In this document: positions 1 through 64,000 of the stretch, piece by piece
Layout of the letters: each line of letters starts with the position of its first letter
Position numbering within the stretch: position 1 is the stretch's first letter
Assembly (NCBI RefSeq): GCF_000730385.1
Contig: NZ_CP008849.1
Coordinates: 992,001-1,056,000, forward strand
Direction: 5' to 3'
Length of the DNA: 64,000 nucleotides
DNA from: Alteromonas australica
GTDB lineage: Bacteria > Pseudomonadota > Gammaproteobacteria > Enterobacterales > Alteromonadaceae
Translations under genes and position numbers: made by a program
The notes under the pieces: generated by a model
Seen by the model: the letters and a program-made list of their open reading frames with translations, nothing else
Database searches by the model: none
What the model was told of the DNA's origin: nothing

Positions 1-1
1 T

Positions 2-535
2 GTACTTATGGTGGATGAAGCCCAGCACTTGTTGCCCGAAGTATTAGAGCAATTGCGTTTGCTAACCAATTTAGAAACCAACCGCGAGAAGCTCCTTAAG
101 GTGGTATTAATTGGTCAGCCAGAATTGCAGCAGTTACTGAAACGTAACGAATTACGTCAGTTAGCCCAACGTATTACCGCGCGTTACCATTTACTGCCGC
201 TTACGTCTTTAGAAGTGAAAGCTTACATCGCACATCGTCTTAGCGTAGCCCATGGCGATGTCAGCATTTTTAGTCAGTCTACATTGAAGGCGGTGCATCA
301 AATAACCGGGGGTATCCCTCGGGTTATTAATTTGCTTTGTGACAGAGCCTTAACGCTCTCTTTTACAAAACAGCACGCGGTAGTGAAAAAGCCCATTTTT
401 TTTGCTGCGGCAGAACAAATTTTAGGTGAAGACGTTGTCAGGCAGCGTTTACATAGTCAGCGTAAATGGCATCTTATCGGCGTGTTTTTACTCGCAATTG
501 GGTGTGGCTATGGTTTAGGGAGCCTTTATGTCTAA
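2..535 (+). CDS. ExeA/GspA-family AAA ATPase, 5' truncated by window edge
   Basis: This is the C-terminal 178 residues of an ExeA/MshM-type ATPase; the start lies outside the window. The visible part opens with a Walker B motif (VLMVDEAQHL) and continues with the sensor region (VVLIGQPEL) and the family signature around TGGIPRVINLLCDRAL. A single membrane segment (about 20 residues) forms the extreme C terminus. In the family such ATPases drive assembly of type II secretion or pilus structures at the inner membrane. Classical ExeA has a periplasmic peptidoglycan-binding domain after the membrane segment; here the protein stops right after it. The next gene starts 8 bp before this stop, so the two are translationally coupled and form an ExeAB-like pair. 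Confidence 0.85.
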   Translation, partial: VLMVDEAQHLLPEVLEQLRLLTNLETNREKLLKVVLIGQPELQQLLKRNELRQLAQRITARYHLLPLTSLEVKAYIAHRLSVAHGDVSIFSQSTLKAVHQITGGIPRVINLLCDRALTLSFTKQHAVVKKPIFFAAAEQILGEDVVRQRLHSQRKWHLIGVFLLAIGCGYGLGSLYV

Positions 536-1628
536 CGTGGTGACCATTGAAAACTTAACGCCGGGCATGGTGATTATTCAAATCACAAAACAAAATGGCC
601 CCGTCAAAATTAGAAAATCAGGGTTAGTGACAAGTGATGCCATGGTGCAAGGTTTGGCGGAAATGGGCGTGCAAGAGCTAGAAATAGACCCAGACCAAAC
701 AGTAGAAATTGCACCGGTTACTCAACATAGAACCCAAACTCAAGCTCTGTTGAGAGGCGAGCACGATACCAAAGCCAATTTTGACTCGTCGCTTTCCGAA
801 CAATTTAATCGAAGTTTGTTTTTGCCCACCGTTCAGGGGCTACCGTCAATGTGGTCTGTGTATGCGAAAGAACTTGCAGCCTTCGGTGTTACCCTATTGT
901 TGGGGTTGGGCATAGGCTTTATGGCCGCTACGCCAAGTCTTTGGTGGCCGTTAATTTCACATGAAGATACGCAAATTACTCCAGTTGCGATAACCCCGCC
1001 TGCGGATATCTCATCTTTGCCTTTTACCGACGATACACCTACGCCCCTTGATACTAACGCAGAGGTTGCGGCAAATGTTGCGTCCGCTGAAGACGCGAAT
1101 ACCGAGGGCAAACAGGCCCCTCAGGTAGCTAACGTCAATCAATCCAGCGGGTTAAATGACAAGCAGACACCACCCTCGGCAGCACAGAACAAGGACGATG
1201 AGGTACAAGAAAGTGCGGTTGCGTCGTTATCAGAAGAAGGTGGAGAAGTACTCAATGACAGTGGCAGTGACAGTGATATTGCGGTGTCGCCTGAGTTATT
1301 AGCCCGTTTTAACGCGGCTGTAGAAGCGCTCGATAAGCAAACCGACGAAGGGCGCTCTGAACCTGCAAGGCCTCTTACCGTTCACGATGATATTCAACGG
1401 GTGGACCAATTACCGGTGCGTCTGTTAACACGGCTTCCTAGTATGAATTTCAGTGCGCATATGTATGCGTCACAAGTGGACGATCGCTGGGTTCGCGTTA
1501 ACGGTGTGCAAAGGTTCGAGGGGGACTGGATTGACGATAAAGTGCAAATTATCAATATAGAGGCGCAGCGCGTCATTCTTTCCTTTGAAGGAGAATTGTT
1601 TTCGATGAGCGCATTAACGGACTGGTAA
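528..1628 (+). CDS. GspB/ExeB-like type II secretion protein with DUF3391-like N-terminal domain
   Basis: The 366-residue protein has three parts. Residues 1-60 (LTPGMVIIQ, KIRKSGLV, GVQELEID) resemble the DUF3391 domain usually found in front of HD-GYP domains. A membrane segment follows near residues 112-135 (ELAAFGVTLLLGLGIGFMAA), then a long acidic, Ser/Thr/Asp-rich linker. The last 75 residues (LPVRLLTRLPSMNFSAHMY, then VNGVQRFEGDWI) form the periplasmic GspB/T2SSB domain. ExeB works with ExeA to place the secretin through the peptidoglycan. The gene overlaps the ExeA-like gene by 8 bp. The N-terminal domain is also present in the convergent gene next door. The C-terminal assignment is firm; the role of the N-terminal domain is inferred. 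Confidence 0.8.
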   Translation: MSNVVTIENLTPGMVIIQITKQNGPVKIRKSGLVTSDAMVQGLAEMGVQELEIDPDQTVEIAPVTQHRTQTQALLRGEHDTKANFDSSLSEQFNRSLFLPTVQGLPSMWSVYAKELAAFGVTLLLGLGIGFMAATPSLWWPLISHEDTQITPVAITPPADISSLPFTDDTPTPLDTNAEVAANVASAEDANTEGKQAPQVANVNQSSGLNDKQTPPSAAQNKDDEVQESAVASLSEEGGEVLNDSGSDSDIAVSPELLARFNAAVEALDKQTDEGRSEPARPLTVHDDIQRVDQLPVRLLTRLPSMNFSAHMYASQVDDRWVRVNGVQRFEGDWIDDKVQIINIEAQRVILSFEGELFSMSALTDW

Positions 1629-1676
1629 CGGGCGTCGCTATTTTTTAGCCTGTTTGCCAGCCCATGTCACAGGCGC

Positions 1677-2873
1677 CTAATTCGGCGCCTGGCTTATGAA
1701 TACTTCTTGGAAAAACTTCGATAAATTAAGTTTAAAGTCTTCTGGACGAACACCTGAGACTATCTCGTCATCATATTGGCTTAAATCGATTCGCTTAATT
1801 TCATTGTAATGATTTGACGTCACGCTATAAAAAGACATGACCACAGGGCTTAAGGCATCTCGCTTACCGCGCTGACTAACAATGGCTAGCTTGCCACTTT
1901 TCAATCGAACCAATGACCCCACAGGGTGAACCCCCACACATTGAATAAATTGGGTCACTAAATTTTGGTCGAGGTTATCAATACTGGTTAACCGCTTGAG
2001 TGCCTGGGTAGGCGTGATACTTTCTTTATGAGGGCGGTTGGATGTCATGGCGTCGTAGGCATCTACGATGGCGGCGATGCGAGCAAGTTCACTTACATCA
2101 TCACCCGCTAAGCCGCGAGGATAGCCACTGCCGTCTTGCCGTTCATGGTGTTGTGCAATAATAGAAAGCGCTAAATCTGAAATGTCGCCGCATTGCTCAA
2201 CTAAATCTATACCAATTTCCACATGGGTTTTCATTACTTCCCAGTCGGCATGAGAGAACTCACCTGTGTTATTTCTTACTTCTTCGGGCAGAGAAGACAT
2301 GCCCACATCCATCAACAGTGCCCCTAAACTGGCTTGGTCAATAATGTCACGGTCGTAACCTAAAAACTGCGTAAACATACCCATGATGATGCTGCAATTG
2401 ATAGAGTGTTCAAGCAAGTAGGAGTCGGCATCTTTGATTAAGGTTAAGCAGGAGAGGGCGTCTTTATTATCGAATACGCTTTCAATTAAGCTTTGCGATA
2501 ATTCCTCGACGGGTTTTAGGTCTTTTGCTGCGCCACGCTTTAACGATTTCAAGAAACCGTTTTGAATATTCACTGCGTCAAAATATAAGTCGTTAGCCTC
2601 GTTTAGCGATTCTCGATTAATGGGTTTTTCTTGTGGTTGCGTTGCCGTGTCTGGGGCTACACTTTCTGGCGCTGGGGCAATGTCTTCCACTAAGCCTTTC
2701 GACTTTTCGGTATCAATTTCTACGCGTTGAATACCCCGTGTTCTAAGTGTGTCTATGACTTTCTGAGTTTTGACTATTCCTTTTGAGCGCATTTTTAGTG
2801 CGCCGCTTTGTTCAAGCACTTGATTGACGTACATGCCAGGCTTCAATTCGTCAATGGGTACGGCTTTTAACAT
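1677..2873 (-). CDS. HD-GYP domain protein with DUF3391 N terminus, probable c-di-GMP phosphodiesterase or degenerate receptor
   Basis: From the preferred start (ATG at 2871-2873, preceded by TTGGAGAAACA) the protein has 398 residues; an upstream in-frame start at 2951 lacks a ribosome site. Residues 1-60 are a DUF3391 domain. The HD-GYP domain runs from about residue 150 to 330 and shows EHSINCS, KTHVEIG, HHERQDGSGYP and the VDAYDAMTSNR metal-site segment. The family hydrolyses cyclic di-GMP. The canonical HD pair in the 'LLHDIGK' position reads MD here (Met188-Asp189, codon at 2310-2312), so one metal-binding histidine is missing and activity may be reduced or lost. The gene converges with the ExeB-like gene and is transcribed away from the leucine operon. 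Confidence 0.88.
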   Translation of the reverse strand: MLKAVPIDELKPGMYVNQVLEQSGALKMRSKGIVKTQKVIDTLRTRGIQRVEIDTEKSKGLVEDIAPAPESVAPDTATQPQEKPINRESLNEANDLYFDAVNIQNGFLKSLKRGAAKDLKPVEELSQSLIESVFDNKDALSCLTLIKDADSYLLEHSINCSIIMGMFTQFLGYDRDIIDQASLGALLMDVGMSSLPEEVRNNTGEFSHADWEVMKTHVEIGIDLVEQCGDISDLALSIIAQHHERQDGSGYPRGLAGDDVSELARIAAIVDAYDAMTSNRPHKESITPTQALKRLTSIDNLDQNLVTQFIQCVGVHPVGSLVRLKSGKLAIVSQRGKRDALSPVVMSFYSVTSNHYNEIKRIDLSQYDDEIVSGVRPEDFKLNLSKFFQEVFISQAPN

Positions 2874-3075
2874 TGTTTCTCCAAGAGCGCTTTCTGACAC
2901 AGATTGTGATGGGGGTAAATAACCACTAAATATTACGACAAACTCATACATACGTCAGTGTATAATTGATATTTGTTGGTATATTTAACTGTCGATGCGA
3001 AATGACATGATATACGACAAGCGATAGGGCTTGTCTTACACGAGATAAAAATGGTCAGCTAACATAATAGAAAAG

Positions 3076-3112
3076 TAAGCACTAACCCACTGATAATCAG
3101 CGGTCAGTGCTT
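3076..3112 (-). terminator. Hairpin terminator after leuD
   Basis: On the minus strand a long hairpin follows the leuD stop. Its outer arms are at 3078-3087 and 3102-3111 with one wobble pair, and the inner CTGAT/ATCAG arms also pair. A TTTT run follows. It probably ends the leu transcript before the HD-GYP gene. Confidence 0.5.
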
Positions 3113-3122
3113 CTACTTACTA

Positions 3123-3728
3123 TTAAAGCCAGGCAGGCTGCTTAGCTTCGAAAGCCTTAATGGTTTCAGTCAGTTCGAGGGTCTGACCAATAGCATCTAG
3201 CCCTTTAATTAAATTGTTTTTATGGTGCTCAGCAATATCGAAGGAAACAGATACGCCACCGAAAGTCACAGTTTGAGCGGGTAAATCGACTGTAATCTCA
3301 ATGGCAGGATTGTCTTCTACGGCAGCAAAAAGTTTATCCATTTCTGCGCTAGGTAATGCTACAGGCACCAGTTGGTTGTTAATGCAGTTACCGTAAAAAA
3401 TATCTGCAAAGCTGGTGGCGATGACTGTTTTAAAGCCAAAGTCAGCCAGCGCCCAAGGCGCATGCTCTCGGCTTGAACCACAACCGAAGTTTTCACGCGC
3501 TAGCAAAATACTGGCGCCCTTATGCTCAGGCTTGTTTAAAGAAAATTCCGGGTTCGGCTCTTTTTCTTCTAAATCTAAATAGCGCCAATCATGAAACAAA
3601 TGTTTTCCGTAGCCCGCGCGGGTAACACCGGTTAAAAACTGCTTTGGAATAATTTGATCGGTATCCACGTTAGCCTGGTCTAAAGGAGCAGCAATACCTG
3701 AATGTTGTGTAAAACCTTGTTCTGACAT
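3123..3728 (-). CDS. leuD: 3-isopropylmalate dehydratase small subunit LeuD
   Basis: LeuD (201 residues, normal for the bacterial subunit) pairs with LeuC to isomerise 2-isopropylmalate to 3-isopropylmalate in leucine biosynthesis. The N-terminal segment ([22 protein letters not shown]) and the swivel-domain signature ([20 protein letters not shown]) are both intact. It is the last gene of leuABCD, 3 bp after leuC, and is read from the same attenuated transcript. Confidence 0.98.
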
Positions 3729-3731
3729 GAC

Positions 3732-5132
3732 TTACTCCTGAAAATCTCTAACGTCGGCAAAGCGGCCAGTGATGGCTGCGGCGGCGGCCATGGCAGGGCT
3801 AACTAAGTGGGTACGTGCCCCACGACCTTGGCGACCTTCAAAGTTTCGGTTACTGGTTGACGCACAGCGGTCACCAGACACTAATTTGTCGTCATTCATA
3901 CCTAGGCACATGGAGCAACCTGGCAGACGCCATTCAAATCCGGCTTCTTCAAAAATCTTGTCTAGGCCTTCTGCTTCCGCTTGGCGTTTAACATTACCAG
4001 AACCGGGGACCACAATGGCCGTTACTGAATCGGCAACTTTGCCGTTTTTAGCAATATGTGCGGCGGCACGTAAGTCTTCAATACGACCATTTGTGCATGA
4101 ACCAATAAACACATGGTTAACGGAAACGTCAGCGAGCTTTTCACCGGGTTTAAGCCCCATGTAGCCTAACGCTTTCACAGCACTTTCTTTTTCAATCGGA
4201 TCACTAAAGTCTTCTGGTGCAGGCACGGGCGTATCAACACCAATCACTTGACCTGGGTTAGTGCCCCAAGTGACCTGTGGTGCAATATCTGCAGCTTGCA
4301 ATTCTACGACTGTGTCAAACTCAGCGCCTTCTTCGGTGTAAAGGGTTTTCCAGTACGCAACAGCGTCATCCCAGTCTTTACCTTTAGGCGCGTATTCGCG
4401 GTCTTTTAAGTAAGCAAAGGTGGTTTCATCTGGTGCCACAAGCCCTGCTTTCGCGCCAGCTTCAATACTCATGTTGCACACCGTCATGCGCTCTTCCATA
4501 GACAAGCCACGGATAGCTTCACCGGCATATTCAATAACATGGCCTGTCGCACCGGCGTGACCAATTTTGCCGATGATGGCAAGAATAATGTCTTTTGCAG
4601 TAATACCAATAGGAAGCTTACCGTTAACATTAATCAGCATGCTCTTAGCGCGGCTTTGTTTAAGGGTTTGCGTAGCCAGTACGTGTTCAACTTGTGATGT
4701 ACCTATACCGAATGCGAGTGCACCAAACGCACCATGAGTTGCCGTATGAGAGTCGCCACACACCACAGTCATGCCAGGTTGAATAAGGCCTAACTCTGGC
4801 CCCATTACATGCACAATACCTTGCTTTTGGTGCCCAACGGGATAAAGCTGAATACCGTGTTCTTCACAGTTTCGCGCTAGGGTATTTAGCTGAAGGGCAT
4901 TTTGAGGTCCGCATGCATCAATGGCTAATGAGCGGGTGGATATACTGTGATCCATCGTGCCCACTGTGCGGTCAGGACGACGCACCTTACGGCCCTTTTC
5001 GTTAAGCCCTGCAAAGGCCTGTGGTGAGGTTACTTCGTGAATAAGATGGCGATCGATATAGATTAAGCTGTCTTCACCTAGTTGATCGATAATGTGTGCC
5101 TGCCACACTTTGTCATATAAGGTCTTGGCCAT
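3732..5132 (-). CDS. leuC: 3-isopropylmalate dehydratase large subunit LeuC
   Basis: LeuC (466 residues) is the aconitase-fold subunit that carries the catalytic [4Fe-4S] cluster. The three cluster cysteines are seen in FIGSCTNGR and in [11 protein letters not shown]. The N-terminal motifs [14 protein letters not shown] and [15 protein letters not shown] are typical. It lies between leuB (9-bp gap) and leuD (3-bp gap) and has the usual length. Confidence 0.98.
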
Positions 5133-5141
5133 GGGGTCTAT

Positions 5142-6239
<1,098 letters not shown>

Positions 6240-7799
6240 TTACACTCCTGCAACGCGTTCTTGTTGGTTTTTTTGCTGATCAATTTGGTCAGCTAAATAG
6301 GTATTGTTTAATACAAAGATAAGGGCTTTTACACCGGCTTCTACAATGTCAGTCGCTAAGCCGATACCGTGGAATCGGCGGCCTTTATAGGTGGCAATAA
6401 CACTCACCTGTGCCAAAGCGTCCGCGCCTTCACCTTTTGAATCTAGTTTGAAATCGACCACTTCTAAATCTTCATGGCCAAGTATCGACATAATGGCTTT
6501 GTATGCCGCATCAACAGGGCCATTCCCTATGGACGATTGGGTAATTTCTTCCTCGCCTACTTTAACTTTAACCGTGGCACTTGGAATGATTTCTCGCCCA
6601 GAGTTAGCCTGCAAATAAAGTAATTGGTAGTGGGCTTGGTCATGCTTCTGTTTATCGAAGAATAACAAGGCTTCTAAATCATAGTCGTACACTTGCCCTT
6701 TTTTGTCGGCAAGCTTCAAGAAGGCTTGATAAACCGCTTCTAAATCGAAATCTTCGGGTTTGTAGCCAAGTTCTGTTAATCGATGCTTAATGACATGACG
6801 GCCCGAACGCGAGGTTAAGTTCAGGTTGTTTTTATTTATGCCCACACTCTCTGGGGTCATGATCTCATAAGTATTTTGCGCTTTTAATACACCATCTTGG
6901 TGGATACCCGATGAATGGCTAAACGCGTTGGCACCTACAATAGCCTTGTTCGATTGCACGGGCATGTTGCACAAGTTGCTAACCAATTTCGATGTGCGTG
7001 ATATTTCCGTGGAATTAATATTAGTATCAAAGCCAAGCATGTTCTTACGGGTTTGTAAGATCATGGCTATTTCTTCTAATGAGGCGTTACCTGCACGTTC
7101 ACCAATTCCATTGATGGTACATTCTACTTGTCGAGCGCCTTGCTCCACCGCGGCAAGAGAGTTAGCGACAGCTAATCCCAAATCATTGTGGCAGTGAACC
7201 GAAATAATGGCTTTGTCGATATTAGGTACGCGATTAAAAAGCTGCTGGATAATACTGCCAAACTCTGTTGGCGTGGTGTACCCCACTGTGTCGGGGATAT
7301 TTACCGTGGTAGCGCCGGCATTAATGGCTGACTCAACCATTCTGCACAAGTAGTCAATATGCGTACGGCCTGCATCTTCGCAAGAGAATTCTACATCATC
7401 GGTGTATTTACGGGCATGCTTCACCGCCGCCACTGCCATATCTACCACTTCATCTTGCGACTTACGTAGCTTAGCGCCAACGTGAATTTCCGAGGTGGCT
7501 ATAAAGGTGTGAATTCGGAATTGCTCGGCTACGCTCAATGCTTGACCACATGCATCGATATCTGCCGGCAAAGCACGAGACAAACCACATACCACAGAGT
7601 TCTTCACTTCCTTGGCAATCATTTGTACCGAGCGGAAGTCACCTGGCGAAGAAACGGGAAAACCAGCTTCAATAATATCTACACCTAAACGTTCGAGTGC
7701 CAGAGCAATCTGCAATTTCTCTTTGGCACTTAGGCTAGCAGGTAACGCCTGCTCGCCATCTCGCAATGTGGTATCAAAGATTTTCACTTGATTTGTCAT
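6240..7799 (-). CDS. leuA: 2-isopropylmalate synthase LeuA
   Basis: LeuA (519 residues) condenses acetyl-CoA with 2-oxoisovalerate, the committed step of leucine synthesis. The N-terminal [20 protein letters not shown] and the metal-site histidines in [18 protein letters not shown] are present. The C-terminal third (from about residue 390) is the regulatory LeuA dimer domain that gives leucine feedback inhibition in this family. It is the first structural gene of leuABCD and lies downstream of a leader peptide and attenuator. Confidence 0.98.
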
Positions 7800-7822
7800 G
7801 ACACTCTCTCAGTTTAATAGTT

Positions 7823-7853
7823 AAAAAAAAACCCGTGCTTGGCACGGGTTTTT
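7823..7853 (-). terminator. leu operon attenuator terminator
   Basis: In transcript sense the arms ACCCGTGC (7849-7842) and GCACGGGT (7838-7831) form a perfect stem with a 3-nt loop, extended by A/T pairs and followed by eight T (7830-7823). It lies between the leader peptide stop and leuA. A second GCACGGGT copy at 7887-7880, inside the end of the leader peptide, can pair with the same 5' arm. That gives the alternative antiterminator structure. Confidence 0.9.
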
Positions 7854-7877
7854 GTGTGATTAATCGCTGGTCGCAAT

Positions 7878-7937
7878 CTACCCGTGCAGTCTGGCTGCCA
7901 TAAGGAGTAGAGTTAGAAGTAGAAAACGCGTCTTCAT
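7878..7937 (-). CDS. leuL: leu operon leader peptide
   Basis: A 19-residue open frame (MKTRFLLLTLLLMAARLHG) ends 24 nt before the attenuator stem. Seven of its residues are leucine, six of them in the LLLTLLL block (codons CTA CTT CTA ACT CTA CTC CTT). This is the hallmark of a leucine attenuation peptide: ribosome stalling on these codons when charged tRNA-Leu is scarce lets the antiterminator form. The stop codon overlaps the antiterminator arm, so a ribosome that finishes translation masks it and termination follows. The ribosome site is weak (AAAGAAT). No protein evidence is possible from sequence alone. Confidence 0.88.
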   Translation of the reverse strand: MKTRFLLLTLLLMAARLHG

Positions 7938-7973
7938 TTGCGGTAATTCTTTGCTGACCAATTTGATAGCGAC

Positions 7974-8002
7974 AATTTAACCATCTAGAGGCCTAAGGTC
8001 AA
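7974..8002 (-). promoter_or_regulatory. Probable sigma-70 promoter of leuLABCD
   Basis: On the minus strand TTGACC (8002-7997) and TAAATT (7979-7974) are separated by exactly 17 bp. The predicted transcription start is about 30 nt before leuL, as expected for an attenuated operon. Confidence 0.65.
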
Positions 8003-8236
8003 CCTTTGTTTACTATAATGCGTATATTTTTTGGTTATATTTAGTGACTTTTAGAATTTAGTAGAAACATCCTAATTTTTATCGATTAGTGCGTTCGAAA
8101 ATATCAATTAACAGGGGCTAATCCATTAAAAACGGCTTTCATCTTCTCTTAATAGGATGCGCATCCTAATGTTGGTGGTTTCATGTGATGCAGATTTGGG
8201 TTTTATTCAGATTTTTTATTTAGTTTAAATGTATTT
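8003..8236. other. Non-coding gap with a 16-bp palindrome
   Basis: No gene is seen between the leu promoter and the upstream unknown gene. The stretch is AT-rich and holds the perfect palindrome TAGGATGCGCATCCTA at 8153-8168. A further CATCCTAAT copy lies at 8068-8076, identical to 8162-8170. These could be operator half-sites. Confidence 0.5.
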
Positions 8237-9001
8237 TTATTCATTTTTTGCAAGTTTAAAAGTACGCCATTCAATATTAGTGGAGAGTCGCATTTCTCGC
8301 AGGGAAAGGGCCCTAGGCATCCCTTTACTTTTGTGACGCCACGTATGCCCACAGCATGCCGACGCCATAATCGCCTTGCTGGGTTTAAGTAAGGTTTTCT
8401 CACTGAAGCAGAGTGTTTCGTTGTTCAGGCCTATCCCTTCAAAGGTAAACCACCCGTGCAAATTGGCGTGGAGCGTTTGATTCTCCCACTGTACCTTATC
8501 TATTGAGTCGAGTTCTATATGGCTTCCTTCTAAGCTCTTTACCAATATTGGAATCACCAACCCCCACTGGGCGTTTTTTTGGTACCAGGTGTTACAGCTT
8601 TCAGCGGTTTGCGTTAAACCGGGGCATTTTGCAGGCTGCTTGAAAAACCAGCTTCCATTATGCGCGTCTACATCAAGAGGCGTGGAATGGCCAACTAAAT
8701 AACGAGCTACGCTACGAATATGGTGGGGGAGGCCCGCTAGTCGCCGACGTAAAATCGACACATTACTTGGGCCATTGTGAGCAATATGGAGTAATTCTCG
8801 TTCGTAAAGTGCGGTACAAATTTCAGTAAATTGAGGGTTGGTTCCCTCTAATTCTCCTGAGTGAGAAAAAAAACCAGATTGCTCTGAAGACATCGGACTA
8901 TCAGATACCATAGTTAAAAGTAAGCATGCTGCAATTAGCCTACCGTAGCAGTATTTAGACTGAGTATCTAGTTTGGGCGCGCGTTGCCGCAATAGTGACA
9001 A
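8237..9001 (-). CDS. Unknown secreted or membrane-anchored protein
   Basis: I do not recognise this 254-residue protein. It has a possible signal or anchor segment near residues 21-33 (YGRLIAACLLLTM) after a basic N-terminal stretch. It contains several cysteines (CPGLTQTAESCNTW, ETLCFSEKT, ASACCGHTW) that may form disulfides in the periplasm. The only start in the frame near the 5' end is TTG at 8999-9001, with a weak ribosome site, so the true start is uncertain. It is divergent from the large TonB-dependent receptor, with about 500 bp of AT-rich DNA between them. A regulatory or functional link is possible but not shown. Confidence 0.6.
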   Translation of the reverse strand: MSLLRQRAPKLDTQSKYCYGRLIAACLLLTMVSDSPMSSEQSGFFSHSGELEGTNPQFTEICTALYERELLHIAHNGPSNVSILRRRLAGLPHHIRSVARYLVGHSTPLDVDAHNGSWFFKQPAKCPGLTQTAESCNTWYQKNAQWGLVIPILVKSLEGSHIELDSIDKVQWENQTLHANLHGWFTFEGIGLNNETLCFSEKTLLKPSKAIMASACCGHTWRHKSKGMPRALSLREMRLSTNIEWRTFKLAKNE

Positions 9002-9512
9002 GTTCTCGTACTCATTTACATACAGTGGTCAGACTTTTTTGCCGCTAATATTGATGTAAGTTATATGACCAATTCATGTGAAAAATAATGTTGCTCAAAT
9101 GTCACCCCTTTTTTTTCATTGATTCCTAAACTTCTTTTTATTCTTGTTAATTTATTTACACCGCCTTTACTGGGGAGATTTCCGTCTCCATGTGACGTTT
9201 TTATTACGAAATTTTCTTTTATCTTTATGAAAATAAAGAAGTTGTTATCTTGTTTTGACCATTTTTATATGGCGGGGTAAACGAGGTGATGAATATTGGT
9301 AATACCAACTTTGATCGAGATGTGTACTTTTTTATTGATTTTGTGTTGACCAATTGGGTTTTTTGAAATACTTTTGTAATTATCTTGTAAATCACATGTG
9401 ACGTGATTTATTCAAGAATGGTTGATACAAAACGAAAACGTGACACACATAGCTCCTTCAAAAACGAACACGGTTTTTATGAGCTAACACACATCCGTAA
9501 AAGGAAACACAC
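9002..9512. promoter_or_regulatory. AT-rich upstream region of the TonB-dependent receptor
   Basis: This gap of about 510 bp has no gene. It contains a promoter-like pair TTGACC (9255-9260) and TAAACG (9278-9283) with a 17-bp spacer. Just downstream is the palindrome TTGGTAATACCAA (9296-9308). At 9388-9410 there is a perfect 8-bp inverted repeat, TAAATCAC and GTGATTTA, with 7 bp between the arms. The rest is low-complexity A/T. Confidence 0.5.
9296..9308. promoter_or_regulatory. GntR/FadR-type operator candidate
   Basis: TTGGTAATACCAA is a perfect palindrome around one central base. It fits the TTGGT-N3-ACCAA form bound by FadR-subfamily GntR repressors (UxuR, PdhR, LldR types). It sits just downstream of a promoter-like hexamer pair, a typical repressor position. 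The cognate regulator is not in the window. Confidence 0.45.
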
Positions 9513-12470
9513 ATGGGACACAAATTATCTAAAATCACACTTGCCGTTTTATCCCTCGGTACGCTTGGTTTTGCGCAACATTCACTAGCGCAAGAAACTG
9601 AAACTGAGTCGGAACAAGACGTGGAGGTTATTGAGGTTTCTGGTATTCGTGCATCACTCGCCAGTGCGCTTAATGAGAAACGCTTTCAAAATAACTTGGT
9701 TGAAGTCATCGAAGCTGAAGATATCGGTAAATTGCCTGACCAAAACTTAGCTGAAGTATTGGAAAATATCACAGGTATTCAAATAACTCGTGAAGCCGGT
9801 GTAGGTACAGGCGTACAAATTCGCGGTACCGATGCAAACAGAACAGAAATCAATGGTGTGTCGACGGTTGGTTCTGGTACAGGTCGAAGCGGGATTGATT
9901 TTGAAGATGTTTCAGCGTCTATTATTGCTGGTTTAGAAGTGACTAAATCGCCGGATGCTAAAACCATAGAAGGCTCAGTGGGTGGTACAATAAACCTAAA
10001 AACCATTCGCCCACTGCAGTTAACCGAACAGTTACTTTCTTTTCGTGTTCAAGGTGAAAACAGCAGCTTGACCACCGACAGCGGATTGCAACCACGATTC
10101 TCGGGCACCTATGGTGACAACTGGGAAAATGACCACGGTAAATTTGGTGTGGTCATTAGTGGTAGTTATGCAGAGCAAGATGTTACGGCATTTCGTCCTC
10201 GCGCAGACCGCGATAACCTCATTACATCCGACAGCGGTGTAGCAAGTGCGCAGTCTTTCGACTTCCTTCCTATTCAGTTCTTCGTTCAAGATTACGATAA
10301 CTTTGAATATGAAACGAAAAACTTTGTAGGTTCATTTGAGTGGGCCCCAAACGACAACACCCGTTTCTTCTTCGATGCGGTTATTAACGACCAAGAGCGA
10401 TTACAAGAGAGTTCACGCGTTCAAGCGTCGGGTGTGAGTGCACTGAATGATATTTCTGTACCTGATAGCTATGAAACAATTAACTTTGGTTCGTTAGGTG
10501 GAACCGATTTAGGCTCTATTCAAGCGGCATTAACGGGTGTCATTCCGGTAAACTTAGACAATGATGATGACGATCCTAACCTTCGTCTTTCAAGTGATAC
10601 CAATTCACGGGTGACAGAGAGCAAGATTTTCCGTCTCGGAGGGGAGTGGACAGGTGATAAATGGTTTGTGAGCGCGGAAGTGGCGTCGTCTTCTTCAGAC
10701 ACCACAACACCAAGCTTCAATACTACGCTAAACTTTATTAACCCCAATGCGCCTATTGATGCAGGTGGTGCGAATGATAACAGCGTACCTTTTGAGTATG
10801 ACTTAACGGGTGGTTCATTAGCATTCGGTATCGCCTCTGGTGCAGACTATGCACCCACTACGGCACAATTACTTGACCCGTACAATGTGGTTTTACGTGA
10901 CGTCAACATCGGTCGCGATACAACTGAAAACTTCGAAGACGCGTTCCGTACTGATTTTACTTATTTCTTAGATACCATGATCACGTCAGTCGATTTTGGT
11001 TATCGCTACAGTAAAGCGGGCAGCAAGCGTGAAGACATCAGTTCAAGCGTGGGTCTTCGCACAATGGAAGACAGCCCACGAGGTGATTTATTCTCTGAAC
11101 TATTGGTGGCGGGTCCAGACAACTTTAATGATGCCGACGGCCGTGACTTGTACGTGAAAGATTTCTTGATCATTGACCCAGAATTAGTGGCATCAGATCC
11201 TGATGGTGTGCTTGAGACTCTGCAAGCAGCGATGACCGAGCACGGTTCAACCGCAAGCATTAGCGCGCCAACGTCTAGCTCATCTGGTTTCTTTGACATC
11301 GAAGAAGAAACTCATGCCTTGTACGCGCAGGCTAATTTCGAATATGAGATGTTCCGCGGTAACTTTGGTGTTCGTTATCTAGAAACAGAAGTCACGTCGG
11401 TAGGTAACTCCATTACTGTAGATGACGAAGGTAACGAGTTAGTTTCTCAAGTAACCACCACAGGCGATTACGATTTCGTATTGCCACGTGTGAACATTGT
11501 GGCTGACGTTGCTGATGATGTTGTATTGCGATTCGGCGCGGGCAAAGATATTCGTCGCCCTGACTTTGATGACTTGTCAACCTCTGTAACCTTCAGTACC
11601 AGTCCTAACCCTAACGTGGCGATTGGTAACCCTAATCTAACACCTGAAGAGGTTATTTCTTACGATTTAGCGGCTGAATGGTACTTTGCTGAAGGCAGTG
11701 TGGTCAGTGTGGGTATTTTCCATAAAACCCGTAAAGATTTGCATGTAGAGCAAATTGTTAGCCCTTATGAAGATCCTGTTACTGGCTATCGCGACCTAAC
11801 CGACCCTTGTGAGGGGGGCGGTATCTTTAACCCAATTGCTGATATCAACGTGTTTGGTCCCGATCTAGGTACTGGTATATGCGTGGGCACAGAAACTAAG
11901 GTTAATGATTCTGGTGAGACTACGCAAAAAGGTATCGAGTTTGCTGTGCAGTATGATCTAGCTGGGTTTGAAGAAGAACTAGGTTGGGCATCTGGCTTTG
12001 GTGTGCTAGCAAACTATACCATCCAGGAATTCTCAGGTGGTGAAGCTGAAAACTCTGCCACTAGCCGCGCAAGCAATGTATTTGCCGCCACAACTGGCGA
12101 TGACGACATTGAAGTGTCAGCGGTTCAAGGCCTACTTAACCTTTCTGAAAATGCCTACAACGTCACGGTTTACTACGAGAAGTTTGGGTTATCTGCACGT
12201 ATGCGTTACACCTGGCGTGAAGCGTACCGCACGGATGATTTTGGTAGCACATCTAGCTTCCCTTGGGGTTTCCCAGCGGTACAAGCAGATCGTGGTCAGT
12301 TGAATGCTAGCGTTAATTATGATGTTAACGAAAACCTAAATGTGGGTATTGAAGCAGTTAACATTACCAAGTCGGATGTAGAGCAATACTGTGTTAACGA
12401 TGGCGCGCTACTGTGCTTCCAAGGCTTAACGGACCGTCGTATTACAGTAGGTGCGAGCTACCGATTCTAA
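9513..12470 (+). CDS. TonB-dependent receptor, large oligosaccharide-type (TonB-Xanth-Caul class)
   Basis: This 985-residue outer-membrane protein starts with a signal peptide ending near HSLAQ, then an acidic stretch and a TonB-box-like VIEVSGIR. The plug domain follows (about residues 50-160: LPDQNLAEVLENITGIQITRE, IRGTDANRTEINGV, SVGGTINLKT). The remaining 800 residues are a 22-strand barrel ending in the terminal aromatic motif (VGASYRF). This class typically imports plant or algal oligosaccharides or similar large substrates in marine gammaproteobacteria; the substrate here is unknown. The start is supported by AAAAGGA 7 nt upstream. It is monocistronic, with its own terminator and a GntR-type operator candidate upstream. 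Confidence 0.93.
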   Translation: MGHKLSKITLAVLSLGTLGFAQHSLAQETETESEQDVEVIEVSGIRASLASALNEKRFQNNLVEVIEAEDIGKLPDQNLAEVLENITGIQITREAGVGTGVQIRGTDANRTEINGVSTVGSGTGRSGIDFEDVSASIIAGLEVTKSPDAKTIEGSVGGTINLKTIRPLQLTEQLLSFRVQGENSSLTTDSGLQPRFSGTYGDNWENDHGKFGVVISGSYAEQDVTAFRPRADRDNLITSDSGVASAQSFDFLPIQFFVQDYDNFEYETKNFVGSFEWAPNDNTRFFFDAVINDQERLQESSRVQASGVSALNDISVPDSYETINFGSLGGTDLGSIQAALTGVIPVNLDNDDDDPNLRLSSDTNSRVTESKIFRLGGEWTGDKWFVSAEVASSSSDTTTPSFNTTLNFINPNAPIDAGGANDNSVPFEYDLTGGSLAFGIASGADYAPTTAQLLDPYNVVLRDVNIGRDTTENFEDAFRTDFTYFLDTMITSVDFGYRYSKAGSKREDISSSVGLRTMEDSPRGDLFSELLVAGPDNFNDADGRDLYVKDFLIIDPELVASDPDGVLETLQAAMTEHGSTASISAPTSSSSGFFDIEEETHALYAQANFEYEMFRGNFGVRYLETEVTSVGNSITVDDEGNELVSQVTTTGDYDFVLPRVNIVADVADDVVLRFGAGKDIRRPDFDDLSTSVTFSTSPNPNVAIGNPNLTPEEVISYDLAAEWYFAEGSVVSVGIFHKTRKDLHVEQIVSPYEDPVTGYRDLTDPCEGGGIFNPIADINVFGPDLGTGICVGTETKVNDSGETTQKGIEFAVQYDLAGFEEELGWASGFGVLANYTIQEFSGGEAENSATSRASNVFAATTGDDDIEVSAVQGLLNLSENAYNVTVYYEKFGLSARMRYTWREAYRTDDFGSTSSFPWGFPAVQADRGQLNASVNYDVNENLNVGIEAVNITKSDVEQYCVNDGALLCFQGLTDRRITVGASYRF

Positions 12471-12501
12471 ATTTCCTAATTTAGCTGTTGTGTGTGAGTT
12501 T

Positions 12502-12531
12502 TAGCCCCGGTACCCCCGGGGCTATTTTTTT
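12502..12531 (+). terminator. Terminator after the TonB-dependent receptor
   Basis: A perfect 9-bp stem, TAGCCCCGG (12502-12510) with CCGGGGCTA (12516-12524) and a 5-nt loop, is followed by seven T. Confidence 0.9.
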
Positions 12532-12570
12532 GCGCCAGCGCTGTTTAGTTTATGGGGCTGTTGCGCAAAC

Positions 12571-12617
12571 AGAAAGTAAAAAAAAGCGTTATCGGAACAA
12601 ATCCGCTAACGCTTTTT
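12571..12617 (-). terminator. Terminator after eno
   Basis: In minus sense the arms at 12617-12602 and 12596-12581 form a stem of about 16 pairs with one mismatch and a 5-nt loop. The 3' arm runs into a long T tract. It lies just past the eno stop and faces the receptor terminator. Confidence 0.85.
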
Positions 12618-12665
12618 GGGTAAGGACATGCAATATGATGCCCTTACGATGCGGTCAATATTGGC

Positions 12666-13967
<1,302 letters not shown>

Positions 13968-14019
13968 TCAACAATTGAATTGGGAACGCAACGGGAGAGA
14001 GCATTCCCTTTATTAGAAA

Positions 14020-15696
<1,677 letters not shown>

Positions 15697-15751
15697 TTAA
15701 GAATAAAACCACCCACACTTTGGACGGGGCAATAGTATACGCAAAATAGAA

Positions 15752-15778
15752 GGAGCAGACAATCAATTTGCCTGCTCC
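15752..15778 (-). terminator. Hairpin after mutS, possible terminator
   Basis: GGAGCAG/CTGCTCC arms (15778-15772 and 15758-15752 in minus sense) close a 13-nt loop, followed only by TTCTATTTT. It lies about 60 bp past mutS. The weak T tract makes termination uncertain. Confidence 0.4.
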
Positions 15779-15833
15779 CGTGTATCTAAATTTGAATGTT
15801 AAAGCCCTGTTATTAAATAAATGATGCCGAAGA

Positions 15834-18404
15834 TTAAGCTTGGCTAAGCCGTTTCAGTGTGTAGATGAGGTCTAGCGCTTGACGGGGTGAGAGTTCGTCA
15901 GGTGAAACGCGCGCGATTGCGTCAATAACCGGGTTCGGTTTATCAGGGAAGCGCATCTCTGCTTGCCCGGGTGCCGTTGAGGTAGTAGGCACGTCTGTAG
16001 GAGGGGGCTCACTTAATACGTGAGCGGATTCAAGCATTGCTAGTTTTTGCTGTGCTGATTTAATGACAGCTTTGGGCACACCGGCTAATTGCGCAACTTG
16101 AAGACCAAAACTTTTACTTGCTGCGCCTTCAGATACGGTATGCATAAAGCGTATAGTATCTTCAAATTCGACCGCGTCGAGGTGCACATTCACCACGCCT
16201 TTTTGATTATCTGGCAGTTCCGTTAACTCGAAATAGTGTGTAGCAAAAAGGGTGTAAGCATTGAGCTGTTTGGCTAAATAGCTGGCGCAAGCCCAGGCAA
16301 GGGACAAGCCATCATAGGTACTGGTGCCTCGGCCAATCTCATCCATTAATACTAACGAGTTTTCTGTGGCGTTATTGAGAATGTTCGCTGTTTCTGTCAT
16401 CTCCACCATAAAAGTAGAGCGTCCAGACGCTAAATCGTCGGATGCGCCAATGCGCGTAAAAATACGATCTAGCTTACCAATATGGGCATTTTCCGCAGGT
16501 ACAAAGCTACCAATACAGGCCAATAACGCAATCAGCGCGGTTTGGCGCATGTAGGTTGATTTACCCCCCATGTTGGGACCCGTAATAATGAGCATGCGAC
16601 GTTCGCTATCAAGTTCAAGCGGGTTGGCAATGAAAGGGTCTTTCATCACGTTTTCTACCACGGGGTGGCGACCTGCTTCATAGGTAAGCGCGCATTTTTG
16701 GCTTAAGTGTGGGCGATGCCAGTCAAGGGTGACGGCACGCTCGGCAAAACAGCACAGCACGTCGAGCTTCGCCAGTGCGGCGGCCGTGTCGATTAAGCGA
16801 TTTAAGTGGGGCGCAAAATTTTCGAACAAAGCGTCATAAAGCTGCTTTTCTAAAGCAAGAGCAGCACCTTGGCTGCTTAGTACTTTGTCTTCGTGTTCTT
16901 TAAGCTCAGGTGTAATGTAGCGCTCGGTGTTTTTAAGCGTTTGTCGACGGATGTATTCGGCTGGTGCTAATGCGCTGTTTGCACGGCTGATTTCAATAAA
17001 GAATCCATGTACCTTGTTGTAACCTACTTTTAGCGTAGAAATGCCCGTACGTTCGCGCTCGCGTTGTTCCATCGCGTCTAAGTAATCGGTCGCCCCTTGG
17101 GATAGCTTGCGCAGTTCGTCAAGCTCGGCATTATAGCCCTCAGCAATTACGCCACCATCGCGTATAACCACCGGGGGGTTATCAATTATAGCGCTGTTTA
17201 ACAGGGCTTGAAGCTCTGGATAAGTGCCAATGGTTTCGCCAATATTTCTAATTTGTCCGGTGTCAAAACGGCCAAGGGCATCTTGCAGGTCAGGCAATGC
17301 ATTGAATGCGTTTTTTAAACGGGCAAAGTCTCGTGGGCGCGCCGAACGTAAGGCGAGTCGCGCCATAATACGCTCAATATCACCTATGTGCTTTAATGCA
17401 GCGCGGATGTCTTCCGGGTCGTCGCTAATAAAGGTTTCTACCGCATCTAAACGACTTTGTAGCTCGTGCTGGTCGGTTAATGGCGAATGGATAATACGCT
17501 GAAGCATACGGCTGCCCATCGCCGTTGTGGTGGTATCCATCACGCTAAATAAAGTGTTTTCCTGTCCGCCAGATAAATTGTGGGTGAGCTCTAAATTTCG
17601 GCGCGTGGCAGCATCAAGTTGGACGCGGCTATCTTGCTGCTCGGTTTGAATACGGCGAATGTGAGGCAGTGCAGTTCGCTGTGTATCTTTCACATACTGC
17701 AATACACAACCTGCAGCGCCTAACCCTTTGCTGATGCCCTGAATGCCAAAGCCGTCTAAAGTTTTGGTTTCAAACTGGGCGTTCAGTTGTTCTATGGCAG
17801 TATCTATGTCAAATTCCCATTCAGGGCGACGGCGAAGGCCTTTGCGGTTTTCCACGAGCGGCAGGCTTTCAAACCCTTCTGGGTAAAGCAGTTCAGCGGG
17901 ATTTATCCGCTGAATTTCAGCCAATAAACTCTCGTCGCTTTCGCATTCAAATACGACAAAGCGACCACTGGTGACATCAAGGGTGGCTAACCCGTAATGC
18001 ATACTGTGCCCGCATACAGCGGCAAGGATATTGTCGCGACGTTCTTCAAGGAGTGCTTCATCTGTAACAGTGCCGGGAGTAACTATGCGTTGTACTGCGC
18101 GTTCAACAGGCCCTTTGCTGGTGGCGGGGTCGCCAACTTGCTCACAAATAGCCACAGACTCCCCCATTTTTACTAAGCGAGACAAATAACTCTCTACGGC
18201 GTGATAGGGAACACCTGCCATAGGGATAGGGTCGCCACCGGACTTGCCTCTGGCGGTTAATGATATATCCAGTAGTTCGGCAGCTTTTTTGGCATCGTCA
18301 TAAAACAATTCGTAAAAATCGCCCATGCGATAAAAAAGTAAAATATTCGGATGTTGCGCCTTTATTGTTAAGTATTGGCGCATCATAGGAGTATGTGATT
18401 CCAA
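15834..18404 (-). CDS. mutS: DNA mismatch repair ATPase MutS
   Basis: MutS (856 residues) recognises mismatches and starts methyl-directed repair. The N-terminal mismatch-binding domain has [17 protein letters not shown], which includes the Phe-x-Glu wedge. The C-terminal ATPase has the P-loop GPNMGGKST, the [12 protein letters not shown] Walker B and signature region, and [10 protein letters not shown]. The start appears to be TTG at 18402-18404, with AGAGG about 6 nt upstream; this keeps the conserved N-terminal HTPMMRQYL, which an ATG start further in would lose. It is divergent from pncC. Confidence 0.98.
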
Positions 18405-18528
18405 AAAAACCTCTGCGAATTTGTTACTGGGTTTAATGCCTGTTCAAGGGAATAAATGATAAACTCACCCCCATTAAGATCAAGGGAAGATCTGATTAAG
18501 CACAACAAGTGTAATTAGGTATAACCAA

Positions 18529-19068
18529 ATGAACACAACATTTTCAACTGATTCGACAGTAAACACCACCCCTTTAAAGATTGATAGCGCATTATCTGCC
18601 CAAGTGCAGGTGGTGGGGGACTCACTTAGAGCAAAAGGGTGGAGTGTGTCTTGCGCTGAGTCGTGCACTGGCGGAGGCGTTGCATTTGCCTTTACTAGTG
18701 TCTCGGGCAGTTCCGACTGGTTTAATCAATCGTGGATAACCTACTCTAATGACGCTAAGAAACGTACTTTGGGCGTGAGTGAACAGACCCTGCAAGAATT
18801 CGGCGCCGTTTCTAAGCAAACGGTAAAGGAAATGGCGGAAGGTGTTCGCCGTAACAGTGGTGCACAGCTGGTGGTAACGGTGAGCGGTATTGCCGGGCCA
18901 GGTGGTGGCAGTGAAGAAAAACCTGTGGGCACTGTATGGTTTGGCTTTATGTGTGGCGCAATGTCAGAACAAATTAAACAAGTATTCAGTGGCGACAGAG
19001 ATGAAGTGCGACAACACGCTATCGCCTTTGCCATAACGCACTTAGTAAAAATGTTGAGCGAAAATTAA
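18529..19068 (+). CDS. pncC: Nicotinamide-nucleotide amidase (CinA C-terminal domain family)
   Basis: The 179-residue protein is a stand-alone CinA C-terminal domain. This family deamidates nicotinamide mononucleotide to nicotinate mononucleotide in pyridine nucleotide recycling. Diagnostic motifs are SCAESCTGGGVAFAFTSVSGSSDWF, ITYSNDAKK and VSGIAGPGGGSEEKPVGTVW. It lacks the N-terminal molybdopterin-like domain of full-length CinA. A 20-residue Thr/Ser-rich N-terminal extension is present. It precedes recA as in E. coli, but recA has its own promoter in between. Confidence 0.93.
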   Translation: MNTTFSTDSTVNTTPLKIDSALSAQVQVVGDSLRAKGWSVSCAESCTGGGVAFAFTSVSGSSDWFNQSWITYSNDAKKRTLGVSEQTLQEFGAVSKQTVKEMAEGVRRNSGAQLVVTVSGIAGPGGGSEEKPVGTVWFGFMCGAMSEQIKQVFSGDRDEVRQHAIAFAITHLVKMLSEN

Positions 19069-19077
19069 AAACATGGC

Positions 19078-19107
19078 TTGAAACTGTATGCTTGTACAGT
19101 ATAGAAT
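19078..19107 (+). promoter_or_regulatory. recA promoter with internal LexA (SOS) box
   Basis: TTGAAA (19078-19083) and TATAGA (19100-19105) form a promoter with a 16-bp spacer. The spacer is almost entirely filled by AACTGTATGCTTGTACAGTA (19082-19101), which contains the canonical CTGT-N8-ACAG core of a gammaproteobacterial LexA site. LexA binding here would block RNA polymerase directly, so recA is predicted to be SOS-induced. The untranslated leader is about 145 nt. Confidence 0.92.
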
Positions 19108-19256
19108 GTAGTCATTATTTGGTACCTTCACTCTTCGAAAAGACGAGTTGATAAAGAAAATTCGTCAAGAAGAAGCCTAAATAGCACGCTTGTGAAAAGG
19201 GCTTGTTAAGAGAGTGCCGAAACAGAATTTAACCGCAAATCCTAGAGGATACATAC

Positions 19257-20303
19257 GTGGACGATAACAAATCAAAAGCTTTAACCGCCGCTGTAGGCCA
19301 AATTGAAAAGCAATTTGGTAAAGGTGCAATCATGCGCCTTGGCGACAATCAAGCCATGGATATTGAAGCAATTTCTACTGGCTCACTGACCATTGATATC
19401 GCTCTAGGTATAGGCGGCTTACCCTGTGGACGTGTCGTAGAGATATACGGCCCTGAATCATCAGGTAAAACGACACTAACACTGCAAGTTATTGCTGAAG
19501 CCCAGAAAAAAGGCAAAACCTGCGCCTTCGTTGATGCTGAGCACGCGCTAGACCCAGTGTACGCTGAAAAGCTTGGCGTAAATATTGATGAGCTATTAGT
19601 ATCTCAGCCTGATACCGGTGAGCAAGCGCTTGAAATTTGTGACATGCTGGTTCGCTCTGGGGCAGTAGATGTGGTTATCGTTGACTCGGTAGCTGCACTT
19701 ACACCTAAAGCAGAAATTGAAGGTGACATGGGTGACTCTCACGTAGGTCTTCAGGCGCGTCTTATGTCACAAGCCTTACGTAAACTGACCGGTAACATTA
19801 AGCGTTCAAACACATTGTGTATCTTCATTAACCAGATTCGTATGAAGATTGGAGTTATGTTTGGAAACCCAGAAACTACGACGGGCGGTAACGCGCTTAA
19901 GTTTTACTCTTCTGTTCGCCTTGATATTCGTCGAATTGGTGCAGTTAAAGAGGGTGACGAGGTCGTTGGTAACGAAACCCGTGTGAAGGTTGTGAAAAAC
20001 AAGGTTGCCCCTCCCTTCAAGCAAGCTGAATTTATGATTCGCTACGGTGAAGGTATCAGTAAAGAGGCTGAGCTTATCGACTTGGGTGTGAAGCAGAAGC
20101 TTGTTGATAAAGCCGGTGCTTGGTATAGCTATAAGGGCGATCGCATTGGCCAAGGTAAAGCAAACGTCATGAAGTACCTTAAAGAACACCCAGAAACGGC
20201 TAACGAGATTGAAACTAAGATCCGCCAAGAGCTATTGCTTTCTAAGACAATGAAAGCAGAAGAGGCTTTACCACAAGGTGAAGATGGCGTACTACCTGAG
20301 TAA
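19257..20303 (+). CDS. recA: Recombinase A
   Basis: RecA (348 residues) forms the presynaptic filament on single-stranded DNA, drives strand exchange and stimulates LexA self-cleavage. The P-loop GPESSGKTT, the MAW-like segment, loop L1 ([20 protein letters not shown]), loop L2 ([22 protein letters not shown]) and an acidic C-terminal tail are all present. The start codon is GTG at 19257-19259, with AGAGGA about 7 nt upstream. Unlike the usual order, no recX follows; the next gene downstream is an unrelated lipoprotein. Confidence 0.99.
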
Positions 20304-20330
20304 AGTTTTAGTTAAATAGAATAATGAAAA

Positions 20331-20353
20331 GCCCACCTAATAGGTGGGCTTTT
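20331..20353 (+). terminator. recA terminator
   Basis: GCCCACC (20331-20337) and GGTGGGC (20343-20349) form a GC-rich stem with a 5-nt loop and a short T run, 28 bp after the recA stop. Confidence 0.85.
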
Positions 20354-20359
20354 AAGTCA

Positions 20360-20395
20360 AACAATGGCTATTCATGAATATGAATAGCCATTGTT
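20360..20395. repeat. Perfect 15-bp inverted repeat just after the recA terminator
   Basis: AACAATGGCTATTCA (20360-20374) is followed by 6 nt and its exact reverse complement (20381-20395). There is no T tract, so it is not a classical terminator. It could stabilise a 3' end or be a protein-binding site. Confidence 0.7.
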
Positions 20396-20797
20396 CATCT
20401 ATAAGCCAGTAAAATCAATAGCTGGGCGTTGTTTGGTAACCCTTTCATCGTACTGGGCGTTTCTAAATTTCAATTACTTAAGTTCTTATTGGGCACTCAT
20501 GTAACCACTAGACCTGTGCATAGTATTCTCATTACAAGCCAAGTAAGTTAATAGGGCTGTCACTACCACGTGACTGGCCTAATTTAGATACAAATTTATC
20601 AGAACAAATAGTCCGCTTAGCCACTTAAGCTCAAGCCGAATCAAGCTCATCCACAAAATTAGTTTTATTGAATGAATAGAGGGAACACTGAGCATTCGTT
20701 TAATGAGTTAAAGTCCGTCTATATAGTTTGTGCTTGAATAAAGTTTTCGCAATATACTAAACTCATGCATTAATGGAGATCAAACTAAGGAAGGCTA
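20396..20797. other. Non-coding gap of about 400 bp
   Basis: Apart from the hairpins just after recA, I see no gene, RNA signature or repeat here. The sequence is AT-rich, and a ribosome site (AAGGAAGG) appears just before the next gene. Confidence 0.5.
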
Positions 20798-21718
20798 TTG
20801 AAAGTATTAATTATTATTGTTGTTTTGATAAATGTCATTGGTTGCTCCATGCAACCAACCAACGATCGCCAACCAAAAAGTACATTAGAAACTACAACAA
20901 AGAGTAGTCACTCCCAAAACTTTAAAGAAAGGGTGCCAATTGGGACTTGGGAAGGGATCAGCCGCTCAGGGGCAGAATTTAAAGTATTGAAAATTATGCC
21001 CAACAACCAACACAGCCTAACTTCATACAATATTGCGTCAGGTATGCAGTTTCAAAAAAGTGTCTCGTTCACAAATAAAGATATAGAATGCGATAAGTTT
21101 GACTGCCATATTTATACTCACACGGCAGATGGAAAACTCCCCTTAAAAATTACTCTGACAAAATTCGTTGATCAAGATTACTTAGTGACGGAAGCCGTTT
21201 GGCTAGCATCAGAAAAGATACACAGCACAAGTTATGGACTTAAAACAGTCAAAGCTACAACAACGCCAGAGCGGTTTATAGCACAAGAAACTGAAAAATT
21301 AACAGCGATAGCTTCAATACATAAAAATAAGAGGTTTGGTTATTGGTCTGGCATATTAGAGATTTCAAATGAAGACCAATTAAAGTTCGCTACATTGGAT
21401 TATCAACCCGGGCAGGAAGCAACTTTTACGGTTTATACCCCAGGGCTACCTTACCAAGCAAAGATGCATTTTAAGCCTGAATGGCTAAAGCAAAATAACG
21501 GTGAATTAATCACTAAGCTAAAAGGTGCTTCATTTGCAAGCGAAATGACATTCAGGTTTCCTCTGAAAGATATGATTAAAGGAGATTTCGAGCAACGCTT
21601 TGAACGTTACCCAGAACGGCTGATTAGCAATGGTAATTTCAGTCTTTTCCGTGTTACACCATTAGAGGATTATAAACTACCCAAATGGCTGAAACCTCTG
21701 CTACAAAAATTAGAATAA
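20798..21718 (+). CDS. Unknown lipoprotein
   Basis: The 306-residue protein starts at a TTG codon with AAGGAAGG about 4 nt upstream. It has a short hydrophobic signal ending in a lipobox-like VIGC (Cys16), so it is probably a lipoprotein of the outer or inner membrane. The mature part contains two similar-looking segments beginning IGTWEGISRSGAEFKVLKIMP (about residue 48) and FGYWSGILEISNEDQLKFATLDY (about residue 179), suggesting an internal duplication of a beta-rich domain. I do not recognise a family. It sits alone between recA and an ABC transporter, flanked by long non-coding gaps, and is more AT-rich than its neighbours, which fits a recently acquired gene. Confidence 0.7.
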   Translation: MKVLIIIVVLINVIGCSMQPTNDRQPKSTLETTTKSSHSQNFKERVPIGTWEGISRSGAEFKVLKIMPNNQHSLTSYNIASGMQFQKSVSFTNKDIECDKFDCHIYTHTADGKLPLKITLTKFVDQDYLVTEAVWLASEKIHSTSYGLKTVKATTTPERFIAQETEKLTAIASIHKNKRFGYWSGILEISNEDQLKFATLDYQPGQEATFTVYTPGLPYQAKMHFKPEWLKQNNGELITKLKGASFASEMTFRFPLKDMIKGDFEQRFERYPERLISNGNFSLFRVTPLEDYKLPKWLKPLLQKLE

Positions 21719-22206
21719 TAATACATACATGAACGGCAGCGGTGAGCCTTGGAGCCGATCTTGTCAGCAGCGACTCTGAGACTTCCTCGATGCCCACAAA
21801 GTGAATATTAATAAATACAATGCACTCTTAAGAAAGGTATTCACGATTGAAACTCAAATTTAGAATATCTTGGGCACTACAAACGCTATCAACTATACCT
21901 ACCCGCTATGCAGGTGTTGTAGGTTCATCATTAAATCCCTTTAACGGCTGAACGGCGACATAACGAGAATAAAGGTTAGGATTCATTTGTCACTCAGAAC
22001 ATTTGCCAGGTTGTGTTTGTGTCTTCCACATACTTTTTAACACTTAATGTTTCAATAATTCTTGTGCCGGCAAAAAAAAGCAGGAATGCTGTAATAAAAT
22101 CTAGGTGAGCAAGACTAATAACGAATATCACGCATTACTTTTTGCAATGCGTACCTAGCTAACAACAAGATTGCTCAGTTTAATAATAATGATAGAGGGA
22201 AAGGGA
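21719..22206. other. Non-coding gap of about 490 bp
   Basis: No convincing gene, repeat or RNA is visible between the lipoprotein and natA. The first 100 bp are less AT-rich than the rest. A TTG start at 22171 for the following gene was considered, but the ribosome site favours 22207. Confidence 0.45.
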
Positions 22207-23013
22207 ATGATTGAAATATCAGGTCTCGCTAAGCGCTTTGCGGTGGAAAACCCAAAGAAGCTTAGTGAACAGGAAAAAAAAGATCCACGTTTAAAAGGGC
22301 GCTTTTTTAATTCGGTGCGAGATGTGTCTTTTTCATGTGGAAAAGGCGAAGTGTTAGGGTTGCTTGGGCCGAATGGAGCAGGGAAAACCACGACCTTGCG
22401 TATTCTATCAACTGCATTAAAACCCGATAGTGGGTCAGTGAGCATTGACGGTGAAGATGTGCTGGCTAACCCATTAATTGCACGTAAAAAAATTGGCTTT
22501 TTATCCAGCTCTACTGGCTTATATGGACGCTTGTCAGGAAGAGAGAATATCGCTTACTTTGGCGAGCTACATGGCATTGATAAAAAGGTGATAGCAGAGC
22601 GTATTGATGAAATGGCAGATTTACTTGATATGCACAGTTTCCTTGATAGACGCGCTGAGAACTTCTCTTCTGGCATGAAACAAAAAACTTCCATTGCACG
22701 CGCGGTTATTCATGAGCCTGCACTCGTGGTACTAGATGAGCCAACCACGGGGCTTGATATTATGGCAACGGGCACGGTCATGGAATTTATCCAACGTCTT
22801 AAAGATAAAGGCACGCCAGTTATCTTTTCTACGCACCATTTAGATGAAGTGCAGTTATTGTGTGACCGCGTTACCGTTATTAATCAAGGCAAAACGGTGT
22901 TCAACGACACACTTTCTAACTTCGGTGCCCTGTCTGATGGGCAAATGCATCAAAGCTTTTTGAAGACCTTATCAATGGACACGGGAGACGCAGACAATGT
23001 GGTTAATCTTTAA
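22207..23013 (+). CDS. natA: ABC transporter ATP-binding protein, NatA-like
   Basis: The 268-residue ATPase has Walker A GPNGAGKTTT, the signature FSSGMKQKTSIARA, Walker B LVVLDEPTTGLD and the H-loop STHHLDEV. The start ATG at 22207-22209 is preceded by GAGGGA at a good distance. Together with the following permease, which it overlaps by 17 bp, it resembles the NatAB sodium or drug export systems. The substrate cannot be read from sequence. The symbol is by similarity only. Confidence 0.85.
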   Translation: MIEISGLAKRFAVENPKKLSEQEKKDPRLKGRFFNSVRDVSFSCGKGEVLGLLGPNGAGKTTTLRILSTALKPDSGSVSIDGEDVLANPLIARKKIGFLSSSTGLYGRLSGRENIAYFGELHGIDKKVIAERIDEMADLLDMHSFLDRRAENFSSGMKQKTSIARAVIHEPALVVLDEPTTGLDIMATGTVMEFIQRLKDKGTPVIFSTHHLDEVQLLCDRVTVINQGKTVFNDTLSNFGALSDGQMHQSFLKTLSMDTGDADNVVNL

Positions 23014-24193
23014 GAAGGAATTCAAAGAGCTATTGAGAGACAAAAAAACTATCATTTTTATGATTGGTTTACCTTTGTTATTTTTCCCTTTGATTTTTGG
23101 CGCAGTCATCTTTTTCATGAGTAACGCTGCAGATAAAGCAGAGAACGAGATATTAAAATACGCCATTGTGGGTGAAGCCTTTGCGCCAGAAATGGCTGCT
23201 CAGTTTTCCGCGCAACCCGACAAGTTCGAGCGTGTAGATATCGATAATTCCATTGACTATAAAGCGTTAATTAAATCGGAAACGGTTGATTTTGTTTTAG
23301 TGGTTCCAGAGGGTTTCAATAGTGAGGTGTTAACCTCGGGTCAGCATACGCTGAACCTTTATTTAAATGACGCTGGATTAAATCGCGTAGTGGGCAGGGT
23401 GTCAGAAATAGTCGATGTGTATATTGATGAATTTCAATCGACGGCGTTTGCGCAATTAGGCTTAAATGAAGATCAGCAAGCCGCGTTGCTTGCACCAATT
23501 GTACTAGAAAAACAAAACGTGGCAGACGACAGAGAGGTATGGGGTGAGCGCATTGGCGGCATGTTGCCTTATATTATCTTTATTTTATGCCTACAGGGCG
23601 CTATGGCTCCCGCTGCCGATTTAGGTGCAGGTGAAAAAGAAAGGGGAACTTTAGAGACCTTACTTATTTCACCTATGGATCGCTACAAGCTAGTCCTTGG
23701 GAAGTTTTTTACTATTAGTTGTGCGGGGCTGATCACCGCATTAATCACTGTGTCGTCCATGGCCATGTGGGGAATTGTGTTGTCACAAGGGATGGCGATA
23801 GAGTTTGTGGTTGAAATTATGTCGATGATTGGCATTATCGACTTCGTGCTTATCTTCCTCATGCTAATTCCTGTAGTCGCGATTTTTGCCGCCGTGCTTT
23901 TGTCGCTTTCCATTTATGCTCGGTCATTCAAAGAAGCCCAGAGTTATATGGGGTCTTTAATAATGGTAGTGATATTTCCTGTCATTATTGCATTGATGCC
24001 TGGCGTTGAACTCAAAGGCGGTTGGGTATGGGTACCTTTAACCAATGTTGCTTTGGCGATGAAAGAGTTATTTAAAGGCACAATGGATTATTTTGCATTG
24101 TTTGGCATTTTTACTTCTACTGCAGTCATCGCGGGCGCGCTTATTGCGTTTTGCGTTCACTGGTTCAATAAGGAAAAAGTGCTATTTAGGTAA
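22997..24193 (+). CDS. natB: ABC-2 type permease, NatB-like
   Basis: The 398-residue membrane protein has one N-terminal membrane helix (FMIGLPLLFFPLIFGAVIFF). A large extracytoplasmic domain follows (about residues 45-180), then five or six C-terminal helices. The conserved GAGEKERGTLETLLISPM segment after the second helix is typical of ABC-2 exporters of the NatB/YhaP kind. It is translationally coupled to the ATPase (17-bp overlap) and followed by a terminator, so the two genes form a complete operon. Confidence 0.85.
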   Translation: MWLIFKKEFKELLRDKKTIIFMIGLPLLFFPLIFGAVIFFMSNAADKAENEILKYAIVGEAFAPEMAAQFSAQPDKFERVDIDNSIDYKALIKSETVDFVLVVPEGFNSEVLTSGQHTLNLYLNDAGLNRVVGRVSEIVDVYIDEFQSTAFAQLGLNEDQQAALLAPIVLEKQNVADDREVWGERIGGMLPYIIFILCLQGAMAPAADLGAGEKERGTLETLLISPMDRYKLVLGKFFTISCAGLITALITVSSMAMWGIVLSQGMAIEFVVEIMSMIGIIDFVLIFLMLIPVVAIFAAVLLSLSIYARSFKEAQSYMGSLIMVVIFPVIIALMPGVELKGGWVWVPLTNVALAMKELFKGTMDYFALFGIFTSTAVIAGALIAFCVHWFNKEKVLFR

Positions 24194-24217
24194 GCCATCC
24201 TTAAAATATCATCGAGT

Positions 24218-24254
24218 AAGCCAGTGAGAAGCTTTGTATTTTCGCTGGCTTTTT
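24218..24254 (+). terminator. Terminator after natAB
   Basis: Arms 24218-24230 and 24239-24251 pair over 13 positions with two wobble pairs and an 8-nt loop, followed by TTTTT. Confidence 0.8.
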
Positions 24255-24311
24255 ATTGCGTCATGATTTTGATGCATTAGTACATACACCTTAATACGCT
24301 CACCTTAACGC

Positions 24312-24623
24312 TTAGGCATGAAAATCGATGCGCTTTATAACGTCTTCCCACCCAGGGGGGACTTTTCCTTGAAGTACATAAGAGTAAGCAAGTAACTCGG
24401 CAATCACAAAATACAAGGATTCTGGAATATCTTGCCCTACATCAAGGTTACCAAGTACTTCACTTAAATAGGGGTCTTCATGCACAAGAACGCCAGTCTC
24501 GTGAGCCATGTCGATAATGGCTTGTGCTAAATCGCCATAGCCTTTAGACACCACCTTGGGTGCATTCTTTTTATCACTACTGTCATACTTTAAACCAATA
24601 GCGCGTTTTGCTTTATCACTCAT
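24312..24623 (-). CDS. FlhB C-terminal-domain-like protein (FlhX type)
   Basis: This 103-residue protein matches the cytoplasmic C-terminal domain of the flagellar export switch FlhB/YscU: AIGLKYDSSDKKNAPKVVSKGYGDLAQAIIDMA, then GVLVHEDPYLSEVL. It lacks the membrane part. The NPTH autocleavage site at the start of the FlhB domain is also absent; the equivalent position is LKYD. Such stand-alone domains occur beside FliK-like proteins in several proteobacteria and may tune export substrate switching. It overlaps the FliK-like gene by 4 bp. No other flagellar genes are in the window. Confidence 0.85.
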   Translation of the reverse strand: MSDKAKRAIGLKYDSSDKKNAPKVVSKGYGDLAQAIIDMAHETGVLVHEDPYLSEVLGNLDVGQDIPESLYFVIAELLAYSYVLQGKVPPGWEDVIKRIDFHA

Positions 24624-27025
24624 ACGCGAGTCTCAAAGATTGAATGTGGACGCGTGCTCAAGGTAGTTGGGATACTCCCTTGTTGAAAGCTGGAAGAAGC
24701 GACTTCTAGCCCTAATTCGGCCAAGCGCTGTTTTAAATAAGGAAGCGTATCGCCAATGCGGGCCACTATGGTTTGGTTCGACGCATACAGATCAAGGGTA
24801 ATGGTGTCGCCTTTAATCTTTGATTTGGCCAGCACTTCACCTATCTCACCAATATCTAATTTCATGGTCACATGCCACAAGCTTTGCTTACCTTTTTCTT
24901 TTCCTTTCGCGCCGTGGTGGTCTGGCTCACGTTGAATGAGCAGTTCTGGGGCAGCCGCATGCTGAGATACGGACGGCAAAATATAGTAAAAGTTGTCTTG
25001 CCCCTGAATGCGTGATTCTACCTGCGATACTTTATGTTGCTGGTGGTTCGCTAATAGGGTTTTCAAATTGTTGAGTATATTTGTGCGACTGTCCAAATTA
25101 GCAAAATCTTGCGCCACACGGCTGGTGGCACCCTGAGTATTCGTGGTTGCCCCTAACGTTCGGCTGATAACGCTGTCTGGTAAATCTATCTGAGCTTTTA
25201 GGCTTGGCTGACGTTGTAGTGCACGCCCGGCTAAGGATACTTGCAATAAGGCCACCAAGCCCTGAACGAAATTAGACGCGGCAATTGGACTATTCAAGGT
25301 AGTTGGCGTGGCAAGTAATGCTGGGGATAACAACATGCTTTGTATACGGCTAGCGAGGTTGGCATCCTGTTTAACCATGTCTGGGTGATTCGGGGTTGAC
25401 GTGGAATTTTCAGAGTGTGTGTCTGCTACACTATTTTTTGCTTGTGAGCCGGACGATAAAGCATCTGACATCTTACTGGTGTCGTATTGAGCTTGCCCAG
25501 GCGAGCCTTGGCTAACCTGTGGTTTAGGTTTATTGACACTGCTTAAAAGCAAATTTGCCAGTTGACCAAGGGTGTGTTTAACACTTCTCTCTTGTGGAAG
25601 CGCTTTGGCATTCGTTGGGGCCGCTTCATCGGTTAATTCTGTCGTTGGGACTTCAGAATGCGCTGGCGTGATGGTGGCCTCAGTATGAGGGGGCAGAGCA
25701 TTGGGGCGCGTGACAGGTACCTTTGCATGCAAAGAGTCAATATGTTGCTTCATCTGCGAGATAAAGCGTTGAGTATGGGGCGATAAGGTTTCTGAATGAG
25801 CGGTAGGGCTAGTACTGCCTTGGCCGTTTAATACGCTGAGCAGTTGCGTTAATGCCTGCTGGGTCGAACCGGATTGACTCAATAAGGTGCGAGACACTGC
25901 TAAAATCGTTTGGTGAATGTCTGAACCCTTCAACTGCGTAGCGTTGCCTGTGGATGAAAGCGATTTACCAGGTATGTTGGCCTCGGTAATTGCACCATTA
26001 TTTGTTTTATCTACAGGGGAGGGCGTTGTCAGAATTTGAGCGTTGGGCACCTTGTTAGACAAGGCTTTCTCAGAAAAAGAGGCGGTATTGAGTAACGCGT
26101 TCGCCATATTTGATTGTAATACGCCCTGTAATGACGGAGGCAACGGCGCCTTTGCCAGTACGTTTGTGACCGCGCTTACGCTTTTCAACGTGTTCCCTTG
26201 TAGTGCCAGATGAGACGCTTGTTGAACGGTATTGCCTTGAGCGATTGCCGGTATATTGCGCTCGATGGTTGGCGGCAGCGCAGTACTAGAGTGGTTAAAT
26301 GCGACGCCCTTATGATTAAGTGCGCCCATCATCAGATTTTGAAGGCTGGTTTCCCCTGCTTTACTTTTGGTCGCGAGAGAAAGCGTACTGTTTATTGTTG
26401 TTTGACTGCGTAATGAGGATGTCTGCTCTTGTGGCGCTACTGTTACCTTTATGTTGTTAGTGCCGTCACCGCTTATGCTGATATTGACTTTTTTACCAGG
26501 GGTAAACACCTCCGTGAGCAATGGGTTATTGGATGCGTTTTGTCGTTCTACAGGCAGTGAAATGCGGCCACCTTTGGGCAGGTTTAGTGAAAGGCTAGCG
26601 TCATTTATTGATGAAACCGTTGCGGGAATAGTGGCAGCAACTTGGGTGTTTTTCACAATTAAACTGGCAAGCTCTTTACTAATAAGTGCTAGCTGTTGCG
26701 GGGTTTGAGGCGCTGACTGAGCCCCCGAGTTTTGCGTGCTTATGATGGCTGTTGGGGAGGTATTTGCCCCTTGATTGAGCACGGCAAGCTGCAAGGCGGC
26801 CGACTTAGGTAACGTTAAAGACGGTGGCAGCTGGATATTCGCCACGGTTTGCTGATGAGACTTAATGGCCAGAATGTTTTCCGGAAGCCTCGCGATGGTT
26901 ACCTCAGCAGCAGTTGCAAGGCGCGTAGCAAGAGAAAGCTGCCCAGCCACATTTGCGGTCGATGACGCTGCCTGCCCGGAGGGCTGGGTAATTTGCGAAA
27001 GAATGAAAGAAAGTTGAGATATCAT
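24620..27025 (-). CDS. FliK-like flagellar hook-length control protein
   Basis: The 801-residue protein is mostly low-complexity sequence rich in Gln, Ser, Thr, Asn and Pro. Its C-terminal 110 residues form a FliK-type domain (LWHVTMKLDIGEIGEVLAKSKIKG, ITLDLYASNQTIVARIGDTLPYLKQRLAELGLEV). FliK is a molecular ruler that is secreted and then triggers the FlhB switch. Coupling with the FlhB-like protein downstream fits this. It is longer than typical FliK (about 400-600 residues), with the extra length in the flexible part. It could be a second FliK-like protein rather than the main ruler. Confidence 0.78.
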   Translation of the reverse strand: MISQLSFILSQITQPSGQAASSTANVAGQLSLATRLATAAEVTIARLPENILAIKSHQQTVANIQLPPSLTLPKSAALQLAVLNQGANTSPTAIISTQNSGAQSAPQTPQQLALISKELASLIVKNTQVAATIPATVSSINDASLSLNLPKGGRISLPVERQNASNNPLLTEVFTPGKKVNISISGDGTNNIKVTVAPQEQTSSLRSQTTINSTLSLATKSKAGETSLQNLMMGALNHKGVAFNHSSTALPPTIERNIPAIAQGNTVQQASHLALQGNTLKSVSAVTNVLAKAPLPPSLQGVLQSNMANALLNTASFSEKALSNKVPNAQILTTPSPVDKTNNGAITEANIPGKSLSSTGNATQLKGSDIHQTILAVSRTLLSQSGSTQQALTQLLSVLNGQGSTSPTAHSETLSPHTQRFISQMKQHIDSLHAKVPVTRPNALPPHTEATITPAHSEVPTTELTDEAAPTNAKALPQERSVKHTLGQLANLLLSSVNKPKPQVSQGSPGQAQYDTSKMSDALSSGSQAKNSVADTHSENSTSTPNHPDMVKQDANLASRIQSMLLSPALLATPTTLNSPIAASNFVQGLVALLQVSLAGRALQRQPSLKAQIDLPDSVISRTLGATTNTQGATSRVAQDFANLDSRTNILNNLKTLLANHQQHKVSQVESRIQGQDNFYYILPSVSQHAAAPELLIQREPDHHGAKGKEKGKQSLWHVTMKLDIGEIGEVLAKSKIKGDTITLDLYASNQTIVARIGDTLPYLKQRLAELGLEVASSSFQQGSIPTTLSTRPHSIFETRV

Positions 27026-27208
27026 AGGTCATATATCGGCACGGTATCGGCGAAGTTTAGTTGAGTCAGGAGAATCTTCATCACTGCCTGCGTGCTTTAT
27101 CCTTGTCCTTGAAGTAAATCATATTTAATCGATTTTCGCGACTGCGAAATTTGCCGTGTGTGGTAAACTAGCGCGGATTTGAATAGTGACTGAAGATGAG
27201 GAGTGCGT

Positions 27209-27835
27209 TTGTCCGGTTTACGTATATCTGGGCTTACCTGCGTAAAGCGGGATCGCGTGTTGTTCGAGGCATTAAATTTCCAATTGATGCCTGGCGAACT
27301 CTTATATTTGCGCGGGCCAAACGGGGCAGGTAAAACAAGCCTGTTGCGTATTATTACCGGGTTAAGCGAGCCTGAATCGGGAGAGGTCTGTTACGACAAT
27401 ACGCCCATTGCTTCATCGCATTCCTTTTTAAGTGCGTTGATATACTTAGGTCACAAAGCTGGTTTGAATGGCGCTTTGTCGGCCATGGATAACTTGCAGT
27501 TTTGGTTAGCGCAACACGGCGCTGAAGTTGCTCCCAGCGGTATTTACGCCGTTTTAGAAACCTTGGGGCTAGTGGGCTTGGAAGATATCCCGGTTCGACT
27601 ACTGTCGGCTGGCCAGCAGCGACGCGTAGCGCTAAGCCGTTTATGGCTGAAGCCAGCAAAAATATGGGTGTTAGACGAACCTTTTACCGCACTAGATATA
27701 GCAGGTATTGCATGGCTTGAAAGGCAATTTAAGCAGCATGTAGATAACGGGGGCATGATAATTACAACCTCGCATCAGCCCTTGTCAGAAAACGCAGGAA
27801 AGCATTCCACATTAGATTTGGAGTATCGCTTTTGA
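27209..27835 (+). CDS. ccmA: Heme exporter ATP-binding protein CcmA
   Basis: CcmA (208 residues from the preferred start) is the ATPase of the CcmABCD complex that loads heme onto CcmE for cytochrome c maturation. Walker A GPNGAGKTS, the signature LSAGQQRRVALSRL and Walker B WVLDEPFTALD are intact. I prefer TTG at 27209, because GAGGAG lies 5 nt before it; the GTG at 27203 would overlap that ribosome site. It opens a tightly packed operon of nine ccm genes. Confidence 0.95.
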   Translation: MSGLRISGLTCVKRDRVLFEALNFQLMPGELLYLRGPNGAGKTSLLRIITGLSEPESGEVCYDNTPIASSHSFLSALIYLGHKAGLNGALSAMDNLQFWLAQHGAEVAPSGIYAVLETLGLVGLEDIPVRLLSAGQQRRVALSRLWLKPAKIWVLDEPFTALDIAGIAWLERQFKQHVDNGGMIITTSHQPLSENAGKHSTLDLEYRF

Positions 27836-28500
27836 AGCACTTATTACTAGGCATCGCTCGCCGGGATGTGCGTATTGCCTTTCAGCAGAAAGCAGAGTTA
27901 GTGCAACCCATTATGTTTTTACTCATGGTGGTTACCCTCTTTCCTCTTGGTGTCAGCCCAGCGCCAGAAACCCTTCAGCGCATTGGGCCAGGGGTTATTT
28001 GGATTGCGGCTATTTTGTCATCATTATTAAGCATGGACAGATTGTTTCGAGAAGATTTCAATGATGGTTCATTGGAACAATACATGTTGTCAGGTATGCC
28101 GCTAAGTGGTGTGGCCGCAGTCAAAGTGCTTGTTCACTGGCTGATTAGTTTTCTTCCTTTGCTGGTATTATCCCCGTTATTGGCGGTGTTTTTGAACTTA
28201 ACCGTTGATATGTACGTTGCGCTTATCGCCACATTAATCTTGGGCACGCCCTTACTGTCATTTGTTGGCGCGATTGCCGTAGGGTTAACCGTTGGGCTTC
28301 AACGGGGAGGGCTTTTGCTTGCGCTGCTATTGATTCCGGTGTTTATTCCATTATTAATCTTCGCAACGTCGGCGGTAGATTCCGCTGCACTGCAATTACC
28401 TTATTACTCCCAACTTGCTATTATAGGCGCCATGCTGTTGTTGGCAGCGGCCTCAGCGCCATTTGCCATAGCTTATTCTTTAAAAGTGAGTCAAAACTGA
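27832..28500 (+). CDS. ccmB: Heme exporter membrane protein CcmB
   Basis: CcmB (222 residues) is the six-helix permease-like partner of CcmA. The sequence has six hydrophobic segments and the family segment AAILSSLLSMDRLFREDFNDGSLEQ. The start is TTG at 27832, overlapping the ccmA stop, with GGAG upstream. Confidence 0.96.
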   Translation: MKHLLLGIARRDVRIAFQQKAELVQPIMFLLMVVTLFPLGVSPAPETLQRIGPGVIWIAAILSSLLSMDRLFREDFNDGSLEQYMLSGMPLSGVAAVKVLVHWLISFLPLLVLSPLLAVFLNLTVDMYVALIATLILGTPLLSFVGAIAVGLTVGLQRGGLLLALLLIPVFIPLLIFATSAVDSAALQLPYYSQLAIIGAMLLLAAASAPFAIAYSLKVSQN

Positions 28501-29246
28501 TGTGGAAGTGGTTACATCCCTACGCGAAAACAGAAAATGCTTACCAGTTGTGTTTAACTCTACAACCTTGGTTTTGGGTTGGCGCAGGTGTGTGTTTAAC
28601 CCTAGGCACGATTTGGGGGCTTGCCTTCGCGCCTCAGGATTACCAACAAGGTGATTCATTTCGAATTATTTATATTCACGTGCCAAGTGCGATTTTATCC
28701 ATGAGTACTTATGTTGCAATGGCAGTAGCTGCGCTAGTAGGCATGGTGTGGCAATGGCGAACCGCCTATATGGCGATGATTGCTATGGCGCCTGTAGGCG
28801 CGGTGATGACATTCATTGCGCTGTTTACCGGCGCAGCGTGGGGTAAACCTATGTGGGGTGCTTGGTGGGTATGGGACGCAAGGCTTACCTCTGAATTAAT
28901 ACTGTTATTTTTATACATAGGGGTTATCGCTCTGTATGGAGCCTTTGAAGATAAACAACAAGGCGGCAAAGCAGCCGGTATAATGGCGCTAGTTGGGGTA
29001 GTCAATATTCCTATTATTCATTACTCAGTTGAGTGGTGGAATACACTGCATCAAGGTGCCACTATCAGTAAATTCGACAACCCGTCTATTGCTCCTGAAA
29101 TGTTGTGGCCATTGCTTATTAATTTAGCTGGGTTCGCGTTTTTTATTGCTGCGGTGACGACAGTAAGGCTTCGTAGCGAAATTGTTTTACGAGAAATGCA
29201 TAGGCCATGGGTAAAACGCCTTGCAGATGAATCAGGAGTAGCGTGA
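28500..29246 (+). CDS. ccmC: Heme-handling protein CcmC
   Basis: CcmC (248 residues) presents heme to CcmE in the inner membrane. It has six membrane helices and the tryptophan-rich WGAWWVWDARLTSELILLFLYIG motif, flanked by the heme-ligand histidines (IYIHVPSA and PIIHYSVEWW). The ATG overlaps the ccmB stop by one base. Confidence 0.97.
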   Translation: MWKWLHPYAKTENAYQLCLTLQPWFWVGAGVCLTLGTIWGLAFAPQDYQQGDSFRIIYIHVPSAILSMSTYVAMAVAALVGMVWQWRTAYMAMIAMAPVGAVMTFIALFTGAAWGKPMWGAWWVWDARLTSELILLFLYIGVIALYGAFEDKQQGGKAAGIMALVGVVNIPIIHYSVEWWNTLHQGATISKFDNPSIAPEMLWPLLINLAGFAFFIAAVTTVRLRSEIVLREMHRPWVKRLADESGVA

Positions 29247-29467
29247 TGCAGTTTGATTCTTTTTCATCGTTCATCCATATGGGTGGCTACGCCTTTTACG
29301 TGTGGCTATCATTTGCCGTCAGCTTCGGTGTCATGGCAGTGTTAGTTTTTGCCAGCTACCAGCAACATAAGTCCCATCTGAAATCGGTAGTTTTAGAGCA
29401 AGAACGTCAGCAGCGTATAAAGCGCGCTAAACAAAATGCCGCTGTTTCAGCATCCCATGACCGTTAG
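29246..29467 (+). CDS. ccmD: Heme exporter accessory protein CcmD
   Basis: CcmD (73 residues) is a small single-helix protein that holds the CcmABC-CcmE complex together. It has MGGYAFYVWLSFAVSFGVM as the membrane segment and a basic cytoplasmic tail. AGGAG lies 7 nt before the ATG at 29246; a GTG one codon earlier is the alternative start. Confidence 0.93.
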   Translation: MQFDSFSSFIHMGGYAFYVWLSFAVSFGVMAVLVFASYQQHKSHLKSVVLEQERQQRIKRAKQNAAVSASHDR

Positions 29468-29496
29468 ATTTATCAGATATTAAGTGAGTGAGTTTC

Positions 29497-29979
29497 ATGA
29501 ATCCAAGAAGAAAGCAGCGCTTGGCCGCCGTTGGAACAATCGTGGTACTTGTGGGTGCTGCAATTGGTTTAATGCTGTACGCATTGAACGATAGTATCGA
29601 CCTGTTCTACACACCTAGCGAAATCATTGAGGGAAAAAATGGTCAAAAACCACAGGTAGGTCAACGCTTGCGTATTGGTGGAATGGTGGTGCCTGGAAGT
29701 GTTAGCCGTGATAATGAAAGTTTAGCGGTCACGTTCCAGCTTATGGACACCGGGCCCACAGTGACAGTGTCTTACAAGGGTATTTTGCCTGACTTGTTTA
29801 GAGAAGGTCAGGGCATTGTCGCCACTGGTGTATTAACTGGCACTTCGCGTATTGAAGCTCAAGAGGTATTGGCGAAGCATGATGAAGAGTACATGCCGCC
29901 TGAATTAGCTGAAAAAATGAAGGGTATCAAACACGTTAAGCCGGAAAATACACCCCAGTACGACACTGAGGGTCTGTAG
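29497..29979 (+). CDS. ccmE: Periplasmic heme chaperone CcmE
   Basis: CcmE (160 residues from ATG 29497) binds heme covalently in the periplasm and passes it to CcmF. The N-terminal anchor, the OB-fold core and the heme-attachment motif [11 protein letters not shown] (His plus downstream Tyr) are present. A GTG at 29488 would add three residues, but the ribosome site favours the ATG. Confidence 0.97.
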
Positions 29980-29980
29980 T

Positions 29981-31993
29981 ATGGTTCCTGAAATTGGTAA
30001 CATCTCCCTCACGTTAGCGTTAGTTGTGTCGATATTGCTGGCGATTTATCCGCTTTGGGGGGCGCAACGTCAACACGAAAACTTAATGGCAACAGCTAAG
30101 CCATTAGCAATAGGCTTGTTTCTGTTTACGCTTATCGCTTACGTATGCTTAACCTACGCGTTCGTGAACGATGATTTCAGTGTTGCATATGTGGCGCAGC
30201 ATTCTAATAGTAAACTGCCCATATATTACAAAATAACCGCGGTATGGGGTGGCCATGAAGGCTCTTTCCTATTGTGGGTATTGATGCTTTCAATTTGGAC
30301 AGTTGCAGTCGCTATTTTTAGTAAAGGTATCCCGCTTGCTATGGTTGCGCGGGTGCTTTCCGTATTAGGTATGGTGGGTATTGGATTTTATCTTTTCATG
30401 TTGCTAACCTCCAATCCCTTCGACAGCATGCTCCCCTTTTTCCCTGTTGATGGCCGTGATTTAAATCCTCTGCTACAAGATTTCGGCATGATTATCCATC
30501 CCCCCATGCTTTATATGGGCTACGTGGGCTTTTCTGTGGCATTTGCATTTGCTATTTCAGCGTTGATTTCAGGGCAACTTGATTCTACTTGGGCACGCTG
30601 GTCACGACCTTGGGTGATTGCCGCGTGGGCCTTTCTCACTGTGGGTATTGCATTAGGTAGCTGGTGGGCATACTACGAGCTTGGCTGGGGCGGCTGGTGG
30701 TTTTGGGATCCGGTAGAAAATGCCTCTTTCATGCCCTGGCTTGTTGGTACGGCGCTAATGCATTCACTTGCCGTTACTGAAAAACGAAAAGCTTTCAAGT
30801 CGTGGACCGTGTTGTTAGCCATTGCCGCCTTTAGCTTAAGTCTGCTAGGTACATTTTTAGTACGTTCAGGGGTTATTGTGTCGGTGCACTCGTTTGCCAG
30901 TGATCCCACCCGAGGTTTGTTTATTCTTGGTATCCTCATTGTACTGTGCGGGTTTGGTTTGTTGCTTTACGCCTTACGAGCGTCGTCGTTGAAAAGCCCT
31001 GGTAGCTACAACGCATTTTCTCGTGAAGTGATGCTAATGGGAAACAACGTATTTTTGTGTGCCGCTACCATAGTGGTGTTGCTGGGTACGCTATTACCTT
31101 TAGTGCACAAAGAACTGGGGCTAGGCAGTATTTCTGTTGGAGCGCCTTTCTTTAATCAAATGTTTACGCTACTTATCGTGCCATTCGTATTGATGTTGGG
31201 GCTAGGCCCGCTAACTCGTTGGAAACAACAACGGGTTTCTGCTCTGAAGAATCAAATGCTTATTGCCGCTGGCTTGGCAATAAGTGCCGGCCTTTTAGTT
31301 AACTTTGCCTACGACACCCCAAGTTATATGGGGATACTAGGCATGATATTGGTATTTTGGATTTTGGTTACAACGGTGCAAGAAGTTCTGCAGCGGTTGT
31401 CTGCATTGCCCACTGATACGGGGGCATTGTCGAAACTTCGAACGCTAACCCCTAGTCACTGGGGAATGGTTTTAGGCCATGTTGGGTTTGCAATTAGTAT
31501 TATCGGTATTACTCTGGTTTCAAACTACGAATCAGAACGTGATGTGCGTATGGAAGTGGGCGAAACGGTGTCTTTAGGCGGCTATGATTTCACATTTGTT
31601 GATGTCCTTGATGCTAATGGGCCTAACTACACCGCTGATGCCGGTGTCTTTGATGTCACTCAAAACGGTGAGTCTGTCGCTAGATTAACACCTGAAAAGC
31701 GCCTTTATACGGTACAGCGCATGCCAATGACAGAGGCGGCTATTCATTCAACCATTAGCCGTGATTTGTTCATTGCCATGGGAGAGCCTTTAGATGATGG
31801 TGCCTGGGCTATTCGTATTTATATCAAACCCTTTGTGGTGTGGCTGTGGGCCGGTGCCGTGGTGATGGCAATAGGGGGAATCTGCTCCATTTCTGACAAG
31901 CGCTACCGAATGGCAAAATCGAAAAAAATAAAGGGGACATTAGCAAAAATAGTTAAATCGAGTAGCCCCTCTACGCAAGGAGAAGCGCAATGA
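29981..31993 (+). CDS. ccmF: Cytochrome c heme lyase subunit CcmF
   Basis: CcmF (670 residues) is the core of the heme ligation complex. It has about 15 membrane segments, the WGGHEGSFLLWVL segment and the WWD motif WGGWWFWDPVENASFMPWL. The start lies one base after the ccmE stop. Length and motif order are standard. Confidence 0.98.
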   Translation: MVPEIGNISLTLALVVSILLAIYPLWGAQRQHENLMATAKPLAIGLFLFTLIAYVCLTYAFVNDDFSVAYVAQHSNSKLPIYYKITAVWGGHEGSFLLWVLMLSIWTVAVAIFSKGIPLAMVARVLSVLGMVGIGFYLFMLLTSNPFDSMLPFFPVDGRDLNPLLQDFGMIIHPPMLYMGYVGFSVAFAFAISALISGQLDSTWARWSRPWVIAAWAFLTVGIALGSWWAYYELGWGGWWFWDPVENASFMPWLVGTALMHSLAVTEKRKAFKSWTVLLAIAAFSLSLLGTFLVRSGVIVSVHSFASDPTRGLFILGILIVLCGFGLLLYALRASSLKSPGSYNAFSREVMLMGNNVFLCAATIVVLLGTLLPLVHKELGLGSISVGAPFFNQMFTLLIVPFVLMLGLGPLTRWKQQRVSALKNQMLIAAGLAISAGLLVNFAYDTPSYMGILGMILVFWILVTTVQEVLQRLSALPTDTGALSKLRTLTPSHWGMVLGHVGFAISIIGITLVSNYESERDVRMEVGETVSLGGYDFTFVDVLDANGPNYTADAGVFDVTQNGESVARLTPEKRLYTVQRMPMTEAAIHSTISRDLFIAMGEPLDDGAWAIRIYIKPFVVWLWAGAVVMAIGGICSISDKRYRMAKSKKIKGTLAKIVKSSSPSTQGEAQ

Positions 31994-32592
31994 AAAAAGC
32001 GCCACTGGTTATTATTCCACTTGTGTTGTTTAGCTTACTTGTTGTGTTTCTATTTAAAGGGCTTTTTTCCGACCCTAGAGCGCTTGACTCTCAGGTAAAG
32101 GGAAAGTCACTTCCGCCTTTTTCTTTGCCAGATTTAATGCAGCCAGAGATGACTTATGAACCCGCTGATTTAAAAGGCGAAGTGACTATTCTTAATGTGT
32201 GGGGCGTATGGTGCGTGACGTGTGCGGTGGAAATGCCGTATTTAACGCACTTAAAGCAAGAAGAGAATGTGCACATTGTGGGGTTGTATTTTGATCAGGA
32301 TTTAGACCCCGATTTTGGTACAAAAACGCTGACGCGGGTACAACAAGAAGTTACAGATATGCTTAGCCGATATGGCAACCCCTATGCGTTTAATATTTTC
32401 GACGTGTATCGCGACACCTCTTTGGATTTAGGGGTCACAGGCGCACCTGAGCATTTTGTTATCGATGCCAATGGTATTATTCGTATGCATCATATTGGTG
32501 ATATTAATGAACGCGTATGGTCGTCAAAAATTGGCCCCCTGTATCGCGCACTGGTGGCTGAGGCTAAACAAAATAAGGAAGGTGGTGAATGA
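31990..32592 (+). CDS. ccmG: Thiol:disulfide interchange protein CcmG/DsbE
   Basis: CcmG (200 residues) is a membrane-anchored thioredoxin-fold reductase that keeps apocytochrome c cysteines reduced. A signal anchor fills residues 5-25. The active site is WCVTC within GVWCVTCAVEMPYL, and the cis-proline region GVTGAPEHFVID is present. It overlaps ccmF by 4 bp and ccmH by 4 bp. Confidence 0.96.
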   Translation: MKKAPLVIIPLVLFSLLVVFLFKGLFSDPRALDSQVKGKSLPPFSLPDLMQPEMTYEPADLKGEVTILNVWGVWCVTCAVEMPYLTHLKQEENVHIVGLYFDQDLDPDFGTKTLTRVQQEVTDMLSRYGNPYAFNIFDVYRDTSLDLGVTGAPEHFVIDANGIIRMHHIGDINERVWSSKIGPLYRALVAEAKQNKEGGE

Positions 32593-33032
32593 GGTTTACG
32601 CTCTTTTCATTGTTACTTTTCATGTGTGCTGCTTCGTTTGCCGCAGAAGATAATTTTTCTTTCGACACACCTGAGCAGCGTGCTCAGTTTTTATCACTGA
32701 CAAGTGAACTTCGCTGCCCGATGTGTCAAAACCAAAACATAGCTGACAGCGATGCGATGATCGCCCACGACATGCGGCGCAAGGTGTATACCTTGTTAAA
32801 GCAAGGTAAGTCAGAACAAGACGTTATTGATTACATGAAAGCACGTTATGGTGACTTTGTTCACTATCAACCGCCCATTACCATAGCCACGTTTTGGCTA
32901 TGGGCTACGCCAGTGTTGTTTGTTTTATTGGCTTTTATTTTCATTGTTAGACGCAAAAAGAACGAAAAAACAGAGGATTTTCAGGCCAAACTGGCTAAGG
33001 CAGATGCTTTGTTGGAGCAAGAAAAAGAATGA
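32589..33032 (+). CDS. ccmH: Cytochrome c maturation protein CcmH
   Basis: This 147-residue protein is the short CcmH (CcmL/NrfF type). It has a signal peptide, the redox motif LRCPMCQNQNIADS and one C-terminal membrane helix (FWLWATPVLFVLLAFIFIV). It acts with CcmG and CcmI on the apocytochrome. The TPR part that is fused in E. coli CcmH is a separate gene here (ccmI). Confidence 0.97.
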   Translation: MRFTLFSLLLFMCAASFAAEDNFSFDTPEQRAQFLSLTSELRCPMCQNQNIADSDAMIAHDMRRKVYTLLKQGKSEQDVIDYMKARYGDFVHYQPPITIATFWLWATPVLFVLLAFIFIVRRKKNEKTEDFQAKLAKADALLEQEKE

Positions 33033-34300
33033 TGTGGTCTGAATTTTACCTCGTAATATCAGGGTTAATTACCTTGATATTACTGATTGTCGCTTTTCCT
33101 TGGTTGCGCAGTAAAAATCATGCAAAAGCAGATAGCTTAAGCAATACACAAATTGTAAAACAGCGACTGCAAGAACTGGATCGTGAAGAACGTGAAGGGC
33201 TCATTTCTGCCGGCGATAAAGCTCAAGCAGTCGATGAGCTAAAAGTGGCCTTGGTGGATGAGTCGGCGTTCGCTTCGCAAAAAACAGGTACAGCCTGGTT
33301 ACCTTTGGCCGTGGGGGCAACAATTGCTATTGCCACCGCGGTGAGTGTTTATGCTCATGTAAACCAATTGGCAAAGGTGAAGCATGCAAGTGATGCTATG
33401 GCGGCATTGCCTGAGTTGAGCCAACAATTAGCGACCGGCAATGGCAATAACCTTTCTCAGCAAGATATGATCAGTCTTGCTTTAGCACTTAGACAGCAGA
33501 TACGCTCTTTGCCTGAAGACGACAGTGGATGGATGGTTTATGGACGATTAATGTTGAGTTTAGGGCAAGAAGTTCAAGCCATTGAAGCTATCGAGCGTGC
33601 AGTCAACTTAGCCCCAGACAAGAAAGCAAATGCCATCTCTTTAGCGCAGGCTCTGATGACAACAGGTGATGTAAACAATTTATCCCGTGCACAGGGTATT
33701 CTAGCGAATCTACTTCAAGAGAATGCTGAAAATGACAATTTAGCCCTTATGATGGCGGTTGTGTCGGCGCAGTTAGGTGATTTAGAAAATACAGCGTTTT
33801 ACTATAACCAAGTGAAGAGTAAGTTACCGCAGGACAGTGAATTGGCGCAAAGCTTGGTTAGTCGTATTGCTGAACTGGAAGGGCAAGTAGAAAAAGTGAC
33901 GTTTAGTCAGCCTAGTAACCAGTCTTTGGATGATGCTGGGCAAGGGATGACCGAATTTTCAATCACCATAAGCCTATCTGAAGCAGCAAGCGTTTCGTTA
34001 CCGCCAGAAGGCTTTTTGGTTGTATTTGCACAAGATGCGGATTCGCAAAATCGTATGCCAGCGGCAGTAGTAAAACGACCTTTGTCATCGTTTCCACTTA
34101 CCGTTAACTTAACCGTTGAAAATGCCATGATGCCGCAATTTACACTTGATAGCCTCGAGAACGTTAAGCTAACCGCACGTATTTCAGAAGATGAAAATGT
34201 GGCTGTGGCCGCTGGTGAGTGGGAAGGCAGTGTTCAGTCTAAAGTGAGTAAAGGTCGAAATACTGCGATAAGTATTACCATTAATAAGGAACTACAGTGA
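33029..34300 (+). CDS. ccmI: Cytochrome c maturation TPR protein CcmI
   Basis: CcmI (423 residues) chaperones the C terminus of apocytochrome c to the CcmFH complex. There are two N-terminal membrane helices (residues 5-25 and about 90-110) around a basic cytoplasmic loop. TPR-type repeats follow (DDSGWMVYGRLMLSLGQEVQAIEAIERAVNLAPD) and then a beta-rich C-terminal domain. It is the last ccm gene and is read straight into mlaA. Confidence 0.93.
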   Translation: MMWSEFYLVISGLITLILLIVAFPWLRSKNHAKADSLSNTQIVKQRLQELDREEREGLISAGDKAQAVDELKVALVDESAFASQKTGTAWLPLAVGATIAIATAVSVYAHVNQLAKVKHASDAMAALPELSQQLATGNGNNLSQQDMISLALALRQQIRSLPEDDSGWMVYGRLMLSLGQEVQAIEAIERAVNLAPDKKANAISLAQALMTTGDVNNLSRAQGILANLLQENAENDNLALMMAVVSAQLGDLENTAFYYNQVKSKLPQDSELAQSLVSRIAELEGQVEKVTFSQPSNQSLDDAGQGMTEFSITISLSEAASVSLPPEGFLVVFAQDADSQNRMPAAVVKRPLSSFPLTVNLTVENAMMPQFTLDSLENVKLTARISEDENVAVAAGEWEGSVQSKVSKGRNTAISITINKELQ

Positions 34301-35175
34301 ACAAATTAGCAAAATGGGTTGTGGTCAGTGGATTTGCTCTCACCAGTATGTTGAGTGGTTGTGCCACAAATAATGCCAATCAACAAAGCGACAACGCCCA
34401 GCAAGAAGTGGTTGATACCTCGGATCCGAGAGATCCATTAGAATCGGTTAACCGCGTCATGTGGGATTTCAACTGGGAAGTGCTAGACGCTTATTTTCTT
34501 CGCCCGGTAACGGTAGGTTACGTCACTGTTATGCCTCAGTTCGCTCGTACCGGCCTGCTCAACGCTGCAGAAAACCTGCAAGAGCCTGCCAACATGATGA
34601 ACAATATGCTACAAGGTAAGTTTGATGAAGGAATGGATAGCTTAGCCCGTTTTGTGTTGAACTCAACGATAGGCTTATTGGGCACAATTGATGTGGCGGA
34701 CAAGCTCGGAATTACCTCTCAAGAAGAAGAATTTGGTGAAACCTTAGGAACAATGGGCGTGGGTACAGGTCCTTTCTTAATGCTTCCTGCACTTGGCCCT
34801 AATGATCCTCGCAGTTTCTCTGGCGAGGTGGTTGACGGCATGGTTTATCCTATGGCGGTTATTGATGGCAACTTAGCCATTGCTCGATACCTTATTTCAC
34901 TGCTTGAAACTCGCGCTGCCCTCATTGAGCAGGAGCAACAAATTGAACAATCAATAGATGACTATGCCTTTGTGAAAAACGCTTATTTTGAGAATTTAGC
35001 GTTTAAGGTCACCGATGGAAAAAGCGGTGATAAAGCCATTGATGAGGAACAACTAGACGACTTTGCTGAGTTTGAAGCTATGTTGGACTACGAAGAGTAC
35101 GAGGAAGTAGAGGAAGAGACTGAGAAATCTACTGATGAAGAGGCGACAGAAGAAGTGGTAGAGCCACAGCCTTAA
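34297..35175 (+). CDS. mlaA: Outer-membrane lipid asymmetry lipoprotein MlaA (VacJ)
   Basis: MlaA (292 residues) removes misplaced phospholipids from the outer leaflet and passes them to the Mla shuttle. It starts at GTG 34297, with AAGGA upstream, and overlaps ccmI by 4 bp. The lipobox LSGC is at Cys22. The family core DPLESVNRVMWDFNWEVLDAYFLRPV, ENLQEPANMMNNMLQGK and GPFLMLPALGPNDPR is complete. An unusual, very acidic C-terminal tail of about 45 residues (mostly Glu and Asp) follows. No mlaBCDEF genes are nearby. Confidence 0.95.
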   Translation: MNKLAKWVVVSGFALTSMLSGCATNNANQQSDNAQQEVVDTSDPRDPLESVNRVMWDFNWEVLDAYFLRPVTVGYVTVMPQFARTGLLNAAENLQEPANMMNNMLQGKFDEGMDSLARFVLNSTIGLLGTIDVADKLGITSQEEEFGETLGTMGVGTGPFLMLPALGPNDPRSFSGEVVDGMVYPMAVIDGNLAIARYLISLLETRAALIEQEQQIEQSIDDYAFVKNAYFENLAFKVTDGKSGDKAIDEEQLDDFAEFEAMLDYEEYEEVEEETEKSTDEEATEEVVEPQP

Positions 35176-35201
35176 TATTACGTTCATTCATTTCTTATGC
35201 A

Positions 35202-35238
35202 AAAAAAGCCCTTTCAGCTGTGCTGAAAGGGCTTTTTT
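35202..35238. terminator. Bidirectional terminator between mlaA and galE
   Basis: A perfect 17-bp stem (35202-35218 with 35222-35238) has A/T tracts on both sides and a 3-nt loop. It can stop transcription of both convergent genes. Confidence 0.92.
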
Positions 35239-35271
35239 AATAGAGCTAACCTACTAATGAATCGCTAGGCG

Positions 35272-36294
35272 TTAATCTTTCGGGTAACCCTGAGGATTGT
35301 TTGATTGCCAATGCCAAGTGTCTGCACACATGGCATCTAGGCCTTTATCTGCGTGCCAGTTCAACTCAGTCGCTGCTTTTGTTGGGTCGGCATAACAGGC
35401 AGCAATATCGCCGTTTCGGCGAGGAGCAATGGTATAGGGAATGTCTTTGCCAGAAGCTTGTTCAAAGGCTTTTACCATTTCGAGCACAGAGTAACCTTGC
35501 CCTGTACCTAAATTGTATTTATCTAGCCCCATATTCAATGCAAGGCGGTCTAATGCTTTTAAATGGCCGTTAGCGAGATCTTCTACATGGATATAATCTC
35601 TTACACCTGTGCCATCGGGGGTGTCATAGTCATCACCAAATACACTTAAACGCTGCAATTTACCGGTTGCTACTTGTGAAATGAATGGCATTAAGTTATT
35701 CGGGATACCGTTTGGATCTTCACCTATTTGACCTGATTCGTGAGCGCCCACAGGGTTGAAATAACGTAATAGAACAATATTCCATTGATCATCAGAGTTA
35801 TAAAGATCGGCCAGTACGTGCTCAACCATCAATTTTGACATGCCATAGGGATTCGTGGGTTGCCCTGTTGCCATGTCTTCGCGAAGTGGCAGAGAGGCAG
35901 GGTCACCATACACAGTCGCAGATGAACTAAACACAATATTTTTAACGTTGTGTTTTTGCATGGCGTTACACAAGGTCAGTGTACCGTAAACGTTGTTTTC
36001 GTAATACGCTAACGGCTTTTGAACAGATTCGCCTACCGCTTTAAGCCCAGCAAAGTGGATAACCGCGAATATGTCATTATCGCTGAAAATGCCATCTAAT
36101 ACTGCTGTATCACGAATATCTCCTTGTACGAAGGCCACCGACTTTCCGGTCAGCGCTTCTACCCGACGCAGTGATTCTGCACTAGCGTTAGACAAGTTAT
36201 CCAACACCACAACCCCGTATCCTTGTTCAAGAAGTTGCAGCACTGTGTGACTGCCAATATAGCCGGCTCCGCCGGTCACTAAGATGGTTTTCAT
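35272..36294 (-). CDS. galE: UDP-glucose 4-epimerase GalE
   Basis: GalE (340 residues) interconverts UDP-glucose and UDP-galactose. The NAD-binding [16 protein letters not shown], the SSSATVYG catalytic Ser/Thr region and the YGMSK catalytic Tyr/Lys pair are present. It overlaps the small membrane-protein gene upstream by 4 bp. It supplies sugar nucleotides that the polysaccharide locus nearby could use. Confidence 0.97.
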
Positions 36295-36593
36295 GCATTT
36301 TCCTTTTCTGGTGCTGGCGCTAGGTACTTAGCGCTCATTGAATTTTGTATCGGTTTCACAAGCAAGGGGTAAAGTAAAAAAACAAGAAGTGCCCATAGCA
36401 GCGAGGTCCAATTCGATGCGGTTTGAAGAATAAGAACAAATACAGGCACAATAACGAGCAATTTGAGTATATTTAGCAGGGTTTTCTCTGGCACAGTAAG
36501 CTTCTTTGCCGCTTGGTCTAAACGTTTAACCCGCTCAGCCAAAGGGAGCCCTTTTAGTGCTGGAATGTGACGTGTTGAAAAGTAGAAATTCAT
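36291..36593 (-). CDS. Small two-helix membrane protein of unknown function
   Basis: The 100-residue protein begins [22 protein letters not shown] and has two hydrophobic segments near residues 43-60 and 64-82, with a basic N-terminal half. I do not recognise a named family. It is translationally coupled to galE (4-bp overlap), so it is very likely expressed. The basic N terminus and short helices suggest an inner-membrane protein. Confidence 0.7.
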
Positions 36594-36611
36594 AAGTTGC
36601 TCTAAATAAAA

Positions 36612-36641
36612 AACCGCCGAAACGAAGCGTTTACGGCGGTT
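36612..36641 (-). terminator. Terminator after the peptide transporter gene
   Basis: AACCGCCG and CGGCGGTT, with AAACG and CGTTT inside, pair with one bulged base and a short loop. In minus sense a T run follows. It separates the transporter from the galE pair. Confidence 0.75.
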
Positions 36642-36674
36642 ATTGTAGGGGATTGTGAAAACAGTTGAAACTGT

Positions 36675-38195
36675 TTATGCCTTTTCTTCGATACCAGATT
36701 TTTCCCAATGGCGTGATTTAAGGCTTAGCAACGCGATAATGATACCAATAGCGATACTAAACAACGCGATTTGGAGATATAGGTTAGGCATTTCGTTGAC
36801 ATTCTCTGGGTCAAAATTACCAGAAAGTAGGCCCGCGATAATGTTACCGATTGAGTAGGTAAGCACGAAAATTCCCATCATTTGGCCAGCAAAGCGCTTA
36901 GGCGACAATTTGCTGACCGCGCTTAATGCAACAGGGCTTAAGCAAAGCTCACCGACAGTATGTAAGAAATAGGTCGTAACAAGCCACATAGGCGCGACTT
37001 TAAGACCCTGAGCAGCGTACTGAGAGGCCATAAACATGACTAAGAAGCCGCTTGCCATAATCACAATACCGATAGCACACTTTAGTGTGTATGAGGGGTC
37101 TATCATGCGTTTAGCTAGGTTTATCCAAAGCGCTGCAAAAAATGGCGACAGAATGACGATAAACAGCGAATTAGACAACTGGAACCAAACGGTAGGAATT
37201 GCAGTCATGCCAAACCACGACGTTAGGAAGGATCCGCCTTCTAAAACCCTATCGGTATAGTTTTGTGCAAAGAGGTTTAAAGAGGAGCCAGCTTGCTCGA
37301 AGCCAGACCAAAAACAGGCAGAAGCGATACAAACAAGTAAAAGTGCCCATAAGCGCTTTTTCTCATTATCGGTTAGTTGGCCTTTGAAATAAATGAAGCC
37401 GAAGTAAGCGAAAAATACCGTGGTAAATAAGATAGCCACTTTTTGAGCAAGGGCCACAGGTTCAATTACAATGGTTCCCATATGTGCAAGAACGATCACG
37501 ACCACCGCCGCGACGACGACCGCACTAACCGCCATCCAAGCTCTTTTGCGGGCTTCACCAACAAACGGGTTAGCAGGTTCAACAGATTTAGGGTCGAGCG
37601 TATTATTGGTAAAGTGGTACTGGATTAACCCAAATGCCATCCCTACCGCGGCTGCACCAAAGGCATAATGCCAGCCCCAATCTTCCTGAAGATAGCCAGT
37701 AACAAAATAAGCGATAAGCGAACCAATATTAATACCCATATAGTAAAGGGCATAGCCACTGTCTCGACGGGTGTCTTCTTCACTATATTGCTGGCCTACC
37801 ATGGCCGAGATATTAGGTTTCAGCAACCCCGTGCCGGTAGCAACAAGAATAAGACCAACAAAGAAGAGGTTTTGTAGGTCGATGGCAAGGACGATATGGC
37901 CAGCAAATATAATGATGCCTCCATACCATACCGCTCGCTTACCGCCAATCAAACGGTCAGCCAACCAACCGCCAGGTAAGCCTAAGAAGTATACCGCGCC
38001 AGTATATAAGCCATAAATAGCTCCCGCGGTGGCAACGGTTAAGCCTAACCCTTGAGTTTGCAAACTTGCTGTCATGAACAAGACCAGTAGCGCACGCATA
38101 CCGTAATAGCTCATTCGTTCCCACATTTCTGTGAAAAATAGTGTCTTAAGGCCTCCTGGATGGCCAAAGAAACTAGAATCGTTAGATGGTTTCAT
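36675..38195 (-). CDS. POT-family proton-dependent oligopeptide transporter
   Basis: From the preferred ATG at 38193-38195 the protein has 506 residues and about 14 membrane helices, as in bacterial POT (DtpA-type) symporters of di- and tripeptides. Diagnostic motifs are FFTEMWERMSYYGMRALLVLFM (the E-x-x-E-R type proton site), GGWLADRLIGGKRAVWYGG, YYMGINIGSLIAYFVTGYL and the FWSGFEQAGSSLNLFA segment. An upstream start at 38249 would add 18 polar residues with no ribosome site. It is transcribed alone. Confidence 0.93.
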   Translation of the reverse strand: MKPSNDSSFFGHPGGLKTLFFTEMWERMSYYGMRALLVLFMTASLQTQGLGLTVATAGAIYGLYTGAVYFLGLPGGWLADRLIGGKRAVWYGGIIIFAGHIVLAIDLQNLFFVGLILVATGTGLLKPNISAMVGQQYSEEDTRRDSGYALYYMGINIGSLIAYFVTGYLQEDWGWHYAFGAAAVGMAFGLIQYHFTNNTLDPKSVEPANPFVGEARKRAWMAVSAVVVAAVVVIVLAHMGTIVIEPVALAQKVAILFTTVFFAYFGFIYFKGQLTDNEKKRLWALLLVCIASACFWSGFEQAGSSLNLFAQNYTDRVLEGGSFLTSWFGMTAIPTVWFQLSNSLFIVILSPFFAALWINLAKRMIDPSYTLKCAIGIVIMASGFLVMFMASQYAAQGLKVAPMWLVTTYFLHTVGELCLSPVALSAVSKLSPKRFAGQMMGIFVLTYSIGNIIAGLLSGNFDPENVNEMPNLYLQIALFSIAIGIIIALLSLKSRHWEKSGIEEKA

Positions 38196-38441
38196 ATTTT
38201 TATTTGTTCCATATTGAGTATGGTTATTATTGTAGCGCGCGTATCCCATGGCTCAGTAATCTACTGTTAGAAATTACTCCCTATGGGCTCGCTTAGGCTA
38301 CCTATCCATGAATGCTTATACTAGAGCGAACGCGAAGACACAAGATTTGGTCGATAATCTGGGGAAATGATGTGCCAACCGGCCAAATATTGAACATTTT
38401 TGGCCGGCTGGTGAGCTCAGGTAGGGGGTACCTATTGGGCT

Positions 38442-39560
38442 TTACAATTCGCGAACGGTGGCGACAACGATGCGCACAATGCCGTAAAGAAGCAGCAAAA
38501 TAACGCCAAATAAAATCAAATTATAAGTGACTTTAGGGTAGGCGTTATCGTCGGGCAAGGTAGGGGACTCTATGGTCACCAGATGTTGTAATTTTTGATA
38601 AGCTTCCACGCGCGCATTTTCAAGGGTGATTAATGACGAAGAGTAAGCTTGAATCGCTAACTGTAACTGCACTTGTAAATTACTGTATTGTGCCATTAAC
38701 TCACTCACAGAAAGCGTTTCACCTTGGCCGTCAGCGGTGCTAATGCGCTCTTTTTGCTTTTCGACTTCTTCTTGTAAGGCGGTTATTTCCCGTCTTATAT
38801 TGATAATTTCAGGTGCCATGTTAGACATCATGGTAGACATGGTACTGAGCTCGGCTTTTTTCTGCGCAAGCGTTGCTTCTAAAGAGAAGGCGATTTGCTG
38901 AAACGCTGCGCCTTCAGCTGTCGGGTCTAACACATTATATTTAGCTTGAAAGCCAAGAATATCTGTTTTGGCTTGTTGTAGTTTTTGCTCAACAATCTCA
39001 TGCTCACCTTTTGCAAATGTTAGCTTCGATTTAGCCAGATCGTTGTTGATGTTATTAATAAACTGCTCTGCTTTTTTTACGATAGCCTGGTTTATTTGTA
39101 GCGCAAATTCGGGCGTGAAGGCACGAGTGCGCAGAGAAATAACAGATGAAGCAGAATCAACGCTAACCTCAATGTGACTGAGATAGAATTGGTAAAAGTC
39201 TTCTTTTCTATGATTTTCAGACAAGCCGCTAAACATGTCAGCTTCGTCAGACATATAATGCCCACGTAAACCTATTGTTTCGTCGAGGTATTCAATCATA
39301 TCGGCCGATTGTATGTAGGCTTCCACCAATTGACTATCGTTTGTAACCCCGGTACTGCCCATACCTGCAGTCGCAAGTAAAGATGAGGGGTCGAAGCTAC
39401 TGCCACCATCACTAGATTTAACAATCAATTGACTGTGGCTTTCGTATTGGGGCGCTGCCCAAATAATCAGATAAAAAGCATATGAAAGCCAAGGAAGAAC
39501 AAGCAAAAGGGTTTTGTGTTTCTTCAGAAGAGCATTCAGTTGGGTAAGGGATTTTTCCAC
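38442..39560 (-). CDS. Capsule export inner-membrane protein, KpsE/CtrB/BexC family
   Basis: The 372-residue protein has an N-terminal membrane helix (LLLVLPWLSYAFYLIIWAA) and a C-terminal helix (YNLILFGVILLLLYGIVRIVV). A long periplasmic alpha-helical, coiled-coil region lies between them (about residues 170-320). This is the polysaccharide co-polymerase fold that links the ABC exporter to the outer-membrane channel in group 2 capsule systems. The start is GTG. It is the last gene of the minus-strand export operon, 11 bp after the ATPase gene. Confidence 0.88.
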   Translation of the reverse strand: MEKSLTQLNALLKKHKTLLLVLPWLSYAFYLIIWAAPQYESHSQLIVKSSDGGSSFDPSSLLATAGMGSTGVTNDSQLVEAYIQSADMIEYLDETIGLRGHYMSDEADMFSGLSENHRKEDFYQFYLSHIEVSVDSASSVISLRTRAFTPEFALQINQAIVKKAEQFINNINNDLAKSKLTFAKGEHEIVEQKLQQAKTDILGFQAKYNVLDPTAEGAAFQQIAFSLEATLAQKKAELSTMSTMMSNMAPEIINIRREITALQEEVEKQKERISTADGQGETLSVSELMAQYSNLQVQLQLAIQAYSSSLITLENARVEAYQKLQHLVTIESPTLPDDNAYPKVTYNLILFGVILLLLYGIVRIVVATVREL

Positions 39561-39571
39561 GTTTAATAAAC

Positions 39572-40246
39572 CTATTTTAGCGACTTTTTGTTATCTGCAT
39601 CCTGCGTGTAAACGTCGATGCCTTCTTCTAAATCTTCGTAATAATGTAATTTGCCATCGTCTATGATTACCGCAGAGGTACAAAACTCGCGAATTTGATC
39701 AAGCTCGTGGCTTACCATAATAACGCCAGCCTCTTCACTTTTTTCTTTCAGTGAAAGTCGCGCTTTTTTACGGAACAGTGGGTCGCCCACTGAGGTCGCT
39801 TCGTCAATTAAATAAATATCAAAACCGACATTCATACAACACGCGAACACGAGTTTGGCGCGCATACCGGAAGAGTAGGTTCTCACTGGTAAGTCAAAGC
39901 GTTTATCTAATTCGGCGAAAGCCTGTACTTTTTCTTCATACTCCGCAATAGAAGTGACATTGTTGATTCGACCAATAAAGCGGGTGTTTTCTCGCCCCGT
40001 CATTTGTGGGTGAATACCCGTTTGTAGAGCAACGGGCCAAGACATCGCTTTGTTGGTTAGCACTCTCCCCCTATCCGGGTATTCACTCTTCGCCAGCATA
40101 CGAAAAAGGGTAGATTTACCAGCCCCGTTCTTACCTAAAATAGCGACGTTATTTTCGGTAGGGAAATTAAAATTTAAATTTCTGAAAATATACTGTGGCC
40201 CCATCTTGCTGGGGTAGCTTTTTGTTAAATTTTCTAATTTAATCAT
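39572..40246 (-). CDS. Capsule polysaccharide ABC exporter ATPase, KpsT/CtrD family
   Basis: The 224-residue ATPase has Walker A LGKNGAGKST, a KpsT-type signature RTYSSGMRAKLVFACCMNV and Walker B DIYLIDEATSVGD, where Ala replaces the usual Pro, as in this family. The ATG at 40244-40246 overlaps the permease stop in an ATGA arrangement; this decides the start against one seven codons upstream. With the permease it moves lipid-linked polysaccharide across the inner membrane. Confidence 0.93.
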   Translation of the reverse strand: MIKLENLTKSYPSKMGPQYIFRNLNFNFPTENNVAILGKNGAGKSTLFRMLAKSEYPDRGRVLTNKAMSWPVALQTGIHPQMTGRENTRFIGRINNVTSIAEYEEKVQAFAELDKRFDLPVRTYSSGMRAKLVFACCMNVGFDIYLIDEATSVGDPLFRKKARLSLKEKSEEAGVIMVSHELDQIREFCTSAVIIDDGKLHYYEDLEEGIDVYTQDADNKKSLK

Positions 40247-41022
40247 CGCGATAGCACCCGTTTCCAAGTTATATGGTACATAGCCAAGCTTAAAAACACA
40301 GTTGCAATTGTGACTTCGATAATGAATATATACGATACCCCTTTGACACCGTATGATTCAAAACAAGCATAACGCGCTAGTTCATTGAAATGTACCAAGG
40401 GATTCCATGTTAAGTAAGGCCAAAACTTCTCTGGTAGATCTTGTAAGCTAAAAAATACGCATGAGATGAATATGAGAGGTCGCGTGAGCAAAGCCTTAAT
40501 TTTATTAACTTCGGGTACAAACGCAGCGGCAATCGCGAATATTAACCCCAATGAAATTGAAAAAATCCACAGAAGTGCGAACAGCGATATTAATAGGAGA
40601 GGGTCATGAATAGCAAAGCCCTCACCAATCAAATAGAGCGCCAGCGCAAGCAAGGCAACCACTATGACTTTTATCGAAAACTCTAAAAAACCAGCGGTTA
40701 GAATGGCGGATATGGGCTGCACTTGCCTAAAGGCATACAGGGGCTTATTACGCTTAATGGAAGTCGAAACCGAGTTTAAACAACTGGTTAGCGATTGTAA
40801 GCCCATTAAGCCAATCATCATAAAGATAAACAGTGGGATAGAATGTACATCCCCAGGGCGTAAAATACTTCTAAAGAAAGACAACGCAAATATGAATACA
40901 AAAGGCTCGAGAAATGCCCAGCCGAGGCCAAATTTGTCGTTGAATTTACTTTGTAGTTCACGAAGGAAAAGTGCAAATATTACACTTCTCCATGCGTAAA
41001 GTTGTGCTTTAAAGGTTACCAT
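40243..41022 (-). CDS. Capsule polysaccharide ABC exporter permease, KpsM/CtrC family
   Basis: The 259-residue protein has six membrane helices and the KpsM-type N-terminal segment VIFALFLRELQSKFNDKFGLGWAFLEPFVFI. It follows the outer-membrane exporter gene by 6 bp and is coupled to the ATPase gene. Length and topology match ABC-2 polysaccharide exporters. Confidence 0.92.
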   Translation of the reverse strand: MVTFKAQLYAWRSVIFALFLRELQSKFNDKFGLGWAFLEPFVFIFALSFFRSILRPGDVHSIPLFIFMMIGLMGLQSLTSCLNSVSTSIKRNKPLYAFRQVQPISAILTAGFLEFSIKVIVVALLALALYLIGEGFAIHDPLLLISLFALLWIFSISLGLIFAIAAAFVPEVNKIKALLTRPLIFISCVFFSLQDLPEKFWPYLTWNPLVHFNELARYACFESYGVKGVSYIFIIEVTIATVFLSLAMYHITWKRVLSR

Positions 41023-41028
41023 ATCAAG

Positions 41029-42852
41029 TTAGGTAGCTACGTTTGCTGCAATGGCAATTTGGTAAATTACCTGGGTAATGTCTTTCACCGCTTGTAAAAC
41101 CTTGGTATCAATAGCTGGCAATACGATAATCTGATCCCCAGGTGCCAAGTGTGGTTTATTGTCAGTGAATGACAGCATGCCATCATCAATACTGCTAAAG
41201 GCAACATTACCGTTTTTACGAATAACCATAATGCGTTCATCTTCAGCTCTTTGAGTGAAGCCACCAGCCCACGCAATGTAGTCCTCAGTGGTAGCGTCAG
41301 GATTGAAAACCACAGATTGAGGTAGCATAACTTCGCCACCTACGTGCACTAAATCGGTGATTTCAGGGATCACTATGGTATCGTTTGGTTCAAGAAGAAT
41401 GTTTGCAATGTCGCCATTTTCAGACACTACCACGCGACCTTGAGGTTCTACTTGACGCGCTCGGGCAATAAAGTCTGCAACTAACTGCGCTTCTTGGGCG
41501 CGAATCGCGCCTTCACCTGTAGAGCTGATAGGTGCGGTATACATGCTGCGCTCTAGACGCTCTAAACCTTGCTCAATAATTTCCTTTTGTTTTACGGCTA
41601 CTGATTCTCGCAATAAATAAATATTCTGAGTATCAGATAGTGTGGTATCGGCTTCAATATGGTCCAAGATATCAAGTAATCTTGTGCCTTTATCTACCAT
41701 GAGTTGCGACGCGCCTGCAAAAGCGCCAGCGACATTTATCCGATAAATTTGAGGCTCATTATCGGCAACGTATTCCACTGTATCACCGGCTTGTAGTGGT
41801 AACTGAGAAAACTCACTAATTGAAAGGTAACGCGCAAATTGCTTGCCGTTACGCACGCCAGCAACAGAAGCATGAGACGCAAATTCCCCAGGACGTGCAA
41901 AGTAGTTCACCACCTCACCATTTAGCTCTTCGCTAGAGAATTCAAAGGTAAAGCTATTTCGTGCCCCTGTTTCAACCACAATGGTATTGCCGATAGGGTT
42001 AACTAGAATGGTATCGCCGTCTTTAAACGACAGGTTAGGAAGCTTACCATCTCTGAAAAAAGCATATAAATCCGCAGAAGCAACTACCTTACCATTTCTT
42101 ACAATATCTATTTGGCGGAAACTGCCACGGCGAAAATCGATGCCACCGGCGCGTTTCAAATAGTACAGAACACTATCTGAGGCTAAGCCAGCATATTGAC
42201 CTGGTCTTAAAACTGGGCCAGAGACATATATAGACACGGGCGTAGTGGTCAATAGGTTGACGTAAACGTTAACGTCGTTGGTATAAACTTGTCGTATTTT
42301 AGTGGTAACCGTTTGATTCACTGTACCTGCTGGCGTATTGGCAACACGAATTGGGCCAATATTGGGGATGAAAATGTTGCCTTGATTGTCAACCGTCACC
42401 ACGCTTGAGTAGTTAACAGCGCCCCAAATCCAAATAGAGATCTTATCGCCTGGCGCAACCATATAGTTGTCGTTTAGGCCACTGGTACGCTCCGATTCGA
42501 AGCCGCCAATAAATAGGTTGGCAGCAAATGGAGGGTTCTGCATAGGTTCTTGCGCTGGAAAAACGGTGTTAATCGTTGGTTCACCTGGCAAGCTTACGCC
42601 GTTTCGAGGTTGCGTGGAAAATTGCCCCATGGTGTTCACATCGCCACCGTTGTCAGGCAATGTGCGTTGTGAATTAACATTCAAGGGAGATACATTAGGG
42701 GTACTTGTCGTGCCGCTGTTATTAGATTGAGACACCTGCTGACGAAGTTGCGACAGCTGTTCTGTGGTTTGTGCAAGAATACTTGGACTGGTTACACAAC
42801 TGCACAATAAGAGAAGTCCCGCGAAAAAGTGGTGCGTTTTCGAGATTTTCAT
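41029..42852 (-). CDS. Polysaccharide export outer-membrane protein, KpsD/CtrA-like
   Basis: From ATG 42850-42852 (AAAGG upstream) the protein has 607 residues. A signal peptide with a possible lipobox (LCSC) is followed by a Gln/Asn/Ser-rich stretch. The Poly_export domain (NYMVAPGDKISIWIWGAVNYSSVVTVDNQG, about residue 130) and several SLBB beta-grasp domains come next (YVSGPVLRPGQYAG, INVAGAFAGASQL, VHVGGEVMLPQSVVF). This protein forms the periplasmic and outer-membrane conduit for the exported polysaccharide. A longer start at 42882 would overlap the upstream gene and is less likely. Confidence 0.9.
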   Translation of the reverse strand: MKISKTHHFFAGLLLLCSCVTSPSILAQTTEQLSQLRQQVSQSNNSGTTSTPNVSPLNVNSQRTLPDNGGDVNTMGQFSTQPRNGVSLPGEPTINTVFPAQEPMQNPPFAANLFIGGFESERTSGLNDNYMVAPGDKISIWIWGAVNYSSVVTVDNQGNIFIPNIGPIRVANTPAGTVNQTVTTKIRQVYTNDVNVYVNLLTTTPVSIYVSGPVLRPGQYAGLASDSVLYYLKRAGGIDFRRGSFRQIDIVRNGKVVASADLYAFFRDGKLPNLSFKDGDTILVNPIGNTIVVETGARNSFTFEFSSEELNGEVVNYFARPGEFASHASVAGVRNGKQFARYLSISEFSQLPLQAGDTVEYVADNEPQIYRINVAGAFAGASQLMVDKGTRLLDILDHIEADTTLSDTQNIYLLRESVAVKQKEIIEQGLERLERSMYTAPISSTGEGAIRAQEAQLVADFIARARQVEPQGRVVVSENGDIANILLEPNDTIVIPEITDLVHVGGEVMLPQSVVFNPDATTEDYIAWAGGFTQRAEDERIMVIRKNGNVAFSSIDDGMLSFTDNKPHLAPGDQIIVLPAIDTKVLQAVKDITQVIYQIAIAANVAT

Positions 42853-42862
42853 TGTGGTACCT

Positions 42863-43252
42863 TTATTCATCCGTTGAAACAACTAATGGTGCAATGACCG
42901 ACCATTGGCCATTTCGGTTACATGCAGTAAGGCGCTGCTCGCGCTGCGATGAAACCGTACTCGTTTGCAAGGGGTCTAAACGCATGCACTGATTACCCGA
43001 TGCTGATACGTAATATTTCGACGTTTTATAACTCTGCCCTTGGTAGGTTATTGAGATAGGGCTATTGGTATGAAACGCCGTATTTAATTTTGGAATATTT
43101 ATTGCTACATCTTGCTCAGCTGACAACGAGTATGCGAGCGATGCGTGCACTAGGGGAATGTCTGCTTCGGTGGTTCTTGGGGCTGACGCGCAACCGCCCA
43201 AGAGGGTAGCAACACCAATTAAAAGCGCAGAGCCTCTGAAAATTTTTAACAT
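42863..43252 (-). CDS. Unknown small lipoprotein at the head of the export operon
   Basis: The 129-residue protein has a signal peptide with lipobox LLGGC (Cys21) and no family I recognise. The mature part is short and beta-rich, with two cysteines near the C terminus (NQCMRLDP and TACNRNG) that may form a disulfide. It lies 10 bp before the export channel gene and is probably co-transcribed, so it may be an accessory to polysaccharide export. Confidence 0.72.
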   Translation of the reverse strand: MLKIFRGSALLIGVATLLGGCASAPRTTEADIPLVHASLAYSLSAEQDVAINIPKLNTAFHTNSPISITYQGQSYKTSKYYVSASGNQCMRLDPLQTSTVSSQREQRLTACNRNGQWSVIAPLVVSTDE

Positions 43253-43581
43253 TGACTGTCATATCCATATCGCAATTTGGCCGTAGGATAACACAAGATT
43301 TGGAAAAATCATGGCCTCCTAAGAGGGGAATCTGAAAAATGTCAACAAAAGCTGAAAGTAAAACGAAACTTTTTTACAGGCAAAGGTGGTCTCCGCGGAG
43401 AATGTTTATTATCATGTATGAGCGTTTCCGTACTCGCTCACAAAATAATTATACAACCCTCAGCAGAATGGAAAAAGGAAAGGTTATTTAAAATGGACAC
43501 TTCGTTTATTCAAGTCATATCGTATTTTATACCATCCACGTGTCCCGACGCGCATGTGAATGTCGAGAGGTTTTGCTTGAA
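43253..43581. promoter_or_regulatory. Divergent intergenic region of the polysaccharide locus
   Basis: This gap of about 330 bp separates the export operon (minus) from the glycan assembly genes (plus) and must hold both promoters; no strong hexamer pair stood out. It includes a short open frame at 43493-43588, listed separately. A GGCCGTAG string on the plus strand is one base away from the RfaH ops core, but the rest of the element does not match. Confidence 0.45.
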
Positions 43582-43588
43582 ATGCTAG
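43493..43588 (+). CDS. Possible 31-codon upstream open reading frame coupled to the WecA-like gene
   Basis: ATG at 43493 is preceded by AAAGGAAAGG and opens a 31-codon frame whose TAG (43586-43588) overlaps the ATG (43582) of the next gene as ATGCTAG. The arrangement suggests translational coupling or a regulatory leader. The peptide (MDTSFIQVISYFIPSTCPDAH and on) has no recognisable family, so it may be only a translated leader. Short length keeps confidence low. Confidence 0.35.
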   Translation: MDTSFIQVISYFIPSTCPDAHVNVERFCLKC

Positions 43589-44643
43589 CTTATTTGCAGT
43601 TTGTGCCCCTGTGTACGGCTTTTTTTGTTGCACTTATTTTACTGGTAGTGATGACCCCCCTTGCTCATCAATTTGGACTTGTAGACCAACCTAGTGCCAG
43701 AAAAAGACATGCTGGCATTGTCCCATTAACGGGAGGGGTGGCCATCTTCATGGCTGTTCTTGTGGCAAGTGTTGCCACTGATGTGTGGATGAAAAACAAC
43801 CCACTGTTTTTCACGGCATCCGCATTTATTGTTTTACTGGGAATGCTTGATGACAGATTCGATCTAAGTGCTAAAGGGCGCTTGATGTGTCAATTCGGTG
43901 TTGCGTCTATTATGGCGTGGAGCGCACAAAACTACATTACTTCACTTGGCAATATCTTTGGATTCGGTGACGTCGCCATGGGTATTGGTGGCTATTTCTT
44001 TACCATTGTCTGCGTAGTGGGTGTTATTAATGCATTTAATATGATTGATGGCATCGATGGCCTTGCTGGAGGGATGAGCTTAGTTATTTTGCTTACCATG
44101 GTAGGATTTTTGGTGGCTACTGGTAATGGTGCTTCTATTATGGAGCCGCTCATCATTGTTGCTGCTATTGTGCCTTTCTTAGCATTTAACCTTAGCTGGA
44201 AAGGGTTTAAAGGCAACAAAATCTTCATGGGTGATGCCGGAAGTATGTTTGTGGGCCTTACTATTGTCTGGTTACTGGTGGATCACACTCAAGGCGAGGG
44301 GGCAGCATTTCGGCCCATTACCGCAGTATGGTTAACGGGCCTGCCGCTCATGGACATGGCAGCTATAATGTATCGTCGGGCTCGCAAAGGCCAATCGATG
44401 CTGCGCCCAGACCGAAAACACCTTCATAATATCTTCATGCGTGCAGGGCTAAGTAGTCGTCAATCACTCATTGCTATTTTGTGCATGGGCGCGTGCTACT
44501 GCCTAATAGGTATACTCGGTGAAGTTTATCAAGTACCTGAAGCGATTATGTTTTGGGGATTCTTGGTTTTACTGGTGGTATATAGTATTGTTATCCAAAA
44601 TATTTGGAGCGTACTAAGAGTTATCAAACGCACCTTTAAGTGA
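43582..44643 (+). CDS. Undecaprenyl-phosphate sugar-1-phosphate transferase, WecA-like
   Basis: The 353-residue protein has about 11 membrane helices and all hallmarks of the WecA/MraY family: the DQPSARKRHAGIVPLTGG loop, LLGMLDDRFDLSAKGR with the DD pair, NAFNMIDGIDGLAGG, FMGDAGSMFVG and the HLHNIFMRAG histidine motif. It transfers a HexNAc-1-phosphate, typically GlcNAc, to the lipid carrier and so begins a surface glycan. I chose ATG 43582 because the extra upstream residues are polar and unlike the family. Two glycosyltransferases and galU follow on the same strand. Confidence 0.92.
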   Translation: MLAYLQFVPLCTAFFVALILLVVMTPLAHQFGLVDQPSARKRHAGIVPLTGGVAIFMAVLVASVATDVWMKNNPLFFTASAFIVLLGMLDDRFDLSAKGRLMCQFGVASIMAWSAQNYITSLGNIFGFGDVAMGIGGYFFTIVCVVGVINAFNMIDGIDGLAGGMSLVILLTMVGFLVATGNGASIMEPLIIVAAIVPFLAFNLSWKGFKGNKIFMGDAGSMFVGLTIVWLLVDHTQGEGAAFRPITAVWLTGLPLMDMAAIMYRRARKGQSMLRPDRKHLHNIFMRAGLSSRQSLIAILCMGACYCLIGILGEVYQVPEAIMFWGFLVLLVVYSIVIQNIWSVLRVIKRTFK

Positions 44644-44752
44644 GTGCCATAACTCATCCAAAGGGTTCCTCACTTAGTATTCTTTGCCTTTTGTTTTGAA
44701 GGCCGTGTTTCCTTTACGGATTCGTGCGCCTTCTTTAGTGTGGTAGTTACCT

Positions 44753-45640
44753 TTGCATAAACATTTCTCTCTGCTTCATAACAAATATAATAAAAATAAT
44801 GCAGAAACCTTGGTTGGGATGGCGTTGTATCATGGTGATAAAGAAGAATGGGTTATCCAAGCCATTGATAGTATCTTAAATCAGACTTACGAAGACTTTG
44901 TTTTTGTTGTTGTTATCGATGGTGAAGTATCCGTTAAAATGACGAATCTCCTCAAAGATAAGGCGTTTTCAGATAACCGGTTGGTGCTGGCGCAAAATAC
45001 CTTTAATGTGGGGTTAGCCGAGAGCATGAACCGTGCTGTGGAGTGGGGCGCATGCCTTTCTCCCACGTTTTTTGCACGTATGGATGCCGACGATATTTCT
45101 ACGCCGAACCGACTCTCCAGACAGGTTAGCTATCTAAGAAAGCACAGTTATATTTCAGTGTTAGGATCCGCCTTAACTGAGATCAATGAAAAAGGCGAAA
45201 AAGTAGGCTCACGGGTAATGCCGTCATCCCACAGGCAAATTATCAACATTTTACCAAGGCGGTGCTCGCTAAATCACCCCACTGTGGTTATTCGTTATAG
45301 CGTATTTGAGCAAGGTTACCGATATAACAACAGCTTACTGAACACTCAAGACTATTTCCTTTGGATTACCCTCGCTGCCGAAGGGTTTGTTTTTAGAAAC
45401 TTAAAAGACAGACTACTGGCCTTCAGGCGGGTGAATAACTTTTATAAACGTAGAGGGTTAACCAAATCTATCAACGAGTTTAAAGCGCGGTGGCATGCAA
45501 TGGTTAAGCTTAAACGCCTAACGCCCTATAACGTATTTTATGCCTGCGGCGTGCTAACGCTACGTATAATGCCAGGCAATGTGGTTAAGTGGGCGTACAA
45601 ACTTGATAGGCACCTTCTTGAGAGGTTTGGTAAACATTGA
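44753..45640 (+). CDS. Family 2 glycosyltransferase
   Basis: The 295-residue enzyme has the GT-A nucleotide-sugar fold (TLVGMALYHGDKEEWVIQAIDSILNQTYEDFVFVVVIDG) and the metal-binding FFARMDADDIS. The C terminus is basic. The start appears to be TTG 44753, because the first beta strand of the fold would be lost with any later ATG; the ribosome site is poor. Donor and acceptor sugars are unknown. It overlaps the next gene by 4 bp. Confidence 0.85.
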   Translation: MHKHFSLLHNKYNKNNAETLVGMALYHGDKEEWVIQAIDSILNQTYEDFVFVVVIDGEVSVKMTNLLKDKAFSDNRLVLAQNTFNVGLAESMNRAVEWGACLSPTFFARMDADDISTPNRLSRQVSYLRKHSYISVLGSALTEINEKGEKVGSRVMPSSHRQIINILPRRCSLNHPTVVIRYSVFEQGYRYNNSLLNTQDYFLWITLAAEGFVFRNLKDRLLAFRRVNNFYKRRGLTKSINEFKARWHAMVKLKRLTPYNVFYACGVLTLRIMPGNVVKWAYKLDRHLLERFGKH

Positions 45641-46494
45641 ACTGCGGTCTAATCGTTGTTTTATTTAACCCTGACATTGCTCATGTTCAGGGCATAATCG
45701 ATGGCTTCGCTGATCCTCAATGGCGTATCTATTTGGTCGACAATTCACCAATCGCTCATCAATTTAACCTACCCGCGCAGGCTGAGTATCTGCATTTCCC
45801 TAACAACGAAGGCATAGCGAAAGCGCAAAATGAAGGTTTAAAACGCGCCTTTGATTGTGTCGACTATGCTTTTTTACTCGATCAAGACAGTCATTTTTCT
45901 GCTGATATGGCAGCCAAGCTTCTCTCTCAATTTGTGTCGCTTGAGCGCGCAAATCCTGTAGCAGCAATCGGTCCTTCTATTCATTGTGAATTTAGCCGGA
46001 AAAAAGTGGAAGGAAAGCTACAAAAAGGTAAGCAAATTACAAAAGACCTGAAAGAGGTTAAACAAATTATTGCCTCAGGCATGTTGCTTTCCCAACAAGC
46101 GTTTCATGAGGTAGGAGAAAAAGAAAGCGATTTATTTATTGATGGCGTTGATCACGAGTGGTGCTGGCGCGCCAAAGAGAGAGGCTGGCGCGTTTATCAA
46201 TCCTTATCGGTATGTATGCCCCATCGGCAAGGCGACGATAGAGTTAGAATTGCAGGTGTAACCTTTAAAAAGGGCGCGCCTATACGCTTGTATTATCAAA
46301 TGCGGAACCTACTAGTATTATCTCGTCGACCCTATGTTCCATTGTATTGGAAGTTTCGTCATTTAACCGCAATACCGTTGCGATATCTTGTGAACCGCTA
46401 TTGTTTCGAAAATGGAAAACGTCGCGGGCAATTGATGAGAAAAGGGTTGTACGACGGGATTCGAGCTAAAAAAGGGAAAGTTGTCAGCCCATAA
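45637..46494 (+). CDS. Family 2 glycosyltransferase, rhamnosyltransferase-like
   Basis: The 285-residue protein resembles the WbbL/RfbF type of rhamnosyltransferase: GLIVVLFNPDIAHVQGIIDGF, YLVDNSP, NEGIAKAQNEGL, the acidic DQDSHFS motif and DGVDHEWCWRAKERGW. It starts at TTG 45637, coupled to the preceding gene. Which sugar it adds is inferred from family resemblance only; no dTDP-rhamnose genes are in the window. Confidence 0.82.
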   Translation: MNCGLIVVLFNPDIAHVQGIIDGFADPQWRIYLVDNSPIAHQFNLPAQAEYLHFPNNEGIAKAQNEGLKRAFDCVDYAFLLDQDSHFSADMAAKLLSQFVSLERANPVAAIGPSIHCEFSRKKVEGKLQKGKQITKDLKEVKQIIASGMLLSQQAFHEVGEKESDLFIDGVDHEWCWRAKERGWRVYQSLSVCMPHRQGDDRVRIAGVTFKKGAPIRLYYQMRNLLVLSRRPYVPLYWKFRHLTAIPLRYLVNRYCFENGKRRGQLMRKGLYDGIRAKKGKVVSP

Positions 46495-46840
46495 TAGTGC
46501 TTTGAGGAATAACTGGCGTTTATTCTGGTGCGAGTGTTATAAATTGGTGCAAGTCGCTGTACATGGCTTGTTCAAATTTCCATCAGGTGATAGCGTAGAT
46601 GTTAGTCAGGTATGTGCAATTCGTCGCTTAGTTGTAGCGTCAAAGTTTGCACAACTAGTTATTAAAGCTTATGTTTTTATAAGTTTGTTATATAAACCCT
46701 GTGGTTTACCAAGTAAACCAAACGGAAGTAGAAAACGTATCGGTTAACGCTAAAGCATACAATGGAATATGGATTGCATACTGCATTATTGCATTAAATT
46801 GCGATTAGCTGAGGTTATAAGTAAAAAGGACACGATAAAT
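46495..46840. other. Gap between the glycosyltransferases and galU
   Basis: No convincing gene is present; an 88-codon frame here has no start signal or family. A perfect 8-bp stem, TGGTTTAC with GTAAACCA (46702-46720, loop CAA), is present but lacks a T tract. The galU promoter should lie here. Confidence 0.45.
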
Positions 46841-47734
46841 ATGAGTCAGGTAAAAAAAGCCGTCATTCCTGTAGCGGGATTAGGAACCCGTATGTTACCC
46901 GCCACAAAAGCAATTCCTAAGGAAATGCTTCCTGTGGTAGATAAGCCACTTATTCAGTACGTAGTAAGTGAGTGTGTAGCGGCAGGGCTTAAGGAAATTA
47001 TACTGGTTACCCACGCAAGTAAAAACAGTATAGAAAACCACTTCGATACCTCGTTTGAGCTAGAAGCTACACTGGAAAAGCGTGTTAAACGTCAATTACT
47101 TGAAGAAGTACAATCTATTTGCCCTAAAGATGTGACTATTATGCATATTCGACAGGGCGTCGCGAACGGTTTAGGTCACGCTGTATTGTGTGCTCGCCCA
47201 CTCATTGGAGATGCACCTTTTGCTGTTGTCCTTCCTGACGTAATCATTGATGACGCTGCCAGCGACCCTAAAAAGGATAACTTGGCAGATATGGTGGCTA
47301 AATTTAACACTAGCCGTGTCAGCCAAGTGATGGTTGAACAAGTACCTGAAGAAGACGTGACTAAGTTTGGTATTGCGGATCTTGATGGCGCGGATATTCA
47401 ACAAGGTGAATCGGCAAAAATTCATAAGATGGTTGAAAAACCAGAACTTGAAGATGCTCCTTCAGATCTTGCTATCGTTGGTCGCTACGTGTTGTCTGAG
47501 AAGATTTGGGATCTACTTGAGTTTACCCCTCCTGGAGCAGGTGGTGAGGTTCAATTGACCGATGCTATCGATGCATTAATGAAGATTGAACAGGTTGACG
47601 CCTATTACATGAAAGGTAAGAGTCATGATTGTGGTAGTAAACTTGGCTATATGAAAGCCAACGTTGAATACGCACTCAGACATCCTACTCTTTCGGGTGA
47701 ATTCAAAGAGTACCTTTCTGGTTTAGGCCTTTAA
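46841..47734 (+). CDS. galU: UTP-glucose-1-phosphate uridylyltransferase GalU
   Basis: GalU (297 residues) makes UDP-glucose, precursor of surface glycans and substrate of GalE. The N-terminal [30 protein letters not shown] and the motifs [15 protein letters not shown] and [17 protein letters not shown] are intact. The ATG at 46841 has AAAAAGGA about 10 nt upstream; a longer frame lacks support. It closes the polysaccharide locus. Confidence 0.96.
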
Positions 47735-47744
47735 AGTTATAAAG

Positions 47745-47770
47745 AAAAACGCGCCAACTGGCGCGTTTTT
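47745..47770. terminator. Terminator between galU and the ComEA-like gene
   Basis: AAAAACGCGCC (47745-47755) and GGCGCGTTTTT (47760-47770) form a perfect stem with a 4-nt loop. T runs follow in both directions. Confidence 0.88.
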
Positions 47771-48085
47771 TTATCTAGCGACGACGACACGACTCTCAAT
47801 CTTCATTAGCATCTTTTCACCAATGCCTTTTACTTGTGTCAGTTCTGCTACTTCAACGAAGGGCCCCTTTTCATTTCGATAAGCAATAATGGCTTCGGCT
47901 TTCGCTACACCTACGCCTGGTAGGGTTTGAAGTTCAGATAAACTCGCTGTATTCAGATCAATTCGTTGCTGTGCCGCAGCTGAATTAGATGGGGTTGCTG
48001 CAGGCGTGTTTTCATTAGCGCTGGTCATCGCTGGCGTAAGTGTAACAGCAGCAACAAGCGCAATACTGGCTAAGTATTTTTTCAT
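47771..48085 (-). CDS. Secreted helix-hairpin-helix protein, ComEA family
   Basis: The 104-residue protein has a signal peptide (ending near MTSANEN), a short Ala/Pro/Asn-rich linker and a double helix-hairpin-helix DNA-binding domain: [28 protein letters not shown], then [15 protein letters not shown]. Periplasmic ComEA proteins bind incoming double-stranded DNA during natural transformation. No other competence genes lie in the window, so a role in DNA uptake is inferred from the family. Confidence 0.88.
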
Positions 48086-48207
48086 GTCTATTCCTTTTAA
48101 AGTTTATGTACACTGTTGTACATATTTGATGTTACGCCTTAGGGAAGAGATGAGTAGTCCAGTTTTTGGCCAGTATTGATATCTACCGTTTTAAATTACA
48201 CGCACAA

Positions 48208-48232
48208 AAAAAGCGGGCACTGCCCGCTTTTT
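48208..48232 (-). terminator. Terminator after the isocitrate dehydrogenase gene
   Basis: AAAGCGGGC and GCCCGCTTT form a stem with a 3-nt loop. In minus sense a long T tract follows, 16 bp past the gene. Confidence 0.85.
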
Positions 48233-48247
48233 AACCCTAACTAAGAC

Positions 48248-49255
48248 TTATAGTCTGTCTAGTAGGGCTTGAGTAAATTCTGTGGTACCAGCTTCACCAC
48301 CAAGATCGCGAGTAGTGCGGTCACCTGTTTCAATAACATCTTTAAGTGCGGCACGAATTTTTTCAGCTTTGTCACCCATGTTGAGGTATTCAAGCATTTG
48401 CGCAGCTGCCAATATAACTGACGTTGGGTTCGCTAAGTTTTTGCCAGCGATATCAGGAGCAGAACCGTGTACCGCTTCAAATATTGCGCAGTCTTCGCCT
48501 ATGTTTGCACCTGGTGCCATACCTAAGCCACCCACAAGACCAGCACATAAGTCTGACAAGATGTCACCAAACAGATTTGTAGTGACGATTACGTCAAACT
48601 GGTGAGGGTTCATCACAAGTTGCATACAGGTGTTATCTACAATCATTTCCGTAGATTCGATGTCAGGGTAACGCTCACCCACTTCACGAGCCACTTTCAA
48701 GAACAAACCAGAAGTAGATTTAAGAATGTTTGCTTTGTGAACCGCTGTTACTTTTTTACGACCTTCGCGACGTGCAAGTTCGTAAGCAAAAGTGACGATT
48801 TTTTCAGCACCATCACGGGTGATCTTACTCATGGCTTCGGCTTCGTTACCATCTTCAGATACCACTTGACCTAGACCAGAGTACATCCCTTGCGTGTTTT
48901 CACGTACAGTAATAATGTCGATATCTTCGTAGCGCGCTTTGGTGCCTTTGAACGACAACACTGGGCGAAGGTTAGCGTAAAGCTTAAATTGTTTACGTAG
49001 GCTTACGTTAATTGATGTAAAACCCTCACCTACAGGCGTGGTTAGTGGCCCTTTGAGTGCGACCTTGTTTTTTGCAATAAGATCAAGAGTTTCTTGGGGT
49101 AGAAGCTCGCCGTGTTCTTCTAGTGCTACTAAACCTGCATCGGCATAATCATAGGCGAAATCACAGCCAACCTTATCTAGAATTTTTGTGGTTGCATCAA
49201 TGATGTCCGGGCCAATGCCGTCACCGCGAATGACCGTAATGCGTTGCTGAGTCAT
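48248..49255 (-). CDS. NAD-type isocitrate dehydrogenase family protein
   Basis: The 335-residue enzyme belongs to the beta-decarboxylating dehydrogenase family: VIRGDGIGPDIIDATTKIL, the SINVSLRKQFKLYANLRPV substrate helix, ITVRENTQGMYSGL and the NLFGDILSDLCAGLVGGLGMAPGANIG signature. The short length and the SxNxxLRKxxxLxANxRP substrate site match the monomeric-size NAD-dependent isocitrate dehydrogenases rather than the 3-isopropylmalate enzyme. Cofactor choice is inferred from the family. AGAGGA lies 9 nt upstream of the ATG. It is transcribed alone. Confidence 0.88.
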   Translation of the reverse strand: MTQQRITVIRGDGIGPDIIDATTKILDKVGCDFAYDYADAGLVALEEHGELLPQETLDLIAKNKVALKGPLTTPVGEGFTSINVSLRKQFKLYANLRPVLSFKGTKARYEDIDIITVRENTQGMYSGLGQVVSEDGNEAEAMSKITRDGAEKIVTFAYELARREGRKKVTAVHKANILKSTSGLFLKVAREVGERYPDIESTEMIVDNTCMQLVMNPHQFDVIVTTNLFGDILSDLCAGLVGGLGMAPGANIGEDCAIFEAVHGSAPDIAGKNLANPTSVILAAAQMLEYLNMGDKAEKIRAALKDVIETGDRTTRDLGGEAGTTEFTQALLDRL

Positions 49256-49448
49256 GTTGAGGGATCCTCTGGTAATTCTGTTGTCAAAATCGTTAGGTTT
49301 TAAAATGTAGTCTGGCGAGGAAAATGCGCCAAAAAATGCGAGCTTCTACCTTAATTATGTGTTTCATAGTAGGGAACGTGCGTTGAAGCGCGCTAAAGCC
49401 CGCGTATTTTATACGATAGCAAGCTTAAGTTATAGCCATTCGTTACGA

Positions 49449-51083
49449 TTAATTTAGTTCAGTCAGGGGAAAAGGGCAAAAAAGGTAGTCGCTCAACCTA
49501 TTCAGTAATAATGTGATATCAGCCTGGCTTAACGATAATGTGCGTAATAACGCCGACTTGGTGTTTTCACTGTCTTCATCGGGATGTGGTAAGGGGAATA
49601 GCGCCTCCCTGGCAAGGCCAAACGCCAACTGAATAATAGCATGCTCTTTCTTTAATGAGTTAGGTACATCGTGGTGTCGTTTACCTGCATTATGGATTAA
49701 CGCTCGCCATGTCGCACCTTGGTGCCAATTTGCGGCCAATTCTCCCGCCACAGTGTGCCAAGGCACCTGAGCTTTCACTTTAAATGTGCGGTGTATTTGA
49801 AAGTAATGGCTATCGCTCACGGGCAACTGACTTGCCACTTTTAACCCTGGTAGAGTAAACAATGGCGCGCACACAAATGTCGTGAGTAGGGACGCAGATT
49901 GAGGCGTAAGCTTCGTATCGCTTAAGGCTACTAGCTGTGATGCTATGGCACAGCTTAAATGGGTAAACTGTTTGCTAATACTTAATAAAGGGTAGGTGTG
50001 TTGCGTGAGCCGTTCCATCAATGCAAACTGAATCAACATGTCTCCCACTCTTTCTAAGCCGTATGTGAGTATGGCTTGTTTAAGGTGGGTAACAGGCAGA
50101 CGTAAGCGGTTATCTTGGCTAGCCGTAGACATGAGAAAGTGACTAAACGCGGGAGTACGCTCGACTTGTTCGCACAAGGCATTGATATCTATGTCGGCTT
50201 TTTGCAAGGTATCGATAATCGTTAAAAGGGCCAATGGCGGCTTCTGAATGGCGTAGGCACCGGCAAAAAAGGGCCCGCCGCCACGCACAGTACGTTCAAG
50301 TTCACATGCACGATGTAAGGCGATAAATTGGCTAAAGTCTACGTGCACATGTCGGGGGCGAAGTACTTCTTCTTTAGCTACCCACATTGCTTCTTTTTCT
50401 TCAGGAAGGCTGGGTACTGAAATCAGCACATGCGCCTTTTGTAAGTCGACCACGACGGCAGGGTGTGCCTTATAATAAACACGGCTTCCAGGTAATGGGG
50501 TATCCATTATCAGCAGTGGCACGTTTAACATATGACGATCATTGGTTGGCAATAACGGCGTTAAATAGCTTATAAGTGTTTGCGCAGTGTGTTTTTCAAT
50601 TGCGTAGGTAAACACAGATGCTAACAGTGCAAAACGCTGCAAACTGTTTAATTTTACGCTAGCAATATGCTTCAGTGCTTGAGAGTTAAACAATACTTTT
50701 TGCAATGACAGAATATGTCGCCATAGCGTGAGATGGTTATCAAATAAAAAGCGTACAAAGGCTTTTTTCTCAGACTTTGATTGGCCACTTTGTTGCCAAT
50801 AGTAAGCGGCTACATGTGCAGCGACAATGTGTTGTAGAAAATGATCGTTAAAATGGTTAAGTTTTGCAAACGCCGTTAATGTGAATAAGTGCCTAGCGAA
50901 GGGTGAAATGTCTAGTTGGGGATACTCAAGCACGGCCAGCGCTAAAGCAGCGTTATTCTCAACAAACGTGAGTAGCGCTTTTGACTTTTTTAAACAAGCA
51001 TTAACCAGCTCTTGTGGCGTGTGGGCATCATTAACAGGGGAAGCGAGGGTAGCCGCTATATCATGAATTGGCGTGTCATCCAT
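49449..51083 (-). CDS. HDOD-like domain protein, probable signalling protein
   Basis: The 544-residue soluble protein has a C-terminal half (about residues 270-490) with the helical pattern of HDOD domains: INALCEQVERTPAFSHFLM, then LKQAILTYGLERVGDMLIQFALMERL. There is no recognisable catalytic HD. The N-terminal half is helical and unknown. HDOD proteins act in regulatory or c-di-GMP-linked circuits, but the exact role is unclear. It starts at ATG 51083, a few bases after the DUF3192 gene stop on the same strand. Confidence 0.7.
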   Translation of the reverse strand: MDDTPIHDIAATLASPVNDAHTPQELVNACLKKSKALLTFVENNAALALAVLEYPQLDISPFARHLFTLTAFAKLNHFNDHFLQHIVAAHVAAYYWQQSGQSKSEKKAFVRFLFDNHLTLWRHILSLQKVLFNSQALKHIASVKLNSLQRFALLASVFTYAIEKHTAQTLISYLTPLLPTNDRHMLNVPLLIMDTPLPGSRVYYKAHPAVVVDLQKAHVLISVPSLPEEKEAMWVAKEEVLRPRHVHVDFSQFIALHRACELERTVRGGGPFFAGAYAIQKPPLALLTIIDTLQKADIDINALCEQVERTPAFSHFLMSTASQDNRLRLPVTHLKQAILTYGLERVGDMLIQFALMERLTQHTYPLLSISKQFTHLSCAIASQLVALSDTKLTPQSASLLTTFVCAPLFTLPGLKVASQLPVSDSHYFQIHRTFKVKAQVPWHTVAGELAANWHQGATWRALIHNAGKRHHDVPNSLKKEHAIIQLAFGLAREALFPLPHPDEDSENTKSALLRTLSLSQADITLLLNRLSDYLFCPFPLTELN

Positions 51084-51087
51084 CAAT

Positions 51088-51462
51088 TTAGCTTTGCTGG
51101 TAACTTAAGTAAGCGCCTTCGCCCCAAGCGATAAGTTTATCGTTTTCAAATAACAAAGGGGTACATTCATCTTGTGTTGTTAGGCCATCAGCACGAACAT
51201 GCTGAGTTCTAAAGAACATCACCTGAATAGCGGTATTACCCTGTTTTTTGGCTTCGGTAATATCTGGAGAGCCAAGTAAAGCCAGCACCTCTTCTCGTGT
51301 ACTTCCTAGTTTTAGCTTTGTAATTTGCACGCGGTTGTATTCTTCGCGGTCTTGCCAATCCATGTTTTCAGGTTTGTCTGGATAAAATGCAATCACGATA
51401 AATACAAAGGTAGCGTATAGCGCTACACCTGCGAGAATAAGTCGAATTACTTTGGCGTTCAT
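51088..51462 (-). CDS. DUF3192-family membrane-anchored protein
   Basis: The 124-residue protein has an N-terminal membrane helix (LILAGVALYATFVFIVIAFY) and a DUF3192 domain: MDWQDREEYNRVQITKLKLG, STREEVLALLGSPD, then FFRTQH and LTTQDECTPLLF. The function of the family is unknown; the fold resembles small SmpA/BamE-like periplasmic domains. It is co-oriented with the HDOD gene. A paralogue, with a lipobox instead of an anchor, lies at 56,536-56,901. Confidence 0.85.
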   Translation of the reverse strand: MNAKVIRLILAGVALYATFVFIVIAFYPDKPENMDWQDREEYNRVQITKLKLGSTREEVLALLGSPDITEAKKQGNTAIQVMFFRTQHVRADGLTTQDECTPLLFENDKLIAWGEGAYLSYQQS

Positions 51463-51616
51463 AACCCTAATTTCTTATATTTAATGCAATTTATTGATGG
51501 AGCAACGCAATATTGATACACGATGAGTCGAATTACTATCATACGCCGACGGATGCGGATAGTGTACCGCAAATTAATTAAGAACAATAAATAGTAAACG
51601 TAACTAAATGCTTCAT

Positions 51617-52978
51617 TTACTCCGACTTTACCACGTAGCAAGGCTCATAGGCACTGCCCGGTAACTTCATTCTGTGCTGGGCAACAAAAGACTCTAGTAA
51701 GGTGTCTATACGCCGCATAAGTTCAGCTTCGCCGGTTAAGGAGAAGGGGCCTTGTGCTTTAATTTGGGCAATGCCCTCTGCTTTTACGTTACCGGCCACT
51801 ATGCCAGAAAATGCTTGGCGCAACGCCACTGCAAGCTCTCCCGGGCTTTGTTGGTGGTGCAAGGCCAGTTGTGACATGGAAGCATGTGTGGGTATAAATG
51901 GGCGTTGAAATGCCGCCTCTATTCTAAGTGACCAGTTAAAGCTAAACGCATCGCCCATGGCGACGCGATATTCTCGAACTTTTTCAAATCCCCCACGCAT
52001 GCAGCGGGCGACTTCTTCAGGATCATCAATAATGATTTGATATTTAGCCTGCGCCGCCTTCCCTAATGTGGCTCCAACAAAGTCATCAATGGCTTCGAAA
52101 TATTCCTCAGAGCCTGCAGGGCCGGTAAGAATGAGAGGGAAAGGTTGCTGTGCATTATTTTCATTAAGCAAGATGCCAAGCACATAAAGGAGTTCTTCGG
52201 CTGTACCTACGCCTCCAGGAAATATAACAATACCATGGGCAAGACGCACAAATGCTTCCAGTCGCTTCTCTATATCAGGCATGATGATTAGTTCGTTTAC
52301 AATCGCATTGGGGGGCTCGGCGGCAATAATACTAGGCTCTGAAATACCGATATAACGCCCATTTTTATACCTTTGCTTTGCATGCCCGATTGTGGCACCT
52401 TTCATTGGGCCTTTCATTGCGCCTGGGCCACACCCAGTGCATATATTCATTTCCCTTAAACCCAGTTGATAGCCCACCTCTTTTGTATATTTATATTCGG
52501 TTTGGTTGATGGAGTGACCTCCCCAGCATACAACGGTATTGAGGTTGTCATTGCCTTCTAGGGCATTTGAATGCCGAAGCATATCGAATACCATATCGGT
52601 GATGCTATCGCCATCAGCGGGGGCATTTTGCTTTAAAAAGGCGTACTTATTTCCCATGTAAAGAAGATCACGCAGCACGGCAAAAATATGTTCGTGCACC
52701 CCCTGCATTAACTCTCCATCAACAAAAGCCACGTCGGGTGGATTGACTAACTCTATTTTCACCCCCCGCTCTCGGCGAACAAGTTTTATATTGAAATCTT
52801 TATAAGGGGCGAAAAGGGCTTCGAAGTTGTCTTCATCAACGCCGCTATTTAGCACGGCTAAGCAGCAATTTTTGAACAAATGAAAAAGTTGACTGTGGGC
52901 AGTATCTTGAAGTTGAGATACTTCTATTTGAGAAAGCTGGCTCATCCAGCCAACGGGATTGAGTTGCACTTTTTTCAT
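51617..52978 (-). CDS. ppnN: Nucleotide 5'-monophosphate nucleosidase PpnN (YgdH)
   Basis: PpnN (453 residues, normal length) cleaves nucleoside monophosphates to base and ribose-5-phosphate and is controlled by (p)ppGpp in E. coli. The central LOG-type domain has VCWGGHSI, CTGCGPGAMKGPMKGA and the signature FPGGVGTAEELLYVLGIL. The flanking N- and C-terminal PpnN domains are present. GGAAG lies 7 nt before the ATG. In E. coli ppnN is next to queF and syd, as in this window, except that a GGDEF gene is inserted here. Confidence 0.94.
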   Translation of the reverse strand: MKKVQLNPVGWMSQLSQIEVSQLQDTAHSQLFHLFKNCCLAVLNSGVDEDNFEALFAPYKDFNIKLVRRERGVKIELVNPPDVAFVDGELMQGVHEHIFAVLRDLLYMGNKYAFLKQNAPADGDSITDMVFDMLRHSNALEGNDNLNTVVCWGGHSINQTEYKYTKEVGYQLGLREMNICTGCGPGAMKGPMKGATIGHAKQRYKNGRYIGISEPSIIAAEPPNAIVNELIIMPDIEKRLEAFVRLAHGIVIFPGGVGTAEELLYVLGILLNENNAQQPFPLILTGPAGSEEYFEAIDDFVGATLGKAAQAKYQIIIDDPEEVARCMRGGFEKVREYRVAMGDAFSFNWSLRIEAAFQRPFIPTHASMSQLALHHQQSPGELAVALRQAFSGIVAGNVKAEGIAQIKAQGPFSLTGEAELMRRIDTLLESFVAQHRMKLPGSAYEPCYVVKSE

Positions 52979-52989
52979 ACGTCTACTTC

Positions 52990-54498
52990 CTAATCGGTGA
53001 CAACCTGGTTTCGGCCCTCGCGTTTTGCTTGGTATAAATAGTTGTCGGCACGGTCAAACACCTGCTCTGGGGTATCGCCCTTTTTAAACAGGCTTGCCCC
53101 AAAAGAGGCGGTAATGGTGACTTTCTCTTGCTTAAACTTAAATGGGAGCTCTGATAGAGCTTGACGCATCTTCTCAAGCCCATCTTTTACTTCTTTCATG
53201 GTGTTTCTTGGCAGGAGTAAAACAAATTCTTCACCGCCCCAGCGCGCAATAAATGCATCTTTTGAAAGGTGCTGCTTCAGATGCCTTCCCACTACTTGCA
53301 AGGTTTTATCACCAGCAGCGTGGCCAAATCGGTCATTAATTGATTTGAAATGGTCTATGTCAATAATGGCGACGGCTAAATCTTCACTGGTATCTTGCCA
53401 TTTTTGAAAGGCTTTACTTAGCTTATCATTATAAGCTTGGCGATTAGGCAACCGGGTTAATGGATCGGTTTGGCTCAAAGAGAGCTGCTCTGCTAACTTC
53501 TTTTTATAAATATTGGTTTGCTGCTGCAATTGCTCAATGCGAGATTGCATCGAACCCAGTAAATTCATCAATTGCTCTTGGCCTGCGGTATCGGCCTGAA
53601 TCTGCTGATTAAGTGTTTGCGCGATATTTTGAACACAGTATTGAGTTTGCTCTTTTAAAGTGTCGAAAGACTCGCTGTGATTAACCGCTTCTTCGATAGT
53701 TTCTATGTGAGATTGCAATACCGCGTTACCGGCTTGTCGCTGTTTGAACTGGCTGCGGCTGTCCTCCATACTCACTTGGATTTCATTGCCTACTTTTGCC
53801 AACGAGTTGTGTAAGCTTTGAATAACTTTGCCCGTTAAGCTGGCTTCGGACATGGCATCTTGTACTATCATACGAAGCACAATCACACAGCTTTTCAGCA
53901 ATTCGTCTTCATCCATGCCAGACGATAGCTTATTTTTTATATCTAGCAACTTTACGTCGTTAGGCATTTTTTGCGCATAGCTATCTAGCAGTTGATTTAA
54001 CTCTTCTAGAATTGATTTGTATAAAGGGTTGGCAGGGTCAGCATTGTCTGCCGTAGTAGGGGTGTTAAGCGCATCAGGAAATTGACCGGTTAACGCACTG
54101 TGATGTAAATCTAATGCTTGCTGAAAAAGCGGATAAATACTGAACAAATCGCCCACGGGTTGATGCAAGGTGATCAATTGCTTTGTGGCATTTTGCTTAA
54201 GCGCTTCATTTTCAAACACCACTTTTTGTAACACTTTTATGGATTTTTCGAGTCGCGCAATAGCATCCGCATTGTATTTCTTAACCGTAATCTCCTGACT
54301 TTGAAGCGCACGGTTTAGCTTGTTTATACTTACAGTTGCCAATGTGAAGTTCGGGGTGCCCGATAGGTGCCCTCGCAAGGTTTGCAATTCTTTATCGAGG
54401 TCGTCAGAAAGACCTTCATAAAACGCCGACAATCGAACAATAAATTGTGATAGTAGGGTACTGTGCTGTTTATAGCTTTGTAATTGTTTAGCGTCCAT
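52990..54498 (-). CDS. Diguanylate cyclase with long helical N terminus
   Basis: The 502-residue protein ends in a GGDEF domain (from about residue 335: DPLTRLPNRQAYNDKLSKAF, IDIDHFKSINDRFGHAAGDKTLQ) whose active-site loop reads RWGGEEFVLLL, so catalysis is expected. It makes cyclic di-GMP. No membrane segment is visible, so it is cytoplasmic. The first 330 residues are helical with coiled-coil stretches (about 265-330), probably for dimerisation or sensing. The RxxD product-inhibition site is not evident. It lies between ppnN and queF, all on the minus strand. Confidence 0.9.
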   Translation of the reverse strand: MDAKQLQSYKQHSTLLSQFIVRLSAFYEGLSDDLDKELQTLRGHLSGTPNFTLATVSINKLNRALQSQEITVKKYNADAIARLEKSIKVLQKVVFENEALKQNATKQLITLHQPVGDLFSIYPLFQQALDLHHSALTGQFPDALNTPTTADNADPANPLYKSILEELNQLLDSYAQKMPNDVKLLDIKNKLSSGMDEDELLKSCVIVLRMIVQDAMSEASLTGKVIQSLHNSLAKVGNEIQVSMEDSRSQFKQRQAGNAVLQSHIETIEEAVNHSESFDTLKEQTQYCVQNIAQTLNQQIQADTAGQEQLMNLLGSMQSRIEQLQQQTNIYKKKLAEQLSLSQTDPLTRLPNRQAYNDKLSKAFQKWQDTSEDLAVAIIDIDHFKSINDRFGHAAGDKTLQVVGRHLKQHLSKDAFIARWGGEEFVLLLPRNTMKEVKDGLEKMRQALSELPFKFKQEKVTITASFGASLFKKGDTPEQVFDRADNYLYQAKREGRNQVVTD

Positions 54499-54551
54499 AA
54501 GTGCGATTTCACAACCTTAAATGAAAATAACCTTGCGCCGGATTTGTATTT

Positions 54552-55403
54552 TTACTGACGAGCTTGTCTAAAATTTGGGTATGGTGCTTCAAAGTTAGAG
54601 CGAAACGGATTGATATCTAAACCGCCCCGCCGAGTATATCGAGCACATACAGTTAACTTATCTACCTCACAATGGGCGAGAATGTCACAAAATATTCGTT
54701 CGACACATTGTTCATGAAATTCATTGTGTTGCCTGAAGCTTATCAGATACTTTAATAAGCCTTCACGGTTTATTGCCTTTCCTTGGTAGCGAATGATGAC
54801 ACTTGCCCAGTCAGGTTGACTTGTAATTAAGCAGTTGGATTTCAATAAGTGAGACACTAAGCTTTCTTCCACATTCTTATCTGACTGTGATAAAAACGCG
54901 GTGTTGGGCGAGTACTCATTTATTTCAACATCAAGGTCATCTAATAACTCCCCTTCAAACTCTTTAAATGAGAGAGAAGCAAATTGCGAGGGCAAAACTA
55001 GCGCAACATCAACCTCACTGCCAGCACATGCAGATAAATCAGACTGAATGACATCTTTAACTGCATTTGCGTTTTCAAACTTACTTTGATTAAAGCTGTT
55101 CAGGTAGAGTTTAAATGACTTCGATTCAATCAGGTTAGGCGAAGTAATAGGTACACGGCATTCAAGTATCGCCACTTGAGGCTTTCCTTTCGGCGTTAGC
55201 CAGGAAAGTTCGTAGCCTGTCCAAGTATCATTTCCGCTGAAAGGCAAGTTAAGCGGATTCAACGATAGCGTATCTCTGCTTAGGCTTCTTGGCACACCCT
55301 GAAGTAAGTCAGGGTTGTAATGAAATTCGTATTCAACTTGCTTTCCCAAAGACAAGCCATCAGGAGCAGAAACAGTTAAGTTATCTTTTACGTTGTCGGT
55401 CAT
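54552..55403 (-). CDS. queF: NADPH-dependent 7-cyano-7-deazaguanine reductase QueF
   Basis: QueF (283 residues, the long bimodular type) reduces preQ0 to preQ1 in queuosine synthesis. The catalytic Cys and Asp are in SNCLITSQPDWASVIIRY, and the NADPH-site segment ESKSFKLYLNSFNQ and the C-terminal FHEQCVERIF are present. AAGG lies 6 nt before the ATG. It is divergent from syd. Confidence 0.96.
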   Translation of the reverse strand: MTDNVKDNLTVSAPDGLSLGKQVEYEFHYNPDLLQGVPRSLSRDTLSLNPLNLPFSGNDTWTGYELSWLTPKGKPQVAILECRVPITSPNLIESKSFKLYLNSFNQSKFENANAVKDVIQSDLSACAGSEVDVALVLPSQFASLSFKEFEGELLDDLDVEINEYSPNTAFLSQSDKNVEESLVSHLLKSNCLITSQPDWASVIIRYQGKAINREGLLKYLISFRQHNEFHEQCVERIFCDILAHCEVDKLTVCARYTRRGGLDINPFRSNFEAPYPNFRQARQ

Positions 55404-55495
55404 ATGAGCCTTGATATGAATAGTTTATACGCATTCGTTGCTTACTTGACTTAAGCAACGATATCTATAGTGTAACGCAAAAATCGCCGTTTAAT

Positions 55496-56047
55496 GTGAT
55501 AAAGCCAGTGACAATCGATAATCAATTAGACCAATTTATATCTAGCTTCATTTCCTATCATCAGCAAAATAAGGGCGGGCTAACCATTCCTTATGACAGC
55601 AGCTGGCCGTCAACCTGCTATCAAGCCACAGGCCGCGAAGGTGAGGCCGTTCCCTGGTTACCGCAAAAGCGCGACACCACTGCTACTTTTGGTAACGTTG
55701 AAGAAGCGCTAGGGATCACCCTAAATAAGGCGTATTGCCAATTCTTTAGCCGTTACTTCAGCGACAATTTGCCCGCAGTAGCGCCCCAAGGAAATTGCGA
55801 ACTACTGCAAGTATGGAATAGCGATGACTTTACGCGCCTACAACAAAATCTAATAGGCCACCTGCTGATGAAACAAAGGTTAAGGCAGGCACCCACGTTA
55901 TTTTTTGCCCTTACCGATGAAGACGATTTTATACTTAGCCTACTTAACGATACAGGCGAGGTGGTCTTAGAACAGGTAGGTAAACCACCTAAAGAGGTTA
56001 TTGCAGCTAGCTTAGGTGATTTCTTAGCGTTGTTAACCCCTCGCTAG
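55496..56047 (+). CDS. syd: SecY-interacting protein Syd
   Basis: Syd (183 residues) is a peripheral inner-membrane protein that binds SecY and proofreads translocon assembly. The sequence matches the family along its length (CYQATGREGEAVPWLPQKRDT, FFSRYFSDNLPA, NCELLQVWNSDDF, LIGHLLMKQRLRQ). It starts at GTG 55496. In E. coli syd neighbours csrB, yqcC and truC; here those three lie about 5-8 kb downstream, after several accessory genes. Confidence 0.93.
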   Translation: MIKPVTIDNQLDQFISSFISYHQQNKGGLTIPYDSSWPSTCYQATGREGEAVPWLPQKRDTTATFGNVEEALGITLNKAYCQFFSRYFSDNLPAVAPQGNCELLQVWNSDDFTRLQQNLIGHLLMKQRLRQAPTLFFALTDEDDFILSLLNDTGEVVLEQVGKPPKEVIAASLGDFLALLTPR

Positions 56048-56066
56048 TAGGTAAGGCATAAGGCAA

Positions 56067-56357
56067 CTATTTTTCTGATAATTGTTGTATTGTCTCAAGT
56101 AATTTTTCAACGGTTTTTTCTAAAGCCTGAACTCTTTTCGTTAAGGATGCTATCGTTTCTTTCGGCTTTTCTGTAACTTGTTTAGAGGCTGTTCCATTCG
56201 CCGCATTAAAGCGTTTGATGGCTTCGATAGCTTGCGTGACTGACACTTTAAAAGGGGCTCTGGCGCGCAAAAGGCCCACAGAGGGCGGCGTTCCTGATTC
56301 AGCCATTTGCTGACACACAATCATGAGTTGTTGAAGGTTGTTTTCTTGCATGTTCAT
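56067..56357 (-). CDS. Small helical protein with C-terminal coiled coil, possible DNA-binding
   Basis: The 96-residue protein has an N-terminal helical part (LQQLMIVCQQMAESGTPPSVGLLRARAPFKV) that faintly resembles the KfrA-type helix-turn-helix. The C-terminal coiled coil (KETIASLTKRVQALEKTVEKLL) has heptad leucines. I do not recognise a named family. It lies 19 bp from the syd stop, on the opposite strand. DNA binding is a guess. Confidence 0.6.
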   Translation of the reverse strand: MNMQENNLQQLMIVCQQMAESGTPPSVGLLRARAPFKVSVTQAIEAIKRFNAANGTASKQVTEKPKETIASLTKRVQALEKTVEKLLETIQQLSEK

Positions 56358-56535
56358 GTATATCCAGTTGTCTAATTTGCTAATTTTTAGTTTTTTTCGC
56401 CATAGTGTAGCGCTTTTGAAGGCTGGCTTAAAGTTGAAACTATTTATATATCAGTGCCTTAGAAGTTGGCCTTGAAATTGATTAAGGGCTTACAGTATTT
56501 CAAGAATAAGAACCTATCACAAAAAAGGAACACAC

Positions 56536-56901
56536 ATGAAATTAATACTACTTTCAGCCATCGTGGCATCATCAGCTTTGTTATCTGGATGCGTAGTCTC
56601 TGTAGGAGGAGATAGTGACAGTCACTACGGCGCCAATTGGGAAGATCGCGAGTATAACAATCGCCAGCACATCGCTAAATTAGAAACCGGTACTACCTAT
56701 GAGCAGGTACTGCGAAAAATGGGCGTGGCTGACTTTACAGAGCTATTTGAAAAACAAGATGGCACGTATCGTGTGCTTTACTACAGAACCCAGAAAACCA
56801 TGGGAGATGGAATAACAACAAAAGATGAGTGCACGCCCTTGGTCTTCATCAATGGCAGCTTGGCAGGTTGGGGTGACAGTGCGTTTAGCATGATTCATTA
56901 A
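56536..56901 (+). CDS. DUF3192-family lipoprotein
   Basis: The 121-residue protein has a lipobox LLSGC (Cys19), then a DUF3192 domain: ANWEDREYNNRQHIAKLETG, TTYEQVLRKMG, YYRTQK and ITTKDECTPLVF. It is a paralogue of the anchored protein at 51,088-51,462, with the same core motifs in the same order. The ATG has AAAAAAGGA upstream. Function is unknown; an envelope role is likely. Confidence 0.87.
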   Translation: MKLILLSAIVASSALLSGCVVSVGGDSDSHYGANWEDREYNNRQHIAKLETGTTYEQVLRKMGVADFTELFEKQDGTYRVLYYRTQKTMGDGITTKDECTPLVFINGSLAGWGDSAFSMIH

Positions 56902-56992
56902 GCTTGTTAAATATTTGTTAACTTTGGCAAGGTAATCCCGTACAGTAGAAAATCAAGTAAAGCGATTTCAATGGTTTTCTCAGGAGGCGGGT

Positions 56993-57661
56993 ATGAATAC
57001 TGCAACAGCATCATTGGCACCAAAAAAAGAAGAGATTAAAGCAATACATTTATCGGTAGACGATTTAAAAATTGCCGCATCCATTTTATTTAATGCCTAT
57101 GTAGATGACCCGCTTTTTGTTGATATTTTCCAAGCTGAAAAAGAAGGCTACGAAAGTCGGCTCCGTTCAGCCATTCGTGAAGAGCTCAATGCTTTTTGGG
57201 TGGCTGAACAACCAATGATTGGACTATTCCACGAATCACGATTGCTCTCAGTAGCCTGTTTAACTGGGCCAGATGCAGCCTTTGGAGCAGGAAGATACTG
57301 GCATTGGCGATTGCGCATGCTGCTTACCGCAGGCCTTTTTGGTACCAAGCAGATGTTAGAAAAAGAAGAGAAAGTACGCAATTTAGTACCCGCCGAAAAC
57401 TTCCACATGTTGAGCCCCGCCGAAAACGTCCACAGGGGGAGCGGGAGGGCGGGGCATCCTAAGGAGCAGCACGCCGGCGGAGGCCATATTTTGCTTGGCG
57501 CCATCGACAGTATTGTGAACGAAGATGTTTCTAGCGAAGGTGTTGCTGTGTTTGTCACCGTACCCAAACATAAGCTTTTCTTTAGCGATGATAACTACAG
57601 TGTAGTGGGTGAACTATGTTTGTCGCATGTGAAGGGCGAGGTGATGTTTAGGAAGCGGTGA
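56993..57661 (+). CDS. GNAT-family acetyltransferase-like protein with an internal 9-residue duplication
   Basis: The 222-residue protein follows a strong AGGAGG ribosome site. The acetyl-CoA loop QHAGGG fits the QxxGxG motif of the GNAT fold, followed by LLGAIDSIV, the strand VAVFVTVP and YSVVGELCL, which match the rest of the fold. Just before the loop, a 27-bp imperfect tandem repeat (57389-57407 and 57416-57434) encodes PAENFHMLS followed by PAENVHRGS, and then a GC-rich patch of about 60 bp. This inserts extra residues between strand 4 and the cofactor loop, so the enzyme may be altered. The substrate is unknown. Confidence 0.72.
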   Translation: MNTATASLAPKKEEIKAIHLSVDDLKIAASILFNAYVDDPLFVDIFQAEKEGYESRLRSAIREELNAFWVAEQPMIGLFHESRLLSVACLTGPDAAFGAGRYWHWRLRMLLTAGLFGTKQMLEKEEKVRNLVPAENFHMLSPAENVHRGSGRAGHPKEQHAGGGHILLGAIDSIVNEDVSSEGVAVFVTVPKHKLFFSDDNYSVVGELCLSHVKGEVMFRKR

Positions 57662-57797
57662 TTTTTAAAAACTGTTCACCACACAATATCATGCATATGG
57701 CTCGTTAATACAAAATGAAGCGGTGAAATTTACTGATTAGTGAAACTCTAAAGATAGACGGGGTAAACTGGGCTATTGTCCACTTGCTCTAAATAAC

Positions 57798-57821
57798 ACA
57801 GGCAAAAAATAAATATGCCTG
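57798..57821 (-). terminator. Terminator-like hairpin after the lipoprotein gene
   Basis: CAGGCA and TGCCTG arms flank an A/T-rich loop. The 24-bp element is nearly identical (one base different) to the one at 58524-58547. In minus sense it is followed by TGTTATTT, a weak T tract. Confidence 0.6.
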
Positions 57822-57856
57822 CCCTATTAGGTTAGTTTAGCTTTTAAAGCGGATAA

Positions 57857-58333
57857 TTAAACCGTGCTTTCTTGGCACAAGCTTAAATCACGGGTAAGTT
57901 GAGCGTTAATCGGGCGTTTTAGTTCCGCCGTTTTAACTTCAGAGATAATCTCACTTGAATCTTTTTCTTCAATCCAAACTTTTACAATACCGTCATTAAT
58001 TTCTCTGTTAATTCGATAGTCTTTCCCTGCGTCTAATTCAAGCTTAAAGTTGACAAGCGCTTCTCGCTCTGTTGAGGGTAATCTGCGCTCATATGATACG
58101 GCACGAACCCACAGATTGTGTTCACCGCTGTCATAGTGTCTAGCGGGTTGCCACTCAGTTGGACGCTGTCTAAAACACATTAAATAGGCGTAGTCGTTGT
58201 TGAACGCCTTGTCTTGTTCAAAATTCTCGAATCGAAATTGTGAATCTTCTTGCTTAGCCTGTGTTGACATGGTGCTGCAGCCTGACACTGCTATTAATCC
58301 GAGCAGCGTACATAATAAATGACTAACTTTCAT
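57857..58333 (-). CDS. Unknown lipoprotein
   Basis: From ATG 58331-58333 (AAGAGGG 6 nt upstream) the protein has 158 residues. A signal peptide with lipobox VSGC (Cys19) is followed by a mature domain with two cysteines (LMCFRQRPTE and the C-terminal LSLCQES). I do not recognise a family. It lies downstream of the siderophore receptor on the same strand but is separated from it by a terminator, so it probably has its own promoter. Confidence 0.72.
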   Translation of the reverse strand: MKVSHLLCTLLGLIAVSGCSTMSTQAKQEDSQFRFENFEQDKAFNNDYAYLMCFRQRPTEWQPARHYDSGEHNLWVRAVSYERRLPSTEREALVNFKLELDAGKDYRINREINDGIVKVWIEEKDSSEIISEVKTAELKRPINAQLTRDLSLCQESTV

Positions 58334-58517
58334 AAACATCCCTCTTAAATTATCTAGCACTCAAAACACGATATAGTTAACAATTATATCGTCGCTTAAA
58401 TAAACAATAGCGGGGAACTAAGCTACTTGTCAAAAGATTGTAGGAAAATCCTTTAAAGCAGCCAAAGATTAATTGCTTTCTCCATAATCGAACCGCTTGT
58501 ATTTCAATAAAACAGCA

Positions 58518-58549
58518 AAAAAGACAGGCAAAAAATAAACATGCCTGTC
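58518..58549 (-). terminator. Terminator after the siderophore receptor
   Basis: In minus sense AGACAGGCA pairs with TGCCTGTCT around an A/T-rich loop and is followed by TTTTTT. It is a strong intrinsic terminator whose central 24 bp are repeated at 57798-57821. Confidence 0.85.
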
Positions 58550-58571
58550 TCATTGCGTTTATGAACAATAC

Positions 58572-60716
58572 TTAGAAGTCAACTTTTACCTTCAATGCCA
58601 CTGTGCGAGGCTCGCCAATACGTAAGTTGCCTCCTCCATAAGAGTCGCCTACAGCCCAATATTCTTCGTCAAGAAGGTTGTCTACTGATCCAATTAAAGT
58701 AACGGCGTGATTGTCTATCTGCGTGGCATAACTCACACCACCGTATATAAGCGTATAAGACGGAACTTCCCAAGCATTAGCCGCATTAAGCGCCGCTTCA
58801 CCATGGAATTTTCCGCCTAAGTTAAGGGTTAGGCCTGGAATCGCTTCTACATTGTAATTGGTCTGTAACGTGAACTGTTGGTCGGGTGCACCCGCTACAT
58901 CGTTTCCTTGGTTGGATGTGGTTTTATCATATTCGGCGTCTAAGAACATAGCATCACCGTAGATGGAAAGATTTTGCGTAATTTCGTAAGCACCACTAAA
59001 TTCAATTCCTTGATAAAGTGTCACACCTTCTTGAATAAGGTAGTTTTCTTCGGTGACTAAGGTTGCGCCTTGCTCAATTTCAAAAACCGCGGCGCTGAGT
59101 GACCAACCCTCTCCTGATGTTTTTACCCCTAATTCATACTGCGAGCTTTCAAGTGGCTCGAGTAATTCATTGGCATTGGCATATTCTTCGCCAACAGCAG
59201 ATGTTTGTCCTTCAAAAGACTCTACATAGCTCGCATAGTAGGTTGTGCTGGCGCTAGGTTTGTACATTAATGCATAAGTGGGAGACATGGCTGTATCTTC
59301 GTAATCATCTTGTGACGATGAAAAATACTCACTCACTTCATGTTCAATTTCATTTGAACGAATACCTATTAACAATTCCCACTCATTGTTAAGGGCGATG
59401 AAATCGCTAATAAATACAGAGCGTTGTGTATCCACCCATGCAAGAGCTAAATCTTTTTGTAATGTAGGTACGTAGGTGGGCACATCCGCTTGTTCGTACA
59501 AATTATTGGTGGCGTAGTTGCGGGTAACTATTCGCCCATACTCACCGCCATCATTGCGGTAAGTACTTGCTTCTTGAAATGCCGCGCCCGCTACAATGTT
59601 GTGCTCTATAGCGCCGGTAGAAAAACTTCCCGTTAATACACCCTGAATTTGGTCGTAGTCAACATCAAAGTATTGCTCGTAGGTAAGTATGCTAAGGTCA
59701 CCATCACTATTTAACAGGTAGTTAAGGCTCTTTATCCAACTGGTTTCATTTTTAGAGTAGTCGTAGTCTAGTTTGAGTTGCCAGTTATCATCAATGTTCC
59801 ACTCTAATCCGGTTATGGCAATCATATTGGTATAGCCGTCGTATGTTCCAGGCACTGCCAAGTTTCTGCTGCCGTCTACGGTATCAGGCAATGGTTCGGC
59901 GTTGTCCATGGATACGGTAAATCTGTTCCAGGAATTTTCAACTAAGCGATCGCTGTAAATAACATCAACTGTCCACAATAAATTGTCGGTTAACGCGGCA
60001 TCTAAAGCGATAGAAGCGGTTTCTCTGTCTATGCCGCCGTCATCAAGATAGGTATCGCCATCTTCTTTAACCAGGTTTACTCGCAAGCCGTAAGCATCTT
60101 CATTGCCGAATCGCGTGCTAGCATCAATATGACCACTAAATACACTGTCACTACGCCAACCTACATTGGCGCTTAGTGCATCTGACGTGGCCCTTTTCGT
60201 CACATAGTTAACAATGCCACCGGGAGCAGCCATGCCGTACATAAAACCGGTTGCCCCTTTTATTAAGGTCACTTGCTCGAAGGCTTCATAGGGCAATTCA
60301 CCACTGAAGCTGTTTATCGACATACCGTTTACTTTAAAACTTTGGGTATAATCGAGTGGTAAACCCCGTACCCTTATTGTGTCACCGAACGAGCTATAAG
60401 CACTGCCGTCTACTGATACTGAAGCTTCTCGACTGAACAAGCTGTTCAGCGTATTTACTTGTCGAATTTCCATGTCTTCTAGCGAAATGACATCAACAGA
60501 AAATGGGGTGTCTTTAATCGCGCGTTTGCCTAATGCGCCACCGTCGTTTTGTTGCTCAAATTCAGTGATTTTATGTCCAACGACCGAAATGACTTCTAGC
60601 TCTTTTTCACTGGTTTCCTCTTGCGCAAATACAGTTGAATGGCCAGTGGCAGAGAGGGCGGCACAACAAGCGAGTACAAGTTTTTGCTTGTTGAACAAGG
60701 GGGGAGTGGTTTTCAT
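58572..60716 (-). CDS. TonB-dependent siderophore receptor
   Basis: The 714-residue outer-membrane receptor has a signal peptide ending near TVFAQ, a TonB-box-like LEVISVVG, and the siderophore-receptor plug (DTPFSVDVISLEDMEIRQVNTLNSLFSREASV, TIRVRGLPLDYTQSFKVNGM, GFMYGMAAPGGIVNYVTKRA). The barrel ends in ALKVKVDF. The ATG at 60714-60716 is chosen because AAAGGA lies 7 nt upstream; a start 30 codons further up has no such site. A Fur box sits in the promoter region, so iron starvation should induce it. The siderophore is unknown. Confidence 0.94.
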   Translation of the reverse strand: MKTTPPLFNKQKLVLACCAALSATGHSTVFAQEETSEKELEVISVVGHKITEFEQQNDGGALGKRAIKDTPFSVDVISLEDMEIRQVNTLNSLFSREASVSVDGSAYSSFGDTIRVRGLPLDYTQSFKVNGMSINSFSGELPYEAFEQVTLIKGATGFMYGMAAPGGIVNYVTKRATSDALSANVGWRSDSVFSGHIDASTRFGNEDAYGLRVNLVKEDGDTYLDDGGIDRETASIALDAALTDNLLWTVDVIYSDRLVENSWNRFTVSMDNAEPLPDTVDGSRNLAVPGTYDGYTNMIAITGLEWNIDDNWQLKLDYDYSKNETSWIKSLNYLLNSDGDLSILTYEQYFDVDYDQIQGVLTGSFSTGAIEHNIVAGAAFQEASTYRNDGGEYGRIVTRNYATNNLYEQADVPTYVPTLQKDLALAWVDTQRSVFISDFIALNNEWELLIGIRSNEIEHEVSEYFSSSQDDYEDTAMSPTYALMYKPSASTTYYASYVESFEGQTSAVGEEYANANELLEPLESSQYELGVKTSGEGWSLSAAVFEIEQGATLVTEENYLIQEGVTLYQGIEFSGAYEITQNLSIYGDAMFLDAEYDKTTSNQGNDVAGAPDQQFTLQTNYNVEAIPGLTLNLGGKFHGEAALNAANAWEVPSYTLIYGGVSYATQIDNHAVTLIGSVDNLLDEEYWAVGDSYGGGNLRIGEPRTVALKVKVDF

Positions 60717-60802
60717 GAATAGTCCTTTTAAAAAATCAAGAAAGGGAAACGAAGAAAGTGTGTCAACGTGTAGCGTAACGTTCCTTTCATGGATAACATA
60801 TA

Positions 60803-60821
60803 TCAAATGATAATCATTATC
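60803..60821 (-). promoter_or_regulatory. Fur box
   Basis: TCAAATGATAATCATTATC matches the 19-bp Fur consensus (GATAATGATAATCATTATC) at 16 positions. It lies about 90 bp upstream of the siderophore receptor start, where Fur-Fe(II) would block transcription. Confidence 0.85.
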
Positions 60822-61087
60822 AATCGCAGTTGGGTGTGCGCAAGAAAATCCGCATAGCCACTAATTTGGTTTTGATTAGAAAATGCTTTTGAAACCTTAC
60901 TATTGCTGGGCTTAATGATAATGGCGACGCTTACAGATGCTGTTTTTTGCTGTTTGTAAAGCTTTGGTAAAGGGGGGCGCAAAGGGACTCAGTGTATGTG
61001 ATACTCATCGTTCCTCATGCTGGGTGAAGTTTATTCTTATCAACTTCCCATCAATCTGCGAAACATCTCCACATTTTCTACTTAATT
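60822..61087. other. Non-coding gap before the CsrB-family RNA gene
   Basis: This stretch lies between the Fur box and the UvrY/GacA-type site and holds no credible gene. A 79-codon frame crossing it has no ribosome site and no family resemblance. Confidence 0.45.
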
Positions 61088-61105
61088 TGTACGAAATCTC
61101 TTACA
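61088..61105 (+). promoter_or_regulatory. UvrY/GacA-type upstream activating site
   Basis: TGTACGAAATCTCTTACA matches the inverted-repeat site TGTAAGAGATCTCTTACA of the BarA/UvrY (GacS/GacA) response regulator at 16 of 18 positions. A further TGTAAGA half-site follows at 61110-61116. It is centred about 177 bp before the predicted start of the RNA, the distal position typical for csrB/rsm promoters. Confidence 0.8.
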
Positions 61106-61230
61106 AGACTGTAAGAAAAGCCTCCTTTTTACCGCAAGACATATTTCTACTAAAGTCTAACGTCTTTGATTTATAACGATTTTTTAATTTTGCTTCATTT
61201 GGGTTCATCGATTACTTATTAAATTCCTTT

Positions 61231-61267
61231 AATTAGCCATAGCGCTAATTATCGAGAGGGATACTAT
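61231..61267 (+). promoter_or_regulatory. Predicted promoter of the CsrB-family RNA with an inverted repeat at -35
   Basis: TACTAT at 61262-61267 is a good -10 element with no clear -35, as expected for an activator-dependent promoter. A perfect inverted repeat, AATTAGC (61231-61237) and GCTAATT (61244-61250), covers the -35 region and may bind another regulator. Confidence 0.5.
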
Positions 61268-61273
61268 AAACAT

Positions 61274-61897
61274 CGTCACAGGGAAACACGACGAGTCAGG
61301 ATGATTCAAGGAAGACCCAGGACAACTTAAGGATGAGAATCTCCTCACAGGAGTGAGAGTTTAAGGATAAGCAGGAAGCTACAGGATTACACCAAGGTGT
61401 AAACAAATGGAATTGCTCACGGATGATTTAAAGGACGTAATGGAATTGCACGGATGATTTCGACAGGACGTCGACACAGGAAGTAACGTCGCTGGATGCG
61501 GCATAAGGACAGTCAGGAAAACACAGGGTGTGTTTTAGGGTACAGGACGTCACCCTCAAGGAAGATAGGATATCACGCGGGATGCGTTTGTAAGGACGGT
61601 TCAGGAAGAACCTGCTGCAGCAGGATGTGCAGCGTAGCATGGAGTAAGGGAAAGGATATCAGCGGAGGCTGAAAAGGACGACCTCAGGAAGAGGATCCCT
61701 GCATGTTAAGGATAGGCAGGTTTTAAGGGATAAACGGAAAGGAACCTACGCACGGACGGGTAGCTCGCTTAGGAAGAGTGAGAGAAGAAGGAAAGGGGCG
61801 TATAAGGATTTTAATCGGGACGATTTTAGTCGCAAGGGAGCGCAGAGAGGGAAGCTCAAAATTCCACAAAAGAGGTAGCTTAGCTACCTCTTTTTTT
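61274..61897 (+). ncRNA. csrB: Large CsrB-family CsrA-sequestering regulatory RNA
   Basis: By hand count this stretch of about 624 nt has about 44 GGA triplets on the plus strand (about 28 as AGGA), against only about 3 on the minus strand. Many sit in hairpin loops: CTCAC-AGGA-GTGAG, GGTTC-AGGAA-GAACC, CCTC-AGGAA-GAGG, TCAGC-GGAG-GCTGA, AATCG-GGA-CGATT and ACGC-GGGAT-GCGT. This is the architecture of CsrB/RsmZ RNAs, which titrate the translational regulator CsrA. It ends in a perfect terminator, has a UvrY/GacA site upstream and no coding frame. E. coli csrB also lies between syd and yqcC. E. coli CsrB is about 370 nt with about 20 GGA motifs, so this one is much larger. The 5' end is estimated from the -10 element. 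Confidence 0.9.
61871..61897 (+). terminator. Intrinsic terminator of the CsrB-family RNA
   Basis: AGAGGTAGC (61871-61879) and GCTACCTCT (61883-61891) form a perfect stem with a 3-nt loop, followed by a T run to 61897. It also serves the convergent DUF3301 gene, which has a TTTT on its own side. Confidence 0.93.
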
Positions 61898-61899
61898 GT

Positions 61900-62205
61900 T
61901 TAGTTCGCGCGATAGGGAGGCAGCGTCGTGTTTATCACAGTATTACCAACTAATGTAATCTCGCCGGTATATTTGTCTTCTCCATTTCCCGAAAACTCAA
62001 AGCGATACAGACTTAACCAATCCGGTTTTTGATATTTAAAAGTGAGTGATGTTTTTGCTCTGGCAACACTCAATAACTGCAATTGATGAGTGTCGCAATA
62101 TTGCTTTATATATTTGTCAGCGGTTTCTGAAATACTTCGTATACGCCAAAACTGAAATATCACAAAGGCTAAGCACAGCCATACGGTTAATTCTAATAGC
62201 GTCAT
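61900..62205 (-). CDS. DUF3301-family membrane-anchored protein
   Basis: The 101-residue protein has an N-terminal membrane helix (LLELTVWLCLAFVIFQFWRI) and a short domain typical of DUF3301 (CDTHQLQLLSVARAKTSLTF, YRFEFSGNGEDKYTGEI). The function is unknown. It is paired with the DUF3549 gene, 5 bp apart, as in other gammaproteobacteria, and ends 2 bp from the T run of the RNA terminator. Confidence 0.82.
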   Translation of the reverse strand: MTLLELTVWLCLAFVIFQFWRIRSISETADKYIKQYCDTHQLQLLSVARAKTSLTFKYQKPDWLSLYRFEFSGNGEDKYTGEITLVGNTVINTTLPPYRAN

Positions 62206-62210
62206 GGCAT

Positions 62211-63254
62211 TTATTGGCCTTTTGTTTGTGTAAAAAGCTTACCTATACAAACAGAAAGTTGCTCACTTCTTTCTGGCTTTCTCAGCATGGAAAGTACCGA
62301 TGTTCTTAAACTCGGAATTTGTACTAAATCCGAAAAGAAGCCAATAAATAACTCTCCGTTATAATTTTCGTTGTCGTCAGCTTTCGCCACAGCCTCAAAA
62401 AATAAATGAAGAAGTTCGTCGTTTAATTGCTGAAAATGCCGAGCAGCAACCACACTTAATATATCAAGACGTACGGAGGTATCGCGCGTAAGTAGTTTAC
62501 GAAGCAGGTTACCTATTTGCGAAGTCTCATTGCCGCTGGAAAGCCCTCGTAGTGCAGCAATATTGATATCATTTTGTGTTATTACTGCGTCTAAAAAGTG
62601 TCGTTCAATTGTCGGCGGTATTGAAACGCTTTCGCACATTTCCATGAAAGACTGTTGAAAGGACACCGCATAGCTGGTGAAACCTTCTTCTATTGTCTTT
62701 GCTACCTCAGTTTGCTGCTGCAGCGAAGCTGCTAAATCGGCAATGCCTTGCAGCGGTAAGGTTTGCCAATCCACTACTGATGGCGCTTTAATATAAGCCA
62801 AAACTTGTTCATAACTGCTACTTAAAGGTAGCGATAGTTGCTGGCGTACTTTCGCATTAAACTGGGCTAACTGTGATTGTGAGGGGACAAAAGAATAGGG
62901 ATTGTCGGGCAGCGATTTTGCGTTTTCTGTATCGTCGGCAATAGATTGACCAAGCGCGTCTACAATGATTTGTAAAAAATGGTTTCGGGTAGCGGTAACC
63001 ACTAAACCTTGTTCATCAATAGGTAATTTTATGAACCATATATAATGTTGATTAGAGGCGCGTTTATTCCAAAAAACAATGCCAAACCAAGCATGCTTTT
63101 GGCGAGGGAACGGGGGAATATGTAGGCCATTTTCAATGTTTAGGAAGGTTTGACTCTCAAGGGGTTCTATTCTGCGCCCTAAATCGAACACTAAATATTC
63201 AGTGCCAGCCTGCAAGAGGAATTCGCTGATAGAGTTAATTTGCTTTGCATCCAT
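62211..63254 (-). CDS. DUF3549-family protein
   Basis: The 347-residue cytoplasmic protein matches DUF3549: ISEFLLQAGTEYLVFDLGRRIEPL at the N terminus and FPRQKHAWFGIVFWNKRASNQHYIWFIKLPIDEQG after it. The C-terminal part is helical. The ATG at 63252-63254 has AGAAGG 6 nt upstream. Function is unknown. With DUF3301 it forms a two-gene unit divergent from yqcC-truC. Confidence 0.85.
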   Translation of the reverse strand: MDAKQINSISEFLLQAGTEYLVFDLGRRIEPLESQTFLNIENGLHIPPFPRQKHAWFGIVFWNKRASNQHYIWFIKLPIDEQGLVVTATRNHFLQIIVDALGQSIADDTENAKSLPDNPYSFVPSQSQLAQFNAKVRQQLSLPLSSSYEQVLAYIKAPSVVDWQTLPLQGIADLAASLQQQTEVAKTIEEGFTSYAVSFQQSFMEMCESVSIPPTIERHFLDAVITQNDINIAALRGLSSGNETSQIGNLLRKLLTRDTSVRLDILSVVAARHFQQLNDELLHLFFEAVAKADDNENYNGELFIGFFSDLVQIPSLRTSVLSMLRKPERSEQLSVCIGKLFTQTKGQ

Positions 63255-63431
63255 TGGAAGCCTTCTCATTAGTCATTGAAAAAGTAGGGCGCAGAGTTTA
63301 TCACAGATATTGCACACGCTTACAAGCCCCTTAAAAATTCCGCCAATAGCCTTAATTTGGTATACTTACAACGTTACTTTTACACCGTGTTTAGTAAGTG
63401 ACACCTTATTATTGTGACATTCGGAGTGTGC

Positions 63432-63764
63432 ATGTCATCTGTTTATGAATTTGAGTTACAACTCGACGCATTAGAACACGCGATCAAACAATGTGGTGTA
63501 TGGCCCACGGTAAAGCCAAGCCAACTTGCACTAGCAAGTCAGCAGCCGTTCGCTGTGGATACTATGGACTTCGTTAGCTGGCTGGTGTTTATTTTTCTTA
63601 AAAAGTGCAGGGCGCTGGTGGCGCAGAAACAGTTGCCACCACCTATGGCAGTAGCGCCAGCAGCCCAGGTGGCGTTATCTTCTTGTGAGAAAGCTATCAT
63701 TGAAATACTAACATCACTAGACGCACTCACACACGGCCTCTCGCCGACCACCGGAAAAGAATAA
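63432..63764 (+). CDS. yqcC: YqcC-family protein
   Basis: The 110-residue protein matches YqcC of E. coli (LDALEHAIKQCGVWPTVKPS, FAVDTMDFVSWLVFIFLKKCRAL, then AVAPAAQVAL). Its function is unknown. The ATG at 63432 has GGAG 6 nt upstream. It ends 1 bp before truC, the same pair as in E. coli, where csrB and syd lie next to it. Confidence 0.9.
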   Translation: MSSVYEFELQLDALEHAIKQCGVWPTVKPSQLALASQQPFAVDTMDFVSWLVFIFLKKCRALVAQKQLPPPMAVAPAAQVALSSCEKAIIEILTSLDALTHGLSPTTGKE

Positions 63765-63765
63765 A

Positions 63766-64000
63766 ATGAATTCGGATTTATCTGCTCGCCTACATACAGA
63801 AGGTGCTTCAGATTTCTTTACGCAGCCCCCGTTATCGGTGCTATATCAAGATGAGCATATCGTCGCAATAGACAAGCCTCCGGGTTTATTGGTGCACCGA
63901 AGCCCTATTGATAAAAAGGAAACACGTTTTGCTGTTCAGACTTTGCGTGATCAGTTAGGAAAGCATGTGTTTCCTGCTCACCGGCTAGATCGCCCTACGT
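63766..64000 (+). CDS. truC: tRNA pseudouridine(65) synthase TruC, 3' truncated by window edge
   Basis: Only the first 78 codons are in the window. They show the RluA-type N terminus: LYQDEHIVAIDKPPGLLVHRSPID and the catalytic-loop motif HRLDRPT, whose Asp attacks the uridine. TruC modifies U65 in several tRNAs. The ATG is one base after the yqcC stop, so the two are co-transcribed. Confidence 0.93.
   Translation, partial: MNSDLSARLHTEGASDFFTQPPLSVLYQDEHIVAIDKPPGLLVHRSPIDKKETRFAVQTLRDQLGKHVFPAHRLDRPT

Follow-up and report, generated by a model that had tools for sequence, protein, structure and literature searches.

The window analysed here is a stretch of 64,000 nt from Alteromonas australica (contig NZ_CP008849.1, positions 992,001 to 1,056,000, forward strand), and all coordinates refer to it. 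The gap under study is flanked by an ORF for a TonB-dependent receptor and by a DUF3301 gene, both on the minus strand, and holds just two ORFs of at least 60 aa (Table 1). Within it, the interval 61274-61897 (31% G, 33% A) contains 44 GGA triplets on the plus strand and 3 on the minus strand, so the approximate counts of the original prediction, which placed a very large CsrB-family RNA here, were exact. Dinucleotide shuffles of the interval gave a mean of 23.9 GGA (sd 3.1, maximum 33, n = 1000), and 624-nt stretches elsewhere in the window, taken in steps of 10, held at most 13. Head-to-tail duplication was considered for 61200-61900 and rejected, the direct repeats there being just 15-18 nt.

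Table 1. Coordinates of genes, RNA features and model matches in the window.
Feature	Position	Strand	Remarks
syd (PF07348)	55496-56047	+	Upstream neighbour of csrB in E. coli
TonB-dependent receptor ORF	58572-60806	-	Flanks the gap
79-aa ORF, no name	60937-61176	+	Upstream of the RNA
UvrY/GacA box TGTACGAAATCTCTTACA	61088-61105	+	11/12 consensus positions; centre ~178 bp upstream of the predicted RNA start
Extra half-site TGTAAGAAA	61110-61118	+	4 bp past the box; comparable to E. coli TGTAGGAGA
Rfam CsrB match	61230-61540	+	25.5 bits (E 4.9e-5), under the 71-bit gathering cut-off
-10 element TACTAT	61262-61267	+	Conserved across the genus
CsrB-type RNA, 623 nt, 44 GGA	61275-61897	+	5' end predicted, 7 nt past the -10 element; 3' end at the last base of the T run behind the terminator stem
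Conserved 5' module GTCACAGGGAAACACGACGAGTCAGGATGA	61275-61304	+	
Variable middle, limits approximate	61390-61597	+	Most of the length difference to relatives; most of it absent from sister G029
70-aa ORF	61428-61640	-	Antisense to the RNA
Rfam CsrB match	61555-61901	+	48.2 bits (E 6.3e-12), under the 71-bit gathering cut-off
Conserved 3' half	61598-61897	+	11 helices in the consensus fold, GGA in several of their loops; supported by compensatory changes
Intrinsic terminator, perfect 12-pair stem	61868-61894	+	T run ends at 61897
DUF3301 gene	61900-62205	-	Convergent with the RNA
DUF3549 gene	62211-63269	-	
yqcC (PF04287, DUF446)	63414-63764	+	Downstream neighbour of csrB in E. coli
truC, 5' part	63766-63999	+	PF00849 match; named by its place after yqcC; cut at the window end

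In E. coli MG1655, syd, csrB, yqcC and truC share one strand. The window has the order syd, RNA, yqcC, truC, all on the plus strand, and judged by this gene order the gap is the csrB position. Unlike at the E. coli locus, the RNA is separated from yqcC by the DUF3301 and DUF3549 genes and from syd by several others.

The locus was scanned with the Rfam CsrB covariance model, the check attached to the original prediction. RF00018 was the best match, found twice and above background, and both matches span model positions 1-356 of 356. Both scores fall short of Rfam's 71-bit gathering threshold, a curated cut-off that says nothing on function, and the whole window scanned at this threshold gave no match. 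Genome-wide, the top CsrB match was the window locus (37.7 bits, E 1.2e-8); E. coli csrB, the positive control, scored 380.4 bits. Six loci of relatives were also scanned: three matched at 42-59 bits, and the other three (L016, L064 and L113) gave no match at E 0.01. The CsrB model therefore detects the Alteromonas lineage weakly.

Upstream of the RNA, a UvrY/GacA box was identified against the consensus TGTAAGN6CTTACA. In the genus, all 63 measured copies (57 genomes) had their best box between -175 and -190, matching 10-12 of the 12 consensus positions, and in 60 of them it fell at -182 to -190; shuffled upstream regions (n = 630) reached 10 of 12 positions in 1.9% of cases and never more. 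Inside the window RNA, the best match to the box reached 8/12 only. In E. coli, the first position of the box is -191 relative to the annotated start of csrB. UvrY has been shown to bind this E. coli repeat, whose reported centre is -183/-182, and another half-site, conserved in part, follows 5 bp after the box (PMC4682653). A TGTRNG half-site no more than 18 nt after the box was present in 53/63 genus copies. The sigma-70 consensus scan listed nothing on the plus strand at the RNA promoter, and because it missed TACTAT, the -10 assignment rests on conservation in the genus. No IHF site of the kind present at E. coli csrB stood out; a score of at least 8 was obtained in 33/63 copies and in 32% of shuffles. 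The combined pattern of box, spacer and 5' motif occurred in 59 of 59 genus genomes, and a reversed control pattern in 0. The genome also encodes a UvrY orthologue (52% identity to E. coli UvrY, E 8.7e-71), whose gene adjoins uvrC, as it does in E. coli, and one csrA gene (E 1e-24). In another genome, G023, a second, weak CsrA-like match (G023:C1:3295722-3295820, 23 bits, cut-off 27) was noted besides the true csrA.

At least a dozen hairpins with GGA in the loop had been claimed, and the minimum free energy fold of 61275-61866 contains 14 of them among 17 predicted hairpins. Shuffles that kept GGA blocks intact (n = 60) averaged 4.4 such hairpins of 11.1, with a maximum of 12. In the predicted fold, GGA had a mean unpaired probability of 0.71 (0.32 for other G), and many of the triplets fall in hairpin loops or single strands. 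The perfect terminator expected at the RNA end is present, its stem being followed by the sole run of at least five T in the RNA. Covariation was analysed in the 3' 300 nt with 24 relatives, since the middle of the 5' half was too variable. In the consensus fold of this part, 98.3% of cells pair, 27 of the 63 consensus pairs changed on both sides, and sliding the partners lowered pairing to 38-45%; 0/500 shuffles matched the observed covariation value on any of five measures. A conserved secondary structure is thus present in the 3' 300 nt.

A CsrB-type RNA was found in all 59 genus genomes searched. Copies with well-defined ends are 330-835 nt long with 20-53 GGA; across the genus the 5' start and 3' end are kept and the middle varies, and the 5' and 3' modules occur together in short and long versions alike. 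The predicted size of about 624 nt agrees with the 623 nt between the start placed from the -10 element and the end of the T run. This RNA is large for the genus, with several members as long or longer, and is not unique. One copy was found in 47 genomes (387-835 nt), with at least 590 nt in 23 and at least 44 GGA in 20 of these. Two or three copies were found in the other 12 genomes, of which the exact pattern identified 11 and a motif script G010; in the 11 genomes where the primary copy could be measured, it is 331-343 nt. A constant GGA total per genome was rejected, as totals were 28-53 in the 47 one-copy genomes and 42-79 in the nine multi-copy genomes with every copy measured. Copy counts come from the exact pattern, which missed the second copy of G010, so a genome counted as single-copy may hold a further one unseen. 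An antisense match with 7 GGA in G045 was excluded from the copies, the second copy of G034 (774 nt called, no near terminator) was excluded from the lengths, and the primary RNA of G057 is cut by a contig end. The absence of internal terminators in 63/63 copies follows from how ends were set and carries no evidential weight. In a midpoint-rooted tree, from which the second copies of G042 and G048 were left out, 11/11 measured short primary copies form one clade (support 0.89); since the short copies are probably one clade, the length and copy-number contrast may correspond to a single evolutionary event. The nearest relative in a DUF3549 tree of 50/59 genus genomes, G029, has an RNA of 495 nt with 35 GGA. 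The longest RNA, ~835 nt with 53 GGA, is at L064 (G019). At L060, G016 carries two tandem short CsrB-like RNAs of 344 and 348 nt; a separate UvrY box precedes each, and together with the main copy they bring the total of this genome to three.

Outside the genus, the DUF3549 gene was found in 198/394 genomes searched, and 20 loci beside it were fetched. GGA clusters above threshold were present in 11/20 (7/8 from the same family, 4/12 from other families), giving 16 clusters of 10-33 GGA over 158-512 nt each, with one locus interrupted by N; in the 7 kb examined of each of the remaining 9/20 loci, no such cluster was found. In this small sample of 20 outside loci, the largest forms are those of Alteromonas. 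Two loci from another family of the order, L122 (G162) and L131 (G088), have two adjacent GGA-rich clusters near DUF3549; a tandem arrangement of CsrB-like RNAs may therefore have evolved outside Alteromonas too.

The window RNA was compared with Csr RNAs of other gammaproteobacteria. It shares with E. coli CsrB (RF00018) the syd/yqcC/truC neighbourhood and strand, a UvrY box at a near-equal distance, a GTC...AGGGA start (GTCGACAGGGA in E. coli), repeated GGA and an intrinsic terminator. The original yardstick of about 370 nt and about 20 motifs for known CsrB RNAs holds for E. coli, whose CsrB has 22 GGA in 369 nt (44 GGA in 623 nt here), and fails for Shewanella oneidensis, where CsrB1 and CsrB2 are predicted at 420 and 421 nt (PMC3171408). 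The Shewanella RNAs share the UvrY box and the many AGGA motifs with the window RNA and are UvrY-dependent, but are present as two copies; Northern bands of csrB2 are reported near 700, 600 and 450 (PMC3171408). In Pseudoalteromonas fuliginea, another marine gammaproteobacterium, the Csr RNAs Pf1-Pf3 have 25, 21 and 9 GGA, in contrast to one RNA with 44 (PMC11882849). Multiple Csr RNAs are there called probably the commonest situation (PMC11882849); they were not seen in 47/59 Alteromonas genomes.

One UvrY-box RNA each was found in G020 and G023, whose species identity, as used in the identity comparison that follows, is our assumption. The two RNAs are 85% identical, and Hou et al. give 77% between species. 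Two published transcripts of the genus resemble the window RNA in their very high expression and consistent chromosomal region. AltRNa1 of A. mediterranea DE1 was described in 2014 from RNA-seq as a 424-nt RNA of unknown class, expressed at ~5,100-143,800 RPKM, which its authors considered comparable to ribosomal genes (PMC4223743). Aln1a-c of Alteromonas macleodii Te101 (2018) are three CsrB-like RNAs with A(N)GGA motifs, with three start sites located within 404 nt. No other gene in that data set was expressed more highly, and non-coding start sites accounted for ~87% of primary reads, the Aln1 region contributing most of these (PMC5864184). The words uvrY and gacA are absent from the main text of the latter paper. 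The order RNase P, RNA, SRP RNA agrees between AltRNa1 and the UvrY-box RNA, with distances to RNase P and SRP RNA of 140 and 193 kb in G023 vs 174 and 173 kb in AltDE1, and the locus tags place Aln1 before csrA, like the UvrY-box RNA. AltRNa1 and Aln1a-c probably report the csrB locus of the window type; this is an identity that we infer, because the distances and identities fit inexactly. Among the matches listed from the open-access literature, none describes a CsrB of ~620 nt or a length series for Alteromonas or the Alteromonadales. What is new here is the full extent as one UvrY-box RNA, the orthology and the pattern of lengths and copies; the kind of RNA was already known.

Three other explanations of the locus were weighed. 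That the GGA richness stems from base composition alone, or from a coding region, is practically negligible: the region is rich in G and A, and antisense ORFs exist (70 aa in the window, 120 aa in G020), but GGA exceeds the dinucleotide shuffles, promoter and terminator are conserved at both ends, lengths vary widely among relatives, and the covariation speaks strongly against either source. A head-to-tail fusion of two CsrB genes with loss of the first terminator would account for the tandem Rfam matches, and separate tandem copies do exist in G016. Any array of GGA hairpins may match the CsrB model, however, and the relatives form a graded length series among one-copy genomes, in which the length difference sits in the middle rather than in a duplicated 5' or 3' module. 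Neither a duplicate 5' module nor a relic of an internal terminator was noticed on incidental inspection of the genus loci, and such a fusion is considered very improbable.

The locus could also yield several shorter RNAs, overlapping or processed, which would still sequester CsrA. The three Aln1a-c start sites (PMC5864184), the measured size of AltRNa1 (PMC4223743) and the two head-to-tail Rfam matches all fit such a set. Against it, a UvrY box is found at the 5' end only, the RNA has no run of five or more T before its terminator, and the 5' and 3' modules co-occur whatever the length; the published sizes could reflect internal stable 5' ends, or ORFs annotated across part of the region. Several shorter RNAs thus appear unlikely, and production of one full-length transcript of ~620 nt is judged likely.

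The preferred reading, a csrB orthologue controlled by UvrY and made as one RNA of ~620 nt that sequesters CsrA, is given a probability of about 0.92. CsrB-family identity, as originally proposed, is supported by the covariance match, synteny, the UvrY box, GGA loops with covariation, and the presence of CsrA and UvrY; orthology to E. coli csrB is almost certain. Phosphorylated UvrY would bind the upstream box and switch on the promoter near the -10 element, as the conserved box and spacing suggest, and a single non-coding RNA would end at the terminator (61868-61897 with its T run). By analogy with the family, short hairpins and single-stranded linkers would offer ~44 GGA sites to CsrA dimers, and sequestration of CsrA would free CsrA-repressed mRNAs. 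The middle of the RNA appears to have grown or shrunk within Alteromonas, which would therefore have left the window copy with twice the GGA of E. coli CsrB. E. coli CsrB holds ~18 CsrA subunits (PMC7652899). At that occupancy, the window RNA would by extrapolation hold ~36, and it is considered fairly likely that each molecule truly binds more CsrA than one of E. coli CsrB, as the original prediction supposed.

Alteromonas is a widespread marine copiotroph, and the AltRNa1 and Aln1 transcripts of relatives, probably from the locus studied here, have been reported to rank among the most abundant RNAs; csrB synteny and the UvrY box tie these transcripts to a concrete, testable regulatory model. 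It is tentatively suggested, with some doubt, that CsrA-titration capacity is under selection in the genus and was reached by two routes, lengthening of a single CsrB or possession of two to three short ones. How many GGA sites each RNA molecule carries would then be a trait that evolution can tune, and a single long RNA would supply every site together, from one promoter. With lengths of 330-835 nt and one to three copies in one genus, these RNAs form a natural series for testing sequestration against GGA number.

Two further observations concern the neighbouring genes. The ORF at 56993-57661 had no Pfam match; in G020, the corresponding ORF (L010 236-883) gave a match to the GNAT acetyltransferase family. 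Compared by eye, the middle of the window ORF, MLSPAENVHRGSGRAGHPKEQHAGGGHI, is unlike the MLSFIAVHPDYQHHGLGHI of relatives, and this ORF is possibly a diverged or altered copy. Just upstream of the TonB-dependent receptor ORF, the sequence GATAATCATTATCAAT at 60809-60824 resembles what we take to be the Fur box motif, and this putative site suggests iron control of the receptor gene.
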